DNA from: Methanosarcina acetivorans C2A
Lineage (GTDB): Archaea > Halobacteriota > Methanosarcinia > Methanosarcinales > Methanosarcinaceae
DNA: 64,000 nucleotides
Assembly (NCBI RefSeq): GCF_000007345.1
Contig: NC_003552.1
Span: 2,418,001-2,482,000 of the forward strand
Reading direction: 5' to 3'
In this document: one piece after another, positions 1 through 64,000 of the stretch
Layout: every line of letters starts with the position of its first letter
How positions within the stretch are numbered: position 1 is the first letter of the stretch
The notes under the pieces: generated by a model
Told to the model about the DNA's origin: nothing
Seen by the model: the letters and a program-made list of their open reading frames with translations, nothing else
The model's database searches: none
Made by a program: the position numbers and the translations under genes

Positions 1-417
1 GTCATGGACGCCGATAGAAACTTTTTTCCTGTTTCTCCCAAGGCCCCAGTGCAGGTCTTCCTGCAGGTCCATGAGGGACTTGATGGAAGAGGACGTAAAC
101 TTTACTCCCCTTACAACCGCACACCCGAGGAAGGGCCTGATCTTCAGGATATTCTCACTGACAGATATGGATACCTCGTAAGGCTTTATCGCATATTCGG
201 GAAGCCCCGTCTCAAGGTCCAGAAAACCCCTCATTGCCCTGGCTGCCCCTTCCACACTGTAAAGGTCAGGCCTGTCAGGGAAGAACTCGATATCGACATA
301 CTCGTCTTCAACTCTTTCGATATCGGCCCCAATCATGGGCACCCTTTTTATGATGGTTTCCTTATCTGTTCCCGTGAGTTTCTCAAGGTCTTCATAATGC
401 AAGGTGATTACTGGCAT
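1..417 (-). CDS. pheT: Phenylalanyl-tRNA synthetase beta subunit, N-terminal part (partial)
   Basis: PheT pairs with PheS in the cytoplasm to charge tRNA-Phe. The minus strand reads from an ATG at 415-417 without a stop to the window edge, giving 139 residues that begin [16 protein letters not shown] and include [19 protein letters not shown]. That is the archaeal/eukaryotic-type PheT amino end, where Asp-Arg-Pro-Asp is a hallmark. About three quarters of the protein, including the domains that contact PheS and the tRNA, lies outside the window. A different frame on the plus strand is also open here but has no recognisable protein features. The upstream AT-rich gap (418-627) probably carries its promoter. 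Confidence 0.9.
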
Positions 418-627
418 GGGGATTTCATCTCATCTCTTACTAGCTAACTTAACCCCAAAAATAATCAACTTTAGATTTAATGCTTTTGTTTCCGGACATT
501 AGGAAAACAGCAATTTTTCAGTTCCGAACTTTTGCTTCATTACTTCAGCCCTTTCCGGCTAAATTGCTTTTCCCAAAAGCCTCAACAGAAGCCGCATCAG
601 AAGCCTCATCAAAAGGTTCTATTTTAC

Positions 628-2151
628 TTAGAGAGAGCTCACGGCCGAGATAAACTGCCCTTTATCTTCATTTCCACTTATCACACCCATTATTCCTTCG
701 TTGCCGGTTTTAAGGGGAAGTTCAATAATGAAAGAAGAACCTTCCCCAGGCACACTCTCCGCCTGGATGTTTCCGCCGTGCATTTCAACAAACCTTTTAA
801 CAAGGAAGAGTCCGAGTCCTGTCCTTTCGTACCTGCGCTTGAAGAAAGAGTCAGGTTGTTTGAAAGGCTGGAAAAAAGAGTCCATGTCTTCCCGGGAAAT
901 TCCTATTCCGGTATCTTTTACGCAAATTCGAACCATATTTCCAATTTTTGCTGCCGAGACTGTTATGGACCCCTCTTCCGGAGTGAACTTTACAGCATTG
1001 CTTATAAGGTTGTAAAGGATTTGCTTGAACATCATTTTGTCAGCATAGAAGCTTTTTATCCCGGAGTCGACCTCAAAATTAAGGGACAATTTTTTCCCGG
1101 ATACCCGCGGACGGAATACTTTTTCGATATCTTTAAAGATCTTTGTAAACTCGAAATTCTCAGGTTCCAGAAAAGTCTTTCCAGCTTCTATTTTTGAAAG
1201 GTCAAGGATGTCATCTATGAACTGGAGCAGGTGTTTGCCGCTGATTGAAATATTATTAATGTATCTGGCCTGGCGCTCGCTAAGTTTTCCGGAGCTATCT
1301 TCAAGAAGCAGATCCGAAAACCCGATAATTGAATTAAGGGGTGTCTTCAACTCATGACTTACGGTGGCAATAAACTCGCTTTTAGCCTGGCTGGCATCTT
1401 CGGCAATCCGGACTTTCAGAAGGGCGTCTTCGGCTCTCTGCCTTTCAGTGATGTCCCGGCTCACTCCCACAAGCCCTATAAAGTTCCCCGTTTCGTCGTA
1501 AAGGGGAGCTTTTACAGTCTGCAGCAGGACTTTCCTCCCGTCAGGGCGAGTTGCCCACCTCTCCCGGATAATCGCTTTCCCGGTTTCAAATATCTCCTTA
1601 TCCTCGGCATTGAGAAAGCTGGCTACTTCTTTAGAATAAAAATCCGGGTTCTTCTTCCCCACAACGCCCTCTGTCGGCCTTTTCACAAATTCACAGAAGA
1701 CAGGATTACACCCCAGGTAAGTCCCTTCGGGATCTTTAAAAAAGACGGCATCAGGAATTGAGTTCAATAGTCCGGAGAGCATTGACCTCTCCCTACTGAG
1801 TTTCTCCTGCATCTCTTTCCTCTTTTCCACTTCAGCCTTTAATTTTTCAACGCTTGCCACTGTGCTTACCCATTTCAGTAGCCCTGCAGCAATCAACACG
1901 TAACTGACCGGGCCTCCAAGAAAGGCTTTTAAGAAAATATTATGCAAAGGGCTCACAGGGTTTTCTCCAACCAGCCGTAAACTTTCATACAGATCCGCAA
2001 GATGCCCTGCAAATAAAAGGAAAAATCCGGCGATAATAAGGAACCAGCCTTTCCGGGAAATATTTGCACTTTTTCGACCAATACTCCAAAAATAGAATAT
2101 GATTATTAGCAAGGTAAAGGAACTCATAACTTCCAGACTCACATCATCCAT
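628..2151 (-). CDS. Membrane-anchored PAS sensor histidine kinase
   Basis: Predicted two-component sensor, 507 residues. Three hydrophobic stretches near residues 10-23, 36-50 and 80-95 place the amino end in the membrane, followed by a short coiled coil (100-125). A PAS domain (about 126-240) begins SIPDAVFFKDPEG and ends with the PAC-like SRDITERQRAE. The HisKA helix carries the phospho-acceptor His266 in VSHELKTPLN. The ATPase domain shows the N-box near NLISNAVKF (381-389), the G1 box DTGIG (413-417) and GLGLF (445-449). All catalytic motifs look intact. The ATG at 2151 follows GGGTGATC. No response regulator is adjacent, so the partner is unknown; the carboxy tail after residue 480 has no family features. 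Confidence 0.92.
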   Translation of the reverse strand: MDDVSLEVMSSFTLLIIIFYFWSIGRKSANISRKGWFLIIAGFFLLFAGHLADLYESLRLVGENPVSPLHNIFLKAFLGGPVSYVLIAAGLLKWVSTVASVEKLKAEVEKRKEMQEKLSRERSMLSGLLNSIPDAVFFKDPEGTYLGCNPVFCEFVKRPTEGVVGKKNPDFYSKEVASFLNAEDKEIFETGKAIIRERWATRPDGRKVLLQTVKAPLYDETGNFIGLVGVSRDITERQRAEDALLKVRIAEDASQAKSEFIATVSHELKTPLNSIIGFSDLLLEDSSGKLSERQARYINNISISGKHLLQFIDDILDLSKIEAGKTFLEPENFEFTKIFKDIEKVFRPRVSGKKLSLNFEVDSGIKSFYADKMMFKQILYNLISNAVKFTPEEGSITVSAAKIGNMVRICVKDTGIGISREDMDSFFQPFKQPDSFFKRRYERTGLGLFLVKRFVEMHGGNIQAESVPGEGSSFIIELPLKTGNEGIMGVISGNEDKGQFISAVSSL

Positions 2152-2682
2152 GGCAGATCACCCAAAAATACTGATTCAATGGCTTTTTTCAGAAATATTC
2201 ACACATGCTGCAAATACATGATACCCATGATACCTGATAATAGTTTATAAAGATACCGGAAAAAAGCTTCCTTTTTCTTTATAAATAATATATAAATATT
2301 TCTATCACATCAAAAAAACAAATTTCAAAAAGTAATTCCCTGTTTCGGGAAAAGGTAAGGGCAAGACTTAGAAGTAATTCTGGGAGTAATAGTACCCCCT
2401 TCCCCGATAAAGAAACAATTATTAATGGGCAAAAATTAATGGGCAAAACCTGTTCTTTTCCCTAAATAATGAGACAGCCGAGAATGATACTCACAGGAAT
2501 CCATGAAGCCGGAAAAGGTTCTATGATCGAGTCCATCTGCATATAAGGCATAAAAATTGAGAGCCTAAATCGATTTCGCAGCTCCCACAGCGCAGAATAG
2601 ACAGTAGCAGCTCTTCCGACAAATAGCCTAGTTTTTTTTCATTCCCATAGCAGTCACTTTTTTGTCAATACAGGGCTTGAAA
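2152..2682. other. Intergenic region with TATA-rich DNA and an rnhB relic
   Basis: The stretch between the kinase and the acetolactate synthase contains very AT-rich DNA with a TATA-like run near 2280-2300, which could serve the kinase on the minus strand. From about 2452 it carries a decayed copy of the start of rnhB, listed separately. No intact reading frame was found. Confidence 0.6.
2452..2575 (+). pseudogene. rnhB: Relic of the 5' end of an rnhB copy
   Basis: This stretch can be aligned by eye to the leader and first 30 or so codons of the intact rnhB at 5163. Shared blocks include GAGACAGCC, GGAATnnATGAAGCCGGAAAAGG, ATCG-G-CCAT-TGCATA and GGC-TAAAAAT. Point changes and small indels destroy the frame; for example the first codons have lost a base and a stop occurs where the intact gene encodes Gly-Gly-Val. 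The similarity starts about 15 bases before GAGACAGCC, so part of the leader was copied too. It fades after about 2575; a weak match around GCAGCTC (2579-2585) may be further decayed sequence. The matching 3' relic lies at 7510-7790, in the same orientation. Confidence 0.8.
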
Positions 2683-4434
2683 TCAGATAGGCTGCGTCAG
2701 CTGTCCCAGCTTATCGGTGAGCCTGATATTCTCTGAATAGTCGACCGGACAGACGACCACTGAGACCACATCTTCGGCAAGAGCCTTCTTGAGCGTTGGC
2801 AAGAGGTCGGCAGCCACCTCAATGCGGTAGCCCCTGGCCCCGAAGCTTTCGGCGTACTTGACAAGGTCCGGGTTGCCGAAATCGACAAAGGAATGGCGCC
2901 CCAGTTCCAAGTCCATCTTCCACTTGATCAGGCCGTAGGCGTCATCGACCCAGACGAGTACAACGAACGGGATACGTTCCCGTATCGCAGTCTCCAGTTC
3001 CTGGGAATTCATCAGGAAGCTGCCATCTCCCGTTACGGCGAGCACCTTCCGGTCAGGATAAGCGAGTTTCGCGCCGATCGCCCCGGGCACAGCAAACGCC
3101 ATCGTCGCTAAACCGTTCGAGATCACACAGGTATTCGGCTGATACGTCGGGTAGAGGCGGGCCATCCACATTTTCAGGGCACCGGTATCAACCAGCGCGA
3201 TATCCGAATCCCCCATGGCCGCGCGGATGTCGGAGACCAGCCGCTGCGGTTTGACTGGATATGCATCGGCACGTGCCCCATACTCGAGCTCTTCCCTGAG
3301 CAGGTTACGGATTTTTCTGTCCTCGGCATCCAATCCCTCTTTCGGAGTTATTATTGCGGCTAGCCCGTCAAGCGCAGCCGAGAGGTTCCCCTCAACACTG
3401 ACGGTGACGGGATAGTGAGCATCGATCTCGGCCGGGTATCGATGCAGGTGCAGGATCTTCTTGTCGGCATTGGGGTTTATGCGTACGGGATCGAACTCCT
3501 GGAGATCATAGCCGACGCAGACGATCACATCCGCCTCATCGAATCCGAAGTTCACGTAGTCATGCTGCATGAACCCTATGGTGCCCAGGGAGTTGGGATG
3601 GTCATCAGGGAAGATACCCTTGCCCATGAACGTGGTTGCAACCGGGATCCGAAGGCGTTCGGAGAACCGGACAAGAGCGTCCCCGGCGTAGTCTCGCACT
3701 GCGCCATGGCCTGCGAGGATAATCGGTTTTGTCGCCTCTTGCAGGACTTGAGCTGCGCGTGTAATCTGTGCGGACCCTGGCATACTGTCCGCTTCATCGG
3801 ACCGGGCAAGCGGGCGCAAGCCGGTGAGGCCCGAGATTGACTCTACGTCCTCAGGAACGCAAAGATAGACGGCACCCGGCCGCGAAGTTTGGGCTTTCTC
3901 AAACGCTTCCCGCATCATTTCGGGTATGGCAGCGGAACCGATAATCATCTCGGCCCATTTTGTAACCGGCTTGAACATGTTCAGCAGATCGACAACCTGA
4001 TGAGTCTCCTTGTAGATGCGGTTGAGGCTGACCTGGGCGCTGATCGCCACCAGAGGGGTGCTGTCGGTGAAGGCGTCGGCTGTTCCCAGAAGCAGATTAA
4101 TAGCACCCGGTCCCAGCGTGGATATACAGACACCCGCCTTGCCCGTGACTCGACCATAAATGTCAGCCATGAATGAAGCACCCTGTTCATGGCGCACCAC
4201 AATGAAGCGGATAGTTGAATCTCCTAGAGCATCGACGAACCTGATGTTCTCTTCACCTGGAAGCCCGAAAATGTACTCGACACCCTCATTCTCGAGGCAC
4301 TGGACCATGAGCTGAGCTGTAGTGAGAGTGGTGTCCTCTGCCACAATCTTCTCCTTTACTTCCTGGCTCTTGTCTGCCGAGCTGGTGTCCCTGTGGGCCG
4401 ACACAGCTTCGTGCAGACATCCGTGAGGATCCAT
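2683..4434 (-). CDS. alsS: Acetolactate synthase-like thiamine diphosphate enzyme (catabolic AlsS type)
   Basis: Predicted to condense two pyruvates to 2-acetolactate in the cytosol. It is 583 residues with the three domains of the TPP family. The amino domain has the activating glutamate Glu83 in VVRHEQGASFMA and the LGPGAINLLLG loop. The carboxy domain has the Mg/TPP motif VTGDGSFLMN and DDAYGLIKWK, a signature of catabolic AlsS rather than anabolic IlvB. No small regulatory subunit gene (ilvN) is nearby, which also fits AlsS. The start is an ATG preceded by a perfect AGGAGG seven bases away, giving a 35-residue extension before the conserved TTAQLMVQCLENEG. The gene is visibly richer in G and C than its neighbours and sits between rnhB and an rnhB relic, so transfer from a bacterium is likely (inference). 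Confidence 0.85.
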   Translation of the reverse strand: MDPHGCLHEAVSAHRDTSSADKSQEVKEKIVAEDTTLTTAQLMVQCLENEGVEYIFGLPGEENIRFVDALGDSTIRFIVVRHEQGASFMADIYGRVTGKAGVCISTLGPGAINLLLGTADAFTDSTPLVAISAQVSLNRIYKETHQVVDLLNMFKPVTKWAEMIIGSAAIPEMMREAFEKAQTSRPGAVYLCVPEDVESISGLTGLRPLARSDEADSMPGSAQITRAAQVLQEATKPIILAGHGAVRDYAGDALVRFSERLRIPVATTFMGKGIFPDDHPNSLGTIGFMQHDYVNFGFDEADVIVCVGYDLQEFDPVRINPNADKKILHLHRYPAEIDAHYPVTVSVEGNLSAALDGLAAIITPKEGLDAEDRKIRNLLREELEYGARADAYPVKPQRLVSDIRAAMGDSDIALVDTGALKMWMARLYPTYQPNTCVISNGLATMAFAVPGAIGAKLAYPDRKVLAVTGDGSFLMNSQELETAIRERIPFVVLVWVDDAYGLIKWKMDLELGRHSFVDFGNPDLVKYAESFGARGYRIEVAADLLPTLKKALAEDVVSVVVCPVDYSENIRLTDKLGQLTQPI

Positions 4435-5162
4435 CGATCATCCTCCTGTGCTCTCGCAAACCACGTCATCCGCTTCGTGATGTGATCGGGTGCGTTGTGT
4501 CTTCCGGCTGTAATGCGTGCAGCCTCTGTGGTGGTTATTCCTGTGACTCTTTCTGTTGCCTTTCATTTCATTCCCCTTCCCCTTTATACTCATACATAAT
4601 TATAATTATAATTGTATATAATGATTTTAGTTTTCAGGATTGATTCATTCCGTCACAGAACAGACCCTGAATGATTCCGCCAAAGGACAGACCCTGAATG
4701 CAAAAGCCGCTGGTACTAACAGGAATAAGATAGTTGCTGTAGCTTTAGTTCCTTCAGGAATAGACATGCGGTTAAAAGCTCGCTCCAGTAACTCCACAAA
4801 CAGAAATTATAGGAACCAGCATACATAAACCAAAAGTTCTTTTAAAATGGATACCTATTCTTGCAACCAGGGAACCATTATACCCTATGAACAAACCAGC
4901 ACCTACGCTGGGTCCTATAAGTACTAAAAGGATTAATATGACGGCCCGACATAGAGTCCAAAACGGACACAAAACAGAGAAAAAAGCCATTGAATTGATT
5001 CGGTTCCTGATTGGAATTCCCTCCGAGGCCTGATACAACTATGCCTATGTCCAGTTGCAGAGATCCTTTTTCTACTCCCCTTCCACCCATTATATTATTA
5101 CTTTTCCTGATCCGTAAAACTTACAAAAGCCCTCTTCTCTCAAATCAGGAGACAGCCAGAAA
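4435..5162. other. Intergenic region, possible decayed membrane-protein frame
   Basis: Upstream of alsS there is a repetitive AT run (about 4596-4620, TATAATTATAATTATAATT) that could contain its promoter. A short direct repeat around ACAGACCCTGAATG occurs at 4660 and 4689. A minus-strand frame at 4772-5038 encodes a hydrophobic stretch (ILILLVLIGPSVGAGLFIG) but has no ribosome site and no recognisable family; it may be debris of a membrane protein or chance. Confidence 0.35.
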
Positions 5163-5834
5163 ATGATGATCGCAGGAATTGATGAAGCCGGAAAAGGTCC
5201 TGTAATCGGGCCCATGTGCATAGGAGGCGTAAAAATCGAGGAGTCCAGAGCCCATATACTCAAGGTGCTTGGAGTTGCCGATTCCAAGAAACTGACGCCG
5301 AAAAAAAGGGAGCAGCTCGCATCCCAGATCAAAAAACACGCCGACGGTTTCTTCATCCTTGAGATCACCCCTGCTCAGATTGACGAACTCCGGAAAATTA
5401 TGAGTATGAACGAGATCATGGTTATCTGTTTTGCAAAAGTTCTCGAACAGCTGAAACCGGATATCGTATATGCCGATGCTGCAGACGTAAAAGCCGAACG
5501 CTTTGCCGAAAACCTCCGCAGGCAGTACGCAAAAACCAACCCTGCCCACGCAAAGAAAATAGAAATCATCTCTATGCACCAGGCCGATGCAATATATCCT
5601 GTAGTCTCGGCAGCCTCGATCATTGCAAAAGTACGCAGGGACGAACTCATCGAAGAGATCAAAAAAGAATGGAGCGTAGACTTCGGAAGCGGTTATCCCT
5701 CAGATCCTAAAACAAAAGCTTTTCTCTTGAAATGGGGAAAAGAACACGACGGGAAGTTCCCAGAAATTGTCAGACAGTCCTGGCAAACCGTAGAAAACAT
5801 AAGGGAAGAACTGGAAAAAGCCGGAAAAAAGTGA
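5163..5834 (+). CDS. rnhB: Ribonuclease HII
   Basis: Cuts the RNA strand of RNA-DNA hybrids and initiates removal of single ribonucleotides from DNA. It is 223 residues, normal for archaeal RNase HII. The amino end MMIAGIDEAGKGPVIGPM carries the first two acidic metal ligands (Asp7, Glu8); a further Asp is in VYADAADV, and QADAIYPVVSAASIIAKV is the conserved core near residue 140. The start follows AGGAG eleven bases away; a second ATG overlaps at codon 2 and either is possible. It is the only intact copy: decayed fragments of a second copy lie at 2452-2575 and 7510-7790 in the same orientation. Confidence 0.95.
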   Translation: MMIAGIDEAGKGPVIGPMCIGGVKIEESRAHILKVLGVADSKKLTPKKREQLASQIKKHADGFFILEITPAQIDELRKIMSMNEIMVICFAKVLEQLKPDIVYADAADVKAERFAENLRRQYAKTNPAHAKKIEIISMHQADAIYPVVSAASIIAKVRRDELIEEIKKEWSVDFGSGYPSDPKTKAFLLKWGKEHDGKFPEIVRQSWQTVENIREELEKAGKK

Positions 5835-5941
5835 AATCCGGAAGAAAAGTAAGGTCCAGACTTGAGAAATACAGACTTTTATAAAACGCCTTCAACAGCC
5901 TGTCTGGCAGTTCTCTGCAAAAAAAAGAAAAGAGAAAAAGA

Positions 5942-6029
5942 ATATGAGACTCCTCAAGAGTACGAAACTCCTCAAGAGTACGAAACTCCTCAAGAGTACG
6001 AAACTCCTCAAGAGTACGAAACTCCTGAA
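5942..6029 (+). repeat. 18-bp tandem array
   Basis: Nearly five copies of an 18-bp unit, GAGTACGAAACTCCTCAA, sit just downstream of rnhB. The first copy is degenerate; three are perfect and the last differs at one base. The array happens to be open in one frame (YETPQE repeats), but that frame has no ribosome site or conserved flank and is not called as a gene. Confidence 0.9.
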
Positions 6030-6089
6030 TTCTCCTCTATCTTTTTAAATTTCATCCTTTCTCTTCTTTTATGTTGAATGAAGATTTTT

Positions 6090-7154
6090 TTAATTCGTTA
6101 CAAATGTCTCGTTACCATCAACTTCACTCTCGTTTTCGGAAACCTCATATGAAGAAGTTTCATTCATCAGAGGCATGTAATCTTTACTCCCGGTTGTTTC
6201 ATTGATAACGTACGGAGTGTCACCTATACGGTCTCCATTAGCGTCGTCTCCCGAATATTTGTCCCAGTAGTTGCCTGTTGAACTGGTGTTCCAGAAGTTA
6301 GTACCCTCATCCTCAGCATTGATGTAGTTGACGAAATCGTTCATGTAGACCGTGTTATCAGAGGAATCATTAAAGTATGCTCCAACACCATTCAGGTATA
6401 AGGAATTATTAAACAGAACATTGGACTTAGACTTCAGGGTAAAGATTCCATACTCGTTCTTAGAAATCGTGTTTGACGTCAGAGCGTTCATGTCGGACGC
6501 TTCAAGGGAAACTCCTTTTGTATTTGAGTCAGCTGTGTTGTTCATAAGGGTGTTATTTGCAGAGTTATACAGCAGGATTCCCATATCATTTGTTAGCATA
6601 AGGTTGCCTAACAGTGTGTTATCTTCAGAATTCTCAAGAGCAATCCCCTGATATCCCAGACTTACAAGGTTATTGACCAGGTAGTTTTCCTTAGCTCCTG
6701 TGAGAGAAATTCCCACATCATTCATTATCAGAGCGTTGTTGCTCAACGAGCAGTTTTCAACTCCTTCAAGGTAAATCCCTACCTCATATTTGTCCCCTCC
6801 GGAAGACACACCGGAAATAAAGAAGCCGTCTATTGTGACGTTGCTTGAGTTAACGTAAAAAACTTCTTCATCCAAAACCGTACCCAGTACATAAATGCGT
6901 TTTCCCGGAGCCTCTGACGAGGAGTTTGCAAGAATTGAAACTTTCTTTTCGACCTTTACGTTTTCCTTATATATTCCGGGGTTTACGAGAATCGTGTCTC
7001 CTTCCTGTGCATTATTAACAGCTTCCTGAATAGAGATGTAGTTTCCTCCCCCATTTGAATCTACGGAAATAACCGCAGCGGCTGTCGAGATTGTGACTGA
7101 TCCGAGTATGAAGAGGAAAATTAAAAAAGCATTCAGAATTGCTTTTCCTTTCAT
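6090..7154 (-). CDS. Secreted NosD/PbH1 right-handed beta-helix protein
   Basis: Likely an exported cell-surface protein of 354 residues. The ATG at 7154 is preceded by AGGGGGCA and begins a signal peptide, MKGKAILNAFLIFLFILG, ending near STAAA. The start of the longer open frame, 12 codons upstream, lacks this ribosome site. Conserved ISVDSNGGGNYISIQEAVNNA and GDTILVNPGIYKENV are the beginning of a periplasmic copper-binding (NosD-type) domain. Then come about ten PbH1 coils of the type N-x-L-x-x-N-x-x-x-x-x-x-x-G-I. The end has NYWDKYSGDDANGDRIGDTPY, an Asp-rich closing motif common in Methanosarcina surface proteins. No nos genes are adjacent, so denitrification is not implied; the ligand is unknown. 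The last 20 residues are acidic with several Asn-x-Ser/Thr sites. Confidence 0.85.
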   Translation of the reverse strand: MKGKAILNAFLIFLFILGSVTISTAAAVISVDSNGGGNYISIQEAVNNAQEGDTILVNPGIYKENVKVEKKVSILANSSSEAPGKRIYVLGTVLDEEVFYVNSSNVTIDGFFISGVSSGGDKYEVGIYLEGVENCSLSNNALIMNDVGISLTGAKENYLVNNLVSLGYQGIALENSEDNTLLGNLMLTNDMGILLYNSANNTLMNNTADSNTKGVSLEASDMNALTSNTISKNEYGIFTLKSKSNVLFNNSLYLNGVGAYFNDSSDNTVYMNDFVNYINAEDEGTNFWNTSSTGNYWDKYSGDDANGDRIGDTPYVINETTGSKDYMPLMNETSSYEVSENESEVDGNETFVTN

Positions 7155-7190
7155 TAACCAATGCCCCCTATAGTTGATTAAATTATACAC

Positions 7191-7509
7191 ATAGAAAAAT
7201 AAATAGTGTATTATAATAACTCATAAGAATATAAGTTAAAGTAATAAAAAGATTTTGAAATATGTGTTCTGAATAATAAATCTGAACTTTCGTTTACTAT
7301 CCCACCTAAATACATTCTCATGCAGTCGGAAAATCGGTTTAATGGAGGGACGCAAAGATCTAAAGAAATGATCCAAGGAACAGGAAAAAAATCTCTGTCA
7401 CAAGGCCCATAGAATTAAACCGACGTCTTCAGATAAACCAATTTCTTCATATCCATAAGCTGGTCGAATAAATTAAAAATCAAAAAGCAATTACCCGAAA
7501 CTACTTGAC
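7191..7509. other. Intergenic region without a visible gene
   Basis: AT-rich DNA upstream of the beta-helix gene, probably carrying its promoter on the minus strand. An inverted repeat (TCGGTTTAAT at 7334-7343 with its complement at 7414-7423) spans a 70-base loop. No intact frame was seen. Confidence 0.4.
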
Positions 7510-7790
7510 GAAAATAAAATAATCTCCATGCACAAGGCAGATGCAACCTCCCCTATGGTCTCGGCAGCCTCGATCACCGCAAAAGTGCGCGGGATGAGCT
7601 GATAGAAGAGCTCAAAAAAATGGTGTACAAAAAAATGATGTACAGACTTCGGAAGCGGCTATCCCAGGCCCCGAAGACAAAACTTCCTCAAAAATAGGAA
7701 AAAAATAGCACTGCGGAGAATTCAAATATACTGTCAAACACTCCTGACAGACAATTGAGATATAAAAGAAGAACTGGAAAAAATTGAATG
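7510..7790 (+). pseudogene. rnhB: Relic of the 3' half of an rnhB copy
   Basis: This stretch aligns by eye to codons of about 130-220 of the intact rnhB. Shared blocks include CTCCATGCAC-AGGC-GATGCA, GTCTCGGCAGCCTCGATCA, GCAAAAGT-CGC, GACTTCGGAAGCGG, and at the end AGAAGAACTGGAAAAA. Small deletions and an extra insertion around 7620-7645 (a repeated TGTACA-AAAAAATG) break the frame repeatedly. It lies on the same strand as the intact gene, 1.7 kb downstream of it, and complements the 5' relic at 2452-2575; the middle of the gene is missing from both. Confidence 0.85.
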
Positions 7791-7878
7791 AAAACCTTCC
7801 GAAAGATTTCCTGAGTTCTCAAGATTTCCTTATAATTCGAAAAAGAAAAGGGAAAAGAAAAGGAGAATTAAAAAATAG

Positions 7879-8721
7879 TTAAAAGTATTCAATCTGCAGC
7901 CCGACTCCCACTTCCTTAAGCCTGCAAACCTTTGAAAGCTCGATTTTTGAGTTTAAGTCCGTACAGTGGCAGGCATGGATGCATTCGGGGTCAAGTTTTT
8001 TAAGGTAGTCAAGGGTCCCGCGCATCCGTTCTTTTGAGGGTTCCAGGAGATGAAAGCCGCCTACTATATCAAGGACCCTGCTGTCTCCGCAGACTTCTTT
8101 TGCATATTCGGTAATATTGCAGATCCCGGAATGAGAACAGCCCGTAATAATTACTAGCCCTGTTTCTGCCCTGTATACGAGTGCCGTATCGTCCGGAAGT
8201 AGGTCGGGAATTTTGTTCCCCTTGATGTCCCGCACATATCCGATAGCTGCCTCTGCCTCAAAAGTGAAGTTCCTGGGAATTTCCCCAAGGAAAACGAGCC
8301 TCTCGCTAAGCCAGAAGGGAGTACCTGAGAGCTGTAACCTGAAGTGTTCTGAAAGCTTTTTGGGAGTGAACAGACTTCCGATTTCCCCTATCCCTTCAAT
8401 TTTTTTGCTTTCGAAGGCCAGGGGATGGGCAACGAGAACCGGAGATCTGCCGGGCAGCCTCTCTATCCCTGCTTCCGTGAATAAACGGATCAGAGGTTCG
8501 AGTCCCCAGCTGTGGTCCAGGTGCCCGTGGGAGAGGACCAGGTAATCAAGATCCAGAAGTGAAAGCCCCATTTTCCGGGCGTTTTTAAGGAAGATATCCG
8601 AATACCCGGTATCAAAAAGAACTCTGGTACCCGAATCCTCCAGCAGAAAAGACAAACCGGGCTCGGCAAAGAAATACCTGTCAATAAGGGTGTTATTATC
8701 AACAAGGACGGTGAGTTTCAT
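7879..8721 (-). CDS. MBL-fold hydrolase, MJ0301-like (dihydropterin/RFAP synthase family)
   Basis: A 280-residue metallo-beta-lactamase-fold protein. The metal motif HGHLDH is at residues 65-70 (His65, His67, Asp69, His70). Further ligands are expected in GCSHSGICN and in GGFHL near the carboxy end. The order and the GCSHSG motif match the archaeal family annotated as 7,8-dihydropterin-6-methyl-4-(beta-D-ribofuranosyl)aminobenzene-5'-phosphate synthase, linked to the methanopterin-type cofactor. That activity is inherited from a single characterised relative, so the substrate here is uncertain. It lies just downstream of purQ on the same strand, with about 180 bases between, and could be a third gene of that unit or independent. 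Confidence 0.82.
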   Translation of the reverse strand: MKLTVLVDNNTLIDRYFFAEPGLSFLLEDSGTRVLFDTGYSDIFLKNARKMGLSLLDLDYLVLSHGHLDHSWGLEPLIRLFTEAGIERLPGRSPVLVAHPLAFESKKIEGIGEIGSLFTPKKLSEHFRLQLSGTPFWLSERLVFLGEIPRNFTFEAEAAIGYVRDIKGNKIPDLLPDDTALVYRAETGLVIITGCSHSGICNITEYAKEVCGDSRVLDIVGGFHLLEPSKERMRGTLDYLKKLDPECIHACHCTDLNSKIELSKVCRLKEVGVGLQIEYF

Positions 8722-8904
8722 AAAGTGTTTATTTTGCCTGTGGTCTATAATAGCATTGTTACAAAATACTCGTAAAAATAGTCAGGATTGAGTTTACCGA
8801 GTTTACCACTGCACGCGGTCCTGTAAGAAAATAAAAAAAATCACAAAAAAATAAAAGGAACCGTTCATAAAAAGAAAAAAACTGAAAAAGAAACGAGCAG
8901 CGGA

Positions 8905-9603
8905 TTAGAAGTTTTCAGTAATATAATCCGCCATGGACTCGAAGACCTTTCTTCCGTCATCAGAGCCAAGGATTGATTCGGAAGCTCTTTCCGGATGGGG
9001 CATGAGGCCGAGAATGTTTCTTGATGCGTTTAATATTCCTGCGATATTTTCCAGGGAACCGTTAGGGTTGGCTTCATCCGTTACTCTTCCTTTTTCGTCC
9101 ACGTAACGGAAGACAACCTGCTCGTTTTCGTCAAGTTCTGCAAGGGTAGATTCTTCGGCGTAGAACTTGCCTTCCATGTGGGCGATGGGCATCCTTATAA
9201 CCTCGCCTTTTCTGAACTTCGAGGTAAAGGGGGTATCAGCCGTCTCGACCCTGAGATTGGTCCAGTGGCACCTGAACTTAGGATATTCGTTTGTGGTAAG
9301 AGCCCCTGCAAGGAGCCTGGCTTCGGTCAGCACCTGGAAACCGTTGCAGATCCCGAGCACGGGTTTTCCTTCGGCTGCGATTTTTTTTACGGAATCCATA
9401 ATCGGAGTGCGGGCCGCAATTGCCCCTGCCCGGAGGTAGTCTCCGTAGGAAAAGCCTCCCGGGACAACGACTCCGTCAAAGCCGGTAAGGTTTTCTTCTT
9501 TGTACCAGACAGTTTCGGCATCCACACCAACCACGTCTTTAAGGACATGCAGGACGTCCATATCACAGTTTGTGCCTCCGAACTGAATAATGGCAATCTT
9601 CAT
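8905..9603 (-). CDS. purQ: Phosphoribosylformylglycinamidine synthase, glutaminase subunit
   Basis: The glutamine amidotransferase subunit of FGAM synthase in purine biosynthesis; it feeds ammonia to PurL with PurS as bridge. It is 232 residues, a class I glutaminase: the nucleophile is Cys86 in VLGICNGFQVLTEA, and the partner His and Glu are in LMPHPERASE near the end. The amino end MKIAIIQFGGTNCD is typical. GAGGG sits six bases before the ATG. It lies 90 bases downstream of purS on the same strand, so the two are likely one transcript. PurL is not in the window. Confidence 0.95.
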   Translation of the reverse strand: MKIAIIQFGGTNCDMDVLHVLKDVVGVDAETVWYKEENLTGFDGVVVPGGFSYGDYLRAGAIAARTPIMDSVKKIAAEGKPVLGICNGFQVLTEARLLAGALTTNEYPKFRCHWTNLRVETADTPFTSKFRKGEVIRMPIAHMEGKFYAEESTLAELDENEQVVFRYVDEKGRVTDEANPNGSLENIAGILNASRNILGLMPHPERASESILGSDDGRKVFESMADYITENF

Positions 9604-9693
9604 CTTTTTCCCTCAATCTTCCTTCGATATTTTAAAAATGTTTGGCTTTCCGGATTTGCCTGATTTTCAATCCCTTTTCTTTCCGGGAAGCCC

Positions 9694-9945
9694 TCAGTTA
9701 AGTTCCTTTAGCTTTATAGTGTAGTTGTGGATGATTGGGTTTGCGATAAGCTTCTGGCACATCTCATCAACCTTCTGCTCCGCAACTTCGGCAGATTCTG
9801 CTTCGAGCACGATTTCGTACAGTTTTGCGGTCTTTACGCTTTCAACTGCGTATCCGAGGTGCCCGAGAGCCCTTTTAGCTGTGGTGCCTTCAGGGTCAAG
9901 CATGCCTGCTTTCTGTTCAATAGTCACTGTTGCCTGGTACTGCAT
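9694..9945 (-). CDS. purS: Phosphoribosylformylglycinamidine synthase, PurS subunit
   Basis: Small 83-residue subunit that joins PurL and PurQ. The sequence MQYQATVTIEQKAGMLDPEG, then GYAVESVKTAKLYEI and IANPIIHNYTIKL, is characteristic. The ATG at 9945 is chosen because GAGG lies eight bases upstream; the longer open frame starts at TTG five codons earlier and overlaps that ribosome site. It is directly upstream of purQ. Confidence 0.93.
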   Translation of the reverse strand: MQYQATVTIEQKAGMLDPEGTTAKRALGHLGYAVESVKTAKLYEIVLEAESAEVAEQKVDEMCQKLIANPIIHNYTIKLKELN

Positions 9946-10349
9946 CTTTGTAAGCCTCAATTTTAAGTTTTCAGTTTAATCGGAATTTCACCTGCTTTTC
10001 GGGAGCCTGAATGCGGCATCAGGTGAAAGAGAAGGTGAATTTTAAGTATAAACTTTAAGGGAATAATTTCCGGTCTGCACCATAATAAATATAAGATGCT
10101 TAAAAACGTTGCGTATATTGGAGGGCACAGATAAAAAACTTCCTTCATAACAGGCAAAGTCCTTCAAAACCAGAGCTTTCTTTCCGTTCTACAGCCTCAT
10201 CCGTATTTATAAAATTTCAAAATATAAAAAAACGGAACAGAATAGTTAAGTTTTAAATGTATATAAAACATAATTATATATTGGGTGAAATACTGAGCCT
10301 CAACGAACCGGCTAGCTGGGATTGTAAACAGGATAGTCTGGAATAGGAT
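9946..10349. other. Divergent promoter region between purS and a small Cys-rich gene
   Basis: The region contains AT-rich stretches. AATTATATATTGGG at about 10270-10283 is a good archaeal TATA box for plus-strand transcription toward the ATG at 10350, with an expected start near 10303. A run near 10088-10096 (AAATATAAG) lies upstream of purS. No intact gene was found. Confidence 0.5.
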
Positions 10350-10580
10350 ATGCACCTGACCAGGCAGCTTGTCCTCTGCAAATACGGAGTCCTGAGGGGC
10401 AGCAATTGCTGCAGAGCTTACACGCCGAAAAATAACCTGTATGCCACCCGCTGCTGCTGCCTTTACTGTGCGCACTCCATCTGGATAGGGGACGAAAAAA
10501 GCGCAAGGAATCCTTTCGCTGCCCTGCAGGGAGACCCCATGTTCGCTGCAGAAGTGCTTCTTGAAGAATCACCCGGATAA
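10350..10580 (+). CDS. Small cysteine-rich protein of unknown function
   Basis: A 76-residue frame with a stop two codons before its ATG, GGA seven bases upstream and a TATA box about 75 bases upstream. Codon choice (AGG, ATA, CTT/CTC, GAA) resembles genuine genes of the window. The protein has eight cysteines, including Cys-Cys at 20-21 and the cluster RCCCLYCAH near 34-41, which could bind metal or a cluster. The second half (FAALQGDPMFAAEVLLEE) looks helical. I do not recognise the family. The opposite strand is also partly open, but those frames show no features. Confidence 0.45.
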   Translation: MHLTRQLVLCKYGVLRGSNCCRAYTPKNNLYATRCCCLYCAHSIWIGDEKSARNPFAALQGDPMFAAEVLLEESPG

Positions 10581-11335
10581 AGACCGGATGACGAGAATAA
10601 AAAAAGAGAAGGGAATCGAGAAGAGTATAGGGAAGAAACAGAAGCAAGAAAAGAGAAAGGCAGAAAAAAGGCAAGGATAAAAAAGAGAAAATGTTTCTGA
10701 TCCAATGCCAGAATAAAGGCGAAAAACGGACCTTTCTTTTTTAGCCTCGAATTTTAATCCTGCGCATATGAACCCATTTATCCGAGTTGAAATTCTCAGG
10801 AGTTAATTTTTAAGCGAGTTAAATTTAAAATATCACCCAAAAAACCTTATTCGCTATACTGAGCAGCTTTTTCCCCGCTCGACGCAGGAGAGCGGTCTTT
10901 CCGTAAATAAAAAGAAAAAAGAGACAAAAGGCAATTAAAGATGCCGAATACACTTTTGAGTTAGAAAAAACGCTAAAAAGGTCAAATTGGCAGAAATTTC
11001 AGTATCGTTTCTCTATAATATCTACTTTTTCTTTTGAGTAGAGCCACCAAACAAGCCGGCGGTGACGCTGATATTTACCCGTAAATTGAAAAACGGTTTC
11101 CGGATTTAAGAAAAAGTATTCTCTTAACTCGGGGGACATTTATCAACATACGGTTCCTCTTAATTGTAGCGCTGGTTTTCAACTTATTTTTTTAGACCTG
11201 ACCGACTTCCCGACCCATCCCGGCGCGGCGCAGGAGGGAAAGTTTGGAGATATCCTGCCGGAAGATTGCAAAATAATAAATACTGGGTGACGCTCGTGTA
11301 TACCGGACAGAAAGAACAGAAAAAAAGGTGCAATC
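10581..11335. repeat. Intergenic region with copy 1 of a composite dispersed element
   Basis: No gene is seen between the Cys-rich frame and asnB. From about 10845 to 11175 it holds a composite element repeated at 24.2-24.6 kb and, inverted, at 61.5-61.7 kb. Its parts are a hairpin CCGCTC (10875-10880)/GAGCGG (10890-10895) with loop GACGCAGGA, followed by GTCTTTCC; about 150 bases on, the imperfectly palindromic box CCACCAAACAAGCCGGCGG at 11044-11062; then a conserved tail around TATTCTCTTAA. The asnB promoter and its AGGTG ribosome site lie at the right end. Confidence 0.7.
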
Positions 11336-12829
11336 ATGTGCGGAATAGCGGGCGTGTTCGGAACCCCTGACAGTAATTTGAAAGTAAAGAAAATGCTTGC
11401 AGCCCTGGGGCACAGGGGACCTGATGCCTGTGGAATCCATACTGCAGGGGACCTGAGCATAGGAAATACCCTGCTTAAAATAACAGGAGATATGCCTCAG
11501 CCGCTCACAGGAAAAGGAGCTCTCGTCCTCAACGGGGAAATCTTTAATTTCCGCGAGCTTGCAGCTGAGATAGGGATAAAAATCGATTCCGATACCGAAC
11601 TGCTTTTTTCACTTATAGAAACCGGGGTAAAGGAAGGAAGTACTCCGATAGACGCTGTCTGCTCTGCACTATCCAAAGTAAACGGAGACTATGCTCTTGC
11701 ATATGCTTGCGGAGGAGAACTTGTACTTGCCAGGGACCCTTCAGGAGTAAAGCCTCTCTTTTACTGTTCCGGGACAGAGGGCGAAAAGCCGGAAATAGCT
11801 TTTGCTTCCGAAAAAAAAGCCCTTGCTTTTATTAGCAGAAAAGCAAAGCCTTTCCCGCAGGGAGGGATTCTGGGTTTCAATACCGAAAGCGGGAAAATCA
11901 CAGAAAAAATCCCGGAAGGATACCTGGAGATAAAATCGCCTGAAAAGAGGATTTATACAGAACATGAGGCTTTGTCTCAACTGAAAGAAACTCTTGAAAA
12001 AGCTGTGGAACTCAGGCTTACCCCGACTACAGGAATTGCATTTTCAGGAGGTATTGACAGTACTTTTTTAGCAGCCCTTGCAAAACGCATCGATCCCGGG
12101 GTTTCCCTTTATGCGGTTGGGCTTCCGGATTCCCATGACATTACCCAGGCTGAGAGGGCAGCTGAAGCTATCGGTATGAGGAAAAACCTGAAAGTCCATT
12201 TCCTCTCGCCCGAAGAAATAGAAGCTGCAGTACCTCGGGTAGTCTATGCAACCGAATCCACGGATCCGATGACGGTTGCAATAGGAATTCCCCTTTATAT
12301 CGTGGCAAAAACCGCAAAAGAAGACGGGAAGCGAGTCCTTCTGACCGGACAGGGGGCGGATGAACTCTTTGGAGGGTACAGGAGGCATGAAGAGTTTCTC
12401 AAAAAGGGGGCTGAGGTGCTCGACAGGGAGATCTACTCGGACCTTGCAACCATCTCAAAAATTAACCTTGAAAGGGATGATATGGTTACAATGGCCAACT
12501 CCGTGGAACTCCGGGTTCCCTTCCTGGATAAAGAAGTAATAAAAACCGGGCTTGCAATACGCCCGGAGCTGAAGGTCCTGAAAAAAGATGGCTACTATGA
12601 AGACGGCTACTACGAAAGAAAATATATTCTCAGAAAAGCGGCAAAAGGGTTAATCCCTCCGGAAATTCTCTGGAAAGAGAAAAAAGCAATGCAATACGGG
12701 ACCGGAGTACAGAAGGTGCTCGACCGGCTTGCCAGGGATTCGGGCTTTTCCAAAAAGCAGGAGAGCCATATAGAAAAATACCTCATGCAAATTGCTTCGG
12801 AAAAAGGTTTTGAGTTTGTAAATAACTGA
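11336..12829 (+). CDS. asnB: Asparagine synthase (glutamine-hydrolysing)
   Basis: Makes asparagine from aspartate, ATP and glutamine. It is 497 residues. The amino-terminal Ntn glutaminase begins MCGIAGVFGTP, with Cys2 as nucleophile after Met removal, and has LVLNGEIFNFREL. The synthetase half has the pyrophosphate loop FSGGIDSTFLA near residue 235 and LTGQGADELFGGYRRHEEF near 345. Length and order match the archaeal short AsnB. The carboxy end contains a small duplicated GYYEDGYYE motif from an in-frame repeat. It stands alone, with cooC 300 bases downstream on the same strand. Confidence 0.94.
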   Translation: MCGIAGVFGTPDSNLKVKKMLAALGHRGPDACGIHTAGDLSIGNTLLKITGDMPQPLTGKGALVLNGEIFNFRELAAEIGIKIDSDTELLFSLIETGVKEGSTPIDAVCSALSKVNGDYALAYACGGELVLARDPSGVKPLFYCSGTEGEKPEIAFASEKKALAFISRKAKPFPQGGILGFNTESGKITEKIPEGYLEIKSPEKRIYTEHEALSQLKETLEKAVELRLTPTTGIAFSGGIDSTFLAALAKRIDPGVSLYAVGLPDSHDITQAERAAEAIGMRKNLKVHFLSPEEIEAAVPRVVYATESTDPMTVAIGIPLYIVAKTAKEDGKRVLLTGQGADELFGGYRRHEEFLKKGAEVLDREIYSDLATISKINLERDDMVTMANSVELRVPFLDKEVIKTGLAIRPELKVLKKDGYYEDGYYERKYILRKAAKGLIPPEILWKEKKAMQYGTGVQKVLDRLARDSGFSKKQESHIEKYLMQIASEKGFEFVNN

Positions 12830-13132
12830 AAAGCAAGATAGAGGACGATATGGGTACTCGTAAAAGAGCATATCGCGGAGAGTACGAAAACCCGATTGGC
12901 ACACGATTATAACTTACCACGGATAAAAATCGTCTTCAGGAAGCAAATCTCACTTTCGGAACACAATCCAGGACGCGGAACAGGAAATAACGGAATAGGA
13001 AATAATGAAAGTTTGCCTGCGGATATCTTGAAAAAAGCCGGCACAAATGAGTAAGTATAAACAGTTTGATTGTTATATTCGAGTAGAAAACTATTACCTG
13101 AAACTCTAACCAGAATCTAAGGGGGAATTCAA
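12830..13132. other. Intergenic region between asnB and cooC
   Basis: No gene is visible. The right end carries the GGGGG ribosome site used by cooC; a TATA-like TGTTATATTCG lies near 13070-13080. Confidence 0.5.
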
Positions 13133-13135
13133 ATA
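13121..13135 (+). promoter_or_regulatory. Ribosome site GGGGG with AUA start codon of cooC
   Basis: The sequence reads TAA GGGGGAATTCAA ATA AAA ATA GCA. The run of five G at 13121-13125 is seven bases from the ATA at 13133-13135. The stop at 13118-13120 closes the frame just upstream, so only ATT (13127), ATA (13133) or ATA (13139) can start a protein that includes the P-loop. Confidence 0.65.
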
Positions 13136-13915
13136 AAAATAGCAATTACCGGAAAAGGCGGCGTTGGAAAAACTACTCTCTCAGGCACTCTGGCAAGACT
13201 GCTTGCAAGAGACGGATACGAAGTACTGGCAATCGATGCAGACCCGGACATGAACCTGGCATCTTCTCTGGGAATAGAAAATCCCCCGAAACCCCTCACG
13301 GATTTCAAAGACCTTATTGAGGAAAGAGCAGGTGCAGAAGGCGGAGCTTTTATCTACAACCCGAAAGTGGACGACATTGCAGGCAAATACGGAGTAATAG
13401 GGCCTGACGGGGTCAGGATGCTTGTCATGGGCACCGTGGACAAAGGAGGAAGCGGGTGCATGTGCCCGGCTTCAGCTTTCCTGAGAGCTCTTCTCAGACA
13501 CCTGATGCTCAGGGAAAAGAGTGCCGTTATCCTGGACATGGAAGCCGGAATCGAGCATCTGGGAAGAGGCACCACACGCGGGATGGATATTATGATTGTG
13601 GTGGTAGAGCCAGGAGCCAGGTCCCTTGAAACCGCCGAAAGAATCAAAAAACTCTCGTCCGAAATCGGGATAAAACATATCGCTGCCGTAATTAACAAAG
13701 GAGGCGCCGGAAAAGTCAACGCCAAACTTGAAGAGCTGGGCATCCCGGTACTTGGGGAAATTCCCTTTGACCAGCAGCTAATGCAGGCTGACCTGGAAAA
13801 AAGGGCTCCGATTGAAATAGGCGGCGAAGCTGTTGATTCCATAGTGAAAATCAAGGAAAAACTCATAGAAACCGTTGAGGAAATCAGGAAGGAAGAAGAG
13901 GCGAGTAAGAAGTAA
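13133..13915 (+). CDS. cooC: CooC-type ATPase, CO dehydrogenase nickel maturation factor
   Basis: A cytosolic MinD/NifH-fold ATPase that helps load nickel into CO dehydrogenase. It is 260 residues if read from the ATA at 13133. The amino end (M)KIAITGKGGVGKTTLSG holds the deviant Walker A motif. IDADPDMNLASSLG follows, and CMCPASAFLRALLRH near residue 113 is the CxC motif that binds metal at the dimer interface. Walker B is AVILDMEAGIEHLGRG. The first ATG of the frame (13250) would remove the whole P-loop and is rejected. ATA in place of the expected ATG is the oddity: a strong GGGGG ribosome site sits at the right distance, so either AUA is used or the gene is a recent start-codon mutant. 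No CO dehydrogenase genes are adjacent. Confidence 0.88.
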   Translation: MKIAITGKGGVGKTTLSGTLARLLARDGYEVLAIDADPDMNLASSLGIENPPKPLTDFKDLIEERAGAEGGAFIYNPKVDDIAGKYGVIGPDGVRMLVMGTVDKGGSGCMCPASAFLRALLRHLMLREKSAVILDMEAGIEHLGRGTTRGMDIMIVVVEPGARSLETAERIKKLSSEIGIKHIAAVINKGGAGKVNAKLEELGIPVLGEIPFDQQLMQADLEKRAPIEIGGEAVDSIVKIKEKLIETVEEIRKEEEASKK

Positions 13916-14017
13916 AGGCTGAAACACAGCCCTACAATTTTGTATTAATTCTTCAATTTCTTTTCAATTTTTTCTAATTTTTCCAAATTTTTTCCTGATT
14001 TTTTCCTTTATTTGTTC

Positions 14018-14110
14018 TCAAATTTGTCCTGAAATTTTCCCAATTTCTACTCAAATTTTGTCCTGAAATTTTTCCCCGATTTCTACTAAAATTTTGTCCT
14101 GAAATTTTTT
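14018..14110. repeat. Imperfect 33-36 bp tandem repeat between cooC and a TPR gene
   Basis: About 2.7 copies of a unit starting TCAAATTTTGTCCTGAAATTTT at 14018, 14051 and 14086. It lies in the convergent gap between cooC and the TPR gene, in T-rich DNA that may also terminate cooC transcription. Confidence 0.75.
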
Positions 14111-14124
14111 TGCATTTTCAGGGC

Positions 14125-14700
14125 TCAGTTAAAGCCACTGTCCGGGGAGTCTGTCAGGGTTCCTTTATTATAAATAAGCTCCAGAAGCCTCAGCCTTTTC
14201 TCCCTGATAAGGACATCAGTTGGGTCTATTTCCAGAGCCCTGTCGTAAGCTTCCATAGCCTCTCCGTATCTGCCAAGGCTTTCCAGGACCGAGCCTTTCT
14301 GGTACCAGGAAAAAACATCCTCAGGGTTGACCTTGAGGACTTCGTCATAACACTCTATGGCTTTTTCAAAATCCTTCAGGTTATTGTAGGCAAAACCTTT
14401 GAGACACTTAATTCCCAGGTGCTCGGGATCGAGTTCAAGAGCTTTATCGTAACAGGCAAGAGCTTCCTCGGACTTCCCTATCCTGTCCAGGACAAAACCC
14501 TTCTGGAGCCAGGCATCAAAGTACCTGGGATCCAGATTTAAGGCTTTATCATAGAGCCCGAGTTTCTCTTCATAATTATCAGCTTCTTGTGCTGTTATAA
14601 GGAGCTGTCCGGGATCCTCTCTTTCTTCGGTTTTTCCTGCCGCTTCCGGCTCCTTTTGCTTTTCCTTAGAGCTTTCTGTGATATTATTTTCCTCTGCCAT
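14125..14700 (-). CDS. TPR repeat protein
   Basis: A 191-residue cytosolic protein. The first 35 residues are charged and low in complexity (rich in Glu/Lys). Then follow at least three tetratricopeptide repeats of the form A-W-L-x-x-G-x-x-L, with the consensus EEALACYDKALELDP, EKAIECYDEVLKVNP and GEAMEAYDRALEIDP. Such repeats bind partner proteins; there is no catalytic domain. GGAGG lies seven bases before the ATG. It is the last of four minus-strand genes (PASTA protein, long TPR protein, S13 peptidase, this gene). Confidence 0.9.
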   Translation of the reverse strand: MAEENNITESSKEKQKEPEAAGKTEEREDPGQLLITAQEADNYEEKLGLYDKALNLDPRYFDAWLQKGFVLDRIGKSEEALACYDKALELDPEHLGIKCLKGFAYNNLKDFEKAIECYDEVLKVNPEDVFSWYQKGSVLESLGRYGEAMEAYDRALEIDPTDVLIREKRLRLLELIYNKGTLTDSPDSGFN

Positions 14701-14951
14701 TTCGAATCCTCCGTTTCCGGATCAAGGTTTATTTGGACCCCTTTCGGAATCATCTTCAATGCCTGATTTTCCTATTTATGCTTGAAATCAGGGTCAAGAC
14801 TGGTATTGTGCACTTTTGTTTCCAATGAGATATACTTTTTCTGATTCGAATACGGATATCTTCCAGGCAGAAGGTCCGAATAAGAAGCGTTCGGCATGAG
14901 AACAATGCCCGGAGGTTTTCTGTCCAATCAACTCCAAATATATTTTTATGT

Positions 14952-16565
14952 CTAATTCTCCTCGTATATCGCCTCGCAGATACTTCCGAGGTCATTGCTA
15001 ACCTGCTTCATCTCCTTGACATCCTTTACAGGGACGTTGTTCACATATATTGCAAAGGCTAGCTTTCGGTCTTCGGATGTGTTCATATATCCGCCCAGAG
15101 CCTGGGAACAGAGGATTAGTCTGTCATTGACTACATCATACTTGGCAGTTGTTCCGGTCTTGGCCTGAACTTTTCCTTTCGCAGGGCTCTCGGGACCAAC
15201 AGAAGTCGCCAGAGACCCGTCAACTCCGAGAATGGGCAGAGCATCCCGATATACCTGAGAGTCATTTCCGGAAGACATATACCTCAGGAGATCAACCGTA
15301 GTTCTGGGTGTCATATAATCAGCAGGAGAGTTTCCTCTGCCATCAGATATGGATACGGCATTAAGGTCAATTCCGGTTTTTTCCAGGAAGGAGCGCTCTA
15401 TGATCAGACCGTCCCAGAAGCTTCTTTTTCCTTCCTTTACTGCCATAAGAGGCAGAAGGGAATCAGCCTGCATGTTCTGGCTGACCTTCATTATCAGTTT
15501 CAGGTTCTCAGAGAAAGGCAGAGAGGTCAGAAGAGCTACTCTTTCAAACTCCGAGTAGTTCGTGGTGGCTGGTAACAGGTCTGCAGGGTTATTGCCTTTA
15601 ACTGAAGCGTTTACTTTCACTCCCTGACGCTCCAGCGCTTCTATCAGAAGAGAGCGGGCAAAAGAAGAAGGATCATCCACCGTATATGTCTGGACGATAG
15701 TGTCTTCGCCTGCGGGTACCTGCCCCGATACATTGATTATACCCGGACCGCCTGTTGATATCTCTATCCGGGCAGTCTCATTCGCGTCGGTTGTTACAAC
15801 ATCGGCTTCGATCGCGTAGGCTGCGGTCTGCGGCCGCCAATCCACCTCCGCCGCCATTCCTGGCTGAGCAGGTTTGACCATTATATCAATCAGGTTATCA
15901 TTGATAACTATCGGTGTGAGGGTGTAATCGTTGGCACTATCAGGAGGATTGATTTTATCGAAGAGTCTATCGTCAATGATAACGTCTCCCGAGACACTTT
16001 TGATCCCGGCAGCTGATACCTGTTGGGCCAGCTGATCCAGGCCGGATAAAGGGTCAGGGGTCGTTAAAATTGCGTTGCCAATGGAGTTTGCATAGCTGTG
16101 ATCGATGTCGGTATAATCGATCTTTCCATCCGGAGTGGTCCGGCCTCCCATTGTCAGGTCTCCGCTGGCTACCAGTATCAGGTCTCCGTTCAGGTTTCCT
16201 GAAGAGTCCACATTACCACGGGCATATATAGGAGTCTCGAACCTGTAATCAGCCCCTATTATATCGAGTGCAGCTGCTCCCGTGTAAAGCTTGGTGGTAG
16301 AGCCAGGAATGAACATCTTCTCCGGATTCAGCTGGTAGACAACTTCCCCGGTCTCCAGATCTTCTACAAGGATTCCCCAAAAGGCATGATCATATTTTGT
16401 ATCATTCATTATTTCTGTTACAGATGCAGGAAGAGGGTTACCCTCTAAAGGGCTATCCTGACTGTTTCCTCCAGCCCCGGCAAACGGTTGGCAAACCGTA
16501 ATAAGGAATATTGTTCCCAGCAGTAAATAGCATAACTTCTTAGACTCATGAGCATCAGACTTCAT
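14952..16565 (-). CDS. S13-family D-Ala-D-Ala carboxypeptidase (PBP4/DacB-like), exported
   Basis: A penicillin-binding-protein-type serine hydrolase of 537 residues. The ATG at 16565 follows GGGGAG and begins a signal peptide with the core LCYLLLGTIFLITVC; the longer open frame upstream is rejected. The S-x-x-K motif is PGSTTK (Ser89, Lys92), and the K-T-G motif is QAKTGTTAKYD (Lys469). Between them, SISDGRGNSPADYMTPRT corresponds to the S13 region that carries the second serine, although its Asn is not clear. The DLTMGG and DVIIDDRLFD segments also match S13. Bacteria use these enzymes to trim murein; Methanosarcina has no murein, so the substrate must be something else. Bacterial origin is likely (inference). 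It sits among TPR and PASTA genes on the same strand. Confidence 0.88.
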   Translation of the reverse strand: MKSDAHESKKLCYLLLGTIFLITVCQPFAGAGGNSQDSPLEGNPLPASVTEIMNDTKYDHAFWGILVEDLETGEVVYQLNPEKMFIPGSTTKLYTGAAALDIIGADYRFETPIYARGNVDSSGNLNGDLILVASGDLTMGGRTTPDGKIDYTDIDHSYANSIGNAILTTPDPLSGLDQLAQQVSAAGIKSVSGDVIIDDRLFDKINPPDSANDYTLTPIVINDNLIDIMVKPAQPGMAAEVDWRPQTAAYAIEADVVTTDANETARIEISTGGPGIINVSGQVPAGEDTIVQTYTVDDPSSFARSLLIEALERQGVKVNASVKGNNPADLLPATTNYSEFERVALLTSLPFSENLKLIMKVSQNMQADSLLPLMAVKEGKRSFWDGLIIERSFLEKTGIDLNAVSISDGRGNSPADYMTPRTTVDLLRYMSSGNDSQVYRDALPILGVDGSLATSVGPESPAKGKVQAKTGTTAKYDVVNDRLILCSQALGGYMNTSEDRKLAFAIYVNNVPVKDVKEMKQVSNDLGSICEAIYEEN

Positions 16566-16759
16566 GTAATCTCCCCTTGACCTTTCTCTAGGATATTTCA
16601 TCAGCGAATCTAATAAACATGTAAGAATCAAAAATCCACAATTGGTTGCGCTACTCACTGAACTGTATGGTAGAGAAAAAGAGATAGATCTCAGAAAAAG
16701 AAGAACGTAGAAATGAAATAAAATAAGTAAATTAAAAGAGTTTTACCAGGAAAAAGAAT

Positions 16760-17926
16760 TTATTGAGAAGCTCTTGCCTTCTGCCTGCCTATTTCCGAAA
16801 GAATTTTTACCTTGACTTCAAGTGCAGGAGCAAATCCCGGTTTCAATTCAAGAGCTCTGCTACAACTTTGCAGGGCTTCTTCCTGTCTATCCAGCTCCGA
16901 AAGGACAAGCCCTCTGCCTGCCCAGAGTTCAGGGGCTTCAGGAGCAGCCTGAAGAGCTGTATCGTATGCGGCCAGAGCCTCCTCATACCTGCCCAGCCTG
17001 GAAAACAGGCTGCCGACGGATTTCAGAGCTTCCAGGTAATCAGGCCTGATTTTGAGGGCTGAAAGGTATGCTTCAAGGGCTTCTTCTTTCCGGTCAAGTG
17101 CAGAAAGGACCGAACCTTTTCCTGCCCAGGCTTCAGCATATTTCGGGTTTCTCAGGAGTACTTTTTCGTACGTTTCGAGGGCTTCTTCAAATCTGCCAAG
17201 CCGTGCAAGCACAACTCCTTTATTGTCCCATGCCATTTCAAAAACCGGTTCAAGCTCAATTACCCTATCATAGGCAGCTAATGCATCTTCAAGCCTGCCC
17301 ATTTCCGAGAGGACTACACCCCTGTTGTACCAGACCCTGAAGTCATCAGGCACTATTTCAAGCACCTGTTCTATAAGCTGCAGAGCGGCTTCAAACCTTC
17401 TTGCCTTATAGAGGAGGACTGCTTTCTGAAAGAGGGCCGTAGCATCCTGAGGATTCTTTTCAAGCATCTCAGTACAGGTCTGAAGCTCTTTGAAAAAAGG
17501 AAGGGAAGCATAAAGATCTCTGACAGCCAGAAAGAGGGGCAGGAGTTCATACTTTTCTCCGTCAATTGTTAAGGTTTTTGTTTCGGGAGCATAGGAAAGA
17601 GCTGCTGGCTCCTGCATGCTGGTGCTCTCTCCCGGTATATTTTTCATTTTTTCAAGCACTGTCTCCAGTTCGGACAAAACTCTGGGGGAAAGGGGAGAAT
17701 TATTGTTTATGGAAAAGATGGACCTGAGATGCTTTCGGTGTTTTCTGTTGTTCTTATCCCAGAGAATGGTTGAAATTTGGTGACATGCAGTTAAAAACTC
17801 TTTGAGAGCGATGTACAGGTTCGTATCTCCGGAACTATTTAAATTGCCAAAACCCCTGAGTGCAGCATTACACTTCCCCCGGAGTTCCGGAAGAAGTTTA
17901 TCAAATTCAGAATTAAATTCTCTCAT
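16760..17926 (-). CDS. TPR repeat protein with amino-terminal helical domain
   Basis: About 388 residues. The first 130 residues form a helical region of unknown type (EFDKLLPELRGKCNAALRGFGNL). From about 150 on there are seven or more TPR units, such as FEAALQLIEQVLEIVPDDFRVW and LEDALAAYDRVIELEP. Starts: an ATG at 17926 or the TTG just before it, both downstream of GGGAGG. It lies about 195 bases upstream of the S13 peptidase on the same strand. It probably acts as a scaffold; no enzymatic motif is seen. Confidence 0.9.
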   Translation of the reverse strand: MREFNSEFDKLLPELRGKCNAALRGFGNLNSSGDTNLYIALKEFLTACHQISTILWDKNNRKHRKHLRSIFSINNNSPLSPRVLSELETVLEKMKNIPGESTSMQEPAALSYAPETKTLTIDGEKYELLPLFLAVRDLYASLPFFKELQTCTEMLEKNPQDATALFQKAVLLYKARRFEAALQLIEQVLEIVPDDFRVWYNRGVVLSEMGRLEDALAAYDRVIELEPVFEMAWDNKGVVLARLGRFEEALETYEKVLLRNPKYAEAWAGKGSVLSALDRKEEALEAYLSALKIRPDYLEALKSVGSLFSRLGRYEEALAAYDTALQAAPEAPELWAGRGLVLSELDRQEEALQSCSRALELKPGFAPALEVKVKILSEIGRQKARASQ

Positions 17927-17970
17927 CAATACCGGGCCTCCCGTTAGTACCTGTCCTTCTTTTCATAAAA

Positions 17971-18130
17971 ATTCATAGATTGAAAATTCATAGATTAAAT
18001 ATTCATAGATTAAAAATTCATAGATTGAAAATTCATAGATTAAATATTCATAGATTGAAAATTCATAGATTGAAAATTCATAGATTAAAAATTCATAGAT
18101 TGAAAATTCATAGATTAAAAATTCATAGAC
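17971..18130. repeat. 15-bp tandem array, about 11 units
   Basis: Units of ATTCATAGATTGAAA or ATTCATAGATTAAAA/T are in perfect 15-base register from 17971. The array lies between the PASTA and TPR genes, in what would be the TPR promoter region. Because 15 is a multiple of three it is open as an IHRLK repeat on the plus strand, which is an artefact. Confidence 0.95.
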
Positions 18131-18200
18131 TACCCATTACAGAAATCACTCGGAACTGTAGATGTTACTCAAAGGTCTGCCTGAAAAAGGGTGGCTGACT

Positions 18201-18710
18201 TCAATGGTCTGAAAAAGAACTTAAAAGTGAGTTCTGGCTCAGATTCGGTTTAAGTTTCCCTTTTTTTGCTATGAGCAGGTCTATCGCTGACCCTTTATCC
18301 ACATGCGTTCCACCCTTCGGTTCCTGCTGGACAACATCTCCGAAACGGACACCTCCTACAAAAACGCTCTTCTCTCCGACATTACCTACGCGAAGTCCTG
18401 TTTCTTCCAGCTTTTTAACAGCATGCTCCAGTGGTAACCTTATAACAACGGGCACTTCAACTTCTTTTATCTCAGACTCGGCCTCCTGTACTTCCAAATC
18501 GGATACTTCCGGAGTGCTAACTTTACCTTGGTCTTCCAGAACCTCTTCCAGAAGCTCGATTGCGCCGCTGATCCTGAGGAGCGTTTCATTCAGGTTTTTC
18601 TTTCTGTTTTCAAGTTCTACAAGCTTTGCCTCGATGTCTTTGAGGATTTTCTGACCTGATTCGTATTCAGCCCTGAGTTCTACCAAACGCTGTTCAAGTT
18701 GTGTTTTCAT
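18201..18710 (-). CDS. Coiled-coil protein with a PASTA domain
   Basis: A 169-residue protein. Residues 1-65 form a charged coiled coil (LVELRAEYESGQKILKDIE). A linker of about 30 acidic residues is followed by one PASTA-like domain: VPVVIRLPLEHAVKKLEETGLRVG, then GDVVQQEPKGGTHVDKGSAIDLLIAKKG. In bacteria PASTA domains sit outside the cell on Ser/Thr kinases and PBPs and bind wall fragments. Here there is no signal peptide or membrane segment, so it appears cytosolic, which is odd. It is the first of the minus-strand group that includes an S13 peptidase. The PASTA call rests on the pattern P-x-x-x-x-x-x-A-x-x-x-L-x-x-x-G-L and the P-x-x-G-x-x-V-x-x-G-x-x-I ending. Confidence 0.82.
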   Translation of the reverse strand: MKTQLEQRLVELRAEYESGQKILKDIEAKLVELENRKKNLNETLLRISGAIELLEEVLEDQGKVSTPEVSDLEVQEAESEIKEVEVPVVIRLPLEHAVKKLEETGLRVGNVGEKSVFVGGVRFGDVVQQEPKGGTHVDKGSAIDLLIAKKGKLKPNLSQNSLLSSFSDH

Positions 18711-19171
18711 GACCTGTAAACCCCTCTTCTCAATTCATTGCTTCCAGTGAAGCCGAAATCGGGATTTGGCTTTCACTCCAGTTTTCTTTCGATCCAGCTT
18801 CATCTAAAGAAATCAGTTTTACCTTTTATTCAACCCTTCTATTTTATTCCATCTACAATTTCGATCCAATACATTTTAAGTTTTATATTTTCGCTCCTTA
18901 GTAAAGGATTTCATGAAAGGAAGCTAATCTCATGGAAGAAGATATAACTTCATGTGTAGAATATTTCATGTGAAGAATATAACAACATGTGATCGAAAGC
19001 ATGTCCAGAACAAACGCAAGTCGGAAAAGCTGGCACAAAAAACCGGAAAGAACCATTGCTTCTGATTTCTATTTAAGCTTTCAGTCTTACACTATCCTTT
19101 AGCATGAATATATAAACCTGTAAAGTAAGGGCCGAAAAAGAGTGGGTTGGGAATAATAAGGAGTGATCACG
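18711..19171. promoter_or_regulatory. Intergenic region with TATA box for the DUF169 gene
   Basis: AATATATAAACC at 19107-19118 is a clear archaeal TATA box, with initiation expected near 19138, some 34 bases before the ATG at 19172. The remainder is AT-rich, with several repeats of TTTCATG, and shows no gene. Confidence 0.6.
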
Positions 19172-19891
19172 ATGGAAAAAGCAAGTCCCAGACAAATTAA
19201 GGAAATAAATGAATATGGGAAGGAAATAATCGAATTGCTTAAGCTTGAAACCTCACCAGTGGCAGTAGCCCTGGTTCCTAAAGGTGCCGAAATTCCTGAA
19301 GGGATACAGCGGATCAAAGAAAAGATGAAGCACTGCCAGATGATGGATCGCGTGCGCAGAACAAAAGAAGAGTTTTATGCCGTTCTTGAAGACCAGACCT
19401 GCAAAGGAGGAGCTGCAGCAATGGGGCTTGGGCATATGCCGCCAAAGCTGGCAAGCGGGGAATTCTATTTTGACAAACTGAAGCATTTCAAGACCCTTGA
19501 AGCTTCGAAAAAAACCCTTGATAGGGTCCCAATGGTAGAGGCAGAATCCACAGTTGCAACCCTTTACGCCCCTCTTGAAAGTGCAAGTTTCATGCCTGAT
19601 GTTATTGTGATAATCGGCACTCCCGAACAGTTAATGCTCCTGACCCAGGCAGCCCTCTACAATGAAGGCGGGAGAATTGAAGCCGAATTTGCAGGCAAGC
19701 AGAGTCTTTGTTCCGATGCCGTTGCCGAACCCTACCTGACAGGCAAAATGGGAATAACAGTCGGCTGTACGGGCAGCAGGGCTTATACGGAAATTCAGGA
19801 GTCAGAACTGACCGTTGGCATTCCCGCAAAAACACTGAAAGACCTCGTGGAAGGGTTGAGGGCGATTGTTGGAAAAGCTCCTGCGCATTGA
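19172..19891 (+). CDS. DUF169 family protein
   Basis: 239 residues from the ATG at 19172, which has GGAG eight bases upstream; the GTG that opens the longer frame overlaps this ribosome site and is rejected. Family marks are TSPVAVALVPKGAEIPEG, CQMMDRVRRTKEEFYA, QTCKGGAAAMGLG and CTGSRAYTE. Five cysteines (CQ, TCKG, LCSDA, VGCTG) are conserved in type across the family and could bind a metal or cluster, but no activity is established. It has its own TATA promoter and no operon partner. Confidence 0.85.
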   Translation: MEKASPRQIKEINEYGKEIIELLKLETSPVAVALVPKGAEIPEGIQRIKEKMKHCQMMDRVRRTKEEFYAVLEDQTCKGGAAAMGLGHMPPKLASGEFYFDKLKHFKTLEASKKTLDRVPMVEAESTVATLYAPLESASFMPDVIVIIGTPEQLMLLTQAALYNEGGRIEAEFAGKQSLCSDAVAEPYLTGKMGITVGCTGSRAYTEIQESELTVGIPAKTLKDLVEGLRAIVGKAPAH

Positions 19892-19982
19892 TAAGATAGG
19901 GAAAAGCGCATACTTATACAAAAAAAGAGGAATACGGAAAATAAAAGAAAAATAGGAAGTAAAAGGTTACAAAAATACGGGA

Positions 19983-21371
19983 TTACAGGAAATAGAGGAT
20001 AACAGGCAGTAAAATAACTCCCATTGCATGGGATTTCCTGATTTTCATAAAAGACGGGAGCATGCCTATTGAAGTAGAAATTACAAAAATGAAAAGCCCG
20101 AAAAACCCTGTAAAAAGAAAGACCGTTATTGCAAGCCCTGCCAGAACTCCGGTGCAGAGTTTTGTATAGTCAAGTTTCCGGAGCAAGTGATGGGCGTTGT
20201 GCCCAATCCAGACTGTAGAAAAGTACGAAAACAGGGCAGTCAGCAGGATCGCAGCAAAAAAGGGCAGTACTACCTGAAAACCAGGTGATCCAATCCCCAG
20301 GATTTCATTCACGGCAGCCATTGCTCCACTCCTTGCCTTTCCTATAACCATGAGGGCTACCAGCCCGAAAATCGCATTTGAGGTATTTACCCCTGAAACC
20401 GAGACAATAAATTCTTTTGAGCTCTCAAGCGCCTGACTATCTGCATCGGGATCGGAAAAAAGAAAGGACTTTTGCTCCCCGGAATCAGGCTTGATACTTT
20501 CTTTTTTGACGGACCTTCGGTCAAAATCGGACCTTACAAAAAGCCCGGCCAGAAGGGCAGCAATAGCAGAAGAAACTCCTGGCAGCCAGGCTACAAAGGA
20601 ACCTGCGGTGCTGCCCGTAAAGACTCCTCTTAAGATCCTTTTTCGGGAAAGCTCGAATTTTGAAACGGATTCGGCTGGGATCTCGGATTTTGTGAGAAGG
20701 CTTATGATGAGCTGGGAAGCCCCGAAAAGTCCGCTGAGGAGAGGAAGAAGTACGGATGCCTGCCCGAGGCTTATAACCGGGAGCAGGACATTTTCTCTTG
20801 AAAATGCGAAGAGTCCCAGAACTCCTGTGATCAAAAACAGCAGGAGGGCATAAGCTTTATACCTGTATTTTGCATGTGAACCCTGACCCTTTACCTCCTC
20901 GCCCTTCTCGCTCGCAAGCATGATAAACACAATCGTTAGAAGGACCCATGCCATATACTCCTGCAGGTAGGGGTAAACTGCCCCGAAGAAAAGGGAAAAA
21001 GGCAGGACAAAAAGCATGGATACAACCACCGAACCTGCACTTCCGAGGGCTGAAAGCCGGACCGCCTCTGCCCCTGCGCCTTCAAGCAAAAGCCTGTGCC
21101 CCGGAAGGACCGCAAGTGCCGTATCTCCGTCAGGCGCCCCTAAAAACACCGACGGGATTATATCGTGAAACGTATGAGAGACCGCATTTGAGAGGATTAT
21201 GAGGGCAATGTAGAAAGGGGCGACTCCCTTCTCAGCCAGAAAAGGGGCAAGTGCTACAAGTGCAAGTGCAAAATTATTAGTATGTATTCCAGGCAAAAGC
21301 CCTGAAAATATGCCCAGCAGATAGCCTGCAAGCACAGAAAAAAGGATCAGGAATAAAGAAACTTCTTCCAC
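19983..21371 (-). CDS. Multi-pass membrane protein, TctA/DUF112 (COG1784) family
   Basis: A 462-residue protein with about ten hydrophobic segments, starting at GTG 21371 after GGGGAG. The first part, YLLGIFSGLLPGIHTNNFALALVALAPF, followed by FHDIIPSVFLGAPDGDTALAVLPGHRLLLEG, matches the archaeal branch of the TctA-type transporters, whose bacterial members carry tricarboxylates with two small partners. No TctB or TctC gene is near, as is usual for the archaeal members, so the substrate is unknown. A hydrophilic loop near residue 300 is variable. Confidence 0.8.
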   Translation of the reverse strand: MEEVSLFLILFSVLAGYLLGIFSGLLPGIHTNNFALALVALAPFLAEKGVAPFYIALIILSNAVSHTFHDIIPSVFLGAPDGDTALAVLPGHRLLLEGAGAEAVRLSALGSAGSVVVSMLFVLPFSLFFGAVYPYLQEYMAWVLLTIVFIMLASEKGEEVKGQGSHAKYRYKAYALLLFLITGVLGLFAFSRENVLLPVISLGQASVLLPLLSGLFGASQLIISLLTKSEIPAESVSKFELSRKRILRGVFTGSTAGSFVAWLPGVSSAIAALLAGLFVRSDFDRRSVKKESIKPDSGEQKSFLFSDPDADSQALESSKEFIVSVSGVNTSNAIFGLVALMVIGKARSGAMAAVNEILGIGSPGFQVVLPFFAAILLTALFSYFSTVWIGHNAHHLLRKLDYTKLCTGVLAGLAITVFLFTGFFGLFIFVISTSIGMLPSFMKIRKSHAMGVILLPVILYFL

Positions 21372-21704
21372 TCAACAGCACTCCCCTAAGAACTATAGTA
21401 AAATTCATTAGATTTCAACAAACTTAACTAAATAGTTTACAAAATTAGTATTAATAGTTAATTATGTCAATAAGTGCTCATTCTTCCGAGCTTAAATACT
21501 TGAAGTCAAAACTATTTACGATCATTTATTAATCGGTTAATTTTACCCCTATGTACTCAAAGATACTGCAGAGCCTTTTTCCGCACCATACAGAGCTAAA
21601 ACCAGCCCCTCAGGTGAAAAAATAATCTGCAAACAAGTGCCGCAATTGATAGATAAAAGACTGATAAATAAGGGCAAGAAAATCTGTGGTTTATTCTTTT
21701 TTTA

Positions 21705-21789
21705 GTCCTCTTGAACGAGCGAAGCGAGTGAAAAGGACCTCGTGCTCCCGAAGCGAAACTCGGGAAGCGAAACTCGGGAAGCGAAACTC
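21705..21789 (+). repeat. Dispersed double-hairpin repeat, copy A, with 14-bp tandem extension
   Basis: Hairpin 1 is GTCCT (21705-21709)/AGGAC (21734-21738) around CTTGAACGAGCGAAGCGAG. Hairpin 2 is CCCGA (21747-21751)/TCGGG (21760-21764). Hairpin 2 then expands into a tandem AAGCGAAACTCGGG (14 bases, 2.8 copies). The same pair of hairpins occurs at 35331-35382, and the first hairpin also at 24105-24140 (inverted) and 61803-61828. Confidence 0.8.
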
Positions 21790-22011
21790 AGTAATTTCAA
21801 ATTAAGGCCAGGAATTTTGACCTCAATATTATAAGTAAATTTTCTTTTAGAATTTTGCTTTTTTTACTGAGCAGGAGGCATTTTATAAGAAGATATAAAT
21901 AGCAGCATTTGCTCGTACAAACAATTTCAGCCCATCATTGCGATAAATTGCTTGAAAATTTTGAAGGCGATTTATTACATCAAAGAAATAGAAAAATAAT
22001 TTCCACTTATG

Positions 22012-22021
22012 TTTTATATAT
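22012..22021 (+). promoter_or_regulatory. TATA box upstream of the structured RNA
   Basis: TTTTATATAT is a near-ideal archaeal TATA element. Initiation about 25 bases downstream would fall near 22042-22046, immediately before the first stem at 22047. AATAATTTCC lies upstream. Confidence 0.6.
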
Positions 22022-22041
22022 AACAGCTATACTATAGCATG

Positions 22042-22350
22042 TAGTCCTAAATGCTAATATTGAATGGGGTTCATGAGAGCATTTAGCAAAAAAACAGCAG
22101 TCCAGGGCAAATGAGGTTCGCCATTCCTCAGTCCTGCCCTGCGCAACCGGAACCTCTCCAGGATGAGGCGACTATCGAGGTTTTTTGCCATTCCTCGGTG
22201 CCCGATTCCGAGAGAGGTTTCGTAGGCGGAAGTCGAAAATGAGGTTCGCCATTCCTCAACCGGCTTCCGCAGATATCAGAACCAACGGAGAAGTGAGAGG
22301 CAAATCCCTCTCTCAATACTATTTTTACCTCTCACTTCCACTCTGATCTC
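22042..22350 (+). ncRNA. Candidate structured non-coding RNA with five stem-loops
   Basis: There is no gene here, but there is dense secondary structure. P1 pairs CTAAATGCT (22047-22055) with AGCATTTAG (22078-22086). Three consecutive units share an inner hairpin GAGG-TT..GCCATT-CCTC: TGAGG/CCTCA at 22112-22130, CGAGG/CCTCG at 22176-22197 and TGAGG/CCTCA at 22240-22258. Each is enclosed by its own outer stem: CAGGGCA/TGCCCTG (22103-22109 with 22135-22141), CGGAACCTCTC/GAGAGGTTTCG (22148-22158 with 22212-22222) and GCGGAAGTCG/CGGCTTCCGC (22226-22235 with 22261-22270). P5 pairs GAAGTGAGAGG (22290-22300) with CCTCTCACTTC (22328-22338), extended by CAGA/TCTG and AGAT/ATCT. GAGAGG can instead pair with CCTCTC at 22307-22312. 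T-runs near 22440-22470 could terminate it. The strand is inferred from the TATA box. Confidence 0.7.
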
Positions 22351-23039
22351 CAAACTACCTGATTCAATTTAAGAAATCAGCTCAGGGATTGATCAACCTT
22401 GAAGTCAATTATCTCCATTTCCAGTACAGCTCATTATTTCTGTCATTTTTCTTTTTGCTTCCTTTTTCTTCCCTCTCTGATTACTTCTGCCTCTTCTGAC
22501 TCTCCCCTGCCCGGCTGATCCTCTTTCAGGTCACTTCCTCTCCCAGGTAGTATCTTTTTCCTGTCACTTCCTCTTCTCGGTTTATTATGCCTCTTTTCAT
22601 CTCCTCTTTCAGGTATTTTTTCTCATTCCCACAATTATTCGATCTCTTTATTCATCTGCAGTCACCTTTTTTCCTGTGTTTTTGCTCCTTGCTGAACCTG
22701 GTTTCCCCGAAATTATTCGAATGCCTGAATAATAAGTAAGGTTTGATTATTGAGAAGGATATACTTTTGGAAACAGAGTTTCAGAATAAAGTTGAGGAAA
22801 CCTCTTGAAGCAGATAAAAAACACACCGATTTCTCCAGAAAGCACGTAAAAAACCATATATACGAGAGATTCCTTTCCTAAAGCAGCCTTCACAATTATA
22901 ATTTTACAGATCCAAGTGAATAGATCAAAGAAAAATTATTTCAAAATAAAATATAGTCCAAACACTCACAAACGCAGATTTTCCGCTTTTTCCAGATAAT
23001 TCGTGCAAAGCAGAAAAAAGGATTTTAAAAGGATTTCAA
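22351..23039. other. Pyrimidine-rich intergenic region upstream of the thiolation gene
   Basis: About 300 bases of C/T-rich DNA (22430-22690) with repeated TCACTTCCTCTT-like pieces and long T runs. The rest is AT-rich, with TATA-like ATATATAC near 22856-22863 and the AAGGA ribosome site of the next gene at the right end. No gene was seen. Confidence 0.5.
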
Positions 23040-23948
23040 ATGACTATTAAATGTAAAAAGTGCAACCATGAAGCTATCATTTTTCAAAAATACTCCGGAA
23101 TGCACCTCTGCAAAAGGCATTTTATAGAGGACGTTGAAAGGAAAATCAAGCTGACAGTCCGGAAAGACTACAGCATCAAGAAAAATGACGTAATAGCCGT
23201 TGCCCTGAGTGGGGGAAAGGACAGCTCGGTTGCTCTCTATGTGATGCATAAGATCCTGGGGAACAGGCCGGATATTCAGATCGTGGCTGTTTCAATCGAT
23301 GAGGGAATCCACGGATATCGTCCCCACTCCCTCGAGCTTGCAAAAAAGCTTACGGAAACCCTTGGCGTCCGGCATATAATAAAGTCTTTTAAAGACGAAC
23401 ACGGGGTTACAATGGACGAGCTGGCTGCAATGGACCGGGAAAAAGGCACATGCAGCTACTGCGGAGTTCTCAGAAAAAGTATCCTTAACAGAGTAGCGCT
23501 TGAAATAGGGGCAACGAAACTTGTAACAGGGCACAACCTGGACGATGAAGCCCAGACCATTCTCCTCAACCATTTCAGGGGAGATATGGAACGCATGGTC
23601 AGGCTTGCGCCTCCTGCAGCCGTAGAAGGACTTGTGTTGCGGGCAAAACCCCTGCGGAATATCCCGGAAAAAGAAGTGGCACTCTATGCCTTAATAAACT
23701 CCCTGCCTGTGGACTTCAGTGAGTGCCCGTATGCAGGAGAAGCCCTCAGAGGGGAAATTAGGGAACTGCTAAACAATTTTGAGACAGGACACCCGGGCAC
23801 CAAGTATTCCTTACTACGCGGCTTTGACAAGCTCGTTGGCGCCCTTGCAAAGGAACTGCCACCTGCAAAAATCGAAAAATGCAGGATCTGCGGGGATACC
23901 TGTACCGAAGATATCTGCCAGGCATGTAAACTGCTCGGCAGGACCTGA
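23040..23948 (+). CDS. ncsA: tRNA 2-thiolation adenylyltransferase (NcsA/TtuA/Ncs6 family)
   Basis: Predicted to activate the uridine of target tRNAs with ATP before sulfur transfer. It is 302 residues. The amino end has a zinc site (Cys5, Cys8, Cys24 and His). The PP-loop is ALSGGKDSSVALYV (Ser57-Ser62). The middle has TCSYCGVLRKS and VTGHNLDDEAQT, and the carboxy end CRICGDTCTEDICQAC is a second zinc ribbon. The central CxxC and the conserved Cys of YAGEALR surroundings are the positions that hold an Fe-S cluster in relatives. AAGGA lies six bases before the ATG. It stands alone. Confidence 0.92.
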   Translation: MTIKCKKCNHEAIIFQKYSGMHLCKRHFIEDVERKIKLTVRKDYSIKKNDVIAVALSGGKDSSVALYVMHKILGNRPDIQIVAVSIDEGIHGYRPHSLELAKKLTETLGVRHIIKSFKDEHGVTMDELAAMDREKGTCSYCGVLRKSILNRVALEIGATKLVTGHNLDDEAQTILLNHFRGDMERMVRLAPPAAVEGLVLRAKPLRNIPEKEVALYALINSLPVDFSECPYAGEALRGEIRELLNNFETGHPGTKYSLLRGFDKLVGALAKELPPAKIEKCRICGDTCTEDICQACKLLGRT

Positions 23949-24059
23949 AAAGGACCAGAAAATAACACCTGAAAAGGAACTGAAAAGAACCTGAAAAAGG
24001 ACTGTAATTACAAATTTTCTGACCCATACAATAGTATTCGCTGTATTATGTCTTTCTTG

Positions 24060-24600
24060 TCCCGGCAGAGTTGCGCCACCCGAATTGCGATTCGGGAGCC
24101 CGCCGTCCTTTTCGCTCCACTTCGTTTCGCTCAAGAGGACTAACTCGTGGTTGAAAAGTGAGTTTCGCTCAAGAGGACTAACTCGTGGTTGAAAAGTGAG
24201 TTTCGCTCAAGCAGACTACTATGGGAAAAAGTGAGCTATGCTCAAAGAGGACTTACTTAAAATAATGGTAAAATAAAGAGACGCAGGAGAGCGGTCTTCC
24301 CACAAATAAGAAGAAAGAATAAGAAAATGCCAAAAGTAAAAACAACTGATGACGTTTGTGGATAAGAATCGGAACCGAACATGCAGCGAGGGATAGATTC
24401 CGGTCTTTATTTCTTTTTCATATATTCTGCTTTTTTCCCTAATGAGAATGGCCTCCAGACAAGCCGGCGGGGGCGCTTATATTTCCCACTATAAAAACGG
24501 TTTACGGGATTAAGGACCATATTCTCTTATTTCTGGTAACATTTATTCAGGACATTTCCTCTTTTAATTGCGGTACTGGCTTGCAGGTTTTTTTCTGGTG
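24060..24600 (+). repeat. Composite dispersed element, copy 2
   Basis: In order: a hairpin around CCGAATTGCGATTCGG (24079-24094); GTCCT/AGGAC (24105-24109 with 24136-24140) around a TTTCGCTC core; a 38-bp tandem array; GACGCAGGAGAGCGGTCTT at 24290-24308 (the left arm of this hairpin is lost); the box CCTCCAGACAAGCCGGCGG at 24452-24470; and the tail ATATTCTCTTAT. The parts occur in the same relative order as in the inverted copy at 61.5-61.9 kb. The region 23949-24753 has no gene. Confidence 0.7.
24125..24250 (+). repeat. 38-bp tandem array within the composite element
   Basis: Units begin TTTCGCTCAAGAGGACTAAC at 24125, 24163 and 24201, the first two identical over 38 bases, the third diverged, with a trace of a fourth. 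Each unit duplicates one arm of the GTCCT/AGGAC hairpin. Confidence 0.85.
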
Positions 24601-24753
24601 GACAGGAAGGCACAGTCCCTTGCGATGCAGGAAGAAAAAACTGAAAACTTCAAGATCCGGGCACGGAATGGATTAACGGCTTAATTATAGGCACTAAAAA
24701 AGAAAATGAAAAAAACAGAAAATTAAAAAAGAATTTTTGGATTCCAGGAGCTT

Positions 24754-25659
24754 TTAGAAATCATCGGGATCGGAAAGCAGTTCATAAGGGTCATAGAGCT
24801 CCCTGCTTTCCATGGTCAGGTAGAGGCGGGTCCACAGAACAGTGGTCAGCGGCTGAAGTATGAGGATCGGGATGAAGTATGTTAGACCTGAGATCAGAGT
24901 GTTTTCCGAACCCAGAAGCTCGCTGACAAGACCATTGATGAAAGCCAGCCCGACTACAATAATCCAGATGAAGAAAACATCGAGTTTATTCTCCTTGAAA
25001 AAACTGTAACCTTTTTTTATAGCTTCAAGGGGGTCAAGTTCGTCGATTACGAGGGCATAAGGGGTAATGGAAAGTGTGATATTTATGACCAGGACGTAGA
25101 TTCCCCAGGCAAGGATTCCTAAGACAAGTGTGCCCATACCCTGTACAGTTGCTGCCGGGTTTTCGATCAGCCCGCTCAGGTTTCCGATTGTAAGGGCTCC
25201 AGGCACTACGAATACGATACCTGCAAGAAGTATCAGGGTCAACAGCAGGTTTACAAGGAAGAACCTGACAGCGTTTTTCGAGCCAAACCTGACCATGTCG
25301 GAAATTACGGTATCCCCGGTCTCGGAAGCCTTTTTTGCCATCCCGATTGCTCCTGCCGTGAAAAAGGACTGAAGGAACAGCCCAAGCAGGGAAAAAACAA
25401 GAATTGAGGCTATCGAGGCTGGAATGTTAGCCATAAACCCGTCCACGAGCAGGGAGTAAAGTTCCTCGTTTGAAAGAGTGGAAAGGTTAATAACGTTTCC
25501 CGAAGCTGAGTTGAAGAACAGGAAACCCAGTATAGCAAAGAAAAAGACATAAAGGACTAAATTAACAAAAAAATTCAGGACATATGGAATACAAATATTT
25601 AGATTTCTAACCCAGGTCTTGAACCCTCTATTCAGTATTGTTCCAAAATCTTCATGCAT
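24754..25659 (-). CDS. Multi-pass membrane protein of unknown function
   Basis: 301 residues with about six membrane segments, for example YVLNFFVNLVLYVFFFAILG, ASIASILVFSLLGLFLQSFF, FLVNLLLTLILLAGIVFVV and LDVFFIWIIVVGLAFINGLV. The acidic carboxy tail (ELYDPYELLSDPDDF) is likely cytosolic. It resembles the archaeal DUF7847-like family often named after the membrane domain of glycerophosphodiester phosphodiesterase, but no catalytic domain is present. The ATG at 25659 has GGAAGG nine bases upstream; the longer frame starts at TTG and overlaps that site. Function unknown. Confidence 0.75.
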   Translation of the reverse strand: MHEDFGTILNRGFKTWVRNLNICIPYVLNFFVNLVLYVFFFAILGFLFFNSASGNVINLSTLSNEELYSLLVDGFMANIPASIASILVFSLLGLFLQSFFTAGAIGMAKKASETGDTVISDMVRFGSKNAVRFFLVNLLLTLILLAGIVFVVPGALTIGNLSGLIENPAATVQGMGTLVLGILAWGIYVLVINITLSITPYALVIDELDPLEAIKKGYSFFKENKLDVFFIWIIVVGLAFINGLVSELLGSENTLISGLTYFIPILILQPLTTVLWTRLYLTMESRELYDPYELLSDPDDF

Positions 25660-25894
25660 GTGACACAACCTTCCGAATAAAAAGGCATTGGCTCTGCATC
25701 CCTACAACAGCCATGTCCTGACTGGCTGCAAAAACAAGGTTCGTTTGCAGGCTCACATATACCATTTTTCGGATACATATGCAGAAGATAAATATATAAT
25801 CTCTCATAATCTCTCATCCCAATCTCTCATCTACGTAAATGTAAAAATGGCGATCCCATAAAAGAAAAGAAACAGTTGACGCAAAGGTGACCCC

Positions 25895-26476
25895 ATGAAA
25901 AAACTGGAAACCTACAAATCCCCCACATCCCCGGACAGCTTCGCATCTCCCGAAAATCCCATAACCCCTGAAAACCCCGCAGTTCCCAGAAAATACACGC
26001 TCCCCGAAAAACCCGAAACAGACGACTCCCCTAAAGAGATCCTAGTCCTGGGCCACTGCCTGCTCAACCCCCTTGCAAGACTCAAAGGAGCAAAACCCGC
26101 CACCCCGGTCAACCCGAAAGGCGCAAACATAATCCAGCTCCCCTGCCCCGAATCCATGTACCTTGGAATGAGGCGCCGGGAAATCACGAAAGACCAGCTC
26201 GACCACCCCTCCTACAGACGCTTCTGCCGCAAAATCTTCACCCCCCTTGCCGACATGCTCGAAGACCTCGCAGCCAACGGCATAAAGCTCAGGATTATCG
26301 GCGTCCCCAAAAGTCCCTCCTGTGGCGTATACATAACAAGCGTAGGCGGCGAACCCGGAAAATCAAAAGAATTCCACCACAACCACACCCCAGGACCGGG
26401 CGTGTTCATGGAAGAAATTATAAAAGAGCTTGAAGGGCGCGGGGTTGAGTTTGAGATAGAGGATGCGGGAAGGTAA
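25895..26476 (+). CDS. COG5418/DUF523-like protein with a proline-rich amino end
   Basis: 193 residues. The core begins EILVLGHCLLNPLARLKG and contains NIIQLPCPESMYLGMRRREITKDQLD and GVPKSPSCGVYITSVGG. The Cys of GHCLLNP, the Cys of LPCPE and the Cys of SPSCG are the family's likely ligands. The first 45 residues are a Pro-rich repeat (SPENP, TPENP, VPRKYTLPEKP) with no homology expected. Base use is strongly skewed toward C in the coding strand (CCC, ACC, ATC), unlike the neighbours. AGGTGA sits four bases before the ATG. I assign it to the predicted-secreted-protein family of COG5418 by the CLLNP pattern; no activity is known and no signal peptide is visible here. Confidence 0.65.
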   Translation: MKKLETYKSPTSPDSFASPENPITPENPAVPRKYTLPEKPETDDSPKEILVLGHCLLNPLARLKGAKPATPVNPKGANIIQLPCPESMYLGMRRREITKDQLDHPSYRRFCRKIFTPLADMLEDLAANGIKLRIIGVPKSPSCGVYITSVGGEPGKSKEFHHNHTPGPGVFMEEIIKELEGRGVEFEIEDAGR

Positions 26477-26862
26477 AAGGAAAAAAACATCTGGAAGCTG
26501 TAATTAATCGATTGTCGTGATGACTGTAGTTTACCAATGTAACTTTCCGTTGTTTTTGTGAGCGATATAAACTAATCTCTCATTGATCAATTCAATAATT
26601 TGTTTTTGATATATTTGTTTTTGATATATTTCTGAATCGATACCAGCTCTTACTGATGTCGTTTACAATGAGGGTCTCCTAGATCGCACCTAGACCGCAT
26701 ACCATGAGAACCTTATCAGGTCTTCAACTAAATATATCCGTAAATATTGTAGCCTCACTTTGTCGTTTTCGGCTCTTCGTCATACAGTGGTGAAAAAATA
26801 TCAAACTACTTAACTGATGACCAATGATGTGTAATTATATATTTGTTTAAAAAATAATCAAT
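26477..26862. other. Intergenic region with a TATA box for a small gene
   Basis: AATTATATATTTG at 26833-26845 is a TATA box, predicting initiation close to 26863. Elsewhere there are short repeats of TTTGATATATTTG and a weak hairpin around GGTCTCCTAG (26672-26681)/CTAGACC. No gene was found. Confidence 0.45.
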
Positions 26863-26901
26863 ATGAAAAATCATGGATATAGACAGAAGGAAAAACCATG
26901 A
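26863..26901 (+). CDS. Possible 12-residue leader peptide overlapping the next start
   Basis: ATG at 26863 opens a 12-codon frame, MKNHGYRQKEKP, whose TGA (26899-26901) overlaps the ATG (26898-26900) of the next frame as ATGA. The TATA box predicts transcription starting at or near its ATG, so it would be leaderless. Translational coupling is an inference; a chance frame of this size is also possible. Confidence 0.25.
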   Translation: MKNHGYRQKEKP

Positions 26902-27056
26902 GAAAAGGTCCCATACGGTGTATACGCGTCCCACTTCATGAATCATTTGATGAGGACATGAAAAGGATAAGGGAAGAAAGGGAAAAACTAATTCAAGAAA
27001 TGTCAGACAAATGTATGACCGCCAGTGACTTCACACGCGACACACAAAATCGTTAA
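26898..27056 (+). CDS. Small basic/helical protein, unknown function
   Basis: A 52-residue frame starting MRKGPIRCIRVPLHES, with a charged helical middle (DEDMKRIREEREKLIQEM) and two further cysteines or methionines (DKCMTASDF). AAGG lies seven bases before the ATG and a TATA box about 60 bases upstream. The charge pattern and codon choice look coding. The family is not recognised. Confidence 0.5.
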   Translation: MRKGPIRCIRVPLHESFDEDMKRIREEREKLIQEMSDKCMTASDFTRDTQNR

Positions 27057-27332
27057 GGATACTGATTCATTATATATTCAGATCGTGTATTTAGGATAAG
27101 TCTCGTGCTATTGGAAAAAAGGCTTTTTGTCCTGAATGTCTCCCGAGTTTACTGAAGTCCTGGAAGCTGCGCAGATTCAGGGGAATAGAAGCGAGATATG
27201 AAGCTTGAAATAGAGAATGCGGGAAAGTGAAAATAGGTTTAATGAAATATCAGCGTGACAAATAAAGATCCATTTTGCTCCAATCCGCCAGACTAACCTT
27301 AGTGCATAGGTTCTAAAAAACCCGGGCACTCA

Positions 27333-27358
27333 CCGGTCGTCGAAGGCGACCGGCCTTT
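27333..27358. terminator. Strong hairpin with T-tail, probable transcription terminator
   Basis: CCGGTCGTC (27333-27341) pairs with GGCGACCGG (27345-27353) over a GAA loop (one G-T pair), followed by CCTTTT. It is the best terminator-like structure in the region and could end the transcript of the small gene at 26898, although 280 bases separate them. Confidence 0.5.
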
Positions 27359-27411
27359 TCATGAAAAATATAGCAAAACAGTAAAAAAATGAGGATTTCA
27401 ACCTTATTTTT

Positions 27412-27477
27412 CAGATGATAAAGCCTTAAGCATAAACTTTCCAGATGATAAGCCTTAAGCATAAACTTTTCAGATGA
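27412..27477. repeat. 29-30 bp direct duplication
   Basis: CAGATGATAAAGCCTTAAGC plus ATAAACTTTC at 27412 is repeated at 27442 with one base missing, and starts a third time at 27471. Confidence 0.85.
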
Positions 27478-27528
27478 AGCGGTTATTCAAACAAGTAAAA
27501 ATATCAAAATCTGTTAACCAAATTCATA

Positions 27529-28206
27529 TCACAATTCCACTTTTCCCACCACAGACCCTATCATACTCTCAATATCTTCAACCGTATTAATATTCGCAAA
27601 AGTCCTCAACTCAGGATCAATTCCCCGAATCTCCGAAACCTCAACAAAAACAACATCCTTCATCGCAAAAACCGGCGTAAGCACCGAATTCCTTTCCCCT
27701 TCAAAAGTCTTCTCAATTTCCAGCAGCATTTTTCTTGAGTAGACCGCATGCAGAGGCTCATACATTCTATCCTCCTCCCACCTCGGGAGAGCAGCATCAT
27801 GCCCATTTGCCTTTTCAAACAGCAGGTCAACAATTTCGGAATTTACAAAAGGCATATCCCCGGCGCAGACGAAAGAGTACTCTGACCTTGATTCGAGCAA
27901 CCCTGCCCGGATGCCTTCAAGGGGCCCGGCATCCTCTCTGGAATCAAAACAGAAACGGATTTCCCGGTCCGGGAATTTTTCGAGCACCGGGAGGAGTTTT
28001 TCTTTCTGGGGGATGTCGCGGACCGAAAGGATTACCTCGTCCACGACCCGGAAGAGGTTTTCAAGCAGGCGTTCGAGGATAGTTTTTCCTTCAAATTCGA
28101 GGAGAGCTTTTTCGACCATGCCCATCCGGCGGCCCCTGCCTCCTGCCAGCACGATTGCGCTTCTGGATTTTGTTCTCCCCGGTTTAAGTTCTGTTTTTCC
28201 GCTCAT
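27529..28206 (-). CDS. mobA: Molybdenum cofactor guanylyltransferase
   Basis: Transfers GMP from GTP to molybdopterin. 225 residues, with the nucleotide-binding start SAIVLAGGRGRRMGMVEKALLEF (the GGxGxRMG loop and the Lys), EDAGPLEGIRAGL, and the metal-binding FVCAGDMPFV. It starts 59 bases downstream of the mobB-moaE fusion on the same strand, and the two probably form one transcript serving formylmethanofuran dehydrogenase or other molybdenum/tungsten enzymes. Confidence 0.92.
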   Translation of the reverse strand: MSGKTELKPGRTKSRSAIVLAGGRGRRMGMVEKALLEFEGKTILERLLENLFRVVDEVILSVRDIPQKEKLLPVLEKFPDREIRFCFDSREDAGPLEGIRAGLLESRSEYSFVCAGDMPFVNSEIVDLLFEKANGHDAALPRWEEDRMYEPLHAVYSRKMLLEIEKTFEGERNSVLTPVFAMKDVVFVEVSEIRGIDPELRTFANINTVEDIESMIGSVVGKVEL

Positions 28207-28265
28207 TAATTTCCGTCCCTGTTTTTGCTGCTCTCAATTTTTGTATTCAGGGGTGTTCCCTGTCG

Positions 28266-29102
28266 TCAGGCGTGTTCCCTGTCGTGGACCCAGAACTCTT
28301 CTTTTTCCGTGAATTCCTTTTTCCAGATTGGGGCTTCGGCTTTTATCCGCTCGATGGCTTCGCTGAGGGCGGGGAAGAGTTCAGCCCTGTGGGCGGATGC
28401 GATCACGATGTAGACTATATCTTCGCCGGCTTCGATGACGCCTGTTTTGTGGTGGAGGAGGACCTCGAGGATTCCTTCTTTTTGCTTAATCTCTTCCCCG
28501 ATTTTGTCCAGCACCTTTGAGGCTTCGGGTTCGTATTTCTCAAACTCGAGCCTTGCTGTCTTTTCCTCTCCTGCAAGTTCGCGGACGATGCCAGTGAAAG
28601 TGCCGATTGCTCCTGCTTTCTGGATAACCGGATTTTTCCGGGCTTTCTTTATAAGGGCTTCAAGGGTGTAGCGGTCAGGCTGGGCAAGGGTCATGCCTAC
28701 AAGGGAAGCCGTGAGTTCCTCATGAGGATCAATATCAGCAGGTACTCTGAAAACGACATTGGAAACCCCCTCAAGGCCTTCAATCACGATTTTCGGGAGA
28801 TTGCTGTCCTTAAACCCTTCTACTACAGCAAAATCAAGCCCCCGGTCGCAGAGCATATCGAGGGCGTTTTCAAGGCTGGAGTCTCTGGCAAAGCTGACAA
28901 GTTCGGAGCCCGTGATCCCTACTACCATATCCGCTCCCGCATCAAAATGCCTGCCTGTATCCGTTTCTCCAGGGTTGAGGCGCTGTTCTCCCATGTGTTT
29001 TACAGTGCCAACTGTCCCGAAGCCGGAAAGATGCCGGACAAGAGCTGAAACAAGGGCTGTCTTGCCCGATTTCTTATACCCTACAACAGAAATGACCTTC
29101 AT
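28266..29102 (-). CDS. MobB-MoaE fusion protein (molybdopterin biosynthesis)
   Basis: 278 residues in two parts. Residues 1-150 are a MobB-type GTP-binding protein: VVGYKKSGKTALVSALVRHL is the Walker A loop, and HMGEQRLNPGETDTGRHFDAGAD and DFAVVEGFKDSNLPKIV follow. Residues 155-278 are MoaE, the large subunit of molybdopterin synthase: GAIGTFTGIVRELAGEEKTARLEFEKYEPEA, then HRAELFPALSEAIERIK and the catalytic-lysine region APIWKKEF. Start at the ATG of 29102 (the preceding TTG opens the frame). The small sulfur-carrier subunit MoaD is not in the window. The fusion couples dithiolene formation and nucleotide attachment; such fusions are known in archaea. Confidence 0.9.
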   Translation of the reverse strand: MKVISVVGYKKSGKTALVSALVRHLSGFGTVGTVKHMGEQRLNPGETDTGRHFDAGADMVVGITGSELVSFARDSSLENALDMLCDRGLDFAVVEGFKDSNLPKIVIEGLEGVSNVVFRVPADIDPHEELTASLVGMTLAQPDRYTLEALIKKARKNPVIQKAGAIGTFTGIVRELAGEEKTARLEFEKYEPEASKVLDKIGEEIKQKEGILEVLLHHKTGVIEAGEDIVYIVIASAHRAELFPALSEAIERIKAEAPIWKKEFTEKEEFWVHDREHA

Positions 29103-29422
29103 CAAAGAGCCTTATGGACTTCCCGGTATAAGTAAGGGCCGGCATCTTTCTTCTCTTTCATTTCTTTTTTTACAGGGTTCAGATCAATCGAGATGAAATT
29201 AAAAGAAGAGTCAAAGTAATTAAGTCGAATATGTAGAAAAAAAGACTGATTGGATAATTTTTGTAAAGGTTCAAATATTGAAACTTCGATAATATATAGT
29301 GTCTGTCTGTTCGGCGAATTCGGAGAGATTCAGACAGAGACAAGGAACTCAAAGTAAATCAGAGGAACCCAGAGAATTCAGAGGAGTTCTGTGAGAAAAA
29401 TCAGATTAAATAGGGGTAGAGT
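29103..29422. promoter_or_regulatory. Divergent promoter region of mobB-moaE and radC
   Basis: AATATATAG at 29291-29299 is a TATA box for radC, predicting a leader of about 100 bases. Downstream are repeated CAGAGGA/CAGAGAA motifs (29358-29390). No gene was found. Confidence 0.5.
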
Positions 29423-30112
29423 ATGGAAGTAAACAAAGTAAGGATTCATGACCTTCCCGAAGAAGATCGTCCCAGAGAAAGGCTTATTCGAAGCGGGCCG
29501 GAGTCCCTTTCAAATGCCGAGCTGCTGGGGATAGTCCTGAGGACAGGGTCAAAGGAAGAAAATGTAATAAGCCTCTGCAGCCGGATACTTGCGGAATACA
29601 ACATCAAACAGCTGAGCCTTGCAAACGTTTCAAGGCTTACGCAGGTTCATGGGGTCGGAAAAGCAAAAGCTGCCCAGATAGCTGCGGTTTTCGAGCTTGC
29701 AAGGCGGCTTGAGACTTTTGTGGAAGAGCCAAAGAGGAAAATCTGTTCCCCAAAAGATGTCTATGCCCTGATGTACCCCAGAATGCGGGAACAAAAAAAA
29801 GAAAAATTTATAACACTCTATCTTGATACAAAAAACCAGATTCTGAAAGAAGAAGTGGTATCCATAGGCAGCCTGAACGCCAGCATCGTGCATCCGCGTG
29901 AGGTTTTTAAATCGGCTCTTCTGGAATCCTCGGCTTCGGTGATCATGGTCCACAACCATCCCTCAGGGGACCCGAGCCCGAGCAGGGAAGACATAATGGT
30001 TACTGAAAAACTTGTCGAAGGAGGAAAACTCCTCGGAATCGACATCCTTGACCACATAATCATAGGAGATGGCAGGTACGTGAGCCTCAAAGACGAAGGG
30101 TTTGTAAGGTAA
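29423..30112 (+). CDS. radC: RadC-family JAB-domain protein
   Basis: 229 residues. The amino part (RERLIRSGPESLSNAELLGIVLRTG) is the UPF0758 helical domain, with a helix-hairpin-helix LTQVHGVGKAKAAQIAAVFEL. The JAB/MPN domain has the metal motif Glu...HNHPSGDPSPSRED near residues 173-187. It is named for DNA repair, but that role is disputed. GGGGTAG is seven bases upstream. It is rare in archaea and was probably acquired by the Methanosarcina ancestor (inference). It is monocistronic. Confidence 0.92.
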   Translation: MEVNKVRIHDLPEEDRPRERLIRSGPESLSNAELLGIVLRTGSKEENVISLCSRILAEYNIKQLSLANVSRLTQVHGVGKAKAAQIAAVFELARRLETFVEEPKRKICSPKDVYALMYPRMREQKKEKFITLYLDTKNQILKEEVVSIGSLNASIVHPREVFKSALLESSASVIMVHNHPSGDPSPSREDIMVTEKLVEGGKLLGIDILDHIIIGDGRYVSLKDEGFVR

Positions 30113-30477
30113 AAAGCATTTGATCTTTCAGAACTCGCAAAAATCAAATTTTCAAGAACTAAACTTTCAAGAACTAAACTCGTAAAGTACCGAAAATCTC
30201 TTACACAACTCGTTTTTAGCAAAAATCCATAAAAATCACTTGTTTTTCTTGAATAGGCAGTATTTAGAAATCTTCCTCACCTTTAATGACAGATTTGGAC
30301 AAGTAAGTGAATAAATGTAAGTGAATAAATGTAAGTGAATAAATGTAAGTGAACAAATGTAAGTGAACAAATGTAAGTGAACAAATGTAAGTGAACAAAT
30401 ATAAGTGAACAAATTCCACATCTGTGCACATTACGGAAAAAAGAAAAACGGAAAAAAGAAATTAAGAGTTGAAGCTT
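30113..30477. other. Intergenic region between radC and the flavoprotein
   Basis: It contains a duplicated AAACTTTCAAGAACT near 30160-30180 and the 14-bp array at 30305-30416. No gene was seen. Confidence 0.5.
30305..30416. repeat. 14-bp tandem array, 8 units
   Basis: Units AAGTGAATAAATGT (three) then AAGTGAACAAATGT (three) and two diverged copies, in exact 14-base register. The block switch from TAA to CAA shows expansion after a point change. It lies in the promoter region of the iron-sulfur flavoprotein gene. Confidence 0.95.
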
Positions 30478-31056
30478 ATGAAAGTTATCGGCATTAACGG
30501 AAGCCCGCGAAAAAACGGGAATACCGCAATCCTGATTCAAATTGTGTTTGACGAACTGAAGAAAGAGGGTATTGAAACCGAACTCATTCAACTCTCAGAC
30601 AAAAACATAGTGGGCTGCAAGGCCTGCCGGGCCTGTCATAAAAACAAAAATAAGCAATGTGTCAATAAAGATGACTTTTTTAATGAATGCCTGGAGAAAA
30701 TGGCGGCTTCGGACGGGATTATTCTTGGTTCCCCCGTATATTCCGCTAATGTGACTTCCCAGATGAAAGCCCTGATTGACCGGGCAAGTATGGTACTGGC
30801 AGGAAACAGGGGGCTTTTAAAGCATAAAGTGGGAGCCTCGGTTATTGCTGCCCGCCGCGGAGGGGCTATCAGTGCCTTTGATACCCTTAACAACTTCCTG
30901 TACAGCAAAGAAATGTTTCTTGTAGGCTCAAGTTACTGGAACATGGTTTACGGAAATGCCATAGGAGAAGTCGACCAGGATCAGGAAGGCATTGAGAATA
31001 TGAAAAACCTGGGGCAAAATATGGCCTGGCTCCTGAAAAAAATTCATTGTAATTGA
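30478..31056 (+). CDS. Iron-sulfur flavoprotein (Isf family)
   Basis: 192 residues, a flavodoxin-fold NAD(P)H/FMN reductase with a compact cysteine motif. VIGINGSPRKNGNTA binds FMN phosphate. The cluster motif is CKACRACHKNKNKQC (Cys47, Cys50, Cys53, Cys61 from the ATG at 30478), with GSPVYSANVTSQMKALIDR after it. Size and motif match Methanosarcina Isf, which carries electrons between ferredoxin and FMN and reduces oxygen or peroxide; the last spacing is slightly longer than in the classical motif. The open frame begins at TTG three codons upstream, but ATG is preferred. Confidence 0.88.
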   Translation: MKVIGINGSPRKNGNTAILIQIVFDELKKEGIETELIQLSDKNIVGCKACRACHKNKNKQCVNKDDFFNECLEKMAASDGIILGSPVYSANVTSQMKALIDRASMVLAGNRGLLKHKVGASVIAARRGGAISAFDTLNNFLYSKEMFLVGSSYWNMVYGNAIGEVDQDQEGIENMKNLGQNMAWLLKKIHCN

Positions 31057-31134
31057 GATGAAATTCATTTTAATTGGGTAAAAACAGTTAGATACTTGTA
31101 TTGTTAGGTTCTTATACTCGCCTCCGATTTACCT

Positions 31135-31213
31135 GGCAAACCAATACATCCGGCAAATACAGCCGGCAAACCAATACATCTGACAAACCAATACCTTATA
31201 CCCCTACTATATA
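31135..31213 (+). repeat. 17-bp tandem repeats and TATA box before marker 11
   Basis: GGCAAACCAATACATCC occurs at 31135 and 31165, with shorter variants at 31152 and 31182. Just after it, ACTATATAAC at 31206-31215 is a TATA box, predicting initiation near 31235, so the following gene has a very short leader. Confidence 0.7.
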
Positions 31214-31254
31214 ACTTGCTAAACCTGCGATACCTATATGTATATCTATAGGAA

Positions 31255-32310
31255 ATGGGCTTTTCGATCAAACAAATTATCCTCCCACTTTCCATCCCCC
31301 ACAAAAAGGAGGTCTTCGGCATTACAAAACATATAAACGCCTGTGCACTGGATAAAAGACAGACTGAGGAAATTACTCTAAATGACCCCTATACCGTGCC
31401 TTATCGGGGCATCTATGCGGTCTGTGATGCGAAAAACGAGTATGCTGAGATTATTGAGCATTCCAATTGCTACAGCGGGGCGGCCTGGTCCCTTTACCAT
31501 TATGCAAAAGCTCCTCTTATCCTGAAAGCCCGTTCAACGGGAAATATGATCCGCTATTTTATGAAAACAGGGACCTCAAAACTCGAACTCAAACCCTCGG
31601 TAGCAGCCGCAGGCATAGAATCCGTGATCGTACAGGGGGACGAAGTGGAAATCACCTATGCAGGGCTTGGAGGCGGAGGGGTCGGTGCAACCCGCTGCAG
31701 AGCACTTGCAGACGGAGTGCTGCGCTACAGGATTTCCGAATCCGGGGGAGAGCGCTGTGCCAAAGGAACAGTTGTGGTTCCCCGCAGGGATCGCGTCCTG
31801 ATAGGCATAGACGACACCGATTCAAAGGACGTCGGAGCCACCTGGACCCTGACCCATAACATCGCAAAAGAACTGGACTGTCAGGAAGCCGTCTATCTCT
31901 CCCACTCCCTTGTCCAGCTTTTCCCTGTTCCGGAAAAGACTCAGAACTGCATGTCAACGGTCCTGGAATTCGGCTGTGTGGACAAAAAAGCAAAGGAAGG
32001 GCTCGTAAGCTCTTTTAAAAGAACTCTTCAAAAATACAGCGCATCCAGAGAAACGGGGCTTGTCGTCTTATCTGATTTTTATGCAAAAGGGCTTTACGCC
32101 TACAGCAATCGCTGCCGGACAGAAAGGGTTTCCAAGGCAGATGCCCTTCACTGTGCCGAAGAAAACAATGTAGAAGTTCTGCTTGACGGCAACGGGATAA
32201 TAGGTGCTCTTGCCTCCCTGCCCTGGTTCGGAAAACCCGAAGAATCCATTATTCCCGGCACAGAGATACAGCCGATGAATACAGGGAAAAACCAATTAAA
32301 TGATACTTAA
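31255..32310 (+). CDS. Methanogenesis marker protein 11
   Basis: 351 residues, found by family in essentially all methanogens, with no proven function. The middle part, RDRVLIGIDDTDSKDVGATWTLTHNIA, resembles the nucleotide-binding region of TiaS (tRNA-Ile2 agmatidine synthase) and the PP-x-DDTD family; YLSHSLVQLFPVPEKTQNCMSTVLEF follows. The amino half, PYRGIYAVCDAKNEYAEIIEHSNCYSGAAWSLYHY and GLGGGGVGATRCRALADG, is the marker-specific part. The start is uncertain: AGGA is only two bases from the ATG, and a TATA box about 45 bases upstream suggests a nearly leaderless transcript. It is followed, 55 bases on, by an IorA-like gene on the same strand. Confidence 0.82.
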   Translation: MGFSIKQIILPLSIPHKKEVFGITKHINACALDKRQTEEITLNDPYTVPYRGIYAVCDAKNEYAEIIEHSNCYSGAAWSLYHYAKAPLILKARSTGNMIRYFMKTGTSKLELKPSVAAAGIESVIVQGDEVEITYAGLGGGGVGATRCRALADGVLRYRISESGGERCAKGTVVVPRRDRVLIGIDDTDSKDVGATWTLTHNIAKELDCQEAVYLSHSLVQLFPVPEKTQNCMSTVLEFGCVDKKAKEGLVSSFKRTLQKYSASRETGLVVLSDFYAKGLYAYSNRCRTERVSKADALHCAEENNVEVLLDGNGIIGALASLPWFGKPEESIIPGTEIQPMNTGKNQLNDT

Positions 32311-32350
32311 AACCAATTAAATGGTACTTAAAACCAATTAAATGGTATCT
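32288..32350 (+). repeat. 21-bp tandem repeat overlapping the end of marker 11
   Basis: Three units of AAAACCAATTAAATGGTACTT from 32288. The first encodes the last residues of marker 11 (its TAA is 32308-32310), so the array begins in coding sequence and fills the gap to the next gene. Confidence 0.9.
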
Positions 32351-32365
32351 GAATTTACCTGAAAG

Positions 32366-34042
32366 ATGTTAAAGCCTGACGAAATTCCTGAAATTCCCGG
32401 AAGTGGAGGGGTCAATTTGAACGGAGAAGAAAAAGAAGCAGTATCATGTAACGGATTTGAAGCCCTCTATCTTGCAGCCCTTGACAGCGACGTCACCCTT
32501 ATAACAGGAGTCCCCGGATATCCTGTCACCTCCTTGATGGAACTTTTTTTGAAAACTGATAGCATCTCGACTAAAACGGACAAGGTTTCAACTAAAGCAG
32601 ATAACGCCTCAACCATCTCACGCGATTCAACCTGTGAAGCCAGATGGCTTACAAACGAGAAAGTTGCGCTCGAAATCGCACTCGGAGCATCGGTTTCAGG
32701 CAGAAGGGCTCTTGTGCTTGTAAAACACGTCGGGATGAATCTGCTCTCCGACCCCCTTATAACCTCGGTTACGCATACGACAGGTGCAGGGCTGGTAATC
32801 ATTACAGGGGACGACCCCGGCGTGAAAGGCTCTCAGAATGAGCAGGACTCCCGCTGGTACGGTAGAATAGCGGAAGTTGCAGTATTTGACCCGGTGGATC
32901 CTGATGCTGCGTACCGAGCCCTCCGGAGAGCTTACGAACTTTCGGAAGAAAGCCGAGCCCCGGTAATTCTAAGGGTAACCGCAGGCCTGGAGAAAACCGA
33001 AGGAAAAATCCTGCGCCTTCCCCCTGCTTCAGCTCCTCACCCAACTTTTAACCGTTCGATCTGGAAACTTAGGATGGTAGAAAAACACCAGCATTTTCAT
33101 TCCAAAACCTATCCGATGCTTGAAGCAGAAGCCGAAAATACCGACCTGAACGAAATCAGAGAAGGAAGGAAAAAAGGGCAAGAGGCTGAACGGATAGGAA
33201 TTATCTCCTCCGGTTTTGCGGCTTCATTCGTGGAAGACACATTGAAAAAAATGGATCGTCTCCCTGAAGTTTCCCATCTTGTGCTCAACCTTGTAAATCC
33301 CCTTCCCCTGCAGAAAATCGAGAATTTCCTTAAAAATAAACGCAGGGTGCTGATAGCGGAAGAGTCAGAACCCTTCATAGAAGAACAAATTCGGATTGCA
33401 GGCAATGTCTGCGGCAAAAAAACAGGGCATCTACCCTACGGGCAAATAACACCAGAAGATATCTCTTTTGCCCTTGAGCACATTGAAGAAGAAACACCCT
33501 CAGTCTCCGTGGATTCTGTCCGCGCCGGTGACAGGAAAAAAGACAGGGCTTCCATCTGTGATGACTGTCCCTATCTTCCTCTTTACCGCTTTCTCCGCAT
33601 ACCCGATGTTCAAATCGCCGGCGACATGGGCTGTTCGGTCCGGAGCGCTCCAGAACCCCTTGCTGCAGTTGATGTAAGCTTTGCCCTCGGCTCGGCAATC
33701 TCGGTTGCCTGCGGCTTTGAGAAGAAAGGCATAGCCGTAATAGGAGACTTTGCCCTCGCACATTCCGGAATCTTAGGGCTCTTAAACGCTGCAAACGAAG
33801 GTTATGAAGTGCTTGTGCTTGTACTCCAGAACGAAGTCGCAGCCATGACAGGTGGGCAGAAAGTCCCTGACCTACAAAAAATGGTCGAAGCAATAGTGCC
33901 TGATGTGTCATTTTTTGATCTGGAGAGAGACGAAGAAAAAAAGCCTGGCCCCGGTTCAGAGCTTTCGGACCTGATCCTGAAAAAACTTGCTCTTCCGGGA
34001 ATTTCAGTTATTTTCATAAAATGCCGATGCATAAAATATTGA
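32366..34042 (+). CDS. IorA-like thiamine diphosphate oxidoreductase subunit
   Basis: 558 residues, resembling the alpha subunit of indolepyruvate:ferredoxin oxidoreductase but without the carboxy-terminal double ferredoxin domain. The pyrimidine-binding part has LITGVPGYPVTSLMEL, EVALEIALGASVSGRRALVLVKHVGMN and ITGDDPGVKGSQNEQDSRWYG. After an IorA-type middle (LAEESEP-like), the TPP part has ICDDCPYLPLYRFL, GDMGCSVRSAPEPLAAVDVSFALGSAISVACG and GDFALAHSGILGLLNAANEG. The CDDCPY pair and GDMGC are conserved in type. A lineage-specific 7-residue repeat (DSISTKT/DKVSTKA/DNASTIS) interrupts the amino domain. No IorB is adjacent; it sits 55 bases after methanogenesis marker 11. The substrate and electron acceptor are unknown. 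Confidence 0.8.
   Translation: MLKPDEIPEIPGSGGVNLNGEEKEAVSCNGFEALYLAALDSDVTLITGVPGYPVTSLMELFLKTDSISTKTDKVSTKADNASTISRDSTCEARWLTNEKVALEIALGASVSGRRALVLVKHVGMNLLSDPLITSVTHTTGAGLVIITGDDPGVKGSQNEQDSRWYGRIAEVAVFDPVDPDAAYRALRRAYELSEESRAPVILRVTAGLEKTEGKILRLPPASAPHPTFNRSIWKLRMVEKHQHFHSKTYPMLEAEAENTDLNEIREGRKKGQEAERIGIISSGFAASFVEDTLKKMDRLPEVSHLVLNLVNPLPLQKIENFLKNKRRVLIAEESEPFIEEQIRIAGNVCGKKTGHLPYGQITPEDISFALEHIEEETPSVSVDSVRAGDRKKDRASICDDCPYLPLYRFLRIPDVQIAGDMGCSVRSAPEPLAAVDVSFALGSAISVACGFEKKGIAVIGDFALAHSGILGLLNAANEGYEVLVLVLQNEVAAMTGGQKVPDLQKMVEAIVPDVSFFDLERDEEKKPGPGSELSDLILKKLALPGISVIFIKCRCIKY
32558..32620 (+). repeat. In-frame 21-bp minisatellite in the IorA-like gene
   Basis: Three 21-base units (from 32558, 32579 and 32600) encode Asp-x-x-Ser-Thr-x-x heptads inside the amino-terminal TPP domain, between MELFLKT and CEARWLTNEK, which are adjacent in relatives of the family. 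The repeat is hydrophilic and would form a surface loop. Confidence 0.8.
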
Positions 34043-34069
34043 GGCATTTGGCGGCTCTTTGTCGGGTAA

Positions 34070-35014
34070 GTCGGGAGGATTACTCCTCCTTTCTCCCCCA
34101 GGAACCGTACGTGAAAGTTTCCCTTCATACGGCTCGAGTGTTTTCAAACCCTTTCTGTATCAGGCATCAGTTATTTGCATAACTGATTTTGTGATCCCGG
34201 ATAACAGCCCATTAACATTACTGTCTGTACGCCTCTCACCTACTGGTGTCTTTGAGTATCTTACATTCGTGAGTTTGTTTCCGTTCACACAAGAAAACAC
34301 TATCAGTAAGTCAGCATCTTTTCAGATTAGGGCAAAGTTTGAACCCCTATTCAATCCATTACAGATTGACATTCATGCGTCTTCGGTTGAGTGAGGAATC
34401 GTGATAAATTGCCTCCATTCTCACAACAATTGTCAATAATTTTAATGTGTTGTGGACTGGAACTGGATATCGATTTCATGTAATAAAGCCAAAATTTAAG
34501 GCAGCCTTTTGGTGCAAAATCGATAGCTTTCAGGCAAGAAAACTCCTTAACCGATGACCAATGGATTGACATTCGTTTTTTACTGAATCCTTTACCCTCT
34601 TTGTCATTCTTGCTCCTTACGAAGTTCCTACCCTCTTAAAGGGGACAAATAGAGCTTACCAAGTTTTATGTCATGAATAATTATGGGTTCTTTAGGGACC
34701 ATCTATAAGCCGGAAACCGTTTGTCCATTTGATTTAACATCACGCCAGCTGTTAAAGCCTGATTTCGTACCATTTTGGTTCAAGCGTATCAATCCAATTT
34801 CGCTTGTTGTACTTCACGACTTTTACAATGGTTAACTTTACGTTTCCCATGGAGCCCTTACCCTAGCAAGTTATCTGAACTGGATTTTCAGAGGTTCTCA
34901 CATTGTCCCAGAAGCTTTGCACCCCATCATTACTAATGACGCACATTCTGGTAGGGTTACCCCAAATGGAAAGGGCAGCATCTTAGCAATTCATGACATA
35001 ACATCTTGTCGCAC
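34070..35014 (-). mobile_element. Group II intron, ORF-less or with a decayed maturase
   Basis: On the minus strand, domain V is at 34135-34102: exactly 34 bases, from GAGCCGTATGAAGGG to CACGTACGGTTC, the canonical catalytic hairpin with the GAAA-type loop region. It is followed by CTGGGGGAGAAAGG and a domain VI hairpin GGAGGAGTAATCCTCC (34087-34072) with an unpaired A for branching; the 3' end is likely the AC at 34071-34070. The 5' end matches GUGYG, GTGCGACAAGATG from 35014. Total about 945 bases, too short for a 1.5-kb maturase. A frame at about 34614-34540 (MTKRVKDSVKNECQSIGHRL) and an overlapping one (SIHWSSVKEFSCLKA) may be frameshifted remains of the maturase amino end. It lies 28 bases after the end of the IorA-like gene, antisense to it. 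Confidence 0.8.
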
Positions 35015-35076
35015 GCCATGAAAGTACTTTTAATTACTTTCATTATTTGTGCCCGTAATTCAAAATTGACGTGAGT

Positions 35077-35118
35077 TTTTTAATCTCTTCGTTTTAATCT
35101 CTTCGTTTTAATCTCTTC
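35077..35118. repeat. 14-bp tandem repeat
   Basis: Three units of TTTTTAATCTCTTC/GTTTTAATCTCTTC between the intron and the composite element. Confidence 0.9.
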
Positions 35119-35129
35119 TTCCATTTTTA

Positions 35130-35400
35130 GGAAAGGCCGCTCTCCTGCGTCGAGCGGGACAGGAACAACCCAGTACAGCGAGTAAGGTCGTATTGGACAG
35201 AAATTATAATTCAGCCATCTTGAACGAAGCTAACTGTTATAACCTATAAATCGTCTGCTTGAGCTCAGATCACTTCTTAACCCATAAATCGTCTGCTTGA
35301 GCGAATCTCCCGATTTTTATCTGCAAATTAGTCTGCTTGAGCGGAGCGAAACAGACCGCGTACTCCCGAGGCGCAACTCGGGCGGCAAAACTCTACATCG
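35130..35400 (-). repeat. Composite dispersed element, copy 3 (truncated at the intron)
   Basis: CCGCTC (35137-35142)/GAGCGG (35152-35157) with loop TCCTGCGTC is the same hairpin as at 10875, in reverse. Further right are GTCTG (35331-35335)/CAGAC (35352-35356) around CTTGAGCGGAGCGAAA, and CCCGA (35365-35369)/TCGGG (35378-35382). Two partial TCGTCTGCTTGAG copies lie at 35251 and 35290. The CAAGCCGGCGG box expected about 160 bases left of 35137 is absent; the group II intron begins there. Confidence 0.7.
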
Positions 35401-36308
35401 GAATCTCGCCGCACCCGGCTACCCAACAGAAATGACTTCAGTAGTTCAAAGACTCATGCAGCCGATGAGCCTTGTGCTGCTGTTTTCTCAGTGAAACTCC
35501 GCAAGCTCTGTGTCTATAACAATCATATAGCCTTTTTATGCCTGTACCCGGGAATCTACAAATAACTGGTTATATTGATTTGTCTCAGAATATGAGATTT
35601 TTAATGAACCTTTTAGATATTTAATACGTTATTTGCACTTATAGTGAGAATAAAAAGTTTAAAAATAATTATTTTTTGATATAAATCCTCTTAAGCTCTT
35701 TTTACCTGGAAACAAAAATATGTCTCAGGGGAGAAAATTCCTTCACCAATGACCAAATAAGAATACCTGGAAGAATCGATAGTGAGGACGAATTATTATA
35801 TCTGATCTGAAAAAACAAACACCACCTCTATGTTCTATAAAATATGAAGAAACTTGTTTGTGCCTGAGATATTCAATAATTCACTCTCAAAATTTAAATT
35901 TTAAGGGGTCTTGCGGGCATTAAATAGAATATTTAAGGATATAAATCGACTTAAAAACTTGAAAACTTTTATTTTATTAATTAAATCCTTCAAAACTCTT
36001 ATTTTATTAATTAAACCTTTTTAGGCTGGGATTTATTATAAGTATATTTATATTTAATCTGCTCAATTTTAGAATTGTCAAGCCGCAGACAGGCGGTAAG
36101 ACAAAAAGTTAGTTTCAAACCGGCAGTAGCCGGAAAACGATTTGATACACAGATACACAAAAACCGAAAAACAATTTGATACACAAAACCGATGGTTTCA
36201 GAAAGTCTGGGTTTCAGAAAGTCTGGAAGTCTGGAGGAATTATCGGTATTTATTAGGTGTAGAAATATATTGTTTAAATAAATACTGGGAGTGGGTAAAG
36301 TCTTGAAA
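35401..36308. other. AT-rich region upstream of the secreted-protein pair
   Basis: Long AT-rich DNA with duplicated pieces (AACTTTTATTTTATTAATTAAA near 35963 and a similar piece near 35994; CAAACCGATGG and TTTGATACACA near 36140-36190; CAGAAAGTCTGG repeated near 36208-36230). TATA-like AAGTATATTTATATTTAAT is near 36040-36058. No gene was found. Confidence 0.5.
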
Positions 36309-36617
36309 ATGAAAAAGATAATTGGTATTTTTTTAGCAGTTTGTTTTGTATTGTCAGTAACTGCTGCAGCAGCAAGCGCAGGAGGATCTGGTTACAAAGG
36401 ATATGACAAGAAAGGGGATAATTACAAGAAATATGATTATAAAGACGGAAAGAAGCATAAAGAATATAAGAAAAGCTGGGTGAAAGGTCACTCTGAGAAG
36501 AGAAAAGTAGGGTACTACCAGAAGAAGTGGACTGGATATAAGTACATACAAGTTATATACTACAAGATAATCATGGTGTGGATACCTGGCTTCTGGTCCT
36601 GGGGCTGGTTCTGGTAA
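36309..36617 (+). CDS. Small secreted Lys/Tyr-rich protein with W-x-P-G-x-W ending
   Basis: 102 residues. A signal peptide MKKIIGIFLAVCFVLSVTAA is followed by AASA, the likely cleavage site. The mature part is rich in Lys, Tyr and Gly (GYKGYDKKGDNYKKYDYKDG) and ends in IIMVWIPGFWSWGWFW. The start could also be the TTG two codons upstream or the GTG at 36291; GGGAG precedes all of them at unequal distances. The next gene at 36837 has a nearly identical signal peptide and upstream sequence. The W-(V/I)-P-G-x-(W/Y) motif is that of WxxGxW-repeat surface proteins; binding partner unknown. Confidence 0.75.
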   Translation: MKKIIGIFLAVCFVLSVTAAAASAGGSGYKGYDKKGDNYKKYDYKDGKKHKEYKKSWVKGHSEKRKVGYYQKKWTGYKYIQVIYYKIIMVWIPGFWSWGWFW

Positions 36618-36836
36618 CTACAACAAGTTAGCTAACTAAAATACCGAACCACAAGCTTGAGTACAATCCATGACGGTAACACCTGATGAGATAGGAATTT
36701 ACCAGTTAAGGTTTACCAGTTAAACTACTGCGTAAGTCCTAACTCATTCTGACTTTTTCCAAAGTTCTGACTTTTTTTAAAGATAACTTTTACAATCGTT
36801 TTGGGAATAGTTTTGGGAGTGGATCAAAGCTTGAAA

Positions 36837-37184
36837 ATGAAAAAGATAATTGGTATCTTTCTAGCAGTTTGCTTTGTACTATCAGTAACCGCTGCAGCAG
36901 CAAGCGCGGGGGGAGCTGATCAAAATAAGTACAGGGATAAGAAAATCATCAACGATGGTAGCGCCAAATCTCTGAAAAATGATAAAGGTAAGAACATACA
37001 CAGCTGGAAACAGAAATTTTGGATATGGGTATGGGTTCCCGGCCACTATGAGTTTAAAGTAATAAAGACGGATAGTTACGACAAGCATCACCACGGAACA
37101 GCAACCAAAAAGGTAATCAGAATATGGGTTCCCGGTCACTGGGAATTGAAACTCTTAAAATTTAACCATGGAATCTTTAGCTAA
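36837..37184 (+). CDS. Small secreted protein with three W-V-P-G-H motifs (tandem paralog)
   Basis: 115 residues. The signal peptide is the same as in the previous gene (MKKIIGIFLAVCFVLSVTAA), almost base for base, but the mature part differs: a hydrophilic segment, then FWIWVWVPGHYEFKVIKTD and, after a His-rich loop (DKHHHGTATKK), VIRIWVPGHWELKLLKF. Upstream TTTTGGGAGTGGATCAAAGC matches that of its neighbour. The repeated aromatic motif suggests a wall- or polymer-binding surface protein (inference). Confidence 0.75.
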   Translation: MKKIIGIFLAVCFVLSVTAAAASAGGADQNKYRDKKIINDGSAKSLKNDKGKNIHSWKQKFWIWVWVPGHYEFKVIKTDSYDKHHHGTATKKVIRIWVPGHWELKLLKFNHGIFS

Positions 37185-38009
37185 CTTGGGAATCTTCAAC
37201 GGAAGATAGCGACATAAGCCCTTACACAAAATCGTTTACGTGGCGAGTAACAACTATTCACAAAATATAGAGCCCAATGGGATAGGAATTACACATATAA
37301 GGTTCAAACTGAGGCACTAGCAGGTCTGTAATAGTGATTGTGATTTGAATATTCCTTTTAAAGTCTCATGCTGCTGGTTTTCCAGTCAATCTACTGTGTA
37401 AGTCCTAACCCGTTCTGCCTTTTTCTCTAACCAATGATGCCTCATTTCTCCAGATGATTCCTGTCTTTTCAGGTCAAGAGTTTTTAGTAAAAACTTCAGA
37501 ATTCTTCTCTCATATCACTTCTGTTAATGTCATCTGGTAATCCCGTCTGGTAATCTCGTCTGGTAATCTCGTCTGGTAATCTCGTCTGGTAATGTCGTTC
37601 CAGCATCGATATAGTTACTGAATGTATGCCTGAATGTATGCCTTTAAAATAGATCGAGCCATAAGTTTCAGTCCAAATACCGTCCTGTGTTCAGGTATCT
37701 TCGGCAGAGCACAAGATGGGGAAATATCCCAGGTAAAATGCTCGGACCTTGCCAGGCTCCTGTAAACGCCTTCTGCAACCCAGAAATCGTCCGGCTACAG
37801 GTTTTAACGAGATAAACAAAGAAGCACCTGATTCTAAGAAAAAACGGCTTTATTTCAGTCGAATACTTTATTGCTTACAGCGGGATACACCAGCCAACTT
37901 TAAATGTCATAACTTAGAAGCACATTTAGAATAGCATAACCTAAATTTAGAGATGCTAAAAATAAGTGAAAAGGTCAAAGATAAGTGAAAATGTTAAGTC
38001 GCCGGACTT
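37185..38009. other. Intergenic region with a 13-bp array
   Basis: Downstream of the secreted pair, two blocks recall sequence after the first gene (GATAGGAATT...AAGGTT near 37280; CTACTGTGTAAGTCCTAACCCGTTCTG near 37390), showing that the duplication included the 3' flank. A 13-bp array lies at 37533-37597. No gene was found. Confidence 0.55.
37533..37597. repeat. 13-bp tandem array, 5 units
   Basis: TCTGGTAATCTCG in exact register from 37533; the first and last units have one or two changes. Confidence 0.93.
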
Positions 38010-38945
38010 TCAGTGTTCTTCGTCTACTAAAACCAAAATATTCTCACGTCCGTTCCTGAGCTTCCGAATCAGGCCCCTTTTTTCCAGTTCGGAGAGCATG
38101 AGACTGACTTTTACTTCGGAATAATCCAGCTTGCTGCGCAAGTCTTTCTGGGTAATCCTACCCTTATGGCCTCGAATTATGTCCAGGACTTCACAAAGCT
38201 CTGGAGAGAGAGGAATTCTGTTTAGAGCAGCAGTTTCAATATCCGGATTACCTGCAGGTTCTATTATTGGCTCTGTTAAGGAGACTGCTCCTCCGGAACT
38301 TTCGGATCTCACCCCCAAACCGGTGCTTCTACCGGGGACTTTTACCAGAATCCCGGGTATATCGAACTTTCTTTCCTGAAATTTATTTTTATTCGTGTTT
38401 TTGTGTTTGCTGGAAAATTTATAGCCTCCACCAAGCAGCAGAATAAGCACAAAGACTATTGACAGGTAACTTATTGGCAGGTAATCTGTAGTTGAAGGAC
38501 CAATCCCGATAGTTTCGGGGGGGTCTATGCTGTAGGAGTCCTGAATTGGTTCTGTTACCGGATATTCGGAGACAGGATAAAGCAAGAGATCAAACACGTA
38601 ATTTCCTTCCCCTTCAATCTTGAAAGTGGTTTCTTTCGAATAGATGAGAGTATTATTACGGTAATACCTGGCTGTGATAGCATAGTCTCCGGGAGCCAGT
38701 TCAAAAGAATAAATGCCGTCTTTTGCTACCATTGATTGAGAGGGAGTGGAATTTATACTAATCACTGTATCGTTCAGGAGCTCAAGAGTGTCCTTGGCAT
38801 AGGTTGCCCCATGGACTGTTGCAGTGACGTTGTTGTCTTCTAAGAAAGGCACCCCTAAAGCAAGTGAAGCAGATGCAAGTAAAGTGAGTAAAGCAGCAAT
38901 GCAAATAATGTAGAACCTCAGATTCATTTCCATCAACAAATCCAT
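38010..38945 (-). CDS. Membrane-bound winged-helix regulator with an extracellular domain
   Basis: 311 residues. A signal or anchor helix (FYIICIAALLTLLASASLALG) precedes an extracellular beta domain of the carboxypeptidase-regulatory type (VHGATYAKDTLELLNDTVISI, GIYSFELAPGDYAITARYYRNNTL). A membrane span follows (LSIVFVLILLLGGGYKF), then a 60-residue linker and a winged helix: LCEVLDIIRGHKGRITQKDLRSKLDYSEVKVSLMLSELEKRGLIRK. This is the archaeal pattern of one-component membrane regulators (COG2512-like): a surface domain linked to a DNA-binding domain across the membrane. Starts at 38945, 38933 or 38927 are all possible. Neighbours include surface proteins, possible targets (inference). Confidence 0.85.
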   Translation of the reverse strand: MDLLMEMNLRFYIICIAALLTLLASASLALGVPFLEDNNVTATVHGATYAKDTLELLNDTVISINSTPSQSMVAKDGIYSFELAPGDYAITARYYRNNTLIYSKETTFKIEGEGNYVFDLLLYPVSEYPVTEPIQDSYSIDPPETIGIGPSTTDYLPISYLSIVFVLILLLGGGYKFSSKHKNTNKNKFQERKFDIPGILVKVPGRSTGLGVRSESSGGAVSLTEPIIEPAGNPDIETAALNRIPLSPELCEVLDIIRGHKGRITQKDLRSKLDYSEVKVSLMLSELEKRGLIRKLRNGRENILVLVDEEH

Positions 38946-39741
38946 AATTGTAAATTGAGGCGTGGGATCAGTTTCAAAATTACAAGCAAAAATTTCTCTA
39001 CATTTTTCCGAATATAGGAGATGTTTTTCTCGAATACAGGAGATATTTATTTTTCAGGTTTGATCACCGAATCGCACCCCGGATCCAATCTGGATTCTAT
39101 TGTCCCCCATGATCCAATTTGGACTCTGTTATCCCCCATGATCCAATTTGGACTCTGTTATCCCCCATGACCAATATGGATTTTGCTATTTGCGAGCAGG
39201 TTTCAAAATTACCTTATAAATTCAAATAATATAAAATTTTGAAGCTGGCTCATTGCGACCTTTTTGATGCCCATTGATTTATTTCTTATATATTATAGCT
39301 TCTCCCAATCCCCATTTGATGTGTAGTGCTTTCCCCATTTGACATGTAGTACTAATTACTGAATCTACCAAAATCCATTTCTGTATTCAATATTAGTTAT
39401 TCTATGGTCTGCTTTCGAATCACAATCAAGAGCGATTATTCAAACTATGCGATTCGGCCAATTTGATACCAATCTATAAATCGACGCTATGAGTTGATAT
39501 TATAAGTTGACTTCATTAATCCGCGAAACAATTTACATTTTACTTTACGAAATAAAATCTAATTGATCAGGGCAACTGCTCACAATTAAGTTAGGACATA
39601 TGGTAGATAAATATATCATTTATTATTAATTTATATTTAAATAAGTGATGGTTATAGTATTGCAACAACACACACATGTGATGTTAAAAAATTCAATTTA
39701 TTGGCATAATTATACATAGAAACTTGCAAAACCTTGATTAT
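38946..39741. other. Intergenic region left of the insertion sequence
   Basis: It contains the 29-bp array (39082-39190), a duplicated CCCCATTTGA-TGTAGT (39310-39350) and a long AT-rich stretch with TATA-like AATTTATATTTAAATAAG near 39630. No gene was found. Confidence 0.5.
39082..39190. repeat. 29-bp tandem array, about 3.8 units
   Basis: Units beginning GATCCAATTTGGACTCTGTT and ending ATCCCCCAT start at 39082, 39111, 39140 and 39169; units two and three are identical, the outer ones diverged. They are contiguous with no spacers, so this is not a CRISPR. Confidence 0.93.
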
Positions 39742-41448
39742 CAGGCTGTCTCAAAACCATTCCTTATTCTACAATTGGGTAATATCCCATCTCAATTTTT
39801 ATTTCATTTCGACAAGAATAGATTAATTTTCACTGATCACCATAACTTATGCGCCATTCCTGCTACACTTCCCCATCTATTCCCACATTCATTTCCTCTT
39901 CTAGTAATCATATTCAGAATTTCTTTCAGGTTTTTACCTTCCCTCTTCATGAAATCCGCTATTTTCCTTATGTTGTGTACGGTACACATCATAACAAATT
40001 CAATTTTTGTCTTTCCTTTCCCTCTCAACAGAAATTCCCTGAATCCTCTATCCTGTTTCATCTGACCAAACACAGGTTCTACGGTAGACATTCTTTTCTG
40101 ATACTTTTCCGTACCCTTTTCTGTATTCAGTTTAGCCCTCATATCCTCCATTAAATGTTCTCGAGGATCTCTTGTTATTGTCCTTTTTCCACTCATAGTA
40201 CATGCATTTTTCAACACACACTTAGAACAATAGCTACATACATAATATCTTAAATCAGGTTCACCTTTCCTCTTTTGTATTCTTATAAAGGGAATTTCAA
40301 ATGCAGCAGGACAATAATAGCAGTCCTTTTCTTCATCGTATTTAAAAAGAGCTTTCCTGAACTTCCTGGTTTTTCCTTCTTTTTCAGCTTTATAGAAGTT
40401 GTCGGGAATATAAGCATCAATTTCTTCATTGAGTAAAAATTCTACATTATCGTATGAGAAATAACCTGCATCTGCAAGCACTATTGTTGGTTTATCCCCC
40501 AGTGTATTTTTTACATTCTGTATCATTGGTTCCATCTGATGCAAGTCGTTTTCTTCGTTGACCACGTCTGCTGCAACGATTATTTGTTCCTTTTCATCAA
40601 CAGCAACCTGACAATTATAGGAAGGTTTCTTGCTTCCATCTTTATGCTTCATAATTCGAGCATCGTTGTCTGTAATGTTTACTTTTTTCAGCTTTTCTTC
40701 ATCGAGCTTTTTCTTAGCAGCCTTAATTTTCTCTAATCTTTTCTTCTTGTCAACCAGTTCTTCTGGAATCTGGTAAGGTGTCGAGTCACCGTAAATTTCA
40801 TCTTCATGTTTATCGGTTTCAATGCTCTCTTTGAGTATCTTGTCAATTTCTTTTTCGAGAGCATCCGAGCTCTTGCTTTGTCTTGGAGAAGCGTTTGCCT
40901 TAACCTTTGTTCCGTCAATTGAGATACTGGAACCAATCAGATCCATTTCTTTGCAAAACGTGACAACCTGAGAAAAGATTTCTTTAATGGGGCCAAGATG
41001 AGTTGAACGGAAGCGACATATTGTGTGGAAATCAGGTTTTTGCATGGCTGCAAGGTACATAAAAGCAGTATCAGTTTGGGTCATTTGCTCTATCTTACGT
41101 GAGCTTCTGATGTTTATCAGGTATCCATAAAGTAAGATTTTTAAAAGAAGTCGTGGATGATAGGCAGGGCAGCCTTCCTCAGAATAAGTGGATTCAATAG
41201 CACTAATATCGATGACGTCTATGATGTCGTTTAGCACTCTGGCAATATGGTTTTCAGGAACAAACTCTTCCAGGTTAAATGGAAGTAAAAATTGCTGCTT
41301 TTGATCATACCTTTTGAACATGGTGAGACACTGGGGGTAATTTTCTCAAACAATATATTTTTAATATAAAGATATATATTTAAAAAGATAAATGTTCCTA
41401 ATAATTCTTACCCAAATGTACAATCAAGCATAGTTTTGAGACAGCCTG
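39742..41448 (-). mobile_element. Complete IS1182-family insertion sequence
   Basis: A 1707-bp element bounded by perfect 16-bp inverted repeats: CAGGCTGTCTCAAAAC at 39742-39757 and GTTTTGAGACAGCCTG at 41433-41448. It is flanked by a 4-bp duplication TTAT (39738-39741 and 41449-41452). It carries one full-length transposase on the minus strand. Intact ends, duplication and frame point to a recent, probably active copy. Confidence 0.92.
39837..41321 (-). CDS. IS1182-family transposase
   Basis: 494 residues, a DDE transposase with the IS4/IS5-like fold. The amino domain MFKRYDQKQQFLLPFNLEEFVPENH, with AYHPRLLLKILLYGYL and SSRKIEQMTQTD, is typical. The catalytic aspartates are expected in SISIDGTKVKANAS and VLADAGYFSYDN, the glutamate in RMSTVEPVFGQMKQDRGFREF. 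A Cys cluster (YVCSYCSKCVLKNAC) lies between, as in the family. The ATG is 112 bases from the right end. Confidence 0.95.
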   Translation of the reverse strand: MFKRYDQKQQFLLPFNLEEFVPENHIARVLNDIIDVIDISAIESTYSEEGCPAYHPRLLLKILLYGYLINIRSSRKIEQMTQTDTAFMYLAAMQKPDFHTICRFRSTHLGPIKEIFSQVVTFCKEMDLIGSSISIDGTKVKANASPRQSKSSDALEKEIDKILKESIETDKHEDEIYGDSTPYQIPEELVDKKKRLEKIKAAKKKLDEEKLKKVNITDNDARIMKHKDGSKKPSYNCQVAVDEKEQIIVAADVVNEENDLHQMEPMIQNVKNTLGDKPTIVLADAGYFSYDNVEFLLNEEIDAYIPDNFYKAEKEGKTRKFRKALFKYDEEKDCYYCPAAFEIPFIRIQKRKGEPDLRYYVCSYCSKCVLKNACTMSGKRTITRDPREHLMEDMRAKLNTEKGTEKYQKRMSTVEPVFGQMKQDRGFREFLLRGKGKTKIEFVMMCTVHNIRKIADFMKREGKNLKEILNMITRRGNECGNRWGSVAGMAHKLW

Positions 41449-42031
41449 TTATGAAAAAAATAGAAAAAAGAAATCTAATCCTGGGAGAAGATATTTAATC
41501 TTCGGAAACAGGCTATTTGACTTCCAAGCATAAGATTATGGCAACACCTAATTCATGAAATTTTTCTCCTCGAAAAATGAGTTTACATGTTCCTGACCTC
41601 TACAGGTCATATTCGTGTATGGATACTTCATTTATTTTCGAAGTAAGAAAAAAGCTACTAAAAAGGATTAAAAAGCCGAGAACCATACCCGTCATAAGAC
41701 CCGGGAAAGGATTCTCAAACAGGAACTCTAAAATAGAAACTTTTGCAGAAAAACACCGTACCGGGCATCATCTCAGGGATTGAAATCTTTTAATTTTAAC
41801 CTTAACTCGGACGAATTAGGGAATAAGGATTGAAAATGAAGCTCATATTCCAAATCAAGAGGCATTCTGCAATCCTCCCTCTCCAATAGGATGTGTTCCC
41901 TATTAGGGAATGTGAAAAACAAACGAAAGTTTTCACGTTAGAGGCAGATGATGCTGATAATTTATGAATAAGACATACTTATCCCCTAAAAATGGCGGAG
42001 TTAAGGTTTTAAATTTCAAGGGGCTTATTCC
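41449..42031. other. Intergenic region right of the insertion sequence
   Basis: It holds a perfect 15-base palindrome TTCCCTATTAGGGAA (41896-41910), possibly an operator. A plus-strand frame at 41577-41783 (68 residues, basic, MSLHVPDLYRSYSCMDTSF) has no ribosome site and no recognised family; I do not call it. Confidence 0.4.
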
Positions 42032-42376
42032 TCATTTCAAGCATTCGTATCTACTTTTAGTGTAGCCATCGAAATATCCATCTTTGTAGCCTTTGTTGTA
42101 GCTTTCTGTGTAATCTTTGGTCCAGCTGGATTTGTTGAAAGGAGTAGGTATTTTATTGAGAACTTCTGTGCTGCCGTATTGCCCACAGTCGTTCTGACCC
42201 TGTATTTTACCTTCTTCGTAGCCTTTGCTGTAGCCAGCTTTGTAGCCAGCTTTACTCTTGCCATACTTAATATTTTCATCTGCGCTCACCAACGTAGCTG
42301 TCACTGACAATACAAAGCAAAGTAACAGCAAAATAGCAAGAGTCTTTTTTGATCTGTCAAATTTTTTAGTTCTCAT
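42032..42376 (-). CDS. Small secreted Gly-Tyr-repeat protein
   Basis: 114 residues. The amino end RSKKTLAILLLLCFVLSVTA is a signal peptide ending near VSADE, and its CFVLSVTA block is shared with the secreted pair at 36309 and 36837. The mature part has repeated G-Y-x-x-G-Y units (KAGYKAGYSKGYEEGK and YNKGYKDGYFDGYTK), which in other proteins form helical hairpins, plus two Cys. GGGAG lies eight bases before the ATG. Function unknown; presumably cell-surface. Confidence 0.75.
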   Translation of the reverse strand: MRTKKFDRSKKTLAILLLLCFVLSVTATLVSADENIKYGKSKAGYKAGYSKGYEEGKIQGQNDCGQYGSTEVLNKIPTPFNKSSWTKDYTESYNKGYKDGYFDGYTKSRYECLK

Positions 42377-43448
42377 AAATTATGCTCCCAATCGTGTTCA
42401 GTTGTATGAAAATAATTTACACACTGATGAACAGACCCTGTTCTGAAATCCGGTGATTTCTACAATCCAGTGATTGGATTTACAGGCAAGAATTTGACCT
42501 TTGAAACTTAATCCCCAAATCACTTGCTCCCCAAGTTGTCGCTCCTGAGGCTTCAATATTCATCAGGAGATTAAATCCGTAAATTGTTGACTCGATTAGC
42601 TCAGTGCTCCAACAATATTGACTGAAACGAAGTTTGACCACATTGATGCTTTCTATGAGGACCATTTACACTTTCTCCTTGGCCCTGGTAAAATTCATTC
42701 CAATTGTCTTGTCAGCTGTCTGTCGGTTGTTAGCGTTAATATTAACCGGTTTAAATATAAATATACTTACTGAGGAGAAGCAAATAAAATTTGATTTAAA
42801 AAATAAGCATTTCTAAACTTTTAATTCAAAATAAAATCATAAATAATGGATTAAATATTTATCAAGCCTTTTAAAAATTATATTATCCCTAATTGTTCCC
42901 AATAAGAGCTTTTTTCAGTTTGGAATTTTGGACTCAATCAACGGTTCATACATGTTCCAGATATGAGTATTTGGTTCCCGGAAGAAAATCAGCAGGATTT
43001 GAGGTTACTGAGAAGTGGATAACATTAGACTTTTAACCGTAAAAAACCTGAAGCCAAAATAGAACGTCTGATACACCTATTTTTGTACTTTCAATACATA
43101 GATCCTTATTAACTTATTAAATACATAGATCCTTATTAACTTATTATTAAGTACATCAACAACTTCAATTGAGAATATTATCAAATCTTCAGGCTGTTTA
43201 CATATATGTATTTTCACGATTCAACAACCGAAAATAGATTAAACTAAAAATTAAATCGATTGGATGTAAATATTTAAAAAATATCCTCTCCGGTGGAAAA
43301 ATTCCCGGATTTCATCTTTAAAGTTCAGTATCCGGATTTATGCATATCTGAATGTAACTTTCATATATATCTGAATGTAACTTCTATAATAGAATACTGA
43401 TAAGGTCATTCCAAAGATTCAGGTTCAGGGACGAAAGGATGCGACAAC
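42377..43448. other. Gene-free region upstream of the CheB-CheR fusion
   Basis: Over 1 kb of AT-rich DNA. It has a 27-bp duplication (ATACATAGATCCTTATTAAC at 43094 and 43121) and a duplicated TCTGAATGTAACTT (43350 and 43371). The minus-strand frame 42480-42665 (61 residues) has no ribosome site or family features. AAATATAAATATACTTAC near 42754-42771 is TATA-like. A tRNA-like GATTAGCTCAGTG at 42595 has no acceptor stem. Confidence 0.5.
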
Positions 43449-46400
43449 ATGGGCACAGGTGAAACCAAGAGCAAAGAGAAAACACAGGTATCAAAAGAGG
43501 AAAAGATGCCGGAAGAGGAAAAGATACCCGAAGGGGAAAAGAACCCGGAAAAGGAAAAGATGCCAGAAGAGGAAAAGAAGCCGGGAGAAAAGCAGATAGG
43601 AAAAGAAACCTCTACCAGTGAACTTCCTGTTTCGAATAAGAATTCTGATAAATTCACAAAAGAGGACTTTCCCGTTGTGGGCGTCGGCGCGTCGGCTGGG
43701 GGGCTGGCTGCATTCGAAGCTTTCTTTTCGTCCATGCCTGACAGCCCTGGACCGGGCATGGCCTTTGTCCTGGTACAGCACCTTGACCCGAAACACAAGA
43801 GCATCCTCCACACCCTGATAGGGCGCTACACAAATATGCCGGTTTATGAGGTTAAGGACGGGATGGACGTCAAGCCTAACTGCGTTTATGTCATTCCGCC
43901 TAACAGAAACATGGTTTATCGTGAGAGTGAACTGCACCTGCTGGAACCGGTCGAGCCGCACGGGCACCGTACGCCGATTGATTTCTTCTTCCGCTCCCTG
44001 GCCGAGGAAAAGAAAGAGCAGGCCATCGGAATCGTGCTTTCAGGCACAGGCAGCGACGGCACTCTGGGAGTAAGGGCAATCAAGGCTGAAGGCGGGATGG
44101 TGATGGCACAATCTCCCGAATCCAGCGAATACGACAGCATGCCCCGTAGCGTCATCGACACCGGTCTGGCAGACTACATCTTGCCGCCGGAAGAAATGCC
44201 TGCCCAGCTCATTGCCTATGTTACTCAGGCCTTCGGGAAAATAACCCAGCCGGTCTCCAGGGCTGAAGACGCGATGAAGAAAATATTCAACCTGGTGTTT
44301 GCCCATACCAGCCACGATTTTTCCCATTACAAGAAGGGCACTATCGTCCGACGTGTCGAGCGGCGTATGGCCGTCCACAATATCAAGAAAATAGATGAAT
44401 ATGTGGATTATTTAGAGCAAAAACCTGCAGAGGTAGAAGCGCTCTTTCGCGACTTCCTGATCAGCGTCACCAATTTTTTCCGTAATCCCAAGGCATTTGA
44501 TGCGTTTCAGAAAAAAATTATCCCCAATCTCTTTGTCGGCAAGTACGCAGGCGAATCGATACGGGTTTGGGTGCCCGGCTGTTCCACAGGCGAGGAAGCT
44601 TATTCGATCGGCATCCTGCTTCAAGAACATATGGAGGCATTGAAGCAAACTTTCAATGTACAAATTTTCGCAACAGATATCGACAGTCAGGCAATCGAAG
44701 AGGCCCGCATCGGCACCTATCCTCCCAGCATCTCGGTCGATGTCTCGGAGGAAAGGTTGGAGCGCTTCTTCACACAGGGCCCGGACGGCAACTACCGCAT
44801 CCGAAAAAACATCCGTGACATGGTAATCTTCTCAGAGCACGACCTTGTCAAAGACCCCCCGTTCTCCAAACTCGACCTGCTCAGCTGCCGCAACGTGCTG
44901 ATTTATATGGACGGGGAACTGCAGAAGAGACTCATCCCTCTCTTCTACTACGCGTTGAACCCCGGCAAATTTCTCTTCCTCGGCTCCTCCGAGACCGTGA
45001 ACGGGTTCATGAACCTTTTTGACACGTTAGACCGCAAAGCGAAGCTCTACCAGAGTAAACCGAATGTTGGAAATGAACAACTCCGCTCCATAGTGACTTT
45101 AATCCCACCAAGAATTGAACCCAAAGTGATTCGAAAAATTTTTGAAGAGACCCCCCCCGGAGGCAGGCCTAAGTTTCGTGAGTTGACCGAGCGTATCCTG
45201 CTTCAACATTATGCCCCTGTAAGTGCGCTCGTAAACGAAAAAGGCGACATCCTTTATATACATGGTCGTACAGGCATGTACCTGGAACCGGCTCCGGGCG
45301 AAGCTGGTATGAACATTCTGAAGATGGCACGCGAGGGTTTGGCCAACAGGCTGGCTACGGCCCTGCACAGAGCAGCAATCGATAAAAGATCATTATTTTA
45401 CTCCGGGCTGAGGGTCAAAACCAACGGCGACTTCACTACCGTCAATCTTGCGTTGCTACCTGTGGTTTCAGGTCCTGATGCAGAAGAGCCGGACCTGTTC
45501 CTGATCACTTTTGAAGAACCTCCGAAGGCCGAACAGAATATACTCGGGAAAGCAGTTTCCGAGGATTTAATAAAAGGAATTACCGAGAGCAAAGGAGAAG
45601 TTGATGAGCGCGTTTCGGCGCTGATGAAGGAACTGCAGACCAAGGAAGAAGACCTCAGGGCTGCCAATGAAGAGCTGGAGACCTCCAATGAAGAACTAAA
45701 ATCCTCAAATGAAGAAATGCAGTCAATAAATGAGGAACTACAATCCGCCAATGAGGAGCTGGAGAGCTCAAAGGAGGAACTGCAGTCGGTAAACGAGGAA
45801 CTGGCCACGGTCAATGCCGAACTGCAGAATAGGGTTGCTGACCTGTCTCAGGCCAATAACGATATGAACAACCTGCTTGCAGGCACTGACATAGGCACCA
45901 TTTTCGTCGACTATCATATGCGTATTATGCGTTTTACCCCTGCCGTCACACGGGTGATCAAACTGATCCCGACCGATGTGGGCAGGCCTGTAGGGGACAT
46001 TGTCTCAAACATGCTGGGATATGACCGCCTGACAGAGGATGTGAGGGAGGTACTTGACAACCTGACTCCTAAAGAAATTGAAGTCCAGACCCGGGACGGC
46101 ACGTGGTACCTGATGCGCATCCGGCCTTACCGCACCCTTGAAAATGTCATTAAAGGAGCGGTGATAACCTTCATTGAGATTACCGAATTGAAGCAGACGA
46201 GGGAGTTGCTGAAGGAATCCGAGGCTTCGATTCACCGCCTATCCTCAGTTGTCGTGCGCGACTCGAATGATGCTATAACATTACAGGACTTGGAGGGTCA
46301 CATCATGGCCTGGAACCAAAAGGCCGAGAAGATGTACGGCTGGAGTGAAGCCGAGGCCCTGAAGATGAATATTAGCAGCATGATTCCACAGAAACAGAAA

Positions 46401-46607
46401 GAAGAAGAGCTGGAAATGGTGAAGAGGCTTAGTCAGGCTGAGGACCTGAAACCTTACTGCACCCGGCGGCTCAGTAAGGATGACAGGATAGTGAATATAT
46501 GGCTGACCGCCTCTCCACTGGTAAATGAAGCCGGCGAGGTATATGCTATTTCAACTACAGAGCGGGAGATAAAATCAGGAAGAAGACAGAAGGAAGGCAA
46601 TAACTGA
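43449..46607 (+). CDS. CheB-CheR fusion with coiled coil and two PAS domains, no kinase
   Basis: 1052 residues. Residues 1-70 are a Lys/Glu-rich repeat (KMPEEEKIPEGEK). CheB methylesterase (about 75-255): catalytic Ser82 in GVGASAGGLAAF, His111 in VQHLDPKHKS, Asp in SGTGSDGTLGVRA. CheR methyltransferase (about 275-520): NFFRNPKAFDAF, the SAM loop VWVPGCSTGEEAYSIG and DLLSCRNVLIYM. A long coiled coil (about 715-800) has heptads like EELxSxNEELQSxNEEL. PAS domains are at about 810-925 and 930-1045, the last ending STTEREIKSGRR. Many relatives continue into a histidine kinase; this one stops. The receiver domain of ordinary CheB is also absent. GC-rich codons differ from the neighbours and suggest bacterial ancestry. 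AAGGATG lies seven bases before the ATG. No other che genes are nearby. Confidence 0.9.
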   Translation: MGTGETKSKEKTQVSKEEKMPEEEKIPEGEKNPEKEKMPEEEKKPGEKQIGKETSTSELPVSNKNSDKFTKEDFPVVGVGASAGGLAAFEAFFSSMPDSPGPGMAFVLVQHLDPKHKSILHTLIGRYTNMPVYEVKDGMDVKPNCVYVIPPNRNMVYRESELHLLEPVEPHGHRTPIDFFFRSLAEEKKEQAIGIVLSGTGSDGTLGVRAIKAEGGMVMAQSPESSEYDSMPRSVIDTGLADYILPPEEMPAQLIAYVTQAFGKITQPVSRAEDAMKKIFNLVFAHTSHDFSHYKKGTIVRRVERRMAVHNIKKIDEYVDYLEQKPAEVEALFRDFLISVTNFFRNPKAFDAFQKKIIPNLFVGKYAGESIRVWVPGCSTGEEAYSIGILLQEHMEALKQTFNVQIFATDIDSQAIEEARIGTYPPSISVDVSEERLERFFTQGPDGNYRIRKNIRDMVIFSEHDLVKDPPFSKLDLLSCRNVLIYMDGELQKRLIPLFYYALNPGKFLFLGSSETVNGFMNLFDTLDRKAKLYQSKPNVGNEQLRSIVTLIPPRIEPKVIRKIFEETPPGGRPKFRELTERILLQHYAPVSALVNEKGDILYIHGRTGMYLEPAPGEAGMNILKMAREGLANRLATALHRAAIDKRSLFYSGLRVKTNGDFTTVNLALLPVVSGPDAEEPDLFLITFEEPPKAEQNILGKAVSEDLIKGITESKGEVDERVSALMKELQTKEEDLRAANEELETSNEELKSSNEEMQSINEELQSANEELESSKEELQSVNEELATVNAELQNRVADLSQANNDMNNLLAGTDIGTIFVDYHMRIMRFTPAVTRVIKLIPTDVGRPVGDIVSNMLGYDRLTEDVREVLDNLTPKEIEVQTRDGTWYLMRIRPYRTLENVIKGAVITFIEITELKQTRELLKESEASIHRLSSVVVRDSNDAITLQDLEGHIMAWNQKAEKMYGWSEAEALKMNISSMIPQKQKEEELEMVKRLSQAEDLKPYCTRRLSKDDRIVNIWLTASPLVNEAGEVYAISTTEREIKSGRRQKEGNN

Positions 46608-47410
46608 AAAAGGATATGCTCAGATAGCTGGCTAACTTTCGCAAAAAAAGGTTGAGGGATTGGCGGATAAAAAACTTCCAGGTGCCTTCTGGGTGCCGGA
46701 AAAACCGGAATCGTCTTTGTGTTGAAGACGACGTGCGTTTACTCCGCAGGCCGGGCGCATCGGAGAGGGATGGAGATGCAAAAGCTATGCTTGCCAGGTA
46801 CAGGCATGAGGAAAATTCCCAAAATCTCCACCTGATTAAAAAATGGTTCAGGGTCTGTGGAAATCCTCTAAATAAGGAATCACAATTAATTTTAGCTGAA
46901 TGGCCTGATGTCTTTTTACTGATTTATTTTCGGCTTATTAAAGTTGATTTTGATAAATTTGTACGAAGCCAAAATACAAACACTTTCAATTTTTTATAGA
47001 ATAGATATAAGAATTCTTATCGAACCCTTAAAGCCGGGATTTTGAATAAAATTATCTTGCATTGCCTTTCAAGAAAAAACTCCGCGCTGAATTTTCTGAA
47101 TGCCCCGAGAAATTAAAAAAACATAATTAATATTAAATTGTTGTTTGGTTTTAAAACATTTTATGCAGGACTAACTTTTGCTAAGAAACAATTTTTCTGA
47201 TAATTAATTTAAAATAACAACGAGACGTTGTATATTATAACGGGGAAGATAGGCCAAAAAGAGCGGGAATAACCGGGAAGGTATGTCAGAAAAGAATTGC
47301 CTGGAAGACAATTGTCCTGTTCCGAATGAATATTTTGGGGAAAATATCTTTGGAGCTACTATCTCGGGGTCTACAGTAAAAAGGACATAAATCTTCCGGG
47401 CTTTCCTTCA
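46608..47410. other. Gene-free region after the CheB-CheR fusion
   Basis: The first 180 bases keep the GC-rich style of the preceding gene and include a short frame starting LADKKLPGAFWVPEKPESS before a stop, followed by other short pieces. It may be residue of a downstream gene lost from the transferred segment. The remainder is AT-rich. No intact gene was found. Confidence 0.4.
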
Positions 47411-47540
47411 ATTTTTACCTGATATTTTTACCTGATATTTTTACCTGATATTTTTACCTGATATTTTTACCTGATGTTTTTATCTGATGTTTTTATCTGA
47501 TGTTTTTATCTGATGTTTTTATCTGATGTTTTTATCTGAT
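47411..47540. repeat. 13-bp tandem array, 10 units in two blocks
   Basis: Five units of ATTTTTACCTGAT followed by five of GTTTTTATCTGAT in exact 13-base register. The clean switch between two variants shows block-wise expansion. It lies just after the 3' end of the sensor kinase and could act as its terminator because of the T runs. Confidence 0.95.
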
Positions 47541-47625
47541 GTTTTTTATTCCAGAGATTCTTGATCATGTTTTTCCTGATTTTTTTTGTCGCAAAAAACA
47601 CCTGCTGTTCATTAATTAATGGAAC

Positions 47626-50424
47626 TTATGATTCTTCCGCTACCTCGAAATTAATTCTAAATTCTGTCCCATGATCTCGCTTAAGCTCGATTTCTCCATC
47701 CAGCTGATCAATAAGGATGTTTACTAGCTGCAGTCCTAGTGACTCAACGTTTTCCAACTCTACATTTTCAGGAATTCCTGTTCCATTATCCGAAATTATA
47801 AGGCTGAAAAGGGACCTGTTCATTCCATCATTCTTTTCTTCCCTGCAAAGGCAGATCCGAATTTCTCCTTCCTGCTTATCGATAAATGCATATTTGAGGG
47901 AATTGGAGACGAGTTCGTTAACAATTATTCCCAGCGGGACCGCAGTATCCATATTAAAGAAGGCATTTTCTTCCAAATCCATAAACAGGCAGATATTTTT
48001 ACTTTTAAGGCCGTAGATCCGGAAGAGGTTTTCAGTTAATTTTTGAATATATTTTGAGAAGTTCAGTGTATCGGTTCCTCCTCCTTTATAGAGTTCTTCG
48101 TGGATAAGGGTCATTGAGATTATCCGGTCCTGACTTTCCCTGAAAGCTTCGAGTACCTCCTGATCCCGGAACTTTTCTGCCTGGAGACTGAGCAGGGACG
48201 AGATTACCTGCAAATTATTCTTGATCCTGTGGTGGATTTCCTTTTTGCGGGCAGCTTCGATATTCGCAACGAAATTTTCCGCCTCTTTTCTTTCGGTTAC
48301 ATCATAAATCGTGCTCTGATAGAATCCCGGATTTCCATCATTTCCCTGAATTTTCTGGTAAATTTCATCAACCCATCTGATCCTCCCATCCCTGTGCCTT
48401 ATACGATATTCGAGTTCTCCATAATCAGCAGACTGAGAACTTTTAATCTTTTCCTCTTCTTTTACAACAAGAGGCAGGTCATCCGGATAAATTAGGTCTT
48501 TCCAGTTAACCCTGGATGTAAACTCCTTTGCCCTGTACCCTGTGAGCTCTTCAATAGCCCCATGCAGAAATATAGGAACAAAGTTTTCATCAGCCTGATA
48601 AATAATGCCGTGGAAATTCTGTATGAAAGAGCGGTATTTCTTCTCACTATCTTCAACTTTTTTTATTGAAAGTATCTGGTCCGTAATATCTTTAATTACC
48701 CCGATGGCTCTATGTATCTCCCCACTGCCGTCTGTCAGCCAGATGCCGCGACTTTCGGCATAAATGTAGTTCCCATCCCTATTTCTGAGCCTGAATTCTA
48801 CCTGGAATTTATTTTCTGCCTGAAATTTTTTCTTTTCCTCAAAAGACTTTCCGAGCGTATCAAGCAGTTCGGTTCTGTCTTCAGGGTGCACATATTCTAT
48901 CAGGACCGATTTATCCAGATTTCCCAGCTCCTCCGGATCGTACCCTGTTACTTCCCGGACGGCCCCCGCCAATCTCAGTTCGAATGTGTTGAGATTAAAA
49001 TCGAATACAGCCTGCCCTGTCCTTTCGGTTGCTATACGATATCTTTCTTCGCTTTCCTGAAGCTGAATTTTTGCAAGCCTGGAACCTGTAATGTCTTTCA
49101 GTACTCCGATAGCCCCGTAAAGATAACCTTCAGAATTTGTAAGGCAGACCCCTCTGTTTTCTATGTAAATGCTGGTTCCGTCTTTTCTTCTAAACATTAA
49201 TTCTTCTTTAAACCTGTTCTCTTCCCTTCTCACACCCCGGGATTTTCTTTCCGCACAATTTGTATTTAGGGGCTTGATATTCTTAATCCAGACATTCTTG
49301 CCAAGTTTCTGAAATTCTTCAGAACTATATCCCGTAACTTCTTCTATGGCTCCCGCCCAGCTGCATTTATCCGTTCTTATATCGTAGTCATATATCACCT
49401 GCCCTGTTTGCTCTGTGACAATCCTGTATCTTTCCTCGCTTTTCTTGAGTTTTTCATCTGCTTTTTTACTTCCGGTTATATCCCTGGCGATGACCAGGAT
49501 TGCGCTCAGATTTTCGGAGACATCAAAAATTGGAGAAACACTAAGTGAGACATTTATGATCTCACCGTCCTTTCTTGAACGTAAAGTTTCATAATGGTGA
49601 ATTTTATCTTCCTGTCTAATCAGTTCGTTCAATTCTCTTGTTTCTTCGACCAGTATAGGGGGCTCAAGGGTGGAGATGGACTTCCCCAGAATTTCCTTAG
49701 CCGAATATCCATAAATCCGTTCGGCACCTTTATTCCAGCTGATAATAACGCCATCAAGGGACTCGGTTATAATGGCATCGTCCGACGTTTCCACAATATT
49801 CGCGAGTGTCTGAATTTTATCTTCTATCTTCACACGCCTGGAATTTTCTATCTGCTCCCATTTTCCGTTCCTTTTGATCAGAGCAAACTGGTGCTTGCTA
49901 ACCACATCAATGATCTCAGTCGCGTCGCACCTGTCAAGAGAATAGGTGCAGAGAGAGATCATCCGGTAGTTACCGATAATCCGATCCAGTTCTTTTTCAT
50001 AATTATCAAAACTACTCCAGTCCTTTTTTTCCTGCCAGAAAGGATTCTCTCTCAACCTCAAACCGTCATACCCACTGGCCAAGGCCTTATTGAGTTTTTC
50101 GATCCAGCAGTTCAATACTCTTTCCGAATCAAAAGAACCCTCTTGTACATACCAGTGAGTGGAAGAAACAATTTCGATTTGTCCCTTCTCCAGGTAAACA
50201 TCGAAATCATGCACAGCCTTTCTGAGGGCTTCTTTTGCCTCTTCCGTTTCCGAGGGTTGAGATGTAACCCACATGCAAAATTCATTATTTTCCAGTCCAG
50301 CCTTGAAATAGGAGGCCAGTACATCCATCAAATCTTTTTTTGTATGGTAGAACTGGCAGAAGTGTGTTCCCCAGGGAACGTCGCCAATAATATCGACACC
50401 AGAACTTCGCAGTTTTTTTCTCAT
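47626..50424 (-). CDS. MEDS-domain multi-PAS sensor histidine kinase (HisKA_2 type)
   Basis: 932 residues from the ATG at 50424, which has GGGGAGAAG upstream; the longer frame is rejected. Residues about 10-185 are a MEDS domain (methanogen/methylotroph DcmR sensory): GDVPWGTHFCQFYHTKKDL, EFCMWVTSQP, ISLCTYSLDRC. Four PAS-PAC domains follow (about 205-320, 325-445, 450-575, 580-700), each ending in an I-x-D-I-T or YDVTE motif. The kinase core is of the HisKA_2 type, IHHRIKNNLQVISSLLSLQAEKF (phospho-acceptor His in HHRIKNN), with an ATPase domain showing VNELVSNSLKYAF and ISDNGTGIPENV. It is cytosolic, with no membrane helix. Cysteines in the MEDS domain could bind a metal or corrinoid, as suggested for DcmR (inference). 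Confidence 0.92.
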   Translation of the reverse strand: MRKKLRSSGVDIIGDVPWGTHFCQFYHTKKDLMDVLASYFKAGLENNEFCMWVTSQPSETEEAKEALRKAVHDFDVYLEKGQIEIVSSTHWYVQEGSFDSERVLNCWIEKLNKALASGYDGLRLRENPFWQEKKDWSSFDNYEKELDRIIGNYRMISLCTYSLDRCDATEIIDVVSKHQFALIKRNGKWEQIENSRRVKIEDKIQTLANIVETSDDAIITESLDGVIISWNKGAERIYGYSAKEILGKSISTLEPPILVEETRELNELIRQEDKIHHYETLRSRKDGEIINVSLSVSPIFDVSENLSAILVIARDITGSKKADEKLKKSEERYRIVTEQTGQVIYDYDIRTDKCSWAGAIEEVTGYSSEEFQKLGKNVWIKNIKPLNTNCAERKSRGVRREENRFKEELMFRRKDGTSIYIENRGVCLTNSEGYLYGAIGVLKDITGSRLAKIQLQESEERYRIATERTGQAVFDFNLNTFELRLAGAVREVTGYDPEELGNLDKSVLIEYVHPEDRTELLDTLGKSFEEKKKFQAENKFQVEFRLRNRDGNYIYAESRGIWLTDGSGEIHRAIGVIKDITDQILSIKKVEDSEKKYRSFIQNFHGIIYQADENFVPIFLHGAIEELTGYRAKEFTSRVNWKDLIYPDDLPLVVKEEEKIKSSQSADYGELEYRIRHRDGRIRWVDEIYQKIQGNDGNPGFYQSTIYDVTERKEAENFVANIEAARKKEIHHRIKNNLQVISSLLSLQAEKFRDQEVLEAFRESQDRIISMTLIHEELYKGGGTDTLNFSKYIQKLTENLFRIYGLKSKNICLFMDLEENAFFNMDTAVPLGIIVNELVSNSLKYAFIDKQEGEIRICLCREEKNDGMNRSLFSLIISDNGTGIPENVELENVESLGLQLVNILIDQLDGEIELKRDHGTEFRINFEVAEES

Positions 50425-50877
50425 TCCGCTTCTCCCCAATACAAAAAAATCAAAAAGCACATGTTTAAATCATGCATTTCTTCTTGGGCAATATTCTAAT
50501 TATACAGGAACCTTCTGAAATCATTTTCGCATTGATGCTATTTTTGCATTGATGCTATTTTTGCATTGATGCTAAACTCCATAATTTCATTTTTAGAAAA
50601 GAGGATCAATTTGCCTGACAATTTTTCAACATTAATATTTAAGAAGAAATATATAATTCTTATGCGATTTTTATTTCGAAACCAAGCACCAGGTTTTCCG
50701 GGCTTCTCCAGTATTTTCATTCTTTCCAGCAATTTCAGCATCTTTAGCTGTTTTTCAGACTTTCCAGTATATCAGTTTTCCAGCGTGTTCAGCTATTCTT
50801 CAGATTTTCCAGTGTATCAGCCTTCCAGTATTTTCAGCTGTTTGCAGGGCTAAAGGTTTTTTGGTCTGCTCTTCAAA
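50425..50877. other. Intergenic region with 17-bp repeats and a low-complexity stretch
   Basis: A 17-base unit GCATTGATGCTATTTTT repeats 2.7 times at 50529-50573, directly upstream of the kinase start. From 50690 to 50850 there is C/T-rich low-complexity DNA with repeated TTTTCCAG and TTTTCAGC. The plus-strand frame there is an artefact of that composition. No gene was found. Confidence 0.55.
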
Positions 50878-51807
50878 CTACTGCTCTGATGATGAAAGCC
50901 TGAAAGCTTCAATATCCCATTTTGCTCTTTTTACCCCTGCCTGATAAACGCTTTCAAGAAAATCGAGTACTGCCTTTTCCGGGGACTCTGCCTTTCGGAC
51001 ATCACCATACATGAGAAGTGCAAGCCCGGCCTCCGGACTCCAGAAAGCCTCTTTCGGGCTTAGCAGCTCGTCCATGAAACCAGCTGGTTGCGGGTGCATA
51101 TAAGCATAAAAAGCCGGCTCCCGAACATTCTGGTCTCCTGCCCAGAACCCGTAGCTGATCAATTCATGCGAAGACGCTTCACGTTCTACGGGATTTGCCC
51201 CTTCCCTGACAGGGGCAGACCTGCCCGAAAACAGAGTAAGGGCAAGGTCAGCATGGTGCCAGAAAAAGTGTACAGGCGAACTTTTTCCAGTAAACCATCC
51301 CCGGAAGACCTGAAAAATCGAATTGACCTGTACAAGGATCCTCCAGAACCTGTTCACATATGCCTCATCATAAGCCATATGCTGATAATCCGATGCAAAA
51401 GGCTCTGTCGTCCACGGGATATCGTAAGGTACAGGCCTGATCCCTGCTACGATCCCGAGTTCATTCAGATTTGAAAACACCTTCTCATAAAATCCCGCAA
51501 CTGAAAGCCCCTTCAAAGGCACGTTTCTTGTGTCCCCAACACTTGTCTCGATCTTTAAAGCATGCCCTTCATCGCGGAAATTAAACTCCATTTCAAAAAT
51601 CATGCCCTCGTAAGGAATCGGTCCCGTTGTAAGCCCGCGTACCGAAACATAAAAAGGCACATGCCACCAGTGGTTCATCTTTGGATGAAGTGCAAGTCTG
51701 ACTTTTCCCACAACCTGCAGAAACAGGTGCAGCGTATTCTTAGTATCTTCCCATTCTTCAATCGGCAAAGGCGGAAACTGTTCGTCCCGTATACTGCTGT
51801 TTACCAT
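50878..51807 (-). CDS. DUF5996 family protein
   Basis: 309 residues from the ATG at 51807 (GAGGGGG seven bases upstream). Marks are LPIEEWEDTKNTLHLFLQVVGKVRLAL, MNHWWHVPFYVSVRGLTTGPIPYEG and FWHHADLALTLFSGR. Many His and Trp residues are conserved in the family, and HPQPAGFMDELLSPKEAFWSPE is near the end. Function unknown; proteins of this family occur widely in bacteria and some archaea. It is monocistronic. Confidence 0.85.
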   Translation of the reverse strand: MVNSSIRDEQFPPLPIEEWEDTKNTLHLFLQVVGKVRLALHPKMNHWWHVPFYVSVRGLTTGPIPYEGMIFEMEFNFRDEGHALKIETSVGDTRNVPLKGLSVAGFYEKVFSNLNELGIVAGIRPVPYDIPWTTEPFASDYQHMAYDEAYVNRFWRILVQVNSIFQVFRGWFTGKSSPVHFFWHHADLALTLFSGRSAPVREGANPVEREASSHELISYGFWAGDQNVREPAFYAYMHPQPAGFMDELLSPKEAFWSPEAGLALLMYGDVRKAESPEKAVLDFLESVYQAGVKRAKWDIEAFRLSSSEQ

Positions 51808-52012
51808 GATTATCCCCCTCGCAAAATTCCCCAAATTTACTACGGTAAGGTTTACCGATAACCCTGTTAGAGTCAGATGATTTATTTATGTAAACAGGTC
51901 GATTCATAAGATTAAAACATTTTCCGCCCGAATAAAAAATTTAAGATATTGGTTTTAGGACAGGATCTTTGAAGCTTACCGCTTACGTTTGACTTTCAGA
52001 TATTTTTGAGTG

Positions 52013-52365
52013 TTACACATACTCTATTACCGACCCGTCAGGATGTTCAGGATGTTTTACTGGCATATTCCTGCCGGTCGGAACTTCTGCCGGTCCCCGG
52101 ATGATTTTTGCTCCTTTTTCTTCCAGATAAACCCTGAACTCATCGAGGGAATCGACAAGAAATGTAGCCTGTGTGCTTCCAAAAGGTTTCAGAGCTTCAA
52201 CCGAGCCGACTATTAGCAGAATGTCTCCTATTTGAGCCAGTTCCAGGCCGATTTGTGGGATTTCGAAACGCATGGTGAGGGGGTGCTGAGGAGTTTTTCG
52301 TAGAATTCGAGGTAGGAGTTAAGGTCGGAAATGTAGAGGCGGGAGAGGGTTTGAAGTACTTTCAT
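52013..52365 (-). pseudogene. VOC (glyoxalase/bleomycin-resistance fold) protein with a frameshift
   Basis: Two minus-strand frames make one VOC protein. The first starts at the ATG of 52365 and reads MKVLQTLSRLYISDLNSYLEFYEKLLSTP. The second continues from 52273 as MRFEIPQIGLELAQIGDILLIVG and runs to 52013 (DEFRVYLEEKGAKIIRGPAEV, HPDGSVIEYV). They are joined at a run of five C on the coding strand (52279-52283): with six C the join would read ...STPLTMRFEIP. The gene is therefore either a recent pseudogene or carries a sequencing error at the homopolymer. The shorter frame alone, 86 residues, would lack the first beta-alpha unit. Confidence 0.8.
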
Positions 52366-52498
52366 GTTTTTGGGTTCCAATAATGAAGTTAATTGAGTAC
52401 TTCAGGTATATTATTCGGTCTATCCCTCCAGTTTATAACCAATATTTTTTATAACAGATATTTTTAGGGAAATGAGCTTGTAAATTTAGAAAACTTCA

Positions 52499-52648
52499 TT
52501 GACCAAATCTGGAGAAAACATATCTCCCCTTATAGGCGCAGGCGTGGTTTCTCTGCTCATTGTCCTTTTCAGGACATATACGGATATAATTGTCCTCAGT
52601 GCTGCCTCAGTCCCGGTTTTCGCTGCAATCCTTTATACCACCGGCTGA
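52499..52648 (+). CDS. Possible small hydrophobic membrane protein
   Basis: A 49-residue frame from TTG at 52499: TKSGENISPLIGAGVVSLLI, then VLFRTYTDIIVLSAASVPVFA and AILYTTG. It would form two membrane segments. The codon pattern looks coding, but there is no clear ribosome site and an ATG is lacking, so it may be a remnant of a larger gene. Confidence 0.35.
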   Translation: MTKSGENISPLIGAGVVSLLIVLFRTYTDIIVLSAASVPVFAAILYTTG

Positions 52649-52848
52649 ATAGATTCCGATGACAAAAACCTTCTATTAAAACTCATTTTCTGCAACACAT
52701 CCTGATATAAATAGTGCCAAAATAAATATTACTAACTTCTCTTATTATCTGGCTTCAGGTTCCTGTCCAAATTCAGGTTTCGATCCGAATTCAGCTCCTA
52801 ACAGATTCGGGTTTCCAAGCTCAACGATCATAAGAAAGGTTAGAAAAA

Positions 52849-54018
52849 ATGTTAATCCTCGACCACCCCTACGTCTCTGAATTTTTGAAAGATACCGCTG
52901 TAGAAATGCAGATTCCTGTTTTAAAAAATGAAATGGCAGCCGAAATAAGTGAGGAAAAAGGGATGAAGCTTCTTGAAAAAGCCGAGTTTATCGAATTAAT
53001 GAAAGAAAAAGGTGAATATTCCCTTTATTCCAATTCTGAAAATTCTCTTGGCTGGATTTCGGAAAATTTGGGCTTTACAGGACTGCCTGAGAAAATAGAG
53101 CTTTTTAAGAACAAAATCAAATTCAGAAAACTGCTGGAGAGAATATACCCTGACTTTTATTTCCAGGGCATTGAGTTTGAAAAGTTGGACGAAATCCGGG
53201 TTGAGGAAATAAAAAAGCCCTTCATTATAAAGCCTGCAGTAGGCTTTTTCAGCCTTGGCGTGTACAAGGTTTCAACCGATGAGGATTGGGCACCAGTCAT
53301 CAAGCGTATAAAAGCAGAAGTAGAGGAAATAAAGGGACGCTATCCGGTTCAGGTGCTTGATGTGGGGAACTTCATCATCGAAGAAAATATCGAAGGCGAA
53401 GAATTTGCGGTTGACGCTTACTTCAACAGTGCCGGAAAACCTGTGGTCCTCGATATCTTGAAGCATATATTTTCTTCGGAAAACGATGTTAGTGACAGGG
53501 TATATTTTACTTCGAAAGCCGTTATGGAAACTTACAGGGAAACTGTAGAAGACCTTTTGAAAGAGATAGGAAAACTTGCCGGGCTTAAGAATTTTCCACT
53601 CCATATCGAGATTCGAATAGGGGAAGACAGGAGAATTCAACCAATAGAGCTGAACCCAATGCGTTTTGCAGGCTGGTGCACAACGGATATCGCATATTTC
53701 GCCTACGGGATTAACACTTTCAGGTATTTCCATGAAAAACGTGAACCGGACTGGGATAAGATCCTTGCAGACAGAGAAGAAAAAAACTTCTGCCTTGTGG
53801 TATTGAACAAGCCTGCAGAAATAGATTCAAAAGCAGTACAAACTTTCGATTACGAAAAACTGCTTTCAGACTTTGAAAAGCCCCTGGAACTCAGAAAATC
53901 CGACCCTGAGAAATACGGGTTCTTCGGATACATATTTACGGAAACCAGAAACAGCAACTGGGAAGAAATTGGAAGGATTCTGAAATCGGATCTGAAGGAG
54001 TACATCACTTTCAGGTGA
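52849..54018 (+). CDS. Orphan ATP-grasp enzyme
   Basis: 389 residues. The central part has an ATP-grasp fold: KIKFRKLLERIYPDFYFQGIEFE, KKPFIIKPAVGFFSLGVYKV (ATP-binding lysine and glycine loop), NFIIEENIEGEEFAVDAYF and IEIRIGEDRRIQPIELNPMRFAGW (metal-binding Glu and Asn). Such enzymes join a carboxylate to an amine or thiol through an acyl phosphate. The first 90 residues and the carboxy 90 residues are lineage-specific. AGGTTAG lies seven bases upstream. No biosynthetic partner is adjacent, so the product is unknown. Confidence 0.85.
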   Translation: MLILDHPYVSEFLKDTAVEMQIPVLKNEMAAEISEEKGMKLLEKAEFIELMKEKGEYSLYSNSENSLGWISENLGFTGLPEKIELFKNKIKFRKLLERIYPDFYFQGIEFEKLDEIRVEEIKKPFIIKPAVGFFSLGVYKVSTDEDWAPVIKRIKAEVEEIKGRYPVQVLDVGNFIIEENIEGEEFAVDAYFNSAGKPVVLDILKHIFSSENDVSDRVYFTSKAVMETYRETVEDLLKEIGKLAGLKNFPLHIEIRIGEDRRIQPIELNPMRFAGWCTTDIAYFAYGINTFRYFHEKREPDWDKILADREEKNFCLVVLNKPAEIDSKAVQTFDYEKLLSDFEKPLELRKSDPEKYGFFGYIFTETRNSNWEEIGRILKSDLKEYITFR

Positions 54019-54462
54019 TTTTTCCCTCAGGTGATTTTTCCCTCTAGTGACTTCTTCCTCCACTTATATCCCTGGAATTCCGAGCCAAGCACTTATAGAG
54101 CCCTAGAGTCCTGTGCCCGGATATCTGAGCCACAAACAGTAACTTCGGTTTAATAGTGTGAATCCAGATAAATAAGAAGAAACTCAGATAAGTTCTCAAA
54201 CAAAAATTTTTACCTTTTTTAATTCTATTTTATAGAATTTATTTAAGATTCAAAAAGCTATTTGATACTGAAAAAGACGCCAAAAAAGAGAATAGATAAA
54301 AAATATTGCTTTTACTGTATTCTGAACCTTGGAAATATTCATCTTATTGAATGAAATAATTTATTAATACCGTCTTAAAGAGGAGCAGCGTTATATTAAT
54401 GACAAATTATATAACGATGTGTATGTATTATTCATGGGGGATATTTTTCCACTGCATTTTTT
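54019..54462. other. Intergenic region upstream of the fasciclin lipoprotein
   Basis: AT-rich DNA with a duplicated TCAGGTGATTTTTCCC at 54012 and 54028. TTATATAACGATG near 54403-54416 is a TATA element, and homologous sequence recurs before the paralog at 55501. No gene was seen. Confidence 0.5.
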
Positions 54463-55254
54463 ATGAATAAAAGGGGAGATGAAATCATCAGGAAAATAAA
54501 ACTTTTTGGTACTGTATTCATTACAGTGACGCTTATCGCACTAATGCTATTCACTTCAGGATGTTCTCAGCAAAGTGCCGAAAATGAAACAGAAATTGTA
54601 GAAAATGAAACAGGAATTGTAGAAAATGAAACCAGAGTAGTAGAAAATGAAACAGGAATTGTAGAAAATGAAACAGGAATTGTAGAAAACGAATCTGAAA
54701 GTTTATTAAATGAGACTGAGAATCAAACAAATAGAACCGAATACAGAGAAACTGAACGTGAGAATTTAGGAGAGGAAGTTGAAGGTGTACCTCAAGAAAT
54801 ATTAAATGTTGTCGAGAAAAGCGATAGAAATGTCATGCAAGCGTTAGCTGACAGAAACTTCACAACTTTTGTTGAGCTTCTCAACGTTGCAGGACTTGAG
54901 CCGCTTCTCGCCGAGGAGGGAATTTATACTGTTTTTGCTCCAACTAACGAAGCCTTCGACGAACTTCCTGAAAACGCGATCCCCGCGCTTGAGAACAATA
55001 CCAGGGAACTGGAAAAAGTCTTAACTTACCATATTGTTGACGGTAAAATACTGATGGAAAATAATCTTGAAAACATGACGAGTGTCAGGACACTTGAAGG
55101 AGAAGAACTTCCCATCACTGTGACAGAAAATGGTGTTCAGGTTGGCGGTGCAAACATAACAGAAGCGGATATCGTAGCCAGCAATGGGGTAATTCATCAG
55201 ATAGATAAAGTACTAATCCCGCCCAGTGGAGCGGAAAATACGACTTCTCCATGA
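54463..55254 (+). CDS. Fasciclin (FAS1) domain lipoprotein
   Basis: 263 residues. The amino end is a lipoprotein signal: LFGTVFITVTLIALMLFTSG, then the lipobox Cys34 in LFTSGCSQQS. Residues 38-80 are a sixfold repeat of V-E-N-E-T-G-I from a 21-bp minisatellite. The FAS1 domain (about 108-258) has the H1 motif EEGIYTVFAPTNEAFDELPE and the H2 motif ITEADIVASNGVIHQIDKVLIP, with YHIVDGKI between. Such proteins mediate adhesion on the cell surface. A truncated paralog follows 300 bases downstream. Confidence 0.92.
   Translation: MNKRGDEIIRKIKLFGTVFITVTLIALMLFTSGCSQQSAENETEIVENETGIVENETRVVENETGIVENETGIVENESESLLNETENQTNRTEYRETERENLGEEVEGVPQEILNVVEKSDRNVMQALADRNFTTFVELLNVAGLEPLLAEEGIYTVFAPTNEAFDELPENAIPALENNTRELEKVLTYHIVDGKILMENNLENMTSVRTLEGEELPITVTENGVQVGGANITEADIVASNGVIHQIDKVLIPPSGAENTTSP
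54580..54705 (+). repeat. In-frame 21-bp minisatellite in the fasciclin gene
   Basis: Six units from GAAAATGAAACAGAAATTGTA, starting at 54580; units 2, 4 and 5 share GAAAATGAAACAGGAATTG. It encodes an acidic Asn-rich spacer between the lipid anchor and the FAS1 domain, with Asn-x-Thr sites that could be glycosylated. Confidence 0.93.
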
Positions 55255-55559
55255 ACTGACTAAAAGAGAAACGCTGGAGTCGTGAGAAGCTTTAATACTT
55301 CTCTTCTTTTCCAATTTTTCGGTTCTGCTTCTTCATTTTTCGGTTCTGATTTTTCTGTTTTGATTCTTCATTAATCTGGTCGTCCACCAATAACAAAGGG
55401 AAATGCCTCCTTCATTGATATTCTGGAAAAATATCAGCCAATTAAGTCCTCGATAAGTCCTCGAAAGACTGGAAAAGAAGTTGCAGCTATGAAGGGAAGA
55501 ATTATATAATCATATATATAATATACATAGGGGACATATTTTTCTATTTACGTTTAAGC

Positions 55560-55934
55560 CTGAATGGGGGAGAGATTATCAGCAAGATAAGATTTTTGGG
55601 TACTGTGCTTATCACGGTAATGCTTGTCTCAATAATGCTATTCGCTTCCGGCTGTTCTCAAAATACATCGGAAGACGAAAATAGAGTGGAAAATATAAAG
55701 GAAAATATAACTGAAAAAAGAGAGAACTTATCGAATTTAAGTGAAAACATAACTGAAAAAAGAGAAAATTTATCAAATTTAAGTGAAAATATATCAGGGA
55801 AAAAAGAAAACTTATCGAATTTAAGTGAAAATGTATCAGAGAAAAGAGAAAACTTATCAAATTTAAGTGAAAATATATCAGAGAAAAGAGAAAACTTAAC
55901 AGCTGTGAGGGAGAACTTGACTGATAGAATTTGA
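55560..55934 (+). CDS. Truncated paralog: lipoprotein signal plus coiled-coil repeats, no FAS1 domain
   Basis: About 124 residues if started at CTG 55560, where the paralog at 54463 has ATG; the aligned reading NGGEIISKIRFLGTVLITVM matches its partner codon by codon. No ATG is available in frame; TTG at 55596 would give 112 residues and still keep the lipobox FASGCSQ. The mature part is five repeats of 14 residues (SENITEKRENLSNL) from a 42-bp minisatellite, predicted to form a coiled coil. The frame stops at 55934, and only a scrap of a FAS1 domain remains at 56000-56039. It is therefore a domain-deletion product of the fasciclin lipoprotein: either a pseudogene or a spacer-only surface peptide. 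Confidence 0.6.
   Translation: MNGGEIISKIRFLGTVLITVMLVSIMLFASGCSQNTSEDENRVENIKENITEKRENLSNLSENITEKRENLSNLSENISGKKENLSNLSENVSEKRENLSNLSENISEKRENLTAVRENLTDRI
55701..55910 (+). repeat. 42-bp tandem array encoding 14-residue repeats
   Basis: Five units from 55701, each beginning GAAAATATAACTGAAAAAAG or a close variant and ending in TTAAGT, in frame. Confidence 0.92.
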
Positions 55935-55999
55935 CGAATGCAAAAGAGTTTAAAAAGGAAAAATAACAAATAAAAAAGAAAACTTATAATGTAAATTTA

Positions 56000-56039
56000 A
56001 ACAGTGGGGTTATTCATCAAATTGATAAGATATAATCCC
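56000..56039 (+). pseudogene. Scar of the FAS1 carboxy end
   Basis: Reads NSGVIHQIDKI before a stop and matches the coding strand of NGVIHQIDKVLIP at 55181-55224 of the intact fasciclin gene (AATGGGGTAATTCATCAGAT against AGTGGGGTTATTCATCAAAT). It follows the stop of the truncated paralog and shows that the FAS1 domain between was deleted. Flanking 3' sequence is also similar between the two loci. Confidence 0.8.
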
Positions 56040-56185
56040 ACCTCAATAAGGAAAAAATAAAGAGAACGACTCAAGAGTCGCAAGAGAATTTTCAATACTT
56101 TTTAATCTTTCCATTTTTTTATAACTTATTTGTATTTTCTGATTCTAGGACCAGAGCTCAATAGTATATGGTTCGGCTACTAAGT

Positions 56186-56311
56186 GCCTATCCGAAAAGT
56201 CGGTAATGCGATCGAAAAGTTACAGCAGGTCTATAATAGCAGGGCATCCTCTTCGGTTTTGCATATTGCTAATGGTAAGTTACAATAGGTCACAACACTT
56301 TTCGGATAGGC
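56186..56311. mobile_element. MITE-like element with 15-bp inverted repeats
   Basis: GCCTATCCGAAAAGT at 56186-56200 is matched by its exact complement ACTTTTCGGATAGGC at 56297-56311; the 126-bp interior has no frame but two related AAGTTACA-AGGTC boxes. Similar ends are typical of IS4/IS5-type elements (inference). No clear target duplication is visible. Confidence 0.75.
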
Positions 56312-56378
56312 TCTAAAAACCATGAGCAAAAGAAGACATGCAATTAGCTGAAAAAGCGGCTTTTCATGTCATGGTTTT

Positions 56379-56741
56379 TCATTCACTGATCCAGGCCTTT
56401 GCTTCGGCAAACTCTTTGTTCCGGAAGGTTTTTACCGGACAGGGAATGGCAAACTTGAATACTTTAACAGCGTCAATTATCCAGTCCACGTCTGAGACAA
56501 CTGCGATCTTTTCAAACGCAGTGAGGTGCCATATGCCAACTTTGGCATCATCCCACATGGCATTATAGGTAAAACCCGTGAAATTCGGACCCAATTGATA
56601 GAGCATACGAATCTTTCCTTGCGTCCGTATTTTGTCCTCAATGGCTGGAATCAACACCTTTTCATAGTCCTCTCCAGTTATCTTTCCATTTGCAACAGCG
56701 GCAACGACGTTTTCCGGCAAACCAGGCATAATTTCTATCAT
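56379..56741 (-). CDS. SpoIIAA/STAS-like protein
   Basis: 120 residues with the pattern GLPENVVAAVANGKITGEDYEKVLIPAIEDKI, RMLYQLGPNFTGFTYNAMWDDAKVGI and FEKIAVVSDVDWIIDAVKVF, typical of the SpoIIAA-like (DUF3478) family, a STAS fold that carries a hydrophobic ligand or binds partner proteins. GGGGG lies six bases before the ATG at 56741. It is divergent from a SulP transporter that ends in a STAS domain; a link is possible but unproven. Confidence 0.85.
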   Translation of the reverse strand: MIEIMPGLPENVVAAVANGKITGEDYEKVLIPAIEDKIRTQGKIRMLYQLGPNFTGFTYNAMWDDAKVGIWHLTAFEKIAVVSDVDWIIDAVKVFKFAIPCPVKTFRNKEFAEAKAWISE

Positions 56742-57186
56742 TTTATTCCCCCTTTTCGATTCTGCTTCACTTGATAACGTTACAAAATCAATTTAATTTA
56801 TTGTTCCTACGAATATAAATTTTGGCTCCAAACCGTGTAGTTCATGACGTGATCAAAAAATGTATCCTGGACAAATAAATTAAAAATTTCTTTTGTAAAA
56901 TGACCAGAAGTTTGTTGAGGAATTGACCAGAAGTTTGTTGAGGAATAAAAGAAAAATTATAGATAAATCATGACTGAAAATCATAAAGAATTATGACTGA
57001 AAAATCATAGTGGATTATGATTGAAAATCGATATATGAATATGATTGAAACTGTAAGCCCATAATATGGCCTGTAAGATATGATCAGAGGCTCATAGCCG
57101 AAAGTTGGCAATTAAATCGGTTCAGGCGGTTCCTTGTTCATGAATTCAAATCCAGAATTATTTTTAATGGGGAGATTAAAGCGAAT
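56742..57186. other. Divergent promoter region with 23-bp duplication
   Basis: TGACCAGAAGTTTGTTGAGG plus AAT is repeated at 56901 and 56924. A diverged repeat around ATTATGACTGAAAATCATA covers 56966-57045. GGGGAG at 57170 serves the transporter start. No gene was found. Confidence 0.55.
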
Positions 57187-58875
57187 ATGACACATGAAAA
57201 AAATCCTAAAAGGTTCCTTCATTTCCCCTTCTTCCAGGGTGCATTCCCCTCCAGCCCTAAACAAATACCTCTGGAAATCACTGCAGGAATCGCATTCGCA
57301 GCGTTTGCCATTCCCGAAGTTATGGGGTACACAAAGATTGCAGGTATGCCTCTGGTTACCGGGATCTATACAATCCTTCTCCCAATGTTGGTTTTTGCCA
57401 TTTTTGGATCATCCCGACATCTCGTAGTTGGAGCTGATTCTGCGACTGCGGCAATTATAGCGAGCGGACTGATAACAATGGCAGTGCCGGGATCTCCTCA
57501 ATACGTTGCATATGCCGGGATGATCGCTCTAATTGCAGCAATCTTCCTTCTTATTGCAGGCCTGCTGCAACTCGGTTTTCTGGCTGATTTCCTCTCTCAC
57601 ACAGTTTTGATAGGATTTCTCACAGGTGTAGGTATCCGTATCTCGATCTCACAGCTTGCCGGGATGTTCGGGATTTCTGCAGGGTCATACGGAACATTTA
57701 TGCAGCTTGCATCTTTAGTGAGAGACCTGGATCTTACAAATGTTCCCACACTCATAGTTTCATTATCTGTAATCGGGATTATTTTCCTTAGCGAAAGGAT
57801 TGGAAGCAAAGTCCCGGGTGCACTAATAGCTATCATCGGGGCAATTGCTGCAAGCTGGATGTTCGATCTTACTTCTTACGGGATTATTATCCTTGATGCG
57901 GTACCCGGAGGTTTGCCTCATCTCTCTTTTCCTCAAGTCCCACTTTCTGATATCCCAAAGCTCTTTAACATCTCAGTAGCCTGTTTTTTAATCATCCTCG
58001 CCCAGAGTGCTGCAACGTCCCGGGCTTATTCTGTGAAGTTTTCGGACACTTTCAATGAGAATTCGGATCTCATCGGATTGAGCCTTGCTAATGCAGCAGC
58101 AGGGATTTCAGGTACTTTCGTTGTCAACGGCAGTCCGACCAAGACCGAAATGGTCAGAAGTGTAGGAGGGCAGACCCAGCTTACTCAGCTCACAACGGTC
58201 TTCATTGTCCTGATAGTCCTTATGTTCTTTACCAGACCATTCGCCTATTTGCCCACGGCTGTACTTTCATCGATGGTATTCCTCATCGGGCTGCGACTTA
58301 TCGATACCGAAGGGATGACTGCTCTTCACAGACAACGCCCTGTAGAATTCAATGTCGCCCTGATAACAGCTATGACGGTCGTAGTCATAGGCGTCGAGCA
58401 GGGAATTGTGATAGCTATCGTACTCTCGGTCATTGCTCACCTGCGCCACAGTTATCGACCGCTCAACCTGCTGCTTGTTCCAAAACCCGGCGGAGCCATG
58501 AGGACAGTTCCGCTTGAAAAAGGCCAGCAAGCTGTTGAAGGCCTGTTAATCTACCGTTTTGGCTCAAACCTCTACTTTGCTAACGAAAACCGCTTCACGA
58601 AAGAAATAATTGAACTTGCCAAAAAAGATGGCTCACTTAAGTGGTTTTGCATTTCTGCAACGAATATCGGAGATATCGATTTCACCGCTATAGAAGCGTT
58701 CAAAAATGTATGCATCCAGCTGCAACAAATGAATATCACTCTTGTATTAAGTGAAGTGGTGCAGCCTGTGATGAATGAGCTTGACAGGGACGGCATAACC
58801 AAAATGATTGGCAGGGACCATATCTTTGAGTCCGTCCAGGATGTTATAGAGGCATATAAAAGAACAGCAGATTAA
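57187..58875 (+). CDS. SulP-family anion permease with STAS domain
   Basis: 562 residues. Residues 25-430 contain the SulP membrane core: ITAGIAFAAFAIPEVMGYTKIAGMPLVTGIYT, GSSRHLVVGADSATAAIIASG and FSVKFSDTFNENSDLIGLSLANAAAGISGTFVVNGSPTKTEMV-type helices (the last with the conserved N-G-S-P-T-K-T). The cytosolic STAS domain is at about 440-555 (GLLIYRFGSNLYFANENRF). Members carry sulfate, bicarbonate or other anions; the substrate here is unknown. It is followed by the convergent glgX with only 28 bases between. Confidence 0.9.
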   Translation: MTHEKNPKRFLHFPFFQGAFPSSPKQIPLEITAGIAFAAFAIPEVMGYTKIAGMPLVTGIYTILLPMLVFAIFGSSRHLVVGADSATAAIIASGLITMAVPGSPQYVAYAGMIALIAAIFLLIAGLLQLGFLADFLSHTVLIGFLTGVGIRISISQLAGMFGISAGSYGTFMQLASLVRDLDLTNVPTLIVSLSVIGIIFLSERIGSKVPGALIAIIGAIAASWMFDLTSYGIIILDAVPGGLPHLSFPQVPLSDIPKLFNISVACFLIILAQSAATSRAYSVKFSDTFNENSDLIGLSLANAAAGISGTFVVNGSPTKTEMVRSVGGQTQLTQLTTVFIVLIVLMFFTRPFAYLPTAVLSSMVFLIGLRLIDTEGMTALHRQRPVEFNVALITAMTVVVIGVEQGIVIAIVLSVIAHLRHSYRPLNLLLVPKPGGAMRTVPLEKGQQAVEGLLIYRFGSNLYFANENRFTKEIIELAKKDGSLKWFCISATNIGDIDFTAIEAFKNVCIQLQQMNITLVLSEVVQPVMNELDRDGITKMIGRDHIFESVQDVIEAYKRTAD

Positions 58876-58903
58876 GAGAACAACTGATAGCTTTTTCAGC
58901 TGG

Positions 58904-61162
58904 TCATTTTGAAATCAGCACAACTACACTTCTTCCCTGAACAGTGCAGCTGCTTCCATTTACCTGGACTTCTTCTCCGGCTCCGGCAATATCCTGAGGA
59001 GGAGGCAGGAAGGTGTCGACTGCCCTGTGCCAGTTTCGCTCTCTGAGTCCTGGAATCTCGAACTCCAGAGGTTCCCAGTACATATTCATCATAACATGGA
59101 TGTCTTCTTCATCACCGGGTTCTCCCATGGTAAAGGAAAGGGCTCGGGCATAAGGGTCGTCCCAGCCCGGACTGTTGAGCTTGCAGCCGTACCAGGAAAT
59201 ATCTTTTAGCCCCCGCTCGTTTTCCTTACCCGTAAAGTAACGGGGGCGAAGAATAGTGGTATGGCGTTTCCGAAAATCGATCATCAGTTTCCAGAAGCGG
59301 AACATATCCCGATTTCTTCCCACAAGGTTCCAGTCAAACCAGCCGGTCCCATTGTCCTGGCAGTAAGCGTTGTTGTTGCCTTTTTGGGTCCGCCTGACTT
59401 CATCCCCCATGGAAATCATCGGAACCCCTATGGAAAGCAGAAGGATAGAGGCGAAATTTTTGATCTGCCGTTCCCGCAAAGCTTCGATCTCCGGGTCTTC
59501 GGTCTCTCCTTCAACCCCACAGTTCCAGCTCAGGTTGTTATCAGTCCCATCCCTATTATTTTCCCCATTAGCCTCGTTGTGTTTGTAATTGTAAGAAACA
59601 AGGTCGTTAAGTGTAAACCCATCGTGGCAGGTCACAAAATTAACACTATTGATCGGAAGCCTTGATTCGGACTGGTAGAGATCGGGGCTCCCGGCAATCC
59701 GGCTTGCAACCCTCCCTACAAGCCCGGGGTCTCCTCGGACAAAGCGGCGGATCTCGTCCCGATAATAACCGTTCCATTCCGCCCACCTGGGTCCCGGGAA
59801 GTATCCGACCTGGTTGAGTGCAGCCGCGTCCCAGGCTTCCGCAATCACCTTTATGTATCCGAGGGAATCGTCCAGTTCAATCTGCCATATCACAGGGGGA
59901 TATTTCATAACTTTTCCATCGGTATCAAGTGAAAGAATAGAGCCCTGGTCAAAACGAAAACCATCAACATGCATTTCTTCTGTCCAGTATTTCAGGCTGT
60001 CTACGATCAGCTTCTGGGAAATCGGATGGTTGCAGTTTACAGTGTTTCCACACCCCGAGTAATTGCTGTAATATTGCCTGTCAGGCTCCAGATGATAGTA
60101 AATGCTGTTGTCTATACCTTTGAAAGAAAAAACCGGACCCAGATGGTCCCCTTCAGCGGTATGGTTGAAAACCACATCAAGGATTACCTCTATTCCGGCT
60201 TTGTGCAGGGCTTTGACCATATCCCGGAATTCTTTCGTATGGTCTCCGCGTTCAGGGTTTTTGCAATAGCCGCTGTGAGGAGCAAAAAAACATATAGGAT
60301 CATATCCCCAGTAGTGCCTTTTCCCCTCCGGGCTTATAGTATCATCAAAATCAAAGACAGGCATCAGCTCTACCGCAGTGATGCCAAGCTCCTTGAGATA
60401 TGGAATTTTTTCTATAATCCCTGAAAATGTACCTGGAGTCTTAACCCCTGAGCTTGGAGATCTCGTGAATCCGCCCACATGCAGCTCATAGATGATGGTC
60501 TCGTTCAGCTCTTGCAGCCTGCTTTTGCCGAAGAGATCCTCCCATTTTCCGGGCATCTCATATACTTTTTCCGCCGTGATGTGACTGTTATTTTCCCACC
60601 TGTACCTGGAGGGATCTATCACCACGCTACGCATGGATGTAGAAAGGTTGTCTCCTGGCACGCTGGCTTTTTCTCTGTCCCAGAGGGTTTTATTGTTCCC
60701 CCGCGAGTAAGGATCTATCAGGACTTTCCCCCCATCAAAACGATACCCTCCGGATGGATCAAAAGGGCCGCCTATCCTGTAGGCATAGTGGACTCCGGGC
60801 TTAAGACCGCGTATGTACACATGCCAGAAGTGGAAAGTTTTGTTAAGGGCAATACCTGGAGTCTCAGCGGTTTCGATTTTCTGTGAGGTTTTAATTTCCT
60901 TTGAGGTCCCAATTTCCTTTGAGGTCCCAATTTCCTTTGAGGCTTCCACTAAACTCTCAACTTTTCCGGGGCGGGTAAGTTCTTCGACTCTATTTGTTGA
61001 AAGGACAAGTACAGGCTCCAGATCATCATGTTTATCGAAAAGCAGGAGCTCAACATAATCGGCATGTTCAGAATAAATTGAAAAATTAACTCCTTCTTCG
61101 TCACAAGTCGCTCCAGGAGGGTGAGGGTATCCTTTTTCAATTTTGTAACTGCGCGTCTTCAA
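58904..61162 (-). CDS. glgX: Glycogen debranching enzyme (GlgX/isoamylase type)
   Basis: 752 residues, GH13 family. The CBM48-like amino domain has GYPHPPGATCDEEGVNFSIYSEHAD and is interrupted by a lineage-specific repeat (SKEIGT units, residues 75-97). The TIM barrel has DVVFNHTAEGDHLGP, the nucleophile Asp in VDGFRFDQGSIL, the acid Glu in VIAEAWDAA and the third Asp in NFVTCHDGFTLNDL. It hydrolyses alpha-1,6 branches of glycogen, which Methanosarcina stores. The start is TTG at 61162; no ATG exists in frame upstream before a stop, and no good ribosome site is seen, so a leaderless or weakly translated start is possible. Confidence 0.9.
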   Translation of the reverse strand: MKTRSYKIEKGYPHPPGATCDEEGVNFSIYSEHADYVELLLFDKHDDLEPVLVLSTNRVEELTRPGKVESLVEASKEIGTSKEIGTSKEIKTSQKIETAETPGIALNKTFHFWHVYIRGLKPGVHYAYRIGGPFDPSGGYRFDGGKVLIDPYSRGNNKTLWDREKASVPGDNLSTSMRSVVIDPSRYRWENNSHITAEKVYEMPGKWEDLFGKSRLQELNETIIYELHVGGFTRSPSSGVKTPGTFSGIIEKIPYLKELGITAVELMPVFDFDDTISPEGKRHYWGYDPICFFAPHSGYCKNPERGDHTKEFRDMVKALHKAGIEVILDVVFNHTAEGDHLGPVFSFKGIDNSIYYHLEPDRQYYSNYSGCGNTVNCNHPISQKLIVDSLKYWTEEMHVDGFRFDQGSILSLDTDGKVMKYPPVIWQIELDDSLGYIKVIAEAWDAAALNQVGYFPGPRWAEWNGYYRDEIRRFVRGDPGLVGRVASRIAGSPDLYQSESRLPINSVNFVTCHDGFTLNDLVSYNYKHNEANGENNRDGTDNNLSWNCGVEGETEDPEIEALRERQIKNFASILLLSIGVPMISMGDEVRRTQKGNNNAYCQDNGTGWFDWNLVGRNRDMFRFWKLMIDFRKRHTTILRPRYFTGKENERGLKDISWYGCKLNSPGWDDPYARALSFTMGEPGDEEDIHVMMNMYWEPLEFEIPGLRERNWHRAVDTFLPPPQDIAGAGEEVQVNGSSCTVQGRSVVVLISK
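60875..60946 (-). repeat. In-frame 18-bp minisatellite in glgX
   Basis: On the plus strand, AATTTCCTTTGAGGTCCC occurs at 60893, 60911 and 60929 with a diverged copy at 60875. It encodes the hexapeptide T-S-K-E-I-G in the CBM48 region, an insertion between the conserved VEELTRPG segment and the HFWHVYIRGL segment. Confidence 0.9.
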
Positions 61163-61479
61163 AATCTGTTCGTAATCCGTATTATAGTTCTCCTGAGATT
61201 ATTTTTTGGTTCCTGGCAGTGTCTGTTCGTAGTTCTGAAAATTGAAGCTCGGATAACCTTGTTCATCAGTTATGTACAGGTTATCCTGCGGATCTGTTTA
61301 ATCTGTTTAATTTGTTTAATTTGTTTAATTTGTTTAATTTATCTTTATCCTCAAAAGCAAATAATTTTGCGGCTTTCATCCATCCAGACTTATGTAAAGA
61401 ACTATTGACCGCCCTTTTTTCCATCCAGAGAATAATTCCTTAACCCTGGGAACCCCATTTGAAGTAACAGGTAAATATG
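61163..61479. other. glgX upstream region with a 9-bp array
   Basis: A 9-base unit CTGTTTAAT/TTGTTTAAT repeats five times at 61294-61338, in the promoter region of glgX. AGGAG near 61190 lies too far from the TTG to serve it. Confidence 0.6.
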
Positions 61480-61910
61480 GTACGCCCCCGCCAGCTTGTC
61501 TGGTGGCCGTTCCCAAAAGGAAAAAAAGCACAATTAATGAAAGAAAAATTAAGACCTAAATTTCTTTATATTTTGTTTTCTTGACTCCAGTTCTTGCTCA
61601 CAAGTGGCTCAGAAGCTTTTACTTGCTGACTTGCTGTTTTCATTTTCTGGCTCTTTTTTGTCTTTTAGAAAAAGACCACTCTCCTCCGTCGAGCGGGACA
61701 AAAAAGCTTCTGTAAAGTGAATGACGTTGTACGGGGTTGAGAAATATTATACATGGTTCTTCGATCCTCTTGAGCTCAGCTCATTCTATAGCTTGCAAAG
61801 CAGTCCTCCTGAGAGGAGCGAAAAGGACCTCGTACAGTTGTGATTACATCACAACTCCCAGAAAATCTCCGATTTCTGCGACCATGAAGCGAAACTCGGG
61901 AAGATAAATC
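61480..61910 (-). repeat. Composite dispersed element, copy 4 (inverted)
   Basis: The box, complement of CCACCAGACAAGCTGGCGG, is at 61488-61506 with ATATTTACC beside it. CCACTC (61676-61681) and GAGCGG (61691-61696) form the imperfect hairpin. GTCCT (61803-61807)/AGGAC (61824-61828) with GAGAGGAGCGAAA follows, then GAAGCGAAACTCGGG near 61885. The order is the mirror image of the 24-kb copy. Confidence 0.7.
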
Positions 61911-62569
61911 GGGATCTTAAAAACGCACATGAAATTTTCTGAATAACAGGAACAAAAAATTGAAAGGCAAAGTACTTTCAGACCAAAGCAGTTTGAAACG
62001 AATAATTACAGTGAAGTAGGAAAAGTCCAGAGAACTTTTTATGGTTTCCCCGAACTTTTTCTTTGGCTCCAACCCTGTCTTTCTGCTTCATAGTGAAACT
62101 CTTTCAGGTTTCATCCCATCCCCTTAATTATCCTATTTTCGGCAGGTAACTTGATTTTTTCCAAGTATTTTTATTGATAGCGTTTTTGTGGGAAAACACA
62201 TTTTCTTCCACATTAAACATTACTGCAAAAATGGTTCGTTACTTATATAGGACGTAAGATTTGAGTCATATGTTAACCAGCTTCAAGTATATTACAAATT
62301 TGCAGAATGTTTTAAAAACAATATCAGCAAAAATATTTAATTCATAATGTCGACCTGCCGAATATAGGATTATGTGCCCGCTTGTTCGGAACCCCTCTTT
62401 TTTATCGGGACCATGGAACGTTTTCTTTTGATCAGTCCCCGCAAGGAAAGCTCCGGACAGGTTATACCAGATGCTGAAGATAGCACCCGGAAGCGTTGTG
62501 GTAACTGTGAAATTTTTATCGCAAGATCAACACTCAGACTGGAGTGAAAAAGGCTTCCCGGAGGTCATT
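61911..62569. other. Gene-free region before the M13 peptidase
   Basis: AT-rich with scattered T-runs. CTTATATAGG near 62240-62249 is TATA-like. A plus-strand frame at 62471-62770 overlaps the end of the peptidase gene on the other strand and shows no features. No gene is called. Confidence 0.5.
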
Positions 62570-64000
62570 CTACCAGATAACCGGTCTCTCACTCTCTGGC
62601 CTGTAGAGTTTATCCGCTGGCTTTACGCTCGGGAATGCCCTGTAGAACTCAGGCATGTTGAAGACCGCACCGTTTACCCTGAACCTAGCGGGCGAGTGGG
62701 TATCGGTCAGCGCTCGCGTCCTCAGGGAGTCGTCTGTGTCCGATTCCCTCCATATCTGGGCGAAGCTTAAGAAGAACCTCTGATCTCCGGTGAAACCGTC
62801 GACCATCTCCGGCTCCTCTTTCGATGAAAGCTTATAGGCGTGGTAGGCAATGGTCAGGCCACCGAAATCTGCTATGTTCTCCTGGAGGGTCAGATTGCCG
62901 TTGACGTGCAGCCCGGGCAGCACCTCGAATTTGTTGTACTCGTCCACCAAGACCTCCGTGCTCCTGTTGAAGTTATCGGCGTCCTCTGGCGTCCACCAGT
63001 CCGCCAGATTTCCGCTGGCATCGAACTTCCTGCCTTGGCTGTCGAAGTGGTGCGTCATCTCGTGTCCTATGATGGAGCCTATGGCACCGTAGTTGACTGC
63101 GTCATCGGCTTCCTCGTTGAAGAAGGGAGGCTGAAGAATGCCTGCAGGGAAGACTATGATGACCTTATTACAGTCTGCATAGGCGTTGGTCTCCTGGGGG
63201 TTCATCTCCCAGAGCTTGCGGTCTACGGGCTTACCTATCCTGTCCAGGCCGTTGGGACCGTGGTGAAACCGGAATTTGGAGGCTCTGAGGACGTTCATGA
63301 CATATGAATCGTTTTTCACTTCGAGTTCCGAATAATTCAGCCATTCGTCGGGGTAGCCTACCTGGACATCCAGGGACTCAAGCTTCATCAGGGCTTCCTT
63401 CTTTGTTTCAGGCTCCATCCATGTAAGGCTTTGAATTCTTTCCCTAAAGGCCTTCTTCAGGTTGGATACCAGCTCCTGCATCCTGGCCCTGGATCCCGGG
63501 TCGAAATATCTGTCCACATAGACACGGCCTATGGCTTCGCCTATGGCTCTGTTTTCCGCATTGAGAACCCTCTTCCAGCGGGGCTCCATCTCCTTCTGGC
63601 CGTTAAGCTTTCTCTCATAGAAGTCAAAGTGCTCCTTCTCAAGGTCGGAGCTGAGATAGGGAGACGTAGCTGAGATCAGCTTCCAGCGCAGGAAGGTCTT
63701 CCAGTCAGCTGTGCTCTCTTCCTGAAGGGCTATACTCAGTTCCTTGAAGTAAGACGGATTTCTGACATTGACCTCGGCTACGTCCGGGCGGCCCAGGACG
63801 CTGAAGAGACAGGACCAGTTCATGCCTGGGGCGAAGACCTGAAGCTCCTCAAGGCTCATCCTGTTATACGTTTTGACTTCATCGTTGTCGTCCACATTGT
63901 TAAAGGATGCATTGGCAAGCCTGGTCTCTATCCTCATCACGGTTCTGGCATTATTTTCAGCGGTCTCCGGGTTATCGCCCAGGAAGACGAACATCCTGGT
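62570..64000 (-). CDS. M13-family zinc metallopeptidase (neprilysin/PepO type), partial
   Basis: 477 residues to the right window edge, where the frame stays open (THR-ARG-MET-PHE-VAL...), so the true start is outside. The zinc motif is IIGHEMTHHFDSQGRKFDASG (HExxH with both His), and ENIADFGGLTIAYHAY supplies the third ligand Glu. NAYADCNKVIIVFPAGILQPPFF and the ending APARFRVNGAVFNMPEF are family-specific. The usual M13 length is about 650-700 residues, so roughly 200 are missing, including any signal peptide. M13 enzymes cut small peptides; in archaea they are uncommon, and GC-rich codon use suggests acquisition from bacteria (inference). Confidence 0.93.
   Translation of the reverse strand, partial: TRMFVFLGDNPETAENNARTVMRIETRLANASFNNVDDNDEVKTYNRMSLEELQVFAPGMNWSCLFSVLGRPDVAEVNVRNPSYFKELSIALQEESTADWKTFLRWKLISATSPYLSSDLEKEHFDFYERKLNGQKEMEPRWKRVLNAENRAIGEAIGRVYVDRYFDPGSRARMQELVSNLKKAFRERIQSLTWMEPETKKEALMKLESLDVQVGYPDEWLNYSELEVKNDSYVMNVLRASKFRFHHGPNGLDRIGKPVDRKLWEMNPQETNAYADCNKVIIVFPAGILQPPFFNEEADDAVNYGAIGSIIGHEMTHHFDSQGRKFDASGNLADWWTPEDADNFNRSTEVLVDEYNKFEVLPGLHVNGNLTLQENIADFGGLTIAYHAYKLSSKEEPEMVDGFTGDQRFFLSFAQIWRESDTDDSLRTRALTDTHSPARFRVNGAVFNMPEFYRAFPSVKPADKLYRPESERPVIW

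What the first reader, a model, noticed from the sequence alone, without database searches (positions are those of the whole stretch)
22042..22350. Candidate new structured RNA: three units with one shared inner hairpin and three different, still-paired outer stems
In a 1.6-kb gap without genes, a TATA box (22012-22021) is followed by stem P1 (9 bp) and three units about 64 bases apart. Each unit has an inner hairpin (T/C)GAGG-TT..GCCATT-CCTC(A/G), whose closing pair changes from T-A to C-G in unit 2 while staying paired. Each is enclosed by an outer stem of 7, 11 and 10 bp with unrelated sequence (CAGGGCA/TGCCCTG; CGGAACCTCTC/GAGAGGTTTCG; GCGGAAGTCG/CGGCTTCCGC). Keeping pairing while sequence changes is what a functional RNA shows. 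Units 1 and 3 share 22 identical bases, so the loop TTCGCCATT may be the recognition site of a protein or another RNA; three copies would make a multivalent RNA. This is not explained by any feature type I know by sight.
Basis: partly seen in the sequence, partly recalled or inferred. Interest (0 to 1): 0.85.

Follow-up and report, generated by a model that had tools for sequence, protein, structure and literature searches.

The report
Conserved antisense RNA for methylamine genes
A roughly 300-base RNA gene, conserved across methane-producing Methanosarcina archaea, carries in its first hairpin a stretch that matches, as an antisense, the start of the messenger RNA for trimethylamine use, and it may be the missing RNA-level control of that pathway.

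Summary
The feature is real. The three units, P1 and a fifth 3' hairpin at 22042-22350 fold far better than shuffles (z -5.8). They recur, always with three units, in 25 Methanosarcina genomes and 4 genomes of a sister genus; a truncated relative in a third genus keeps the P1 motif but has a completely replaced P1 stem. Rfam has no match.

The invariant 15-mer AATGGGGTTCATGAG in P1 is complementary to the 5' leader of the mtbC-mttB-mttC (di/trimethylamine methyltransferase) operon in 20 species that have both partners, and in a second genus. The site lies about 60 nt into the published leader of M. mazei MM_1687. The same complement occurs upstream of a hydantoinase-like gene, and in an intergenic RNA-like element that also repeats AATGGCAAAA, the complement of the unit loops. 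The unit loops (GCCAUU) also match AUGGC start regions: mttB starts AATGGCAAAAAA, a perfect 12-mer match to loop 2 in many species.

Best reading: a multi-site trans-acting antisense sRNA of methylamine methanogenesis. Pairing with the leader is well supported by comparison; direction of regulation, role of the loops and the sponge idea are inferred. No expression data were available.

The parts
21991..22020 (+). Conserved promoter region: GAAAAATAATTTCC (consensus GAAAAATCATTTCCA) plus TATA-like TTTTATATA at 22012-22020; start site predicted near 22040-22045
   Evidence: nearly invariant in the genus and in sister genus g5; start site inferred, not measured
22047..22086 (+). P1: stem CTAAATGCT/AGCATTTAG enclosing the target-pairing motif
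   Evidence: fold; conservation; stem completely replaced (GTCAAAAA/TTTTTGAC) in genus g4
22063..22077 (+). P1 motif AATGGGGTTCATGAG, complementary to the mtbC-mttB-mttC leader (CTCATGAACCCC), a hydantoinase-like gene leader and an intergenic RNA-like element
22103..22141 (+). Unit 1: outer stem CAGGGCA/TGCCCTG, inner hairpin GAGG-TTCGCCATT-CCTC (22113-22129)
22148..22222 (+). Unit 2: outer stem CGGAACCTCTC/GAGAGGTTTCG, inner hairpin GAGG-TTTTTTGCCATT-CCTC (22177-22196); loop complementary to the mttB start AATGGCAAAAAA
22226..22270 (+). Unit 3: outer stem GCGGAAGTCG/CGGCTTCCGC, inner hairpin GAGG-TTCGCCATT-CCTC (22241-22257)
22290..22338 (+). P5: 3' hairpin GAAGTGAGAGG/CCTCTCACTTC with conserved loop AAATCCCTCTCT..TTTTT; a pyrimidine-rich tract follows, probable 3' end
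   Evidence: compensatory changes at 3 pairs; conserved loop; 3' end inferred

Best explanation
The locus encodes a trans-acting antisense small RNA of about 300 nt. Its first hairpin (P1) exposes an invariant motif that base-pairs with the 5' leader of the mtbC-mttB-mttC operon mRNA. The complementary block is GCUAAA..CUCAUGAACCCC, about 60-75 nt from the start of the leader and over upstream AUG codons. The three loops carry GCCAUU, the complement of AAUGGC, which occurs in the same leader (AAAAUGGCAC, an upstream start) and at start codons such as mttB. Binding probably masks upstream-ORF and gene starts, and so changes translation or stability of the methylamine methyltransferase message. 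Shown by comparison: conserved RNA; conserved complementarity of P1 to the leader in two genera. Inferred: transcription, in vivo pairing, direction of regulation (repression while methanol is used is my guess), joint action of the loops, and P5 as the 3' end.
For: (1) Conserved, structured, noncoding locus with its own promoter-like region. (2) One-mismatch complements of the P1 motif, found blind genus-wide, lie 0.86-1.1 kb upstream of mttB in antisense orientation in 16 Methanosarcina genomes by coordinates. The loci show CTCATGAACCCC(A/G) or a close variant about 216 nt upstream of mtbC. (3) 20 species have both partners and an extended duplex of -29.6 to -40.2 kcal/mol; a 12-base perfect core CTCATGAACCCC is present in most. 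(4) In genus g4 both genomes keep ACTCATGAACCCCATA upstream of mttB. The g4 sRNA pairs with the g4 leader at -37.7, the Methanosarcina sRNA only at -27.5. (5) G087 and G089 sRNAs read AACGGGG and their leaders read CCCGGT, turning an A-U pair into G-C. (6) mttB starts AATGGCAAAAAA, a perfect 12-base complement of loop 2; in 2051 G103 genes the best match for the unit-1 loop is a methylamine corrinoid gene and mttB ranks sixth for loop 2. (7) MtbC and MttB identified by NCBIfam (MttB by its part before the pyrrolysine codon). (8) In M. mazei the operon start is 414 nt upstream of the annotated mtbC start, the true start is 138 nt earlier, and the leader carries two translated small ORFs of unknown role (PMC11549558); this places the P1 site about 60 nt into the leader.
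Against: No expression data. Duplex energy alone is not rare: 34 of 20000 random 75-nt windows and 18 of 2050 G103 leaders reach -31 kcal/mol, so the argument rests on position, contiguity and conservation. Leader homology between close species makes the 20 cases non-independent. The site is weak in G079 and G103 (CTCATTAATC..) and not seen near mttB in sister genus g5 within 3 mismatches among the hits listed, although g5 has the sRNA. The g4 covariation is one-sided: g4 P1 pairs with the G000 leader as well as the native one does. Loop energies against gene starts do not exceed shuffled loops overall. ATGGC starts are common in highly expressed genes.
Confidence: 0.72

Rival explanations
1. 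Protein-titrating RNA: the three identical hairpins bind copies of an RNA-binding protein and sequester it, as CsrB/RsmZ do with CsrA; the antisense match of P1 is secondary.
For: Three copies with invariant loops on variable outer stems, the architecture of multivalent protein sponges.
Against: Near-copies of the hairpin elsewhere in G000 are no more frequent than the reversed control (a partial test, its loop spacing was one base off). The invariant core GCCAU is exactly the complement of AUGGC starts, and the P1 motif has conserved RNA complements. No candidate protein found.
Confidence: 0.12
2. The intergenic partner element (RNA-B; L312, L313, L317-L319) is the main partner: the two ncRNAs pair with each other through P1 and the repeated AATGGCAAAA segments, one acting as sponge or anti-regulator of the other, and mRNA effects are indirect.
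For: RNA-B has ATCATGAACCCCATT plus 2-4 copies of AATGGCAAAA between a TATA-like promoter and a terminator-like hairpin; strong matches in several genomes and weaker ones, mostly to the repeat-plus-hairpin part, in others; duplex about -32 kcal/mol.
Against: The mtt leader site is found in more species and in genus g4. RNA-B repeats also read as a lysine-rich small ORF in some species, so it may be a small mRNA and another target.
Confidence: 0.25
3. P1 and the leader share complementarity only because of an ancient inverted duplication; there is no functional pairing.
For: P1 is a hairpin, so its stem resembles its own reverse complement; close relatives inherit the leader.
Against: The 12-base block is retained across two genera while most of the leader diverges, and the same complement occurs in two unrelated leaders.
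Confidence: 0.08
4. The element is the leader or a cis-regulatory RNA of the downstream gene (NcsA-like tRNA thiolation protein, 23040-23948).
For: Same strand; in several species the same gene lies downstream.
Against: 700 bases separate P5 from the gene, and in many species the gene is not the immediate neighbour within the fetched flank while the RNA is intact.
Confidence: 0.04

Closest known systems
Methanosarcina mazei sRNA162 (Jaeger et al. 2012, PMC3510493)
   Same: Intergenic Methanosarcina sRNA with stem-loops; antisense pairing through a defined domain to a 5' leader and a ribosome binding site; linked to the methanol/methylamine switch
   Different: Different locus (between MM2441 and MM2442), 191 nt, linker rather than hairpin-loop seed, acts through a transcription factor mRNA; here the methyltransferase operon leader itself is the predicted target and there are three repeated units
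M. mazei sRNA154 and sRNA41 (described in PMC5867862 and PMC11456600)
   Same: Structured archaeal sRNAs reported to mask ribosome binding sites of metabolic mRNAs
   Different: sRNA154 has two loops and nitrogen targets; sRNA41 targets ACDS operons. By eye I found no strong complement of the loops at cdh starts in G000, though the sRNA41 sequence could not be read
Bacterial multi-hairpin sRNAs (LhrC family; CsrB/RsmZ), from general knowledge
   Same: Several near-identical hairpins exposing the same short motif
   Different: Archaeal, with a separate 5' antisense hairpin; no sequence relation known; loops complementary to AUGGC starts rather than CU-rich anti-SD or GGA motifs

Membership tests
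trans-acting antisense sRNA (functional class) | independent transcript with own promoter and end | tested here: inconclusive
   conserved promoter-like region and 3' hairpin; no expression data
trans-acting antisense sRNA (functional class) | conserved complementarity to mRNAs encoded elsewhere | tested here: met
   mtbC-mttB leader in 20 species and genus g4; hydantoinase-like leader
trans-acting antisense sRNA (functional class) | regulation of the target in vivo | not testable with these tools
   needs deletion and reporter assays
sRNA162 family | locus, architecture and target as published | tested here: not met
   the published account gives another locus, a 191-nt RNA with a single-stranded linker and other targets
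sRNA154 / sRNA41 | sequence identity | not tested
   published sequences not held; cdh starts show no evident complement
any Rfam 15 family | score above the gathering threshold | tested here: not met
   only a group II intron found in the window
CsrB-like protein sponge | same hairpin in mRNA leaders of a regulon | tested here: inconclusive
   no excess over reversed control in G000, but the pattern used a 4-base spacing that does not fit the units exactly

The most novel reading that the evidence does not exclude
A dedicated archaeal sRNA with a 5' antisense hairpin and three anti-start-codon loops coordinates methylamine methanogenesis by pairing at several sites of the same polycistronic mRNA (upstream ORFs and mttB start), and is itself titrated by a second ncRNA that reiterates its target sequences, an archaeal sRNA-sponge circuit.
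Probability: 0.3. Interest if true: 0.88.

Novelty: new variant of a known kind. Interest (0 to 1): 0.72.

Why it matters
The trimethylamine operon of Methanosarcina has a long 5' leader with two translated small ORFs; a 2024 study excluded a riboswitch and left post-transcriptional control open (PMC11549558). This RNA is a concrete, conserved candidate for that control, with a specific pairing site that can be mutated and compensated. Few archaeal sRNAs have assigned targets, and I found no archaeal RNA sponge in the library searched. Methylamine use is a major route of methane formation in marine and wetland settings (general knowledge).

Tried and rejected
Exact 10-mer complement GAGGAATGGC in G000: 23 hits, 3 in the element, most others at the start of a multi-copy transposase gene; judged a coincidence or a side effect.
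ACDS (cdh) operons as targets, by analogy with sRNA41: starts read by eye, no convincing match.
Short ORF in P1 (MLILNGVHE..): reading frame broken by a deletion in the sister genus, so not a conserved peptide.
Cis pseudoknot between GAATGG (P1) and CCATTC (loops): not kept in G087, G089 and G081.
Search for more hairpin copies: no excess over control, pattern spacing imperfect.
Unit-hairpin alignments for a covariance model: not used further, because BLAST plus motif searches already defined the family.
Duplex-energy ranking as sole evidence: calibrated and found insufficient.
Homologs outside the three genera: motif hits in other families of the order lack the unit hairpins, and one Methanosarcinaceae hit (L107) has only a chance-like single hairpin.

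Full report
CHECK. The window lies in a 5.75-Mb Methanosarcina genome (G000:C1:2418001-2482000). The described elements are present at the stated places. 22042-22350 folds at -115 kcal/mol, z -5.8. Rfam has no match; the window's only hits are parts of a group II intron elsewhere.

CONSERVATION. A BLAST search of 112 genomes of the family finds the RNA in 25 Methanosarcina genomes and 4 genomes of a sister genus, g5, plus a 25-base hit in genus g4. All 29 loci have exactly three units. The alignment shows four conserved kinds of element: the promoter region GAAAAATCATTTCCA..TTTTATATA, the P1 motif, the three loops with GCCATT, and P5. Outer arms vary freely. Compensatory pairs occur in P5. Inner stems change from GAGG/CCTC to AAGG/CCTT in one g5 genome. 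Unit-2 arms pair better with their own partner than with another species' (mean -24.4 against -19.2 kcal/mol); for units 1 and 3 the difference is small. In g4 the truncated homolog keeps AATGGGGTTCATGAG and a unit hairpin, while the P1 stem is entirely different (GTCAAAAA/TTTTTGAC). This is a structured RNA family confined, as far as seen, to three genera; motif hits elsewhere in the order lack the units.

TARGETS, FROM THE LOOPS. I scanned 2051 predicted genes in 2.4 Mb of one genome (G103). The best start-site duplex for the unit-1 loop is a methylamine corrinoid protein gene (GGAGG..ATGGCGAACC), and mttB (GGAGGAAATGGCAAAAAC) ranks sixth for loop 2; overall energies do not exceed shuffled loops, so this was a lead only. 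Across the genus mttB starts AATGGCAAAAAA in many species and AATGGCAAAA in the others, a 12- or 10-base perfect complement of the loop-2 sequence TTTTTTGCCATT. In the window's own genome mtmC reads ATGGCAAACC, one mismatch to loops 1/3.

TARGETS, FROM P1. A blind pattern search for the P1 motif with one mismatch gave recurrent extra hits. Compared with mttB coordinates, 16 of them fall 0.86-1.1 kb upstream of mttB, antisense to the operon. The sequences show the mtbC leader carrying AAAATGGCAC..AAAAAC..CTCTGCTAAA..CTCATGAACCCC(A/G), collinear antisense to P1, to its 3' arm (AGCATTTAGC) and to the loop core. Twenty species hold both partners and extended duplexes of -29.6 to -40.2 kcal/mol. 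Such energies alone are not rare (34 of 20000 random windows at -31 or better); the weight lies in a mostly 12-base perfect core at a fixed place. In genus g4 both genomes have ACTCATGAACCCCATA upstream of mttB, and the g4 leader fits the g4 sRNA (-37.7) better than the Methanosarcina one (-27.5); the reverse comparison shows no difference. In G087 and G089 sRNA AACGGGG faces leader CCCGGT, a paired change at one position. The site is weak in G079 and G103 and was not seen near mttB in g5.

FURTHER COMPLEMENTS. The same sequence lies 42-46 nt upstream of a hydantoinase/acetophenone-carboxylase-like gene in four genomes, with two tandem near-copies in one. It also lies in an intergenic element (RNA-B) between a PAS-domain gene and an ilvD-like gene. 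That element has a TATA-like start, ATCATGAACCCCATT, two to four AATGGCAAAA segments and a terminator-like hairpin; strong matches occur in several genomes and weaker ones, mostly to the repeat-plus-hairpin part, in others. It could be a sponge, or a small mRNA under the same control. The PAS and ilvD names rest on my reading of the translations, not on a search.

FIT WITH PUBLISHED WORK. In M. [quoted passage not shown] the real start is 138 nt earlier; the leader has two translated small ORFs; a riboswitch was excluded and post-transcriptional control left open (PMC11549558). My geometry (P1 site about 216 nt upstream of mtbC; TATA about 100 nt upstream of the site) places the pairing about 60-75 nt into that leader, over upstream AUGs (ATGGCACCAAAA.. 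and CTC-ATG-AACCCC).

MECHANISM. Most likely the sRNA anneals through P1 to the leader, and GCCAUU loops add contacts at AUGGC sequences in the leader or at mttB; this would block upstream-ORF or gene starts, or change mRNA stability. Shown: conservation and complementarity. Inferred: expression, binding, sign of the effect. I guess repression during growth on methanol; activation by stabilisation, as reported for sRNA154 (PMC5867862), is equally open mechanistically.

COMPARISON. It works like the archaeal sRNAs 162, 154 and 41 but is not sRNA162 (different locus and architecture); identity with sRNA154 or sRNA41 could not be tested because those papers are not held. Whether the transcript was already numbered in the M. 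mazei deep-sequencing list is unknown.

Noticed in passing
L297, L286, L292 and other mttB loci, about 216 nt downstream of the P1 site: mtbC appears to begin with a conserved AUU codon (GGAGGATGCAAC-ATT-AGCAAAGAAGAA) in the leaders aligned; in L292 it lies about 138 nt upstream of the next in-frame ATG (354-216), matching the published corrected start. A non-canonical AUU start would be unusual.
   Followed up: partly
L312, L313, L317, L318, L319 (intergenic, between a PAS-domain gene and an ilvD-like gene): Second ncRNA-like element (RNA-B) with ATCATGAACCCCATT, repeated AATGGCAAAA and a terminator-like hairpin; in some species the repeats read as MAKNPKTAKNPK...
   Followed up: partly
L311, L314, L315, L316: Hydantoinase/acetophenone-carboxylase-like gene whose leader has one or two copies of a (T)TCATGAACCCCATT-like site 42-46 nt upstream of the start.
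   Followed up: partly
G000 loci L059, L062-L064, L067, L071, L073, L075-L077, L079-L081: A multi-copy transposase gene (start region GGAGGAATGGCTATTGATACGAGATTTG) carries the perfect 10-mer complement of the unit loops at its start; possible chance side target.
   Followed up: no
window 34061-34977, minus strand: Group II intron domains (RF00029, RF02012).
   Followed up: no
window 21745-21790: Short direct repeats (gaagcgaaactcgg) upstream of the RNA gene.
   Followed up: no
window 17980-18198: Open frame of repeated KIHRL/NIHRL units, an apparent tandem repeat.
   Followed up: no

Follow-up and report, generated by a model that had tools for sequence, protein, structure and literature searches.

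Just behind an iorA-like gene of Methanosarcina acetivorans C2A lies an antisense stretch of DNA that resembles a short group II intron, and the question raised by this locus is how an intron that encodes no maturase came to stand there and whether it is mobilised in trans or dying. The window analysed, i.e., the whole stretch of 64,000 nucleotides, corresponds to bases 2,418,001-2,482,000 of a single contig, and positions are those of the window unless a genome position is named. We find that 34061-35014 on the minus strand is a complete ORF-less group II intron of 954 nt. The original prediction, a short group II intron without maturase covering 945 bases at 34070-35014, was right about the nature of the element and its 5' end and placed the 3' end nine bases short: the length is 954 and not 945 nt because the related copies share a 3' end at 34061. 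The intron and its parts are as follows.

34061-35014, minus strand: ORF-less group II intron (Rfam; ends shared in 11 copies; empty sites in relatives)
34660-35008, minus strand: domain I, intron nt 7-355 (consensus folds and RF02012 match)
34594-34655, minus strand: domain II, intron nt 360-421 (folds; putative recombination breakpoints here or just upstream)
34303-34586, minus strand: domain III, intron nt 429-512, split by a MITE (folds)
34137-34301, minus strand: domain IV, shrunk by deletion of the maturase gene (one fold and comparison with maturase-encoding introns)
34102-34135, minus strand: domain V, 34 nt (RF04357 match; RF00029)
34063-34098, minus strand: domain VI, with the candidate branch-point A at 34067 (Rfam and folds)
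35015/34060, minus strand: predicted exon junction of the window copy, ...TTTCATGGC/AAAGAG...

Two Rfam models match the minus strand: RF00029 (domain V/VI; gathering score 40) at 34061-34137 with 61.7 bits, and RF02012 (domain I region) at 34894-34977 with 60.2 bits. With E-values of 1.1e-9 and 6.6e-10, both matches stand far above chance. The 34-nt domain V that had been expected on this strand was located at 34102-34135, and the bulged A proposed for domain VI corresponds to A 34067, unpaired in both consensus folds. The intron begins with GTGCGACAAG at 35014 and ends with ACCCGAC at 34061. We mapped both ends of at least 11 ORF-less copies in at least 8 of 30 Methanosarcina genomes, three of them in M. 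acetivorans, where the two besides the window copy lie at 3666 kb and 4841 kb and are free of the MITE; an additional copy of genome G001, whose 5' end was not found, stands outside the 11, and the censuses of introns and of the 66-nt repeat described below, in which the best candidates per genome were scored, are lower bounds. All 11 mapped copies have GTGCG...AC ends (a GUGYG-type 5' end, as had been read from the sequence, and 3' AY), GUGCG being identical throughout; at the 3' end, G024 has ACCCAAC, G004 has ACTCGAC and the other mapped copies have ACCCGAC. The folding of domains I-IV, named beforehand as the refuting test, succeeded, with covariation. The consensus fold of domains I-VI, obtained from nine relatives with the window copy excluded, contains 234 pairs, 46 of them doubly changed in at least one sequence. 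A second fold, which included the window copy minus its MITE, gave the same domains I, II, III, V and VI, the pairing of domain IV being the point where the two disagree. Domains III and IV give little covariation evidence because they vary little; the support for domains I and II is strong. The window intron encodes no reverse transcriptase/maturase, a 42-codon remnant excepted, and its 954 nt consist of 754 nt of intron plus 200 nt, i.e., a 190-bp MITE and its duplicated 10-bp target. A dispersed MITE makes up a fifth of the interval, and one could ask whether a MITE-like or other repeat was mistaken for an intron through chance motifs; the Rfam E-values, the covarying structure, the shared ends and the empty sites refute this, leaving it practically no chance of being true.

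Neither the transposon insert nor the mosaic origin described below figured in the original prediction. The insert and its flanks are the following.

34374-34563, minus strand: MITE of 190 bp with imperfect terminal inverted repeats, CATTGG...CGCATG in minus-strand reading (35 full-length copies compared)
34564-34573, minus strand: target site duplication AATGTCAATC, first copy (MITE flank comparison)
34364-34373, minus strand: target site duplication AATGTCAATC, second copy (restores the 5' arm of a domain III hairpin)

In a whole-genome search with the interval, query bases 6-457 and 647-960 matched two other loci that lack the middle, and query bases 458-649 matched more than 30 dispersed places. 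AATGTCAATC stands on both sides of the insert, and 11 bases match across the flanks. The 10-bp duplication is perfect in 27 of the 35 full-length MITE copies and nearly perfect in 3 more (the MITE table covers 36 places, the 36th being a deleted copy, L178). An 18-nt pattern of the MITE ends gave 32 + 36 matches, and its reversed control gave 0 + 0. One pair of MITE-type ends lies 1,476 bp apart, at 3570880-3572355 of the window's own genome (G000), and the element between them encodes an IS4-family DDE transposase (NF033592, 192 bits). This element and the MITE share the outer 24 and 18 nt only, and no clear 10-bp duplication was found at its own flanks; judged by the common ends, it is a candidate source of transposase and a putative parent of the MITE. 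Thus, dispersed copies with duplications, together with ends shared with a transposase-encoding element, define the insert as a non-autonomous MITE of IS4 type, and its interpretation as a maturase scrap or an intron subdomain is ruled out by its being a dispersed element with target duplications. It sits in domain III, directly before a hairpin. The 5' arm of this hairpin belongs to the duplicated target, and one complete arm is retained as a result. The MITE RNA is itself predicted to close on its end repeats (-47.7 kcal/mol, z -3.28).

The same MITE is found in domain III of a maturase-encoding intron starting at genome position 5711732, some 25 nt away from where it stands in the window copy and with the target duplication ATAGGGGTTC. 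In genome G029 (2796000-2800500), the 3' part of an ORF-less intron stands without domain I, and a MITE (2798165) abuts the start of domain II. From these two cases and the window copy, we do not claim that MITEs are enriched in introns.

The exon-binding sites bear on how the intron found its target. The pairing elements are the following.

34740-34746, minus strand: EBS1, GGCGTGA (by-eye choice from exon pairing, supported by covariation)
34809-34813, minus strand: EBS2, AGTAC (by-eye choice from exon pairing, supported by covariation)
35015-35021, minus strand: IBS1, TCATGGC (with EBS1, 5 Watson-Crick pairs and 1 G-U of 7)
35023-35027, minus strand: IBS2, GTACT (with EBS2, 5/5)

EBS1 consists of seven domain I bases pairing with exon positions -7 to -1 and EBS2 of five pairing with -13 to -9. 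The match to the bases before 35014 that would support the intron is therefore present, with 6/7 for EBS1 (one G-U, one mismatch) and 5/5 for EBS2. Two types of target can be distinguished. The type-A 5' exon reads ...GTACTTTCATGCC/ in the window copy, Mac4841 and G014, and more loosely in Mac3666, G024 and G004; the type-B 5' exon reads ...CCACTTTCCGCAG/ or ...CTACATTCGGCAG/ in G010, G001 and G027, with a one-base shift in G002, and the type-B target junction is TTTCCGCAG/ATGTC. For 10 introns, the mean EBS/IBS score was 9.95/12 with the intron's own exon versus 7.12 with the exons of other introns, a mean reached in 8/20,000 permutations (G001b was dropped, its EBS being identical and its domain I identical to that of G001a). 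Permutations inside each type alone were not significant (64/720 and 6/24), indicating that the signal lies mainly between types. Given this result, the poor pairing of G024 and G002 with their flanks as cut (6/12 and 5/12 Watson-Crick) and the fact that the EBS positions were selected knowing the exons, it is the covariation between types that constitutes real support. From these comparisons, target choice appears to lie in domain I, whose EBS1 and EBS2 pair and covary with the 5' exon.

The target of the window copy is a repeat that stands behind the iorA-like gene.

32366-34042, plus strand: iorA-like gene (TIGR03336, 279.7 bits, below the curated cut-off of 650.9)
35015-35076, minus strand: copy of a 66-nt genus-wide repeat, the intron target, ending at the insertion point (repeat comparison; empty sites of relatives)

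The 15-nt type-A target has 20 sites with at most 1 mismatch, versus 1 for the reversed pattern, and these sites represent a single repeated 66-nt element, which contains a 9-bp inverted repeat. The repeat is present in at least 26 of 30 Methanosarcina genomes and at no fewer than 32 further places in M. acetivorans, where it is intergenic. According to the original prediction, the 5' edge of the intron coincided with the truncation of a dispersed repeat whose missing half should lie there. A repeat is indeed there, and it is not cut by the intron: 19 other listed copies end at the same place, with ...CATGCC or a one-base variant, no missing half exists, and the intron sits at the repeat's natural end. 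Most copies continue with AAA, with which the 3' exon of the intron also starts. Behind iorA, genomes G007 and G010 have empty sites, ...TTTCATGCC/AA, where the exon reads TACTTTCATGCC and continues with /AAAG and /AACA. Since these two relatives carry the repeat without the intron, we conclude that the repeat was already in place and that the intron inserted at its natural end. Among the type-A introns, flanks match the repeat up to the junction in 5/10 (window copy, Mac4841, G014, G004 and a G009 remnant), lack it in 4/10 and are marginal in 1/10; a clear match was found in 0/9 type-B flanks, G002 being borderline (6/500 shuffles). We do not claim that the repeat always stands behind genes in one orientation: a gene 3' end faces it on at least one side at 16/18 sites with a neighbouring ORF of at least 100 aa, out of 20 sites, versus about 3/4 for random intergenic sites, the latter being a rough, uncomputed estimate.

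The intron begins 18 nt past the stop codon of the iorA-like gene, in antisense, and the gene is uninterrupted. The IorA-like protein has 558 aa, and its TIGR03336 match ends at model position 474/595; the C-terminal part of the model, which we take to be ferredoxin-like, is consequently absent from it. In several relatives, the gene region holds about 90-110 additional bases close to its 3' end. Beside the intron, 35112-35394 holds a second dispersed, partly tandem repeat set with more than 60 partial genome matches. Further on are a 112-nt direct repeat (36286-36397 and 36814-36925, 86% identical), which corresponds to the start regions of two small related secreted-protein-like ORFs, and an IS1182-family transposase gene (39837-41321, minus strand; NF033551, 460 bits).

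Possible scraps of a maturase amino end had been noticed in the intron, and a remnant resembling the amino end of intact maturases is present in domain IV.

34160-34288, minus strand: maturase amino-end remnant, VNGNKLTNVRYSKTPVGERRTDSNVNGLLSGITKSVMQITDA followed by a stop (by-eye alignment to KLLNVS..LT..LQTRITKAVLQ of intact maturases)

The ORF-less introns keep about 40 such codons with an internal gap, and lack about 1.3-1.4 kb of domain IV compared with maturase-encoding introns. The remnant is open in 8 of the 11 copies and broken in the other three (G024, G004 and G027), which rules it out as a conserved small gene. Uninterrupted maturase frames of about 500 aa are carried by type-B introns of G002, G029 and G004, located at the type-B target; that of G002 contains RVT_N, RVT_1 and GIIM (maturase domain) and matches TIGR04416 with 351 bits. 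In G002 and G004, ORF-less copies coexist with these intact related introns. Of the two fates first proposed for the intron, mobilisation in trans fits the family, given many full-length sites, EBS1 and EBS2 matched to their exons and the related intact maturases of G002 and G004. The nearest maturase gene of M. acetivorans (intron start 5711732, region 5704800-5712800) is split by nested introns, and a more distant intact frame of 515 aa lies near 4494083; a working driver in this organism would need either splicing of the nested introns or that frame. Because intact maturases occur elsewhere and the nearest one of M. acetivorans is interrupted, the family looks trans-mobilised and the window copy may be stranded. 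Two further loci show related rearrangements: G004 (2690629-2694075) contains a type-A ORF-less intron enlarged to 1,032 nt by tandem repeats within domain IV and by a partial duplication of domain III, and in G009 (573500-578200) a type-A domain I, located at the 66-nt repeat, is joined to roughly the last 60 residues of a maturase, which we read as the remnant of a maturase-encoding type-A intron.

The other proposed fate, that after losing its ORF and acquiring the MITE the window copy neither splices nor moves and persists in non-coding DNA as a dying or dead intron, is quite possible, although we do not favor it. It agrees with the MITE in domain III, the EBS1/IBS1 mismatch, the interrupted maturase gene nearest in the same genome and the fact that no host gene requires the copy to be spliced. 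Against it, this copy has kept domains V and VI, its two ends and its EBS2 pairing intact, the duplicated target rebuilds the domain III hairpin next to a MITE predicted to form a stem of its own, and the family as a whole is well conserved. The window copy keeps its six domains and may still splice.

The two target types differ in the history of domain I. Between types A and B, identity is 65-68% in domains I-II and 87-96% in domains IV-VI (for maturase introns, the domain IV-VI identities derive from some 100 nt at the beginning of the ORF and cannot be compared with these). The type-B domain I groups with those of RT_Mac5711, RT_G002a, RT_G029b and RT_G004 (clade support 100/99), and in the domain III tree nine ORF-less introns form one clade (99/98), with the type-B maturase introns apart. 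These trees are without G001b, G004 (1,032 nt, internal repeats) and the third G001 copy (5' end not found), and set A1 is without G004 and the MITE-bearing window copy. For clades named after the identity matrix had been seen, AU tests rejected monophyly of the ORF-less introns in domains I-II (p 8.1e-5) and of type B in domain III (p 1.6e-6); on a smaller set, the values were 4.9e-10 and 1.8e-4. In G010, the 100 informative sites left of the break favor RT_G002a by 97:3 and the 51 right of it favor Mac4841 by 11:40, a break value reached in 0/20,000 shuffles. Four type-B introns place the break within or close to domain II (intron nt 345-421). Such a mosaic ORF-less family, with domain I from at least two lineages and domains III-VI of one origin, is well supported by these comparisons, which also point to one of the domain I lineages as common to maturase-encoding introns.

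If domain I had simply evolved faster, both types could descend from one ORF-less ancestor without exchange, as the pressure on EBS regions to change and the contrast in identity between domains I-II and IV-VI would allow. This is highly improbable, since the order of similarity reverses along the intron (G010 and RT_G002a are 90% identical in domains I-II and 80% in domain III; Mac4841 and G002 are 68% and then 90% identical), the domain I and domain III trees conflict and a single history is rejected by the AU tests. Alternatively, each domain I type may have lost the ORF independently, and gene conversion may then have transferred the 3' half between the two ORF-less lineages. This would also yield shared domains III-VI with different domains I, and the window copy does share domain III alleles with G002 (95/95 support), indicating that the 3' part moves between copies. 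We judge two losses improbable: the same maturase remnant and the same internal deletion occur in both types, and conversion would have had to overwrite, in all copies, the whole region 3' of domain II. This scenario would still be recombination, and is not fully distinguishable from an exchange of domain I. Recombination itself rests on the conflicting trees, and its direction and route are our reading of them; the event may have been an import of domain I or a conversion of the 3' part, through either DNA recombination or a template switch by the reverse transcriptase.

Taken together, we consider it probable that a trans-mobilised family, retargeted by recombination of domain I, landed on the repeat behind iorA and then received a MITE. 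The family would spread by retrohoming, with maturase supplied in trans by related introns, and it combines at least two unrelated domain I types with one shared domain III-VI core; because two types share one core, the change of target would come from a recombined-in domain I and not from point changes in the EBS only. The domain I type of the window copy matches the 3' end of the 66-nt repeat, and the intron stands antisense just behind iorA because its target copy was already there, as the empty sites of two relatives show. An IS4-type MITE later entered domain III of this copy, the insertion being shown by the target duplication. A bolder version, tentative and rather doubtful, treats domain I as a natural targeting cassette: ORF-less archaeal introns would retain a single core for catalysis and maturase binding and acquire new domain I modules from neighbouring introns, and a single exchange would carry the entire family to a different dispersed safe-harbour repeat. 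In this version the MITE-bearing copy can still be spliced, as the MITE folds out of domain III, and a DNA transposon could thus travel on a retroelement.

The usual view is that group II introns gain new sites through small changes in their exon-binding loops. If our reading is true, swapping the targeting domain while keeping the catalytic core would be a second, faster route of retargeting, and would lend support to gene targeting by engineered swaps of domain I. A dispersed intergenic repeat as target would account for the ability of archaeal introns to multiply while leaving genes intact. The MITE-bearing copy offers a natural test of what a catalytic domain tolerates.

From M. acetivorans and M. 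mazei, group II introns both without an ORF and with an RT gene, some of the latter nested, were reported in 2003 (Dai & Zimmerly, RNA 9:14), and no archaeal ORF is interrupted by them, according to the parts available of the citing papers (PMC4424553, PMC2882425, PMC1712230). The introns described here are alike in occurring as both types, in nesting and in lying outside ORFs, and the window copy may already figure in that report or its database; the MITE insert, the 66-nt target and the domain I exchange differ in going unmentioned in the accessible text of the citing literature. In the open-access literature searched, as far as its text is available, we found no report of domain I exchange, chimeric group II introns or template switching, nor of Methanosarcina MITEs, dispersed repeats or ORF-less introns with a MITE. 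As far as these sources extend, the proposed domain I exchange in an ORF-less family appears to be new, the ORF-less introns of M. acetivorans being already known. With IS4-family MITEs, the window MITE shares its short length, terminal inverted repeats like those of the full-length IS4 element and 10-bp duplications, and differs in lying inside a ribozyme domain. The group IIA ORF-less introns of the Oedocladium chloroplast are, in the sections available (PMC5088586), similar in that related introns have spread to several sites with EBS1 and EBS2 matching their own targets; they differ in being IIA and organellar, and the marked variation described there concerns the EBS and delta motifs and not an exchange of domain I. 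The closest parallel is provided by the TeI3 introns of Thermosynechococcus elongatus (Mohr et al. 2010), which, according to the available text (PMC2882425), lost the ORF from domain IV leaving terminal remnants, have several target families with good EBS/IBS pairing, are served by driver maturases shown to act in trans, prefer other mobile elements and non-essential DNA, and include one maturase ORF broken by an insertion element. The Methanosarcina family resembles them in being ORF-less with maturase remnants, in its several targets, in its EBS/IBS pairing and in an interrupted maturase. Mobility was assayed for TeI3, whereas for the Methanosarcina family it is proposed from sequence; and, as described in that text, TeI3 introns were retargeted by divergence of the EBS, whereas in Methanosarcina the whole of domain I appears to have been exchanged.
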